IMG/VR virus record: IMGVR_UViG_3300009703_000118
Coordinates: 1-22,732 of that record
Source of the DNA: a virus
Strand: one strand, 5' to 3'
DNA length: 22,732 bases
Shown: positions 1 through 22,732 of the stretch, one piece after another
How the letters are laid out: each line of letters starts with the position of its first letter
How positions within the stretch are numbered: the stretch's first letter is position 1
Notes under the pieces: generated by a model
Seen by the model: the letters and a program-made list of their open reading frames with translations, nothing else
What the model was told of the DNA's origin: nothing
The model's database searches: none
Translations under genes and position numbers: made by a program

Positions 1-42
1 AAGGAAATCGAGCGCAAGATTTTTGGGGATGATGGCCAATGA
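1..42 (+). CDS. C-terminal end of an upstream gene (partial)
   Basis: The first 13 codons form an open frame (ending ...KIFGDDGQ) that stops at a TGA sharing ATGA with the next gene's start. Such tight overlap is the norm in this window, so this is probably the tail of an upstream early gene. Far too little is present to name it. Confidence 0.4.
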   Translation, partial: KEIERKIFGDDGQ

Positions 43-938
43 AGCGCCCATCCTTTCAATTCTATCCAGCAGATTGGAGAGGCAATGCTAATCTGCGACG
101 ATGTTCTGAGGGTGCGCGAGGCGTATGGATGGATGTGCTTTGCCTGATGCACGACTCTGACGAATACGGTGTATTGCGCTGGCCGCTTACAGATATTGCT
201 AGAGCAGCAGGGGTGCCAATAAAGTTTCTAAGGGAATTGGCAAAGCGTGGCGTTTTAAAGGGTAGTGATAAGGGTTGTGATTCCTATACCCATACGCCAG
301 TACACGCCAGAAAGAAGGGCAACCCGATCACCTTGCTGGAAAAAACAGATGAGTCATGCTGGTATTCATCACGCTTTTTGGTGGATGAGTGGCGGCGTTC
401 TGTGAGTGGCGGCGACACCAGATTTAAATCACCTAGCAATTCACCAAGCGGCGGCAAGGTGAATAATGTGGTGAAAGAAAGCAACGCACCAATCCCATCA
501 CCAAGCGCACGGCGAGGAGAGGGCGCTACATCTACATCTACATCTACATCTACTACTGAAGTAATTAAGAGTAGTAAAACACACACAGAGTATATCTCCG
601 AACAGGATGAGTCTGAGCGTGCCGCTTACCCCGGCTTGGTTGGCAAAGCGATGGTGAATGCTGGCATTGATCCGACCACTTGCAACCTGAGCCACCCTGA
701 TTTCCTTGCTTTGATCGATGCTGGTGCGACGGTACTTGAGTTTACTTTTGCAGCACGAGCGGCGGTAGATAGGGGGAAGGGTTTTGCTTATGCGGTCGGC
801 ACGGTGAAGGGGCAGCGTCAGGAGGCGGCAAAGCTGAAATTGCACAAAGGGCCGATGCCGAATAAGCAGCAGCAGCTTGAAGATCGTAATCGTGATGTAG
901 CCGATGAATGGAAACCGGACGAGGTTGAAAATGGATAA
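39..938 (+). CDS. Phage replication initiation-like protein (YdaU/DUF1376-type N-terminus)
   Basis: The N-terminus (FQFYPADWRGNANLRRCS, then GARGVWMDVLCLMHDSDEYG, residues about 6-45) is the signature of phage replication initiator-like proteins of the YdaU/DUF1376 type, which carry a winged-helix DNA-binding fold and occupy the place of lambda O. The middle (about 120-200) is low-complexity and polar, including an ST-rich stretch encoded by a hexanucleotide repeat, and probably links the N-terminal domain to a C-terminal helical region (about 205-270, PGLVGKAMVNAGI...). It overlaps the preceding frame by ATGA and the following DUF6475 gene by 8 bases, so the two are likely translationally coupled like an O/P pair. 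Inferred role: binding the phage origin and recruiting host helicase. No helicase or primase motif is visible. Confidence 0.75.
   Translation: MKRPSFQFYPADWRGNANLRRCSEGARGVWMDVLCLMHDSDEYGVLRWPLTDIARAAGVPIKFLRELAKRGVLKGSDKGCDSYTHTPVHARKKGNPITLLEKTDESCWYSSRFLVDEWRRSVSGGDTRFKSPSNSPSGGKVNNVVKESNAPIPSPSARRGEGATSTSTSTSTTEVIKSSKTHTEYISEQDESERAAYPGLVGKAMVNAGIDPTTCNLSHPDFLALIDAGATVLEFTFAARAAVDRGKGFAYAVGTVKGQRQEAAKLKLHKGPMPNKQQQLEDRNRDVADEWKPDEVENG
527..550 (+). repeat. Hexanucleotide microsatellite (TACATC)x4
   Basis: Four perfect tandem copies of TACATC, followed by the partial unit TACTAC, encode the alternating Ser-Thr linker of the replication protein. A six-base unit keeps the frame, so slippage would change linker length without switching the gene off. 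Confidence 0.9.
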
Positions 939-1587
939 ATCCGATTACAAAAAATTCCGTGGTTTGATTTCTGATGTGCACGCATTTTACCAGCGGGATA
1001 TTTCAACATTTTCGCTCAATGTGTGGTGGGAATCGATGAAGATTTATAGCGTTGATGCGGTGTCTCAGGCGTTGAACCGACATTGCATGAACCCAGACAG
1101 TGGCCAGTTCATGCCGAAGCCTGCGGATGTGGTTAAAATGCTTCAGGGGTCAACTCAGGATGCTGCACTAGCGGCATGGGCAAAGGTGGATTCGGCGGTT
1201 CGGCGGGTTGGAACGTATGTCGATGTGGTTTTTGATGATCCTATCATCCATCGGGTGATTTACGATATGGGTGGATGGATTGCTCTCGGAACGAAGAATG
1301 AGTCGGATTGGCCTTTTGTGGCGAAGGAATTTGAGAATCGCTACCGAGGGTTTAGGTCGAGAAGTGAAACACCTGAATATCCAGGGAAGATGGTCGGCAT
1401 CGCTGGTGCGCACAACGAAAAAGAGGGATATAAATTAACGTCGCCAACGCTGATAGGTGATAGGCACAAGGCAGAGCAGGTGATTATGGGTGGAACGAAT
1501 AGGCCGATGATTGGTATTTCTACGATGTCAGAAGCGCTGGGTAATGCAGGGGATTTACTGCAAAATAAGCCGGAGGAATCAGCATGA
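931..1587 (+). CDS. DUF6475-type phage replication-associated protein
   Basis: The protein begins MDKSDYKKFRGLISDVHAFY and continues FSLNVWWESMKIYSVDAVSQ and GQFMPKPADVVKMLQG, a pattern I recognise from phage proteins annotated DUF6475, found directly after replication-initiator genes. The ATG at 931 is preferred over an in-frame ATG at 904 because GAGG lies 6 bases upstream of it and the family begins at this point; it overlaps the upstream gene by 8 bases. By position it may act as a helicase-loader or accessory replication factor (lambda P-like), but that is inference: no ATPase motif is visible. The C-terminal 60 residues are polar and look disordered. Confidence 0.7.
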   Translation: MDKSDYKKFRGLISDVHAFYQRDISTFSLNVWWESMKIYSVDAVSQALNRHCMNPDSGQFMPKPADVVKMLQGSTQDAALAAWAKVDSAVRRVGTYVDVVFDDPIIHRVIYDMGGWIALGTKNESDWPFVAKEFENRYRGFRSRSETPEYPGKMVGIAGAHNEKEGYKLTSPTLIGDRHKAEQVIMGGTNRPMIGISTMSEALGNAGDLLQNKPEESA

Positions 1588-1907
1588 AAACCCAAGTCAC
1601 CGACACCAGCATAGCGGCATATCACAATCACGGAAGCCTATCGGCCCAGCAGCGGAACCTGATTCTTCAATTCATTAGCGACAAGGGCGGGGATTGGAGT
1701 ATCGGGGAGGTGGCGGCGGAACTTGAGCTACAAAAATCCACTGTCTCAGCCAGAATCAACGAACTTTTGAACGATACCTGCCAACTGGTCAAATTCCCAA
1801 AACGGAAGGACAGAATCAGCAGGATTACGATCAGGCCGGTTGGCTTACCGATGGGGCGGGGGAGTTGTTTGGGGGTGGGGAATAATGCGCTTCTTAAGTT
1901 TGTTTAG
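1584..1907 (+). CDS. Small winged-helix DNA-binding protein
   Basis: Residues about 20-80 read as a winged helix: QRNLILQFISDKGGDWSIGE, then AAELELQKSTVSARINELL, then a basic wing (FPKRKDRISRITIRP). This is a MarR/IclR-like wHTH as seen in many small phage proteins between the replication and recombination genes. The start shares ATGA with the preceding stop. Its last 23 bases overlap the start of the methyltransferase (1885), and the last residues may be forced by that overlap. Target and function are unknown; a small transcription regulator is the natural guess. Confidence 0.6.
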   Translation: MKTQVTDTSIAAYHNHGSLSAQQRNLILQFISDKGGDWSIGEVAAELELQKSTVSARINELLNDTCQLVKFPKRKDRISRITIRPVGLPMGRGSCLGVGNNALLKFV

Positions 1908-3684
1908 TGGCATAGAGGCCGCAAGCGTAGCGTGGTATCCGTTAGGGTGGGAGTGCGTCGGAGTGGCAGAAATTGAGCCATTCCCATGCAAAGTTCTGGC
2001 GCATCATTATCCAAACGTACCTAATCTGGGAAGCGTAACTGAAATAACAAAAGAGCAGATTGAAAGGCTTGGACATATCGACTTGGTTGTGGGTGGTTTC
2101 CCGTGCCAAGATTTATCAATTGCAGGAAAGCGTAAAGGATTGCGTAATGATGACGGAAGCCCAACAAGATCTGGTCTTTTCTACACCGCCATGCAAATCG
2201 TCGAGTGGGCAAACCCAAGATGGACTCTTATCGAAAATGTCCCAGGATTGTTCTCATCGAGAAATGGAGCAGATTTTGCATCAGTGGTTGGAGAAATGGC
2301 TGGGTGTGAATTTAGCGTACCGAGAGACGGGTGGAGAAATTCCGGTTGTGCAGTTGGCCGCATCGGATTGGTCGAGTGGGTCACTTTGGATGCACAATAC
2401 TGTAGAACACCGCTCTACCCTAGAGCCGTCCCGCAACGAAGAAGGCGTGTGTTCGTTGTCAGAGATTCTGGAAACTGGCAAGGTAGAAAGCCGTTATTTT
2501 TTGACGAAGAAAGCCTGCGCGGGAATCCTCCGCCGAGCCGAGAAAAGGGGAAAGAAGTTGCCGGAACAATTAGCAAAGGCTCTTTTACGGGTGGCGCAGG
2601 GGGTAGACCAGAAGGAGCCGCCGGAAACCACTTCATCTCAACCAGCAAAGAATATGGAGGAGAGGGCGGACTTCCTCTGCCAGAAATGCGGGGAGGAGAA
2701 CTCGGTAACATGGTGGCCGATGTGCGAATGGTGCGGACAGGAGCAAGTGTAGGAGCATCTGGAAACTACTTCATCCCAAGCGGAACTTGCAGCGGCAAGC
2801 AAACATTCGGAACGCTAATGGCTAATTGTGGGGAAAAGCAATGGCTTGGCAATCAGGAGGCGTTAAGCGGCGATTATCATGTCTTTGCCCTCGCCGGAAA
2901 CACAATCGACCGCAAACCGGAGAACGGCGGGAATGGCGCTGGATTCGATGGATCAGGAACTAGTTACACGCTGACGAAGGTTGATAGGCATGCCGTGGAT
3001 TATTCGTTCGATTCCATGTCTAGCAATAGCATGAAATCTAGCAACCCAGACAGCGGATGCAATGAGGTTGAGGTTGCTAAATGCCTAGATACGTCGAGAG
3101 GATTGGACCCAACTTGTAATCAAGGTGGTATGGCGGTAGCTTTCCAGCAAAACACACGGGACGCGGGAGCTCTATCTGCATCGCCGGGGATGAAGCAGCA
3201 GAACTATATCGCTTTCGGTGTCGGCGAAAAGCCAGAAGTAGCCCATTGCTTGAGGTCTGGTGCCAGCAAAGCGGATAAGCATGAGAGCACGACTTATGTA
3301 GCCGCTCAAGCGTTTAATCCTGTATCTGCAACATTAAAAGGGTCAGGAAAAGGGAGCGGAACGCCTGACCCATCAGACGGAAACGGACATTCCCTTGTTT
3401 CTGCTTACCGGACCAATGCTGCCGGACAAATAAACGATCAGGAGGGAATTGCTGCCGCGCTGAACACTCAGACTGACCCGTGCGCTCAAATACTGCATCA
3501 GGATATGTCAGTCCGCCGATTAACCCCCACAGAATGCGCCAGACTCCAGGGATTTTCAGATTCGTACCTAAGTCAAGTTCCCGGTGCATCCGACACGCAG
3601 ATGTACCGAGCGTTAGGAAATTCAATGGCTGTAAACGTCATGCAACTACTTGGTCAACGAATTCAGATGGTGGATGATCTATGA
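1885..3684 (+). CDS. C5 cytosine-specific DNA methyltransferase (Dcm family)
   Basis: Transfers a methyl group from S-adenosylmethionine to C5 of cytosine in DNA. Visible motifs, numbered from ATG 1885: motif I FSGIEAAS (7-14), motif IV with catalytic Cys GGFPCQDLS (70-78), motif VI WTLIENVPG (113-121), motif VIII PQRRRRVFVV (183-192), motif IX RRLTPTECARLQGF (544-557) and motif X RALGNSMAVNVM (575-586). At 599 aa it is much longer than the usual 330-450, because roughly residues 210-540 form a Gly/Ser-rich target-recognition region made of degenerate repeated modules. An in-frame upstream ATG at 1840 only adds residues encoded inside the previous gene and lacks the family N-terminus. A second frame inside this gene also has recognisable coding content (see 2390-2752). 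Likely protects phage DNA from restriction. Confidence 0.9.
   Translation: MRFLSLFSGIEAASVAWYPLGWECVGVAEIEPFPCKVLAHHYPNVPNLGSVTEITKEQIERLGHIDLVVGGFPCQDLSIAGKRKGLRNDDGSPTRSGLFYTAMQIVEWANPRWTLIENVPGLFSSRNGADFASVVGEMAGCEFSVPRDGWRNSGCAVGRIGLVEWVTLDAQYCRTPLYPRAVPQRRRRVFVVRDSGNWQGRKPLFFDEESLRGNPPPSREKGKEVAGTISKGSFTGGAGGRPEGAAGNHFISTSKEYGGEGGLPLPEMRGGELGNMVADVRMVRTGASVGASGNYFIPSGTCSGKQTFGTLMANCGEKQWLGNQEALSGDYHVFALAGNTIDRKPENGGNGAGFDGSGTSYTLTKVDRHAVDYSFDSMSSNSMKSSNPDSGCNEVEVAKCLDTSRGLDPTCNQGGMAVAFQQNTRDAGALSASPGMKQQNYIAFGVGEKPEVAHCLRSGASKADKHESTTYVAAQAFNPVSATLKGSGKGSGTPDPSDGNGHSLVSAYRTNAAGQINDQEGIAAALNTQTDPCAQILHQDMSVRRLTPTECARLQGFSDSYLSQVPGASDTQMYRALGNSMAVNVMQLLGQRIQMVDDL
2390..2752 (+). CDS. Overlapping-frame protein inside the methyltransferase gene (ACAGILRRAEKRGK family, C-terminal zinc ribbon)
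   Basis: The +1 frame relative to the methyltransferase is open for 230 codons (2060-2752). Its downstream part reads CSLSEILETGKVESRYFL, then KKACAGILRRAEKRGKKLPE, a pattern I recognise from stand-alone phage hypothetical proteins found with C5 methyltransferases. It ends with a CxxC...CxxC pair (LCQKCGEENS, MCEWCGQEQV) that looks like a zinc ribbon. The ATG at 2390 (120 aa) is chosen because the family-like part begins shortly after it; its Shine-Dalgarno is weak (GAGTGGG about 9 bases upstream), so it might be made by reinitiation or a +1 frameshift. Function unknown. The same bases in the main frame encode motif VIII and the start of the recognition region, so both frames appear constrained. 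Confidence 0.5.
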   Translation: MHNTVEHRSTLEPSRNEEGVCSLSEILETGKVESRYFLTKKACAGILRRAEKRGKKLPEQLAKALLRVAQGVDQKEPPETTSSQPAKNMEERADFLCQKCGEENSVTWWPMCEWCGQEQV

Positions 3685-3911
3685 CTATCGATGAAGCCCC
3701 ATTTGATATGACAATCGCAGAACCCCCAATAGTCGAAATTAAGGAATTCGACATCAAAGAGCTTATCCGATTGCGTGATGAGTGGATTTTGAAAGTCTCG
3801 GACAAGTTGCCCTACAAGGTGATCGCTTTAAATTGCGGATTATCCCCACATCGTATTAAGCAGATTGTGTTGAGGATGCGGGGAAATCGTGCCACAATTA
3901 GCAATAAATGA
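3681..3911 (+). CDS. Small HTH-like hypothetical protein
   Basis: A 76-residue protein with an acidic N-terminal third and a C-terminal segment that looks like a helix-turn-helix (KLPYKVIALNCGLSPHRIKQ followed by IVLRMRGNRA, residues about 42-72). It starts within the methyltransferase stop (ATGA), so it is likely coupled to it. Its function is not recognised; a small DNA-binding accessory or regulator is a guess. Confidence 0.5.
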   Translation: MTIDEAPFDMTIAEPPIVEIKEFDIKELIRLRDEWILKVSDKLPYKVIALNCGLSPHRIKQIVLRMRGNRATISNK

Positions 3912-3925
3912 TGTACAATCATGCA

Positions 3926-3976
3926 GCCAGCTAACTAATGCAAAGGACAGATCATTTTACCCAATGATTTGCTGGC
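3926..3976 (+). promoter_or_regulatory. Bipartite stem-loop upstream of the helicase-methyltransferase
   Basis: GCCAGC (3926-3931) pairs with GCTGGC (3971-3976), and inside them ATCATT (3951-3956) pairs with AATGAT (3963-3968) around a 6-base loop. The inner arm can alternatively pair with AAATGAT at 3906-3912. This fills the only sizeable gap (99 bases) between early genes here. No T-run follows, so it is not an obvious terminator; an operator or mRNA leader structure is possible. Confidence 0.3.
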
Positions 3977-4010
3977 ACTTTAATCGGGTATCTCACATGA
4001 AAGGGTAATC

Positions 4011-6278
4011 ATGTCGTATCAAGAATTCATAGCAAGTAAAGCAATCGTCCCAGTTATATCAGGGTTTGATATAAACGCTGATTTGCTCAGTAAACATTTA
4101 TTTGATTTCCAGCGCGTGATTGTAAAGTGGGCATTGAAGCGTGGCAGGGCGGCTATATTTGCGGACACCGGCCTCGGCAAAACACTAATGCAAACGTCAT
4201 GGGCTGATGAAGTATGCAAACAAACATCCGGTAACGTGATGATATTCGCACCCCTCTGCGTTGCACATCAAACGGTTGGTGAGGGTGAAAAGTTTGGAAT
4301 CGCAATCAATTATTGCCGGTCGCAAGATCAAGTAAAACCTGGAATCAATATCACTAATTATGAAATGATGGATAGCTTTGATATGTCCGTATTTTCGGGC
4401 GTGGTGATGGATGAAAGTTCGATCATCAAAAACCGAGATGGGAAAACTCGAAACTTCATTATTGATGCGTGTAAAGATATTCCGTATAAATTAAGCTGCA
4501 CCGCTACACCATCACCTAACGACTTTATGGAGTTGGGTAATCAAGTCGAATTCCTTGGAATTATGACTATGACAGAAATGCTTGCGACTTACTTTATCCA
4601 TGATGGTGGCGAGACATCAAAATGGAAACTGAAAGGGCATGGCAAGTATAAGTTTTGGGAATGGATGGCAACTTGGTCCGTATGCATCCGCAACCCAGAG
4701 GACTTAGGGTTTAATGGGGACAAGTACAAATTACCACCGTTGAATGTAGTCGGTCATGTGGTGGAGTCAAAAGCAAAATTCGGGCTATTTGCTGATGTTG
4801 CGGTTGGAATGTTGGAGCGCAATCAAGCAAGGAGAGAGTCGATTGAGGATAGGGTTGTTAAATGCGCTGAGTTGGTCAATTCCAGCGTTGAGCAATGGGT
4901 TATTTGGTGTCACTTGAATGATGAGTCCACTATGCTGGCGAAAGCTATTCAAGGGTCTGTTGACATAAAAGGCTCGGATAGTATTGATAAAAAAGAATCT
5001 GCTATTGACTCGTTTACTGATGGGTCATTGAGGGTGCTTATCACGAAGCCAAGCATCGCAGGATTTGGGATGAATTGGCAGCATTGCCACAATACAGCGT
5101 TTGTCGGGCTTTCAGATAGTTGGGAGCAATACTATCAGGCAATTCGTAGATTCTACCGATTTGGACAAACACACATCGTTAATGTCCATGTGATTAGCGC
5201 AGAATCAGAGGGTGCGGTAGTTGAAAATATCAGACGTAAAGAAAGCCAAAATAGGCAGATGGGAGAGACGATGGTGGAGCATATGAAAACCTCATTGCAA
5301 AAAGAGATAAACGGAACCAAAGCGCAGAAGTCGGAATATATTCGTGATGTTGTCAAAACCAATGACTACGAGTTGCACCTTGCTGATTGTGTAGATTTGG
5401 CTAGTGAGATTGAAACCGGAACAGTTGATTACACGATATTTAGCCCGCCATTTGCAAGCCTTTATACATACTCTAATTCAGATCGAGACATGGGTAACAG
5501 TAATAGTCATAGCGAATTCTACGAGCATTTTAGATATTTGGTAGATGAAATGTTTAGGATTACCCGCGATGGTAGGTTGCTGTCATTCCATTGTATGAAT
5601 CTGCCAACAAGCAAACAGAATGATGGATTTATCGGAATTCGTGATTTTAGAGGCGAGTTAATTCGGATGTTTCTTGATGCAGGATGGATATATCATTCTG
5701 AGGTTTGCATTTGGAAAGACCCCGTAACTGCGATGCAGCGCACTAAAGCATTAGGGTTGCTGCACAAGACCATCCGCAAAGATTCCAGCATGAGTCGGCA
5801 AGGAATCGCTGATTATCTGGTGACGATGCGGAAGCCCGGGCAGAATGATAAGCCAGTCAGACATTATCGCGACGCAGATGAGTGTCATGCGGCTTGCAAA
5901 ACAGAAGGTATGGATTATGAGGTCGAATCCGAGAATATATTGGAGGTCGGTTTGTGGCAAAAATATGCGAGTCCGGTATGGATGGATATAAACGCATCCA
6001 GAACCCTCAACTATCGGGATGGTCGCGCTGATGATGATGAAAAGCACATATGTCCGTTGCAGCTTGATGTAATCGAGAGGGCTATGCACTTATGGACCGC
6101 GCCGAATGATTTGGTATTTAGTCCGTTTGCTGGTATCGGAAGCGAGGGGTATACGGCGGTCAATATGGGACGAAAGTTTATTGGTAGCGAATTAAAGCCG
6201 AGTTATTTTGAGCTTGCCAAGCAAAATATGGCAGATGCGAAAAAGCATACTGGCGACTTATTTGCGGACGCAGGATGA
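4011..6278 (+). CDS. Fusion of SNF2-like helicase/ATPase and N4/N6 (beta-class) DNA methyltransferase
   Basis: The N-terminal half is a superfamily 2 helicase: Walker A ADTGLGKT (51-58), Walker B-like VVMDESS (131-137, DESS in place of DEAH), motif III SCTATP (162-167), and a C-terminal RecA domain ending in QAIRRFYRFGQ (about 376-386). The C-terminal half is an amino-methyltransferase: motif IV SPPF (about 478-481) precedes the AdoMet-binding motif FSPFAGIGSEG (about 703), the order of the beta class, making N6-methyladenine or N4-methylcytosine. AAGGG lies 5 bases before the ATG. No nuclease motif is visible, so this is not a self-contained restriction enzyme; translocation-coupled methylation or anti-restriction is inferred. 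Comparable phage helicase-methylase proteins exist. Confidence 0.85.
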   Translation: MSYQEFIASKAIVPVISGFDINADLLSKHLFDFQRVIVKWALKRGRAAIFADTGLGKTLMQTSWADEVCKQTSGNVMIFAPLCVAHQTVGEGEKFGIAINYCRSQDQVKPGINITNYEMMDSFDMSVFSGVVMDESSIIKNRDGKTRNFIIDACKDIPYKLSCTATPSPNDFMELGNQVEFLGIMTMTEMLATYFIHDGGETSKWKLKGHGKYKFWEWMATWSVCIRNPEDLGFNGDKYKLPPLNVVGHVVESKAKFGLFADVAVGMLERNQARRESIEDRVVKCAELVNSSVEQWVIWCHLNDESTMLAKAIQGSVDIKGSDSIDKKESAIDSFTDGSLRVLITKPSIAGFGMNWQHCHNTAFVGLSDSWEQYYQAIRRFYRFGQTHIVNVHVISAESEGAVVENIRRKESQNRQMGETMVEHMKTSLQKEINGTKAQKSEYIRDVVKTNDYELHLADCVDLASEIETGTVDYTIFSPPFASLYTYSNSDRDMGNSNSHSEFYEHFRYLVDEMFRITRDGRLLSFHCMNLPTSKQNDGFIGIRDFRGELIRMFLDAGWIYHSEVCIWKDPVTAMQRTKALGLLHKTIRKDSSMSRQGIADYLVTMRKPGQNDKPVRHYRDADECHAACKTEGMDYEVESENILEVGLWQKYASPVWMDINASRTLNYRDGRADDDEKHICPLQLDVIERAMHLWTAPNDLVFSPFAGIGSEGYTAVNMGRKFIGSELKPSYFELAKQNMADAKKHTGDLFADAG

Positions 6279-6442
6279 AAGCCCACCACAGAGCAAAGCT
6301 AACCGACGATCAGGTACGCGAAATGCGCCAAAAGCATCTTGCGTATGTGGTTGGATACGAAACGCTGGCAAAGCAGTTTAAGTGCGGCATTAGTACGGCT
6401 AGGGATATATGCACCTACAGAACTAGGGTGAATGTCCGATAA
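6275..6442 (+). CDS. Short HTH protein
   Basis: A 55-residue frame starting in the ATGA of the previous stop. It reads KLTDDQVREMRQKHL, then VGYETLAKQFKCGISTARDI, ending in a basic CTYRTRV. The pattern LT-DDQV-REMR...LA-KQF-...-S-TARDI is the resolvase/Hin-like helix-turn-helix common in small phage proteins next to NinB-like genes. Probably a DNA-binding accessory or regulator; its target is unknown. Confidence 0.65.
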   Translation: MKAHHRAKLTDDQVREMRQKHLAYVVGYETLAKQFKCGISTARDICTYRTRVNVR

Positions 6443-6456
6443 AATTGGATGATTAA

Positions 6457-6885
6457 ATGAACGATAAACGAGTTTTCTATTTCAAGCATGACACAGCACG
6501 CAAGCTTGCTGGCGCTCAATGTATGACTGCACCAGATGGGTATATGTGTACGATTGAAGAGCCGAAGAAATCTAGGCTTCAAGAGGAAAAATATCATGCA
6601 ATGATAGGTGATATTGCGAAGCAGTACGAATTCATGGGAAAGCTTTGGCACCGGGACGATATGAAGCGACTGATGGTAGATGCGTTTGCAAAGGTTATGC
6701 GGGACGCTGGTACGCCTTTACACCATGATGGGAGGGTAGCGCCTAGCATGGATGGCGAAAGAGTTGTGCAGTTGGGAATCCAGACAAAAGATTTTTATGT
6801 CAAGGAGGCTTCGGATTTTATCGAATATCTTTTTTCGTTTGGCGCAGATAACGAGATTGTTTGGACTGAGAAGAATGGATTTTAG
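6457..6885 (+). CDS. ninB: NinB-like recombination protein
   Basis: A 142-residue protein close in length to lambda NinB (Orf), with the family's KSRLQEEKYHAMIGDIAKQ segment (about 48-66) and the downstream WHRDDMKRLMVDAFAKVM region. Lambda NinB is a single-strand-DNA-binding recombination mediator that replaces host RecFOR functions. It is followed with no gap by a Ref-like nuclease gene, as in many recombination clusters. A frame of three bases separates it from nothing else, so the pair is very likely co-translated. Confidence 0.85.
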   Translation: MNDKRVFYFKHDTARKLAGAQCMTAPDGYMCTIEEPKKSRLQEEKYHAMIGDIAKQYEFMGKLWHRDDMKRLMVDAFAKVMRDAGTPLHHDGRVAPSMDGERVVQLGIQTKDFYVKEASDFIEYLFSFGADNEIVWTEKNGF

Positions 6886-7143
6886 ATGAACCAATCCTAC
6901 ACAAAAAAAGAGCGTTCCCATATAGAGGCAGTTAAATCGCTTCCTTGCTCAGTTTGCGACCATCCAGCACCAAGTCATGCGCACCACATCAAACAAAGCC
7001 AGCCATACCTTTGCGTGGCATTGTGCTTTGATTGTCATCAAGGGCCTGTTACTGGATGGCACGGGCGAAAAGCATCATGGCAGGTTAGGAAGATGGACGA
7101 GTACGATGCGCTGGCGGTAACGATTAGGAGGTTAATGGAATGA
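6886..7143 (+). CDS. Ref-family / HNH-like nuclease
   Basis: 85 residues with two Cys pairs and His residues arranged as in the phage P1 Ref (RecA-dependent nuclease) and related HNH-fold family: LPCSVCDHPAPSHAHHIKQS (about 19-38), LCFDCHQGPVTGWHGRKASW (about 46-65) and the tail VRKMDEYDALAVTIRRLM. P1 Ref is about 186 aa, so this is the short form lacking the long N-terminal arm. The ATG abuts the NinB stop, supporting a recombination role. The catalytic assignment rests on family resemblance. Confidence 0.7.
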   Translation: MNQSYTKKERSHIEAVKSLPCSVCDHPAPSHAHHIKQSQPYLCVALCFDCHQGPVTGWHGRKASWQVRKMDEYDALAVTIRRLME

Positions 7144-7259
7144 CTGACTTTTGGTGGGGTGTATTGGCTGGGGTTGGCGGCACGTTTGCAGTGATATTGA
7201 TTGCTGAGGTTTGGTCAGCAGCTATGGATAAGAAGGCCGAGCTTGATCACGGTGTATAA
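7140..7259 (+). CDS. Tiny single-span membrane protein
   Basis: A 39-residue frame starting in the ATGA of the nuclease stop. Residues about 4-28 (FWWGVLAGVGGTFAVILIAE) are a clear hydrophobic membrane span, followed by a short charged tail (MDKKAELDHGV). Overlap and composition support a real small gene of unknown function. Confidence 0.5.
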   Translation: MTDFWWGVLAGVGGTFAVILIAEVWSAAMDKKAELDHGV

Positions 7260-7319
7260 AAAAGGATTAAACGGGTAACGCACTCCCTTGGTGCGGATGT
7301 AGAAAAGGAGACGGCAAAA

Positions 7320-7601
7320 ATGTTTAAAGCATGGAGAGCAAAACGGGAGCTAAAGAAGCAAGCGAAGGCGCACATGATGCAGCAGGCGAAGGTGAGTGTT
7401 GCGGTTAATTTTCTCAAGACGGTTGGGTTGTCGGCAGTTCAGATTCGGAAAGTTGGGGATGATGAGTATGTGCTTGCGCAAGATGGCTATTGGCGCAAGA
7501 TCGGGCAGCAGCAGATGGACTTAAATAATCTGTCACAACCTAATCCTGCGCCAAAAAAGAATGTGGCGCGAAGCAAGAGGTCTAGCAGAAGGTCAGCGTA
7601 A
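7320..7601 (+). CDS. Small basic hypothetical protein
   Basis: 93 residues, strongly basic at both ends (MFKAWRAKRELKKQAKAH and KKNVARSKRSSRRSA), with a central QIRKVGDDEYVLAQDGYWRK that looks like a beta hairpin. AAGGAG lies about 10 bases before the ATG. The ends suggest nucleic-acid binding; I do not recognise the family. A short hairpin (CGCAC/GTGCG) lies in the 60-base leader. Confidence 0.5.
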   Translation: MFKAWRAKRELKKQAKAHMMQQAKVSVAVNFLKTVGLSAVQIRKVGDDEYVLAQDGYWRKIGQQQMDLNNLSQPNPAPKKNVARSKRSSRRSA

Positions 7602-7635
7602 ATCCATTAGCGTGTATTCAGAAAAGGAGTTTCAC

Positions 7636-7777
7636 ATGAAACAGAATCAAATTGAATTACCAAAGTTCAAGAGTCACAAAACAGTACAGGCGGCCAAGAT
7701 TCAATCGCTATGCAGACTGTTATGAGTCATTTTCACCGGCTGAGGCGTTTGAGGGTGGTTATACGTCGCTTGATGAT
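7636..7777 (+). pseudogene. Frameshifted, shortened small phage protein (SHK...SFSPAEAFEGGY family)
   Basis: An ATG at 7636 with a good AAGGAG (gap 7) opens MKQNQIELPKFKSHKTVQAA and stops at 7725. The +1 frame over 7700-7777 encodes RYADCYESFSPAEAFEGGYT. In the family I recognise, the KFKSHK start and the YESFSPAEAFEEGY end belong to one protein of about 80 residues with a central beta region. Here the centre is missing and the two ends lie in different frames. Read as a remnant of deletion plus frameshift; a +1 programmed shift producing a fusion to the downstream Gp49 domain cannot be excluded. Confidence 0.5.
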
Positions 7778-8113
7778 ATGCGGAAGCCGTCAAAAGTAAC
7801 GCTTCATGTTCTTCCAACCAAAATTACAGCGGATGTCGTGGAGGGCTGTATAAGAAACGAAGCTTACTTTGTTTTTCCGAACACGGTACATACGGTGTGC
7901 TGCTTGACGCTGGATAACGGCTTTACAGTGATCGGCGAAAACGCTTGTGTCAGCCATGAGAATTGGGACAAGGAAATGGGTGAGCAGGAAGCACGCAAGA
8001 AGGCTATCGATAAGGTGTGGATGCTTCAGGGCTTTTTGTTGGCGGAGTTTGGCTTGATGAATTTGAGTGCTGGGGAAGTGGTTGGTGAGGCCGAGGAAGA
8101 TACGCACCTATAG
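7778..8113 (+). CDS. Gp49-family phage protein
   Basis: From ATG 7778 the protein is 111 residues, the usual size of the Gp49/gp66 family, and shows its core: a repeated-helix start (VTLHVLPTKITADVVEGCIR), then LTLDNGFTVIGENACVSHEN, then EQEARKKAIDKVWMLQGFLL. The frame is open upstream to a TTG at 7652 and there carries the end of the neighbouring SFSPAEAF family, so the real product may be longer or a fusion. The Shine-Dalgarno for 7778 is poor. Function of the family is unknown. Confidence 0.6.
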   Translation: MRKPSKVTLHVLPTKITADVVEGCIRNEAYFVFPNTVHTVCCLTLDNGFTVIGENACVSHENWDKEMGEQEARKKAIDKVWMLQGFLLAEFGLMNLSAGEVVGEAEEDTHL

Positions 8114-8115
8114 CC

Positions 8116-8472
8116 GTGAAAGAAGACGAACACCAAATCCAGAAGGCTTTTACCGAGTGGTTGCGGTGGAATGAGGGCAAGCATCCAGACCTTCAAACTG
8201 CCTACGCAGTGCCAAACGGCGGGCATCGTAGCAAGGCTTCGGCTGGAAAAGCAAAGGCGGAGGGCGTTAAGAAGGGCATCCCTGATTATTGCTTTCCCTT
8301 TGCGCGCGGCGGGTTTAATGCGCTCTATATTGAGTTCAAGACAAAGACTGGCACCTTGAGCGAACCGCAAAAGAAAATCATTCCGATATTACGCGCTCAG
8401 GGGAATCGCGTTGAGATAGCGCGTAGCGTGGACGATGGGATTGAGATTGTTCAGGATTATTTAGGGGGTTAG
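8116..8472 (+). CDS. VRR-NUC domain nuclease
   Basis: 118 residues covering a stand-alone VRR-NUC (PD-(D/E)XK-type) domain: an N-terminal Q-rich helix (EHQIQKAFTEWLRW), PNGGHRSK, the catalytic GIPDY (about 54-58) and IEFK (about 72-75), then LSEPQKKIIPIL. Such small phage proteins often sit where lambdoid phages carry a RusA-type Holliday-junction resolvase, so junction or branched-DNA cutting is likely. It uses GTG as start, just after the Gp49 stop. The catalytic D, E and K all appear present. Confidence 0.85.
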   Translation: MKEDEHQIQKAFTEWLRWNEGKHPDLQTAYAVPNGGHRSKASAGKAKAEGVKKGIPDYCFPFARGGFNALYIEFKTKTGTLSEPQKKIIPILRAQGNRVEIARSVDDGIEIVQDYLGG

Positions 8473-8826
8473 ATGACGACGCTATCAACGCTGATCAAAA
8501 ATGCAGGTGGTTCGATTGATGAGTCTGTGTTGAATCCGCATCAGTTGGCTTATTACAAGGCTAAGACCGCTCGTGATGCTGAGTCTTTTCGAGTGCTGGC
8601 TAATGTGGCGATTGCGACGTTACCGACTGGTGTGCATCCATTCCGGGGCATTGAGAAGTTGGTGAGAATTTATTTCGGGCACGGCATCAGCTTTATTTCG
8701 GTGCGGACTGATTTGCGTTGCAAGGATGCACAGGTGAAGGCGTACCGGAAGGCAGTTAATGAAGCGATGGTTAAGGTGCGGGAGAGCTTGAAATCTGAGA
8801 TTGAAAGGATGAATCAATGTGGTTGA
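8473..8826 (+). CDS. Unrecognised protein preceding the lysis cassette
   Basis: 117 residues, mostly helical by composition, with a conserved-looking centre (HPFRGIEKLVRIYFGHGISF, about 56-75) and a basic C-terminal helix (VKAYRKAVNEAMVKVRESLK). It directly abuts the nuclease gene and is the last gene before lysis. That is where lambdoid phages carry the late antiterminator Q or another late regulator, but I see no zinc finger or other Q hallmark, so this is a positional guess only. Confidence 0.5.
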   Translation: MTTLSTLIKNAGGSIDESVLNPHQLAYYKAKTARDAESFRVLANVAIATLPTGVHPFRGIEKLVRIYFGHGISFISVRTDLRCKDAQVKAYRKAVNEAMVKVRESLKSEIERMNQCG

Positions 8827-8869
8827 TTTTTTTTAAAATTCAGGTAGAAGAAAGGGGTAAGGCACTTCA

Positions 8870-9427
8870 ATGCAGGAGGTTATTTTGCAGCTAACACCAC
8901 ATTTTAGTTTGTCAGAGTTTACGGATTCCGATACCGCAACCCGGCTGGGGATTGATAACACGCCAGGGCGCGATGAAATTGTCAATCTACGCCGTAATGC
9001 TGGCGTGATGGAGGCGATTCGTGCTGCGCTTAATGAGGATGCCCCAAAGGATGTCGGTGATGTGTATGTAACGGTTACATCCGGCCATCGCTGTGAAGCG
9101 TTGGAAAAGGTGCTGTGCGACAAGGATTATCGAGGGTGGTGCGCCAAGCGTGGAAAACTGCGCGACCCGAATTCTTGGGCAGAGTATTTTGCGAGAAAAG
9201 CGCATCCTCAAGGCAATGGCACCGACTTCAAAGCCCCACGCTTCGGTACTCCATACGAAATCGTTAAGGCAATATCCAAGCGTCCTGAGATTATGAAAAG
9301 GATCGACCAGATCATCATGGAGGGGACTTGGGTGCACGTTGGTCTTAGCGACAACCCGCGACATCAAGTCGTAACCGCCACGTTCGATCAGAACGGCAAG
9401 GCTTCATACAAGATGGGGTTGGAATGA
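8870..9427 (+). CDS. M15-family peptidase endolysin
   Basis: A single-domain peptidoglycan peptidase of the M15A type. Visible: the family N-terminus LTPHFSLSEFTDSDTA (about 8-23), TSGHRCEAL (about 68-76), the zinc-binding HPQGNGTD matching HxxGxxxD (about 108-115), and the terminal WVHVGL (about 151-156). It probably cleaves peptide cross-links in the cell wall. No signal peptide or wall-binding domain is visible, so release depends on the neighbouring holin(s). Two starts are possible: ATG 8870, and in-frame TTG 8885, which has a perfect AGGAGG (8874-8879) 5 bases upstream; the second Shine-Dalgarno is the better one. Overlaps the next gene by ATGA. Confidence 0.85.
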   Translation: MQEVILQLTPHFSLSEFTDSDTATRLGIDNTPGRDEIVNLRRNAGVMEAIRAALNEDAPKDVGDVYVTVTSGHRCEALEKVLCDKDYRGWCAKRGKLRDPNSWAEYFARKAHPQGNGTDFKAPRFGTPYEIVKAISKRPEIMKRIDQIIMEGTWVHVGLSDNPRHQVVTATFDQNGKASYKMGLE

Positions 9428-9879
9428 GTAAAAAGACTTATTGCACTGGCTTTCAGTTTGAGCCGGTCGAGTCATGCTGTAAGGTGCATGACAATGATTA
9501 CGGCAAGGACGGAACGGTAAGCCGTGCGGAGGCAGATAGAAAGTTTCGTGAATGCGTGAAGTCTACCGGTAGGCCAGTGATGGCTTGGTTTATGTGGGCA
9601 GGACTTCGTTTGGTTGGATGGGTTAGATATAAGGGGGTTGTGATGGCAATGATACGCAGATGCACACGAAGCAGAACAATGTGGTTTGGGCATATCAAGA
9701 TGTTGCTTGGCGTGGCGGCGGTTGCGCTTGGTTTTTTGAACCCATCATTCTTCCCTGAAATCAAGCCTGAGTATGCGGGTTACGCTGCTATGGGAGCGGC
9801 AGTAATTACCTATATTCTGCGCTCAATGACCAGAAGGCCGTTATCAGATTTAGATCAAACCACTGAGGATAAACTTTGA
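9424..9879 (+). CDS. Phospholipase-A2-like domain fused to holin-like membrane domain
   Basis: Residues about 15-50 contain the phospholipase A2 signature ESCCKVHDNDYG (CCxxHDxxY) followed by SRAEADRKFRECV, as in small PLA2-like proteins of phage lysis regions. A hydrophobic stretch follows (VMAWFMWAGLRLVGWV, about 52-67). From residue 74 a second part (SRTMWFGHIKMLLGVAA, then YAGYAAMGAAVITYILRS) has two more membrane segments and resembles small phage membrane proteins (DUF7940-like) of the holin kind. Elsewhere I know these as separate genes. An internal ATG at 9643 with a good Shine-Dalgarno could give the membrane part alone. Its place between endolysin and spanin supports a lysis role. 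Confidence 0.7.
   Translation: MSKKTYCTGFQFEPVESCCKVHDNDYGKDGTVSRAEADRKFRECVKSTGRPVMAWFMWAGLRLVGWVRYKGVVMAMIRRCTRSRTMWFGHIKMLLGVAAVALGFLNPSFFPEIKPEYAGYAAMGAAVITYILRSMTRRPLSDLDQTTEDKL
9643..9879 (+). CDS. Possible internal-start product: holin-like membrane protein
   Basis: In frame with the phospholipase-like gene, ATG 9643 is preceded by AAGGGGG (9631-9637) with a 5-base gap, a better ribosome site than that of the full gene. The 78-residue product has two membrane segments and a charged tail (RPLSDLDQTTEDKL), matching stand-alone small phage membrane proteins. Dual expression (fusion plus short form) is inferred from the sequence. Confidence 0.4.
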   Translation: MAMIRRCTRSRTMWFGHIKMLLGVAAVALGFLNPSFFPEIKPEYAGYAAMGAAVITYILRSMTRRPLSDLDQTTEDKL

Positions 9880-10421
9880 TGAGTCCAACTGTTTTTCGTA
9901 ATGCCTTGATTGGTCTTGTATTGATTGCCGCTATGACTGCATTGATTAGCTGGCAGCGGTCCGATGCGGCTGCAAAGCGGGATGCTTACTGGCTAGCAAA
10001 AGAAAACTCAGAACTAGCAGCTGCTCAGACTAAATATATTCAAATGCAGGATGCTTATCGCGCTATGGAAGGTATTTGGCGGAAATCGCAAGCAGAAATC
10101 GTAGAGAAATATCAAAAGGAGTTAAGCGATGCGGAAATTCAAAAGAACTATGCTGTTACTACCGCTCTGTCTGGTGAGCGTAAGCTGCGCTTCAAAACCA
10201 CCTTTGTCGGCCGCAAGTGTACCGATGGAGGTGGCGCCGCCGATATGCCCAACCCCAACTCCGTCGATTATGGTGGAGCGGGAGGCGAACTTCGTCAAGA
10301 GGTTGCACTTGATCTTCCCCCTGGAATCGCAGCAGAACTAACATCAATAGCTTTTGATGCTGACAGGAACACCCGGCAACTTTCGGCGTGTCAGGCTAAT
10401 TTACTTGTGTGCGGGAGGTAG
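9879..10421 (+). CDS. Rz-like i-spanin (inner-membrane spanin subunit)
   Basis: An N-terminal membrane anchor (FRNALIGLVLIAAMTALISW, about 6-25) is followed by a long charged coiled-coil region (RDAYWLAKENSELAAAQTKY and onward to about 95) reaching into the periplasm, the layout of lambda Rz. Its partner is encoded wholly inside it in the +1 frame. With the o-spanin it bridges inner and outer membranes and disrupts the outer membrane at the end of lysis. ATG 9879 overlaps the previous stop by one base; an adjacent in-frame TTG at 9876 is less likely. At 180 aa it is slightly longer than lambda Rz (153). Confidence 0.85.
   Translation: MSPTVFRNALIGLVLIAAMTALISWQRSDAAAKRDAYWLAKENSELAAAQTKYIQMQDAYRAMEGIWRKSQAEIVEKYQKELSDAEIQKNYAVTTALSGERKLRFKTTFVGRKCTDGGGAADMPNPNSVDYGGAGGELRQEVALDLPPGIAAELTSIAFDADRNTRQLSACQANLLVCGR
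10129..10341 (+). CDS. Rz1-like o-spanin (outer-membrane lipoprotein), nested
   Basis: A 70-residue frame entirely within the i-spanin gene in the +1 frame. It has a basic start (MRKFKRT), a hydrophobic signal segment, and an imperfect lipobox VSVSC with Cys20 as the likely lipidated residue, then a proline-rich stretch (SKPPLS, VAPPICPTPTPS). This is the usual architecture of nested Rz1 proteins. The start has a GGAG (10119-10122) about 6 bases upstream. Confidence 0.8.
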   Translation: MRKFKRTMLLLPLCLVSVSCASKPPLSAASVPMEVAPPICPTPTPSIMVEREANFVKRLHLIFPLESQQN

Positions 10422-10422
10422 T

Positions 10423-10632
10423 GTGGTAGACAGGATAGCGACCCATGTGACTTACGCGGCTTCAGGATCGGCTGTAATTTTTGGCGTGACTGCAAATGAA
10501 CTTGCAGCCATCGTCGGTGTAGGTGTTGCCATTTTATCTTTGCTGGTCAATATCTGGTTTAAGTTCCAGCATTTGAAGCTGGCTAGAGAGCGGATACACG
10601 AGGAAGATAATGAAAAACCCCAAAGAAAATAA
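10423..10632 (+). CDS. HP1-type phage holin
   Basis: From GTG 10423 the product is 69 residues, starting VVDRIATHVTYAASGSAVIF, with one or two membrane segments (AASGSAVIFGVTANELAAIV and VGVAILSLLVNIWFKF) and a charged C-terminus (KLARERIHEEDNEKPQRK). The ASGSAVIFG...ANE...LVN-WFK pattern is that of HP1-family class II holins. GGGAGG (10413-10418) lies 4 bases upstream, so this GTG is preferred over an in-frame ATG at 10354 that would lie inside the spanin gene. It makes the inner-membrane lesions that release the endolysin. A second holin candidate lies upstream at 9424-9879. Confidence 0.8.
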   Translation: MVDRIATHVTYAASGSAVIFGVTANELAAIVGVGVAILSLLVNIWFKFQHLKLARERIHEEDNEKPQRK

Positions 10633-10852
10633 ATTAATTTCAATGCGACCAGTTAAATCCGGCGCCGCGAAAAATGTTGGCTACGATAGCGGCACGAACA
10701 CTCTTGTAGTTGAATTCAAGAGCGGTCAAACCTATCACTACAAAGATGTGCCTTTCCAAACCTACGATGCTTTATTGAAGGCTGATTCATTTGGTAAGAC
10801 GCTTCAGTCAAGCATTATTGGGAAGTATCCACAGGAAAGAGTTGGAAAATGA
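10610..10852 (+). CDS. KTSC-domain protein
   Basis: 80 residues that are nearly all KTSC domain: SGAAKNVGYDSGTNTLVVEF, then KSGQTYHYKDVPFQTYDALL, then ADSFGKTLQSSIIGKY. These small beta-rich domains occur in many phage and bacterial proteins and as a lysyl-tRNA-synthetase extension; the role in phages is unknown. It starts inside the holin gene (overlap 23 bases), so it probably belongs to the lysis transcript. Confidence 0.8.
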   Translation: MKNPKENKLISMRPVKSGAAKNVGYDSGTNTLVVEFKSGQTYHYKDVPFQTYDALLKADSFGKTLQSSIIGKYPQERVGK

Positions 10853-10938
10853 GCGACCAATTGCAGCCATACCAGCAGCGCGTAATCAATGAGAAAGACG
10901 ATGTTCTGGGGGATCGCATAGAGGCATTCAATGTATGA
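10849..10938 (+). CDS. Tiny conserved phage protein, possibly truncated
   Basis: A 29-residue frame, MSDQLQPYQQRVINEKDDVL, then GDRIEAFNV. It starts in the ATGA of the KTSC stop and ends overlapping the terminase start. The PYQQRVI-EK start is recognisable from small phage proteins (crAss001_48-related) that continue for another 30-60 residues; here the frame ends early, so it may be a clipped version retained for translational coupling. Confidence 0.45.
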   Translation: MSDQLQPYQQRVINEKDDVLGDRIEAFNV

Positions 10939-11486
10939 GCGGTCGGCTGACAATTAACCAAGATAAAGCTGCTCAAGAGTACGTTAAGCACGGAAATAAG
11001 AGTGCTGCGTATCGATCCGTTTACAGCACAAAAAACATGAGTGCCAATGCGGTGCATGTTGAAGCAAGCAAGTTGTTTGATAACCCTAAGGTTTCCCTAA
11101 GGGTAGAGGAGCTACGCGAGAAGGTGGCTCAAGCTTCAATTATGAGCGCTCAAGAGGCTTTGTTGGAAGTGTCCAGGTTGGCGCGATTCGATATTCGCAA
11201 GCTGTACGATGAGGATGGATCGCCAATACCGATTCATTTGCTGGATAAGGAAACTGCTGCTGCAATTCAGTCTGTGGATATTGAAGAAATCTGGAGCGGG
11301 AAGGGTAAAAGTCGCGTATTTGTGGGCTACACGAAAAAGTACAAGGTTGTAGATAAGAATGTATCTCTTGAAAAGTTGTTGAAATATCACGGTCAGTACG
11401 AGAAGGATAATAAGCAACGCGGCGATGCGGTTGCCGAATTTCTTAACGGATGTAGTGGTGCCGGTTTGTCAGCGGTTAAGGGTTAA
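10935..11486 (+). CDS. terS: Terminase small subunit
   Basis: 183 residues with the Terminase_2-type layout: an N-terminal HTH (LTINQDKAAQEYVKHGNKSA, then SANAVHVEASKLFDNPKVSL), and a downstream segment KVAQASIMSAQEALLEVSRL, then DIRKLYDEDGSPIPI and a tail YGLEKLLKYHG-like (VSLEKLLKYHGQYEKD). It recognises phage DNA and loads the large subunit. It shares ATGA with the tiny gene before it and one base with the large subunit after it. Confidence 0.88.
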   Translation: MSGRLTINQDKAAQEYVKHGNKSAAYRSVYSTKNMSANAVHVEASKLFDNPKVSLRVEELREKVAQASIMSAQEALLEVSRLARFDIRKLYDEDGSPIPIHLLDKETAAAIQSVDIEEIWSGKGKSRVFVGYTKKYKVVDKNVSLEKLLKYHGQYEKDNKQRGDAVAEFLNGCSGAGLSAVKG

Positions 11487-13060
11487 TGACCACAGCCGAT
11501 GTTGACGTGCTCGAACAGCTTAAAGCCAAGTATGGCGACAAGTTATCTGACCCGGTGTGGCGGATATGTTCTGGTGAGCTCTACAAGATACTCATCAAAG
11601 GCGATAATTCCGACGACTCGGATGATGGTCTAGTAATTCCTTTTAAGCCCAATAGGGCGCAACGCCGGTTTATGGATCGGCTACATCATCGCAATATTAT
11701 CCTTAAGGCCAGGCAGCGCGGCTTCACTACCCTGATAGCAATTATCTGGCTCGATCATGCGTTGTGGGTACCTAACTCACGGTGCGGCATCATTGCGCAT
11801 GATCGGGAGGCGGCGGAGGTGATTTTCCGCGATAAGGTGAAGTTCGCCTATGAGAATCTGCCGGATATGTTCAAGATATGGGCACCGCTGGCCAAGGATA
11901 GTGCTAGTGAGTTGTTGTTTGCGCATAATAATAGTTCGGTGCGTGTGGCAACTTCGATGCGTTCTGGGACTATCCAGCGATTGCATGTGTCTGAGTTCGG
12001 TAAGATTTGTGCAAAGTATCCGATGAAGGCCAAGGAGGTGATTACCGGTTCGGTGCCGACCGTGCCGAGTACCGGTATTCTGGTGTTTGAATCGACCGCA
12101 GAGGGCGAGGTGGGCGAGTTCCACGATATGACGGTGCGTTCTGTTGCGCTGCGCGATCAAGGTAAGAAGCTCACGCCGAGGGATTACCGATTCCATTTCT
12201 TCGGCTGGTGGGATGATAGTCCTGAGTATGAGTTGGATCCAGATGGGGTGCTGATCACCGATAAGGACCATGAATACTTTGACAAGATTGAGGTTGAGAT
12301 CGGGCAGAAACTCACCATGCGCCAGCGTGCGTGGTATGTGGCGACCCGGGATGCAGATTACCCGAACAACCCTGAGTTGATGTGGCAGGAGTATCCGAGT
12401 ACCTGGCAGGAGGCATTTCAGCGTTCTACTGAGGGTTGTTATTACACGAAGCAGATGACGATTGTTCGCAAGACGGGGCGGATATGCAATGTGCCTCTGA
12501 TCGACAGCAAGCCGGTGAATACGTTTTGGGATATTGGGAATTCGGATGGCTGTGCGGTCTGGTTCCACCAGCGGATAGGCGTGGAGCATCGGTTTATCGG
12601 GTATTACGAGGAGTTTGGCGAGAACTTGAAGCATTATTACAAATATCTTCAGGACACTGGCTATATATGGGGTAAGCATTACTTCCCGCATGATGCTGAT
12701 CATAGTCGGCTGAGCAATGATAATCGATCAATCGCCGAAATGATGGAGGGGCTGGGCTTGCGCAATATCGTCATCGTGCCGCGCATCGATAACATTGGCA
12801 CCGGCATTGAAATGACCAGAGCGGTATTCAGTCAGTGTTATTTTGATGAGGTGGGATGCAAGAAGGGTATCTCACGGCTGGATAACTACAAGAAGAAGTG
12901 GAGTTCAATGCAGGATAGGTATATCGATCAGCCTGATCATAATGGCAGCGAAGGACCGGATGCTTTTAGGCAGTTCGGTCAGGCGGTGGATGGTGGCTTG
13001 CTTTATTCTGTGACCAAGCCGAGCAGCAGAAAGAAGGTTAGGAGTTGGAGGACGGCGTAG
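11486..13060 (+). CDS. terL: Terminase large subunit (packaging ATPase/nuclease)
   Basis: 524 residues. The ATPase half shows a divergent Walker A, KARQRGFTT (about 74-82, without the classic GKT), a Walker B-like LHVSEFGKI, and the coupling motif FESTAEG. The nuclease half shows acidic clusters expected for the RNase H fold: FWDIGNSDG, HDADHSR, and the near-C-terminal PDAFRQF. It pumps DNA into the prohead and cuts concatemers; with the P22-type portal, headful packaging is plausible. Its downstream partner, the portal, is separated by a 3-kb accessory island instead of following directly. Confidence 0.92.
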   Translation: MTTADVDVLEQLKAKYGDKLSDPVWRICSGELYKILIKGDNSDDSDDGLVIPFKPNRAQRRFMDRLHHRNIILKARQRGFTTLIAIIWLDHALWVPNSRCGIIAHDREAAEVIFRDKVKFAYENLPDMFKIWAPLAKDSASELLFAHNNSSVRVATSMRSGTIQRLHVSEFGKICAKYPMKAKEVITGSVPTVPSTGILVFESTAEGEVGEFHDMTVRSVALRDQGKKLTPRDYRFHFFGWWDDSPEYELDPDGVLITDKDHEYFDKIEVEIGQKLTMRQRAWYVATRDADYPNNPELMWQEYPSTWQEAFQRSTEGCYYTKQMTIVRKTGRICNVPLIDSKPVNTFWDIGNSDGCAVWFHQRIGVEHRFIGYYEEFGENLKHYYKYLQDTGYIWGKHYFPHDADHSRLSNDNRSIAEMMEGLGLRNIVIVPRIDNIGTGIEMTRAVFSQCYFDEVGCKKGISRLDNYKKKWSSMQDRYIDQPDHNGSEGPDAFRQFGQAVDGGLLYSVTKPSSRKKVRSWRTA

Positions 13061-13163
13061 CATGACGCTAATAGATGTTAATAGGCTTCTCGGACTTGGG
13101 TAGTGGTTCAGTTTGAAATTCCACACCATTCCAATACTCAACCCTCTGCGCTATCATGGCCGT

Positions 13164-13439
13164 ATGGAAACTAAACCCAAAAAGCGCAAGGATTTCTCAC
13201 AGGTTGCTTTTGATGTGGCTCAGATAGCCACTGGTGATAAAGAGGCACAAATGCCATTAAAGGGGCGCAAGGCTAATTCCTCTAAAGGCGGAAAGAAGGG
13301 CGGAAAATCTCGCATGGATGCGCTTACAAAGGAGCAGCGTAGTGAATTAGCAAAGCAGGCAGCAGAAGCAAGATGGGAAAATGCCGCGCCATCAGCAAAG
13401 ACTAGCGCGGCAAAACCCAGATCAACTAAACAACACTAA
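13164..13439 (+). CDS. Small basic KGG-repeat protein
   Basis: From ATG 13164 (METKPKKRKDFSQVAFDVAQ...) the product is 91 residues. It has ATGD near position 25, a basic glycine-lysine stretch KGGKKGGKSRMDALTKEQRS (about 45-64) and AKQAAEARWE. This pattern is common in small chromosomal and mobile-element proteins of proteobacteria, and its function is not established; nucleic-acid binding is likely from the charge. TATCAT (13152-13157) lies just before the ATG, which would give a very short or no leader if used, but the -35 is weak. An in-frame TTG at 13113 is less likely. First gene of the accessory island. Confidence 0.6.
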   Translation: METKPKKRKDFSQVAFDVAQIATGDKEAQMPLKGRKANSSKGGKKGGKSRMDALTKEQRSELAKQAAEARWENAAPSAKTSAAKPRSTKQH

Positions 13440-13550
13440 TTGACTAGGATATGAGCGCCAGTGCTGACACACATTTTCCAACTTGCCGAAGCGAAGCCTT
13501 ATATATGGTCTAACAAAAACGCTTTTGCGCTTAAAGTAGATAGACATAGT

Positions 13551-13709
13551 CCATTCTCCTTATAAAAATTGGAGAGCAATAGTTGCCTACAACGCCCAAA
13601 AAGCGTACTATCTGAGTTGTCTGAGAGGACAGTGTTGTAGGTGACAGAGGGGTGCTCTCACCACCTTGTCACAAGGCTAGGAAGTGTTGGTGCACTCCTA
13701 GCCTTTTTT
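13551..13709 (+). ncRNA. Candidate structured RNA ending in a Rho-independent terminator
   Basis: Successive pairings: TCTCC (13555-13559)/GGAGA (13571-13575); CCTACAAC (13586-13593)/GTTGTAGG (13634-13641) enclosing two hairpins, ACGC (13592-13595)/GCGT (13603-13606, sharing two bases with the outer stem) and TGTC (13618-13621)/GACA (13628-13631); then GTGACA (13641-13646)/TGTCAC (13667-13672) enclosing GGTG-CTCT-CACC (13651-13662); then the terminator at 13675. This compact series looks like a discrete small RNA of about 160 nt, not only a 3' end. The 5' end is uncertain; TATATA at 13500-13505 could be a -10 but lacks a clear -35. It resembles no family I recognise. It could also be the 3' untranslated part of the terminase/KGG transcript. 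Confidence 0.4.
13675..13709 (+). terminator. Strong Rho-independent terminator
   Basis: GGCTAGGA (13675-13682) pairs with TCCTAGCC (13696-13703), extended by GTG/CAC across one bulged A, and is followed by six T (13704-13709). It would end rightward transcription from the terminase/KGG region or the candidate RNA. Confidence 0.85.
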
Positions 13710-13822
13710 ATTTATTCCTTAATCTTCATTTCAATTTCCTCATTTCCTCCTTATGACTGAAAAAGGCGGCGGTAATATACCAAACCGCTATAAGTTGAAG
13801 AAAGTAGAAGATAATGAACTGT

Positions 13823-13863
13823 AAAAAAGCGAAAGCCCAAGAGGTACGAACTCTTGAGCTTTC
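13823..13863 (-). terminator. Leftward terminator-like hairpin
   Basis: GAAAGC-C-CAAGAG (13831-13843) pairs with CTCTTG-A-GCTTTC (13851-13863), 12 pairs with one C-A mismatch and a 7-base loop. On the minus strand the stem is followed by GC and six T (plus-strand A-run 13823-13828). It fits the end of the leftward DUF6471 operon transcript, although 400 bases downstream of its last stop. Confidence 0.6.
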
Positions 13864-13929
13864 ATGTTTGAACCCCGTTGTAGAGACGGCCATAAATAGC
13901 AATGGTGCGCTATTAAGGAGGGCTCGGAT

Positions 13930-13962
13930 ATGGCTAGCAACCTTATGACCTTATTAGAATAA
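13930..13962 (+). CDS. Possible 10-codon leader peptide
   Basis: ATG 13930 has a perfect AAGGAGG (13915-13921) 8 bases upstream and encodes MASNLMTLLE before TAA. The Shine-Dalgarno is among the best in the window and is preceded by hairpin AATAGC/GCTATT (13895-13914). It sits directly before mutually exclusive hairpins. Too short to prove by sequence alone. Confidence 0.35.
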   Translation: MASNLMTLLE

Positions 13963-14020
13963 GGTAGGCTATAAGCCAAACCAGCGCGATGCTTATAGCG
14001 TCACGCTGGTTCTTATTATA
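13948..14020 (+). promoter_or_regulatory. Attenuator-like alternative hairpins
   Basis: Three overlapping pairings: ACCTTATT (13948-13955)/AATAAGGT (13958-13965); GCTATAAGC (13968-13976)/GCTTATAGC (13991-13999), a perfect 9-bp antiterminator-like pairing; and AACCAGCG-c-GATGC (13979-13992)/GCGTC-a-CGCTGGTT (13998-14011), a 13-pair terminator-like hairpin with a modest U-rich tail. The second and third cannot form together. Together with the short frame at 13930 this is the architecture of transcription attenuation. Confidence 0.4.
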
Positions 14021-14052
14021 CCTACCCATACCTCTATTGCAATATTTTTTGT

Positions 14053-14070
14053 GAACATCTAATTATGTTC
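14053..14070. promoter_or_regulatory. Perfect dyad, candidate operator
   Basis: GAACAT (14053-14058) and ATGTTC (14065-14070) form a perfect inverted repeat with a 6-base spacer, 65 bases before the start at 14135. It resembles a repressor operator; the half-site differs in spacing from known LexA boxes, so no protein is assigned. Confidence 0.35.
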
Positions 14071-14134
14071 GCGTGTATTGCTATTGTCTTTTTTATGCGT
14101 CATTCATTTATTTATTTATTACAAAGGAAATATC

Positions 14135-14296
14135 ATGGCAGTCAAGAAACCAACTCGTAATGAGCAAACCTCTAGTCGCGTAGCTTCAATTGCATCTAAG
14201 GCATTGCACGATCCAAAAAGTGTAACGCCAAGCCAAGTGAAGGCAATCGCGGCAAGCGTGCTTACTCAAGCCCCTAACAAGGGCAAGAAGAAGTAA
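14135..14296 (+). CDS. Small basic hypothetical protein (KKPTRNEQTS family)
   Basis: 53 residues: MAVKKPTRNEQTSSRVASIA, SKALHDPKSVTPSQVKAIAA, then SVLTQAPNKGKKK. This is a small basic protein pattern I recognise from many proteobacterial chromosomes and phages; function unknown. AAAGGAAA lies 6-7 bases upstream. Its 3' end overlaps the convergent gene at 14274 by 23 bases. Typical moron-like cargo. Confidence 0.65.
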   Translation: MAVKKPTRNEQTSSRVASIASKALHDPKSVTPSQVKAIAASVLTQAPNKGKKK

Positions 14297-14567
14297 CTCT
14301 ATTTTCAATAAGCGGCGTGATCTTGATTACGCTTCGAGCAGGTATATGGATTGCCCCGCTTGATTGAATATTTTGCTTGTCCTCAATGTCAGCCATATTG
14401 GGGGCAAGCACTTTTTGATCTTCGCCGTCATAAACCATGAAGCCTACTGATACGCACTTGCATATTTGCGATGCTGCGAATTCATTTAACCTACCCCATC
14501 CTGGAATAGGCTGGCGGCTATCCTCCCATTCGATCAGCACAAGCTGGCACTTAGATGGGATCTTCAT
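14274..14567 (-). CDS. Conserved hypothetical phage protein, leftward
   Basis: 97 residues, MKIPSKCQLVLIEWEDSRQP, then PGWGRLNEF, CVSVGFMVYDGEDQKVLAPN, and GAIHIPARSVIKITPL near the end. I recognise the V-WEDS-QP-W...CVSVG-L-DG-D...LAPN...IPARSV pattern from phage hypothetical proteins, function unknown. It begins 2 bases after the DUF6471 stop and so forms a leftward two-gene operon, opposite to nearly everything else. Confidence 0.65.
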   Translation of the reverse strand: MKIPSKCQLVLIEWEDSRQPIPGWGRLNEFAASQICKCVSVGFMVYDGEDQKVLAPNMADIEDKQNIQSSGAIHIPARSVIKITPLIENRVTSSCPC

Positions 14568-14568
14568 A

Positions 14569-14793
14569 TTAGTCTAGGCGAACTGTCGTACATCCAATAG
14601 CCTCTAGGCACTGAACAAGGAATACGGCAGTGAATTTCCCCCTGCTGATCTTGTTTGCGATATTTGCAGCGGTTTCTGTCACGCCTACCAATTCAAGCTT
14701 TTCGGTCAACTCTTGGTAACTAATGTTACGACGCTGTAATTCAGCCTTAAGTAACCCTTTAACAGTATTTTCCCATTCTTTATCTGTTTTCAT
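14569..14793 (-). CDS. DUF6471-domain putative regulator, leftward
   Basis: 74 residues that are essentially one DUF6471 domain: WENTVKGLLKAELQRRNISY, then QELTEKLELVGVTETAANIA, then NKISRGKFTAVFLVQCLEAI. The sequence has the look of a Cro/CI-type helix-turn-helix (YQELTEKLE...ANIANKISRGKF), so DNA binding is likely. It is transcribed divergently from the chimeric transposase ORF and shares overlapping promoters with it, suggesting it controls both. Confidence 0.7.
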   Translation of the reverse strand: MKTDKEWENTVKGLLKAELQRRNISYQELTEKLELVGVTETAANIANKISRGKFTAVFLVQCLEAIGCTTVRLD

Positions 14794-14819
14794 GGAATAC
14801 CTCTTGAAATATAAAAATC

Positions 14820-14896
14820 ATCATACACGATATAAATGTGTTGACAAGTGATATGTTATGTATCATCATATGTAACATAAACATATCGCAAGTGAT
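14820..14896. promoter_or_regulatory. Overlapping divergent promoters with operator-like repeats
   Basis: Leftward: -35 TTGTCA (complement of 14842-14847), 16-base spacer, -10 TATGAT (complement of 14820-14825). Rightward: -35 TTGACA (14841-14846), 17-base spacer, -10-like CATCAT (14864-14869). The two -35 boxes share five bases, so the promoters exclude each other. Inverted repeats TATGTTA (14852-14858)/TAACATA (14873-14879) and GATATGT (14850-14856)/ACATATC (14881-14887) and direct repeats CAAGTGAT (14845-14852, 14889-14896) look like operator sites. Confidence 0.55.
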
Positions 14897-14903
14897 TATA
14901 ATC

Positions 14904-15674
14904 ATGGCTCAACACTTCCTACTCTCAGCAAAAGCCCGCACCTTGTCAGTTCGCAAGGTTATGGAGCTTACTAATGACGAAGCCTTTCAGGTATTCAAGG
15001 AAGTCCGTTGGGGTTCTGGTGATGAAGTTGCCTGTCCTGTATGCGGCACTATTGGTAAGCATTACTTCAAACGAAGCCGCAAGCAATGGCAGTGCAAGGA
15101 TTGTGGACATACTTTCAGCGTCACATCAGGCACTATCTTTGCCTTCCACAAACTTCCGTTGCGTGTGTACCTAGCAGCTATCGCAATCTATACAAACGCT
15201 GTTAAAGGTATCTCAGCCTTCATTGACGCTGTAGAAGATGCTTTCGGGGCTGATATAGACTTTGCGCAGTTAGTTAAGATATATGGCTCACTAGGCCAGC
15301 ATAAGAACGATGCACGCCGTTATAGCCCTGCTGAGTTCACAGGCTCAGAGAAACGCCGCATTACTGGCAATCCAGAGATTAAGCATGTATCGACCAGCTA
15401 TGTAGAACGCCAAAACCTAACGATGCGAATGCACATGCGCCGCTTTACCCGTTTGACTAACGCATTCAGCAAAAAGCTAGAGAATCACATGCACGCAATC
15501 AGCCTGTATTTCATGTTCTACAACTTCTGCAAGATTCATAAGTCACTGCGAGTAACGCCAGCAATGGCTGCTGGTGTAAGTGAAACACTTTGGGAAATTT
15601 CTGATATTGTGAAGCTGATTCCAGAGGATGCACCGAAGAAGCGTGGCAGTTACAAAAAGAAAATTTCAAACTGA
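14904..15674 (+). CDS. Chimeric transposase-derived protein (IS1595-type N-terminus, IS1-like C-terminus)
   Basis: From ATG 14904 (256 aa) the first about 103 residues match an IS1595-family N-terminus: MAQHFLLSAKARTLSVRKVM, zinc-ribbon cysteines CPVCG...WQCKDCGHTFSVTSGTIF, then KLPLRVYLAAIAIYTNAVKG. After ISA the sequence switches to the C-terminal part of an IS1-like DDE transposase: FIDAVEDAFGADIDFAQLVK, VSTSYVERQNLTMRMHMRRF, FCKIHKSLRVTPAMAAGV. The catalytic Asp residues of both parents are missing; only the Glu of YVERQ remains. So it is unlikely to be an active transposase, yet the frame is intact and it has its own regulated promoter. No terminal inverted repeats were found around it. 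Confidence 0.7.
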   Translation: MAQHFLLSAKARTLSVRKVMELTNDEAFQVFKEVRWGSGDEVACPVCGTIGKHYFKRSRKQWQCKDCGHTFSVTSGTIFAFHKLPLRVYLAAIAIYTNAVKGISAFIDAVEDAFGADIDFAQLVKIYGSLGQHKNDARRYSPAEFTGSEKRRITGNPEIKHVSTSYVERQNLTMRMHMRRFTRLTNAFSKKLENHMHAISLYFMFYNFCKIHKSLRVTPAMAAGVSETLWEISDIVKLIPEDAPKKRGSYKKKISN

Positions 15675-15688
15675 ACCACTACCCGGAC

Positions 15689-16294
15689 TTGACATATATA
15701 AATAATACGGTAGAAGTAATCAGCAACTCGAATTTCAGGTTGCTATTCATGCCGATAACCATTGGTGGAAACACTTGCCGGTTTACCAGAACTAAAGGCG
15801 ACATTGCCGCATCTTTTCAGTATGTGAATGATGAGCCTGCAATGTGCATTTTCCCGATGGCAAAGCGGTCGAATTCTGGCAGTTACATTCTTTGCGAATC
15901 CGCAGTCTTTCAACTCACCGATAACTTCTTCCTACAATATAACTCGTGGCTGGCCGCGCATATCACCGGTTTCGGTGTCCCAAAGCCACCGATGTATCAA
16001 GGGCAATATCTTTCTGCTGAACAATTCCTAGCTTCTTTCGTGCGCAATATGCCGATGGGCACCAAAGATCAAGTGTCGCATGAAATGGAGTTGGCAAAAG
16101 CTAAGGCAACCGAGGCGATTCCGAAGGTGCGTTACATCACGGCGATGGCCGATTGCTTTCTGTTGTGGATCGATGATTTGTTGATGATGCCGCCGAAACC
16201 GGATGATTTGCAGGAATATCCTCACAAGCGTATGGAGGGTGAGGCCACCCTGTCAATTGATGGGAATAAACAAACCGTTGAGATGGTGCATTGA
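15689..16294 (+). CDS. Hypothetical protein preceding the portal
   Basis: 201 residues if started at TTG 15689; an ATG at 15749 gives 181. The core (NFRLLFMPITIGGNTCRFTR, GDIAASFQYVNDEPAMCIFP, KRSNSGSYILCESAVFQL) looks like a phage structural-module protein of unknown role, with a C-terminal helical part (VRYITAMADCFLLWIDDLLM). Neither start has a good ribosome site, which fits an original 5' end disturbed by insertion of the island 15 bases upstream. It overlaps the portal gene by one base. Confidence 0.6.
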   Translation: MTYINNTVEVISNSNFRLLFMPITIGGNTCRFTRTKGDIAASFQYVNDEPAMCIFPMAKRSNSGSYILCESAVFQLTDNFFLQYNSWLAAHITGFGVPKPPMYQGQYLSAEQFLASFVRNMPMGTKDQVSHEMELAKAKATEAIPKVRYITAMADCFLLWIDDLLMMPPKPDDLQEYPHKRMEGEATLSIDGNKQTVEMVH

Positions 16295-18477
16295 TGGCAC
16301 AGCTCGAAAACATTCAGACCAAAAAGGCTCACGACCCAGACTCTCGCTACACAGAGGGCGGGGCGGTCGAGCAAGATACTACAGTTGTTCACGACTTAGA
16401 CAAGCCGGATGCGGTGAAGAGGCTGAGTCAGTTTGAGAGCTGGTTCGAGTATGAGAGAGGGGCTCAAGCAGAGAACCGCTATCAGATGGCACTTGATCAG
16501 GACTTCTATGATGGTCTGCAATATTCTGAGGATGATGCCGCCGAGTTGATGGAGCGCGGTCAGGCACCTTTAGTTTTCAACGAGATCAAGCCGACTATCG
16601 ACTGGATGGTTGGTACTGAGCGTCGCACTAAGTTTGATTTTGATGTATTGCCCCGAAAAAAGGACGATGGCGACCTGGCAGGCGTGAAGCGGGATGTGCT
16701 GAAGTACATCAGCGATGTGAACCGCATTCCTTTTGAGCGCAGCCAAGCATTTAAAGAGTCTGTGATTTGCGGCCTTGGTTGGATGGAGGACGGCATACGC
16801 GGGGACAACGAGGATGACCCTATCTTCTCTCAAAGCGAGTCATGGCGGAATGTTTGGTACGACAGCAACGCGAAGAAGCTGGATTTAAGCGATGCCCGCT
16901 ATTTATTCAGGCGCAAGGTGCTGGATTTGGATGTGGCGATTGCACTGGTGCCAGACCGTGAGAGCAAATTACGCTCGTCGGCGATGGATATGGATGTTTT
17001 CAAAGGCCATTACGATGATGATTATTATCTGGGGCAACCTCTCAAGCAGAGCGCTAATGGCACGACACCGGTAGCTTCATTCTCGCGTTATGCAGGCAGT
17101 GCGATTGGCTCAGGCGGGCAGTTTTTGAACCGGCGTGAGCGCGTGGAGATTATTGAGGTGTGGGAACGGCGACCCGCGAGAGTACAGAAAATGCGCGGTG
17201 ACTTGTTCGATGGCGAAGTCTACGACGGCAAAAATGAGAAGCACCGCAAAGCATACGATGATCAAATCGTTTCACTCTACGACACCACTGAGATGCAAAT
17301 GTGGGTGTCGTTATTCGTCAAGGGTGCGTTGTTGTGGACTGGACGCAGCCCATATAAACATAATCGATTTGGACTAACCCCGCTTTGGTGTTATCGCCGA
17401 GGCCGTGACAATGCGCCTTATGGTGCAGTACGAAATCAACGCGACCAGCAAGAAGATTTGAATAAACGTGCAAGCAAGGCGTTATTCATCCTGTCTACCA
17501 ATCAAATCATCATGGAAGAGGATGCGGTAGAGGATATTGAAGAGACGCGGGATGAAGCAGCCAGGCCGGATGGCGTACTCATCAAAAGAAAAGGCAAAGA
17601 ATTTGAAGTGCGCCAAGACAAGCTGCTGGCCGAAGAACACTTGAAGCTGATGGATATGGATGCGATTAGCATCAGAAACTCTGGCGGCGTGACGGATGAG
17701 AATCTTGGGCGCGGAAGCAATGCGCAATCTGGCAAAGCGATCATCGCAAGGCAGACGCAGGGTAGTGTGGTGACGGCTGAGATATTCGACAATTACATGC
17801 TGTCTTTCCAGATACAAGGTGAAAACCTGCTGTCTCTGTCCGAGCAATACTACTCAATGCCGAAAATCATCCGCATATCCGGCAATAAAAAGGGTGTGAT
17901 GGAGTGGACTGAGATCAATCAGCCTCAAGACGATGGCACCTATCTGAATGACATCACGGAAACGAAAGCTGATTTTCTGGTAGACGAAATGGACTACCGG
18001 GAGACGATACGGCAGGCGATGTTTGAGCAGATGATGGATATGGCTTCAAAAATGCCGCCAGAGCTGGCGATCAAGCTGCTGGACTTGGTATTTGAAGAGT
18101 CTGACGTTCAAAACAGGGATGAGTGGGTCAAGCGCATCCGTCAAATCAACGGGCAGGGCAAAGACGAAGAAGATATGTCCGAGGAGGAGCTTCAGCAGGT
18201 CAAGGAACAGAAGAAGCAGGAGTCCGAAGCCGCTGAGTTGGAGAAGAGAGCGGCGACGGCCAAGGTTGCCGAGGTGGAAGCCAAAGTTGCACATCTCGAA
18301 GCGCAGGCCCATAAAACCAATGCTGACACAATCAATGCGACCGTAGATGGCGTAATGAAGGCGTTACAGGCGGCTGGTGTGGTGGCTCAAACACCTGGTA
18401 TTGCACCAGTCGCCGACGAGATTTTGCAGGACGCGGGACATCAAGATCAAGGCGGCGTGGATCAGGAAGCCGTTTAG
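16294..18477 (+). CDS. P22-type portal protein
   Basis: 727 residues, very close to P22 gp1 (725). Recognisable parts include NRYQMALDQDFYDGLQYS, an early motif in the family, FNEIKPTIDWMVGTERRTKF, and the mid-region RNQRDQQEDLNKRASKALFI, then SGGVTDENLGRGSNAQSGKA. The C-terminal part (about 620-690) is a long charged coiled coil (QVKEQKKQESEAAELEKRAA) corresponding to the P22 barrel. It forms the dodecameric DNA entry channel at one capsid vertex and docks the terminase. Start ATG 16294 overlaps the previous stop (TGATG). Confidence 0.93.
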   Translation: MAQLENIQTKKAHDPDSRYTEGGAVEQDTTVVHDLDKPDAVKRLSQFESWFEYERGAQAENRYQMALDQDFYDGLQYSEDDAAELMERGQAPLVFNEIKPTIDWMVGTERRTKFDFDVLPRKKDDGDLAGVKRDVLKYISDVNRIPFERSQAFKESVICGLGWMEDGIRGDNEDDPIFSQSESWRNVWYDSNAKKLDLSDARYLFRRKVLDLDVAIALVPDRESKLRSSAMDMDVFKGHYDDDYYLGQPLKQSANGTTPVASFSRYAGSAIGSGGQFLNRRERVEIIEVWERRPARVQKMRGDLFDGEVYDGKNEKHRKAYDDQIVSLYDTTEMQMWVSLFVKGALLWTGRSPYKHNRFGLTPLWCYRRGRDNAPYGAVRNQRDQQEDLNKRASKALFILSTNQIIMEEDAVEDIEETRDEAARPDGVLIKRKGKEFEVRQDKLLAEEHLKLMDMDAISIRNSGGVTDENLGRGSNAQSGKAIIARQTQGSVVTAEIFDNYMLSFQIQGENLLSLSEQYYSMPKIIRISGNKKGVMEWTEINQPQDDGTYLNDITETKADFLVDEMDYRETIRQAMFEQMMDMASKMPPELAIKLLDLVFEESDVQNRDEWVKRIRQINGQGKDEEDMSEEELQQVKEQKKQESEAAELEKRAATAKVAEVEAKVAHLEAQAHKTNADTINATVDGVMKALQAAGVVAQTPGIAPVADEILQDAGHQDQGGVDQEAV

Positions 18478-18518
18478 GGGTAATGCAGCCCTACTGCATG
18501 AACTATTAGGAGAATGAC

Positions 18519-19505
18519 ATGGCAGAGAATCAAGATGCAGCAACAGAAGAATTGACGATTACTGACGAACAAATTACTTTGTTGTCTCAACACTATACAG
18601 AATCAGAGCTTGAGGCACTGTCTATTGAAGAAAAGTTGGCGCTGGTAGAAGATGCCGACCCGGATGCGTTGGCTGCGCTGAATGGGTCTGAGCAAAAAGA
18701 TAATGCCGCGTCTGATGACAAAGGTGATCAGTCGAAGCAAGACGGCGACAAAGGCGACGACAAGGATGGCGATGATAAAGGCGACGACGAGCCGGATGAT
18801 AAGGCTGGTGATGACGATAAAAAAGGCGATGAGGGTAAAGATGGTGACGACAAGCAAGGCGACACCCCAAAAGCCCCTCGCAACGACTTCGCGCCTGTTT
18901 ATCACGCTGATCCGGTAGAGGGTTACGAGGAAAAATTGACCGCGTTGGATAAAGATTTTGAAGAGGGCGACATAACCCTTCAGGAATACAACCGGCAGCG
19001 CGATGATCTAACCCGCGCGCAAACCAAAGCGGAAATATCAGCCGAAAGCAGTAAGCAAATGGAGGATCAGCTTTGGCAGCGTCAACAGGATGACTTCTTT
19101 GAGGATAACGAGGATTATTACAAAACCGATAATGATTCATTGAATGCGGCGCGATATGCTGCGCTGGATGTGGAAGTCAAGCGCTTGGGCGAGGCCAATG
19201 AAAACCGGAGCGGTAGCTGGTGTCTGCGTGAAGCGCATAAAGTTGTTCTTGACAGTCTTGGCGGTGGCGCGGTCAACAAAGATAAGGATGACGACAAGGC
19301 TGGAGATGATAAAGGCGACAAAAAAACTAAGTCACGCAGGCCTGATCTGTCAGATACGCCAAAGACGCTTTCTGGCGCACCTGCCGCAGATAGCTCAGAA
19401 ACGGCAGGCGAGTTTGATTATCTGGATAAATTGGACGGTATTGCATATGAACAAGCGTTGGCGAGATTGACAGATGCTAAACGTGAGCAATACTTCGCTA
19501 CTTAA
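18519..19505 (+). CDS. Putative scaffold protein with acidic repeat region
   Basis: 328 residues between portal and capsid genes, the usual place for scaffold. Residues about 60-125 are almost purely D, K, G, E (DKGDDKDGDDKGDDEPDD and similar), a disordered acidic stretch encoded by imperfect tandem GGCGACGA-like repeats. After this come helical segments (EEKLTALDKDFEEGDITLQE) and a second short acidic run (NKDKDDDKAGDDKGDKKT). TTAGGAGAA lies about 5-9 bases before the ATG. Scaffold proteins organise the prohead then leave; the assignment rests on position and composition. Confidence 0.7.
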   Translation: MAENQDAATEELTITDEQITLLSQHYTESELEALSIEEKLALVEDADPDALAALNGSEQKDNAASDDKGDQSKQDGDKGDDKDGDDKGDDEPDDKAGDDDKKGDEGKDGDDKQGDTPKAPRNDFAPVYHADPVEGYEEKLTALDKDFEEGDITLQEYNRQRDDLTRAQTKAEISAESSKQMEDQLWQRQQDDFFEDNEDYYKTDNDSLNAARYAALDVEVKRLGEANENRSGSWCLREAHKVVLDSLGGGAVNKDKDDDKAGDDKGDKKTKSRRPDLSDTPKTLSGAPAADSSETAGEFDYLDKLDGIAYEQALARLTDAKREQYFAT

Positions 19506-19510
19506 ATGAC

Positions 19511-19699
19511 ATGCGATATTACGACGTAAAGGTTGGCCAGCACTTGAAGATTGGGGACGCAATCATCAAGGTTGAAAAGAAATCTGGTCAACAGGTGCGT
19601 TTAGCGGTTGACAAACCCGAAAGCTTGAGAGTAGAAGTTGGAACTGTAGGAGTTGCGCCACCAGCGTCAAAAGGGCTGACTGGATTTAGCAAAGCCTAA
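19511..19699 (+). CDS. CsrA-like protein
   Basis: 62 residues. VGQHLKIGDAIIKVEKKSGQ, then QVRLAVDKPESLRVEV follows the CsrA pattern (VG-L-IGD...V...G-QVR-GV-AP) over the whole fold. CsrA binds GGA-containing mRNA sites. The E. coli RNA contacts in the first strand (LTRR) are here YDVK and the VHRE strand is replaced by LRVEVG, so RNA recognition may differ or be lost. No clear Shine-Dalgarno precedes ATG 19511, which follows the scaffold stop by 5 bases. Function in a head module is unknown. Confidence 0.6.
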   Translation: MRYYDVKVGQHLKIGDAIIKVEKKSGQQVRLAVDKPESLRVEVGTVGVAPPASKGLTGFSKA

Positions 19700-19703
19700 A
19701 GAA

Positions 19704-19766
19704 TTGCGGTAATCCGCAAAGTGGGTGAATAACCCGAATGGACGAAGCGCATAGGTGCTTCTTTAT
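19704..19766 (+). promoter_or_regulatory. Three consecutive hairpins before the capsid gene
   Basis: TTGCGG-TAAT-CCGCAA (19704-19719), GGGT-GAATA-ACCC (19723-19735) and GAAGCGC-ATAG-GTGCTTC (19744-19761, one G-U pair) followed by TTTAT. The last is terminator-like but has a short T-run. The array separates the capsid gene from the scaffold/CsrA-like genes. Confidence 0.45.
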
Positions 19767-19788
19767 GAATCATATAAAGGAGTGCGAC

Positions 19789-20895
19789 ATGGCTAAGACC
19801 ATTGTGGGGTTGAACGATCCCAAAGCAGTAAAAAAGTACAGCGGCCAATTGGCTGTTGATATTGCCCGTACCTCATACTTCAGCAAGAAGTTCATGGGCG
19901 AGGGCGAATCCGCATCAACACCGGTTCAGATTCTACGCAACCTTGAAAACGATGCCGGTGAGCAAATCACCTACGATCTTTCCTTGCAACTCAAGATGCA
20001 GCCTGTTGAGGGCGATGAAGTCTTGGAAGGCCAAGAAGAGGATCTGAAGTTCGCTACCGATAATGTGTACATCAACCAGATGCGCCAAGGTGTAAATGCT
20101 GGTGGGCGCATGACGCGCAAGCGTACGCTTCATGATTTGCGCATGGTGGCGAAAGCCCGTCAGCGTGATTGGTGGAGCCGTGTGATGGATGAGTTGTTGT
20201 TCATCTACATATCTGGTTCGCGTGGTGAGAATTCAGATTACACATTCCCTACCAGTTATACCGGCTTTGCGGATAACGGCATTACCGCCCCTGATTCCGA
20301 TCACATCTTGTATGCGGGTTCGGCAACCAGTAAAGCGACTGTTGCGGCAACCGACAAGATGACGTTGACAGCGGTGGATCGCTTATGCGCCAAAGCAACC
20401 ATGATGGGTGGCGGTACGGAAGGTATTCCTTCTATCCAGCCTATCGTGATCGATGGCGAAGAACATTTTGTACTGGTCATGTCCCCTTGGCAGAAGTACG
20501 ACTTGAAGCGCGATGCTGGTACTGGTGGATGGCTCGACGTGCAAAAAGCGGCTGCGGCTGCGGAAGGCGCAAAGAATCCGATCTTCAAGGGCGGACTAGG
20601 CATGTACAACAACGTCGTGCTGCATGAAGCCAAGCAGGTCATCCGCTACACCGATTACGGCGCAGGCTCAAATGTCGCAGCGGCACGCGGCTTGTTCATG
20701 GGCGCTCAGGCGGCTGTGATTGCCTTTGGCTCGGCAGGCACCGGAATGCGCTTTGATTGGCACGAGGAAATGCGTGACAACGGTAATCAGTTAGTGGTTT
20801 CCACTAATTCGATATTCGGCGTGAAGAAGTGCAGTTTCAAAAGCAAAGACTTCGGTGTAATCGCGGTGGATTCTGCTGCAGCCAATCCGGGCTAA
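19789..20895 (+). CDS. Major capsid protein (N4 gp56-type)
   Basis: From ATG 19789 the product is 368 residues, MAKTIVGLNDPKAVKKYSG..., preceded by AAGGAG with a 6-base gap; an in-frame ATG at 19738 lies in the hairpin region and is less likely. The pattern ILRNLENDAGEQITYDLSLQ, then VEGDEVLEGQEEDLKF, DNVYINQMRQGVNAGGRMTR, and RDWWSRVMDELLFIYISGSRG is that of the N4 gp56-type HK97-fold capsid family. Position after scaffold supports it. Confidence 0.92.
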   Translation: MAKTIVGLNDPKAVKKYSGQLAVDIARTSYFSKKFMGEGESASTPVQILRNLENDAGEQITYDLSLQLKMQPVEGDEVLEGQEEDLKFATDNVYINQMRQGVNAGGRMTRKRTLHDLRMVAKARQRDWWSRVMDELLFIYISGSRGENSDYTFPTSYTGFADNGITAPDSDHILYAGSATSKATVAATDKMTLTAVDRLCAKATMMGGGTEGIPSIQPIVIDGEEHFVLVMSPWQKYDLKRDAGTGGWLDVQKAAAAAEGAKNPIFKGGLGMYNNVVLHEAKQVIRYTDYGAGSNVAAARGLFMGAQAAVIAFGSAGTGMRFDWHEEMRDNGNQLVVSTNSIFGVKKCSFKSKDFGVIAVDSAAANPG

Positions 20896-20908
20896 ACGAA
20901 AGCTGAAT

Positions 20909-20926
20909 GAGGCGGTTCGCCGCCTC
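20909..20926 (+). promoter_or_regulatory. UUCG-loop hairpin between capsid and decoration genes
   Basis: GAGGCGG-TTCG-CCGCCTC is a perfect 7-bp GC-rich stem with an extra-stable UUCG tetraloop. No T-run follows, so it more likely stabilises the capsid mRNA 3' end or modulates read-through than terminates outright. Confidence 0.55.
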
Positions 20927-20959
20927 CAAGCAATTTCAAATTGATACAAGGAGAGCAAC

Positions 20960-21445
20960 ATGGCAACTACTAATGTGTTTCAAGCTGAGGAAGCAAAGGA
21001 TGTGCGACCCAGCATTAGCCCGGAAGGTGCAGGCAAGGTTTTCGCGGTTCGTGGAGAATATGATCTTGCGGCAGCACTTATCCTTGATGACGTGATTGAG
21101 ATGGTGAAGCTTCCAGCCGATTGCGTCCCTGTTGATGCGATTCTGGATACCGATGATCTGGACACCAACGCCACACCACTGATTACTTTGGATGCAGGTA
21201 TTATGTCTGGTACGCCAGGTGATGCGAATATTGCTCGTACTGTTGGTACTGAGCTATTCGCTGCCAGTACGGTCGGTCAGGCAGGCGGCGTGGTTCGTCC
21301 AAGTGCGGTAACGGCATTCCGTGTGGCACCAGCAAGCGCTGATCGTTCTGTCGGTATCTTGGTGAAGGCTGCCCCGGCAACCGGCGCGGCAACCGGCAAG
21401 ATCGGATTCACTTTGCTTTATCGCGCAGCACGAGCAGGCGAGTAA
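20960..21445 (+). CDS. Putative capsid decoration/stabilising protein
   Basis: 161 residues, Ala/Val/Thr-rich and predicted all-beta, lying directly after the capsid gene: FQAEEAKDVRPSISPEGAG, EYDLAAALILDDVIEMVKLP, and a C-terminal GKIGFTLLYRAARAGE. The layout (LPADCVPVDAILDTDDLDTN, then TLLYR at the end) is like phage head-associated proteins of unknown precise role. AAGGAGAG lies about 5 bases before the ATG. Confidence 0.6.
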   Translation: MATTNVFQAEEAKDVRPSISPEGAGKVFAVRGEYDLAAALILDDVIEMVKLPADCVPVDAILDTDDLDTNATPLITLDAGIMSGTPGDANIARTVGTELFAASTVGQAGGVVRPSAVTAFRVAPASADRSVGILVKAAPATGAATGKIGFTLLYRAARAGE

Positions 21446-21448
21446 CAG

Positions 21449-21485
21449 GAATGGGGTGGTTGAGCGCCACCCCATTCTTTTATTT
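21449..21485 (+). terminator. Strong Rho-independent terminator after the head genes
   Basis: GAATGGGGTGG (21449-21459) pairs perfectly with CCACCCCATTC (21467-21477), 11 bp with a 7-base loop, followed by TTTTATTT. It would end or weaken the capsid transcript before the next structural genes. Confidence 0.88.
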
Positions 21486-21525
21486 CTAAAGCTCATTCCC
21501 TAATTACGACAAGGAGTGGCAGATC

Positions 21526-22026
21526 ATGTTAATTAAATGTAAGCAGAAACGCGAAGGCGGCAGCAAGATTGAAATTGGTGGTTCCACATATCATTTCAAA
21601 CCAGAAGCGGGAGATGGTGATCATGTATGCGAGGTGGCGGACAAGAATCATATCGGACGATTCCTATCTATCACTGAAGGCTATGAATTGGCGGGTGACG
21701 ATAAGCCAGTCGAGCCAGATAAGCCTGATCCCGTGAATCCTGAAAATAACGGCGGCGAAGGTGATGGTACGGATGACTCTAACACTGATGATGGCGAGAA
21801 AACTGACGGTTCCAGCGATGGCGACGCAGGTGAATCTGGCGATAGCGGTACTGACGGCTCCGAAACCGGTGATCAAGGTGTAGATGTGCCGGATGTTTCG
21901 GCTATGAACAAAGATGAGTTGATGTTTTTGGCCAACGAGCGTGGCATTACTGTGAATGACAAATCACCAGTGCCGACCTTGCGTAAGACAATCGCAAATG
22001 CGCTTGAAGTGCAGGCAAACCAGTAA
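21526..22026 (+). CDS. Structural-region protein with acidic linker and SAP/HeH-like C-terminus
   Basis: 166 residues in three parts: an N-terminal beta domain (MLIKCKQKREGGSKIEIGGS, then TYHFKPEAGDGDHVCEVADK, ending FLSITEGYEL) of a type I know from phage head or head-tail regions; an acidic linker (about 62-122, repeats of GDDS/DGTD-like residues); and a C-terminal helix-extension-helix (MNKDELMFLANERGITVNDK, then VPTLRKTIANAL) resembling SAP/HeH domains. AAGGAG lies 10 bases before the ATG. Its role is unknown; the C-terminal domain may bind DNA or protein during head-tail assembly. Confidence 0.6.
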   Translation: MLIKCKQKREGGSKIEIGGSTYHFKPEAGDGDHVCEVADKNHIGRFLSITEGYELAGDDKPVEPDKPDPVNPENNGGEGDGTDDSNTDDGEKTDGSSDGDAGESGDSGTDGSETGDQGVDVPDVSAMNKDELMFLANERGITVNDKSPVPTLRKTIANALEVQANQ

Positions 22027-22045
22027 GTAGCCGGTAGGGGTAATA

Positions 22046-22732
22046 ATGGAGCGCTATCAAGAGTCAATCGCCAACAAATCGGGGAATCCGATTGCTGGCG
22101 CGTCTGTCGTTGTCCAAGATTATCCATCCGGCACGCTGGCAACAATCTATGCCAGCAATAGCACAGCTGATACACCTATCGTTAATTCAGAGCTCACGAC
22201 AGATGCGGATGGTGAGTTTTTCTTCTATGCGCTGAGTGGTCGCTATCAGTTAGTGATCTCAGGTGAGCTCATAACAGGAAAGCTATACGAAGATATAACC
22301 TTGGCCGACACAGAAGAGATTTTAGTAACTGAAGCTTCCAAGGTTGGTGCTGACGACGGCGCAAGCGGCACTTTATGGATCCACGTACAGGGCTTGATAG
22401 ATTATCTTCTGTCTCAATTAGGCTCTAGTTTTATCGGACATATCGATGATGGTGTGGGCGCAAGCCCTACAACGGTTCAAGCTGAATTGCGGAGGGCTGG
22501 CTACACTGACCAACCACTATCCCAATTCGCAGCCACAACTTCTGCGCAGTTGGCTGGCGTACTGAGCGATGAAACGGGAACGGGATTGGCTGTGTTCTCA
22601 AACTCACCGGTATTAGTTACACCGAACTTGGGCACTCCATCTACGCTTGTGGGTACGAACATCACCGGAACGGGAGTAGGATTTACGGCTGGCGCGGCAA
22701 ATGGATTTGCCTCTCTTACGACCGTAGTAAAC
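22046..22732 (+). CDS. Tail fibre protein (5' part, runs off the window)
   Basis: 229 codons without a stop to the window end. ATG 22046 has TAGGGG about 6 bases upstream. The N-terminus (ERYQESIANKSGNPIAGASV, then TTDADGEFFFYALSGRYQLV) is the BppU/fibre-type N-terminal beta domain seen at the start of many phage fibres, and the end (LSDETGTGLAVFSNSPVLVT, then PNLGTPSTLVGTNITGTG) is the repeat type common in tail-fibre shafts. It would attach to the tail and recognise the host surface; the receptor-binding tip lies beyond the window. Confidence 0.85.
   Translation, partial: MERYQESIANKSGNPIAGASVVVQDYPSGTLATIYASNSTADTPIVNSELTTDADGEFFFYALSGRYQLVISGELITGKLYEDITLADTEEILVTEASKVGADDGASGTLWIHVQGLIDYLLSQLGSSFIGHIDDGVGASPTTVQAELRRAGYTDQPLSQFAATTSAQLAGVLSDETGTGLAVFSNSPVLVTPNLGTPSTLVGTNITGTGVGFTAGAANGFASLTTVVN

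Follow-up and report, generated by a model that had tools for sequence, protein, structure and literature searches.

In the C5 cytosine DNA methyltransferase (C5-MTase) M.EcoHK31I, the small polypeptide is encoded within the gene of the large one, in another reading frame. M.EcoHK31I and M.AquI are both known as C5-MTases made of two polypeptides, and only motif IX resides in the small polypeptide of M.EcoHK31I (PMC3404938, citing Lee et al. 1995). In the same account, two subunits of M.AquI make up one C5-MTase (PMC3404938), as we propose for the pair described here. The split of M.AquI falls in the variable region and separates motifs I-VIII from motifs IX-X, whereas the pieces described here overlap in different frames. 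A further out-of-frame protein inside a phage methylase gene is the ShiLan domain, a hidden HNH endonuclease (PMC11855218). ShiLan is a sporadic homing insertion that encodes HNH; in contrast, none of the close MTase relatives sampled was without the +1 gene that we describe, which overlaps catalytic motifs and lacks HNH. It is rare for a long same-strand overlap to be maintained in phages whose hosts belong to different bacterial phyla.

The window analyzed here is the whole of a 22,732-nucleotide stretch of viral DNA (IMG/VR record IMGVR_UViG_3300009703_000118, positions 1 to 22,732, one strand). Its C5-MTase, read in what we call frame 0, shows PCQ, ENV, PQRRRR, RRLTPTECARLQGF and LGNS in translation, RRLTPTECARLQGF being motif IX, which is read in frame 0 and not in the +1 protein. 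The same bases are open in the +1 frame from a TTG at 2060 for 230 codons up to a stop codon at 2750-2752, or for 234 codons from stop to stop (2048-2749). In synonymous reshufflings of the window MTase gene, a +1 run of at least 234 codons arose in only 1 of 5,000 (mean longest run, 83), so the open frame is not explained by chance alone. An earlier reading made from the letters alone (the sequence-only reading) had reported this ORF and the catalytic motifs of the enzyme, as well as the peptides CSLSEILETG...ACAGILRRAEKRGK and a CxxC...CxxC end in the +1 translation, and all of these are present as described (Table 1). Downstream of the MTase, positions 4011-6278 encode a SNF2-type helicase fused to an N4/N6 DNA methylase domain.

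Table 1. Features of the MTase locus in window coordinates
Feature	Position	Strand	Basis
C5 cytosine DNA methyltransferase, frame 0, ATG to stop	1885..3684	+	PF00145 E 8e-42, TIGR00675 E 4e-41; motifs I-VIII, IX, X
Putative Shine-Dalgarno AAAGGA, 7 nt before ATG 2147	2134..2139	+	Sequence; ATG plus SD enriched in relatives
Predicted overlapping +1 gene, 201-aa product, ATG 2147 (alternative ATG 2150)	2147..2752	+	+1 conservation, fourfold-site constraint, stop depletion
Conserved +1 core LSxILExxxVPxRYFLSxKACxGILRRAxxRGKxLPxxLxxAL	2456..2617 (approximate)	+	Helices, high-confidence prediction; canonical-segment homology
CxxC-x(n)-CxxC zinc-ribbon-like C-terminal tail of +1 protein	2660..2749 (approximate)	+	Common only to window and L104

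The overlap proved to be widespread. A tblastn search with the +1 protein, whose pattern the sequence-only reading had recognized from phage proteins, retrieved 130 phage records (135 with a Firmicutes query), including P1 and phages of Vibrio, Mycobacterium, Streptococcus, Ruminococcus, Akkermansia and Caulobacter as well as a cyanophage; the hosts belong to Pseudomonadota, Actinomycetota, Bacillota, Verrucomicrobiota and Cyanobacteriota. In the first six records inspected, P1 dmt included, the +1 protein lies inside the MTase coding sequence in frame +1 without a separate annotation. We then compiled loci from viral scans and one bacterial-genome scan that used the +1 protein as seed, and from a further viral scan that started from MTase N-termini only. 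In 336 of 336 usable loci the +1 ORF lies within a C5-MTase ORF, always in relative frame +1, and PCQ, ENV and QxRxR occur together in 302 of these 336 frame-0 ORFs. The loci are related, and these counts are therefore not independent. The +1 ORF was present in 80/80 loci of the MTase-seeded set, which comprises the MTases most similar to that of the window and shares some contigs with the other sets. Since 498 phage records match the MTase N-terminus and only about 130 carry the +1 core, the +1 gene marks a large subgroup of phage C5-MTases, not all of them. Among C5-MTases collected by PF00145 from 27 host genomes, canonical enzymes lack the core and phage-like ones carry it. The relatives had been taken for stand-alone hypothetical proteins, an idea that did not survive: none of the 244 loci found by the +1 protein lacked an overlapping MTase. 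The family phrog_16143 matches 86 of 149 +1 proteins and hence holds members of the +1 family; its label, DNA methyltransferase, names the host gene rather than the +1 protein, and the overlap goes unmentioned. A literature search, with most subscription papers outside its reach, found no description of the MTase/+1 overlap.

We next consider selection on the two frames. Divergence at fourfold-degenerate third positions, followed along the MTase in the MTase-seeded set, was 0.69 to 0.71 before the overlap, about 0.5 over 2065-2289 and 0.24 to 0.39 in most bins of 2290-2514, with one bin of sparse alignment at 0.61. It fell to 0.09 over 2515-2559 and 0.22 over 2560-2604, and past the +1 stop it was again 0.69 to 0.72, so that the synonymous constraint is confined to the overlap. 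Consistently, +1 stops occur at 0.02 to 0.08 per codon outside the overlap and at about 0.001 inside. The Firmicutes set gave the same picture, with the 5' edge of constraint near window position 2240. Within the core, the usual excess of third-position substitutions is gone, and position 1 of the main frame is as variable as position 3, unlike in the flanks.

Such similarity in the +1 frame could be a mere shadow of protein conservation in frame 0, with no second protein at all. Synonymous shuffles of the MTases do still yield weak matches, 429 of 1,620 reaching a +1 profile score of at least 20 bits, so some of the similarity arises from frame-0 conservation alone. However, in 81 of 81 loci none of the 20 shuffles reached the score of the real sequence, the fourfold sites of the core are nearly frozen, and amino acid identity in bin 2515-2559 is 0.75 in the +1 frame versus 0.34 in frame 0, which leaves this explanation very improbable. 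We regard as similarly implausible that the constraint acts on nucleic acid, that is, on RNA structure or a DNA site within the gene; elements of this kind could by themselves suppress synonymous variation, but the variation tracks the +1 codon pattern, +1 stops vanish only up to the +1 stop, and substitutions among the +1 residues stay protein-like although the DNA has diverged greatly. It is thus nearly certain, judging from these comparative patterns, that the same bases encode two proteins and that the +1 protein is kept by selection across phages of several bacterial phyla. The long-maintained dual coding proposed in the sequence-only reading is borne out, with homologues keeping the +1 frame free of stops and synonymous variation strongly suppressed, and the phenomenon is broader than first supposed.

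The start had originally been placed at ATG 2390. This codon sits well within the constrained region, and because constraint reaches far upstream of it, the ATG at 2147 or 2150 behind AAAGGA is the better candidate. In relatives, start signals are enriched: of the 77 Firmicutes loci, 76 have an ATG with a Shine-Dalgarno match directly after a +1 stop, compared to 24 expected from synonymous shuffling. Outside the Firmicutes loci the excess was two- to fourfold in the viral and genome sets, the combination being present in 56/77 loci of the genome set (14 expected) and 51/80 of the viral set (17 expected). The +1 protein therefore likely runs from an internal ATG with its own putative Shine-Dalgarno sequence (at 2147 in the window) to position 2752. 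Alternatively, ribosomes might be programmed to shift out of frame 0, which would fuse the N-terminal half of the MTase to the +1 segment rather than produce a separate protein. Given the homology of the core described below, switching frames close to motif VIII would put the segments back in canonical order, and four loci (L045, L117, L144 and L336) have the core in the frame of one half of the MTase. Yet both the constraint and the loss of stops set in at least 60 codons upstream of motif VIII, and the Firmicutes loci have a +1 stop just before the conserved ATG with its Shine-Dalgarno sequence; we thus consider frameshifting improbable.

The zinc ribbon noted at the C terminus is present in the window protein as a ribbon-like tail. 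As a family trait it did not hold up: the tail recurs in one other locus only, the +1 ORF of a Sphingomonas genome locus (L104), which makes it an add-on, and searching with the tail alone found no relatives.

The nature of the +1 protein emerged from its C-terminal core. LSxILExxxVPxRYFLSxKAC is homologous to RLKDVLExxVDEKYYLSDK, a segment which in canonical C5-MTases belongs to the enzyme's own frame and follows motif VIII, lying between this motif and the target-recognition domain. With hhalign, the core scored 94.5% against the canonical segment (73 loci) and 90% against full-length enzymes, aligning at the right place, and controls with reversed or shuffled sequence did not exceed 0.5%; the canonical segment served as a search seed, and the sequences compared then came from retrieved loci. 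Profile comparison further showed that phage-type MTases of the +1 group have an unrelated frame-0 linker where the canonical segment would be. The +1 protein is thus best regarded as a C5-MTase piece now residing in another frame, and this homology, as judged from profiles, is new here.

Other searches returned little. Pfam and NCBIfam gave no match, HNH included, in any of 149 +1 family members, and no relatives were found among PDB sequences. The PADLOC MTase_II model matched up to 6 of the 149 members, a result that did not recur in ten tested singly, and this identity was rejected. AlphaFold2, run with 149 or 35 rows, was confident only for the small helical core and gave low confidence for the N-terminal half. 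Foldseek and VIA-align searches against PDB and BFVD found nothing beyond the +1 family itself and no known fold, the best structural match of the predicted core being sigma domain 2 at a Z of 3.7, which is not meaningful. The N-terminal half resembles the +1 protein of PHRRDR-type MTases (see below) with an E of 5e-15, which is not decisive since both overlap homologous frame-0 motifs.

By analogy with the M.EcoHK31I pair, we consider it reasonably probable that the +1 gene specifies a small companion subunit of the MTase, internally started and dual-coded with the enzyme. The second protein would have its own ATG and Shine-Dalgarno sequence within the MTase message, dock on the MTase where the canonical post-motif-VIII segment would sit, and there complete or tune target recognition, while the overlap would keep both subunits co-transcribed and co-inherited. 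Like M.EcoHK31I, the proposed pair would be a C5-MTase of a large and a small polypeptide. The division of motifs speaks against a simple parallel: the small polypeptide of M.EcoHK31I supplies motif IX, whereas the +1 protein lacks it, motifs IX and X of the window being in frame 0 and the +1 protein carrying the post-motif-VIII segment. It may thus represent a second kind of frame-overlapped small subunit, by analogy with M.EcoHK31I and the PHRRDR-type loci. Motifs I-X all remain in frame 0, so catalysis has no obvious need of a second subunit. The suggestion that the +1 protein is a partner modulating target recognition, already made in the sequence-only reading, is one that we infer as well, and it is strengthened by the finding of a canonical homologue of the core adjoining the target-recognition region.

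A different possibility is that the +1 gene is real and its product independent of the enzyme, merely locked to the MTase gene, for example, a basic protein that binds DNA and regulates the early operon, or a counter-defense protein such as one blocking McrBC-like modification-dependent restriction. The core is indeed basic, its net charge averaging +4.5 over 30 aa, and predicted to be helical, it survives where the MTase frame is interrupted, as in Mycobacterium phage Thibault, and the P1 dmt operon is controlled by C1. The strict tie to one MTase subgroup, the lack of stand-alone copies among the 244 loci and the fact that the core has a homologous segment in MTases all argue against independence, which we hold to be unlikely, though less so than frameshifting.

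Extending the companion-subunit reading to all these phages is more tentative, and we put it at somewhat short of an even chance: the loci might form an unannotated, widespread class of frame-overlapped two-subunit phage C5-MTases, spanning several bacterial host phyla, in which the post-motif-VIII segment moved to the +1 frame and became an internally initiated subunit setting or switching target recognition. The second gene is almost never annotated, even in the textbook phage gene P1 dmt, and may be the missing partner subunit of the enzyme. Cloning and assay of phage MTases would change, because mutations or codon changes in the overlap hit two proteins, and the +1 gene makes it possible to test directly if pieces of an enzyme that moved to another frame can turn into subunits.

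Several other loci show variations of gene structure. In L045, L117, L144 and L336 the MTase reading is split between frames, through an indel, sequencing error or recoding, and the +1 core persists. In Thibault (L372:1320-3121) an inserted HNH endonuclease gene interrupts the MTase and separates motif VIII from the +1 core, and the core is annotated as gp104. Loci with an interrupted or switched MTase frame are too few and too uncertain to choose between a subunit and an independent protein.

Phage C5-MTases of the PHRRDR type (L381:1979-2686, L383, L385:2045-2878 and L468-L547) contain a different long +1 ORF, with LPTPxAxD repeats and LNPxWVExLMGFP, that holds motif IX. Among 55 such loci in which both were recognized, with motifs called by simple patterns, the ORF was in frame +1 in 55/55, and frame 0 lacked motif IX in 55/55 and carried motif X in 50/55. 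This split, with motif IX in +1 and motif X in frame 0, matches the division in M.EcoHK31I, and the PHRRDR-type overlap is apparently common and unannotated. Finally, MTases of Streptococcus, Lactococcus and Enterococcus phages contain a 161-aa +1 ORF (L384:1892-2374) that ends in CSLSDILEENVPETFFLSAEKVNNLI, bears a closer resemblance to the canonical segment and has matches in 177 phage records.
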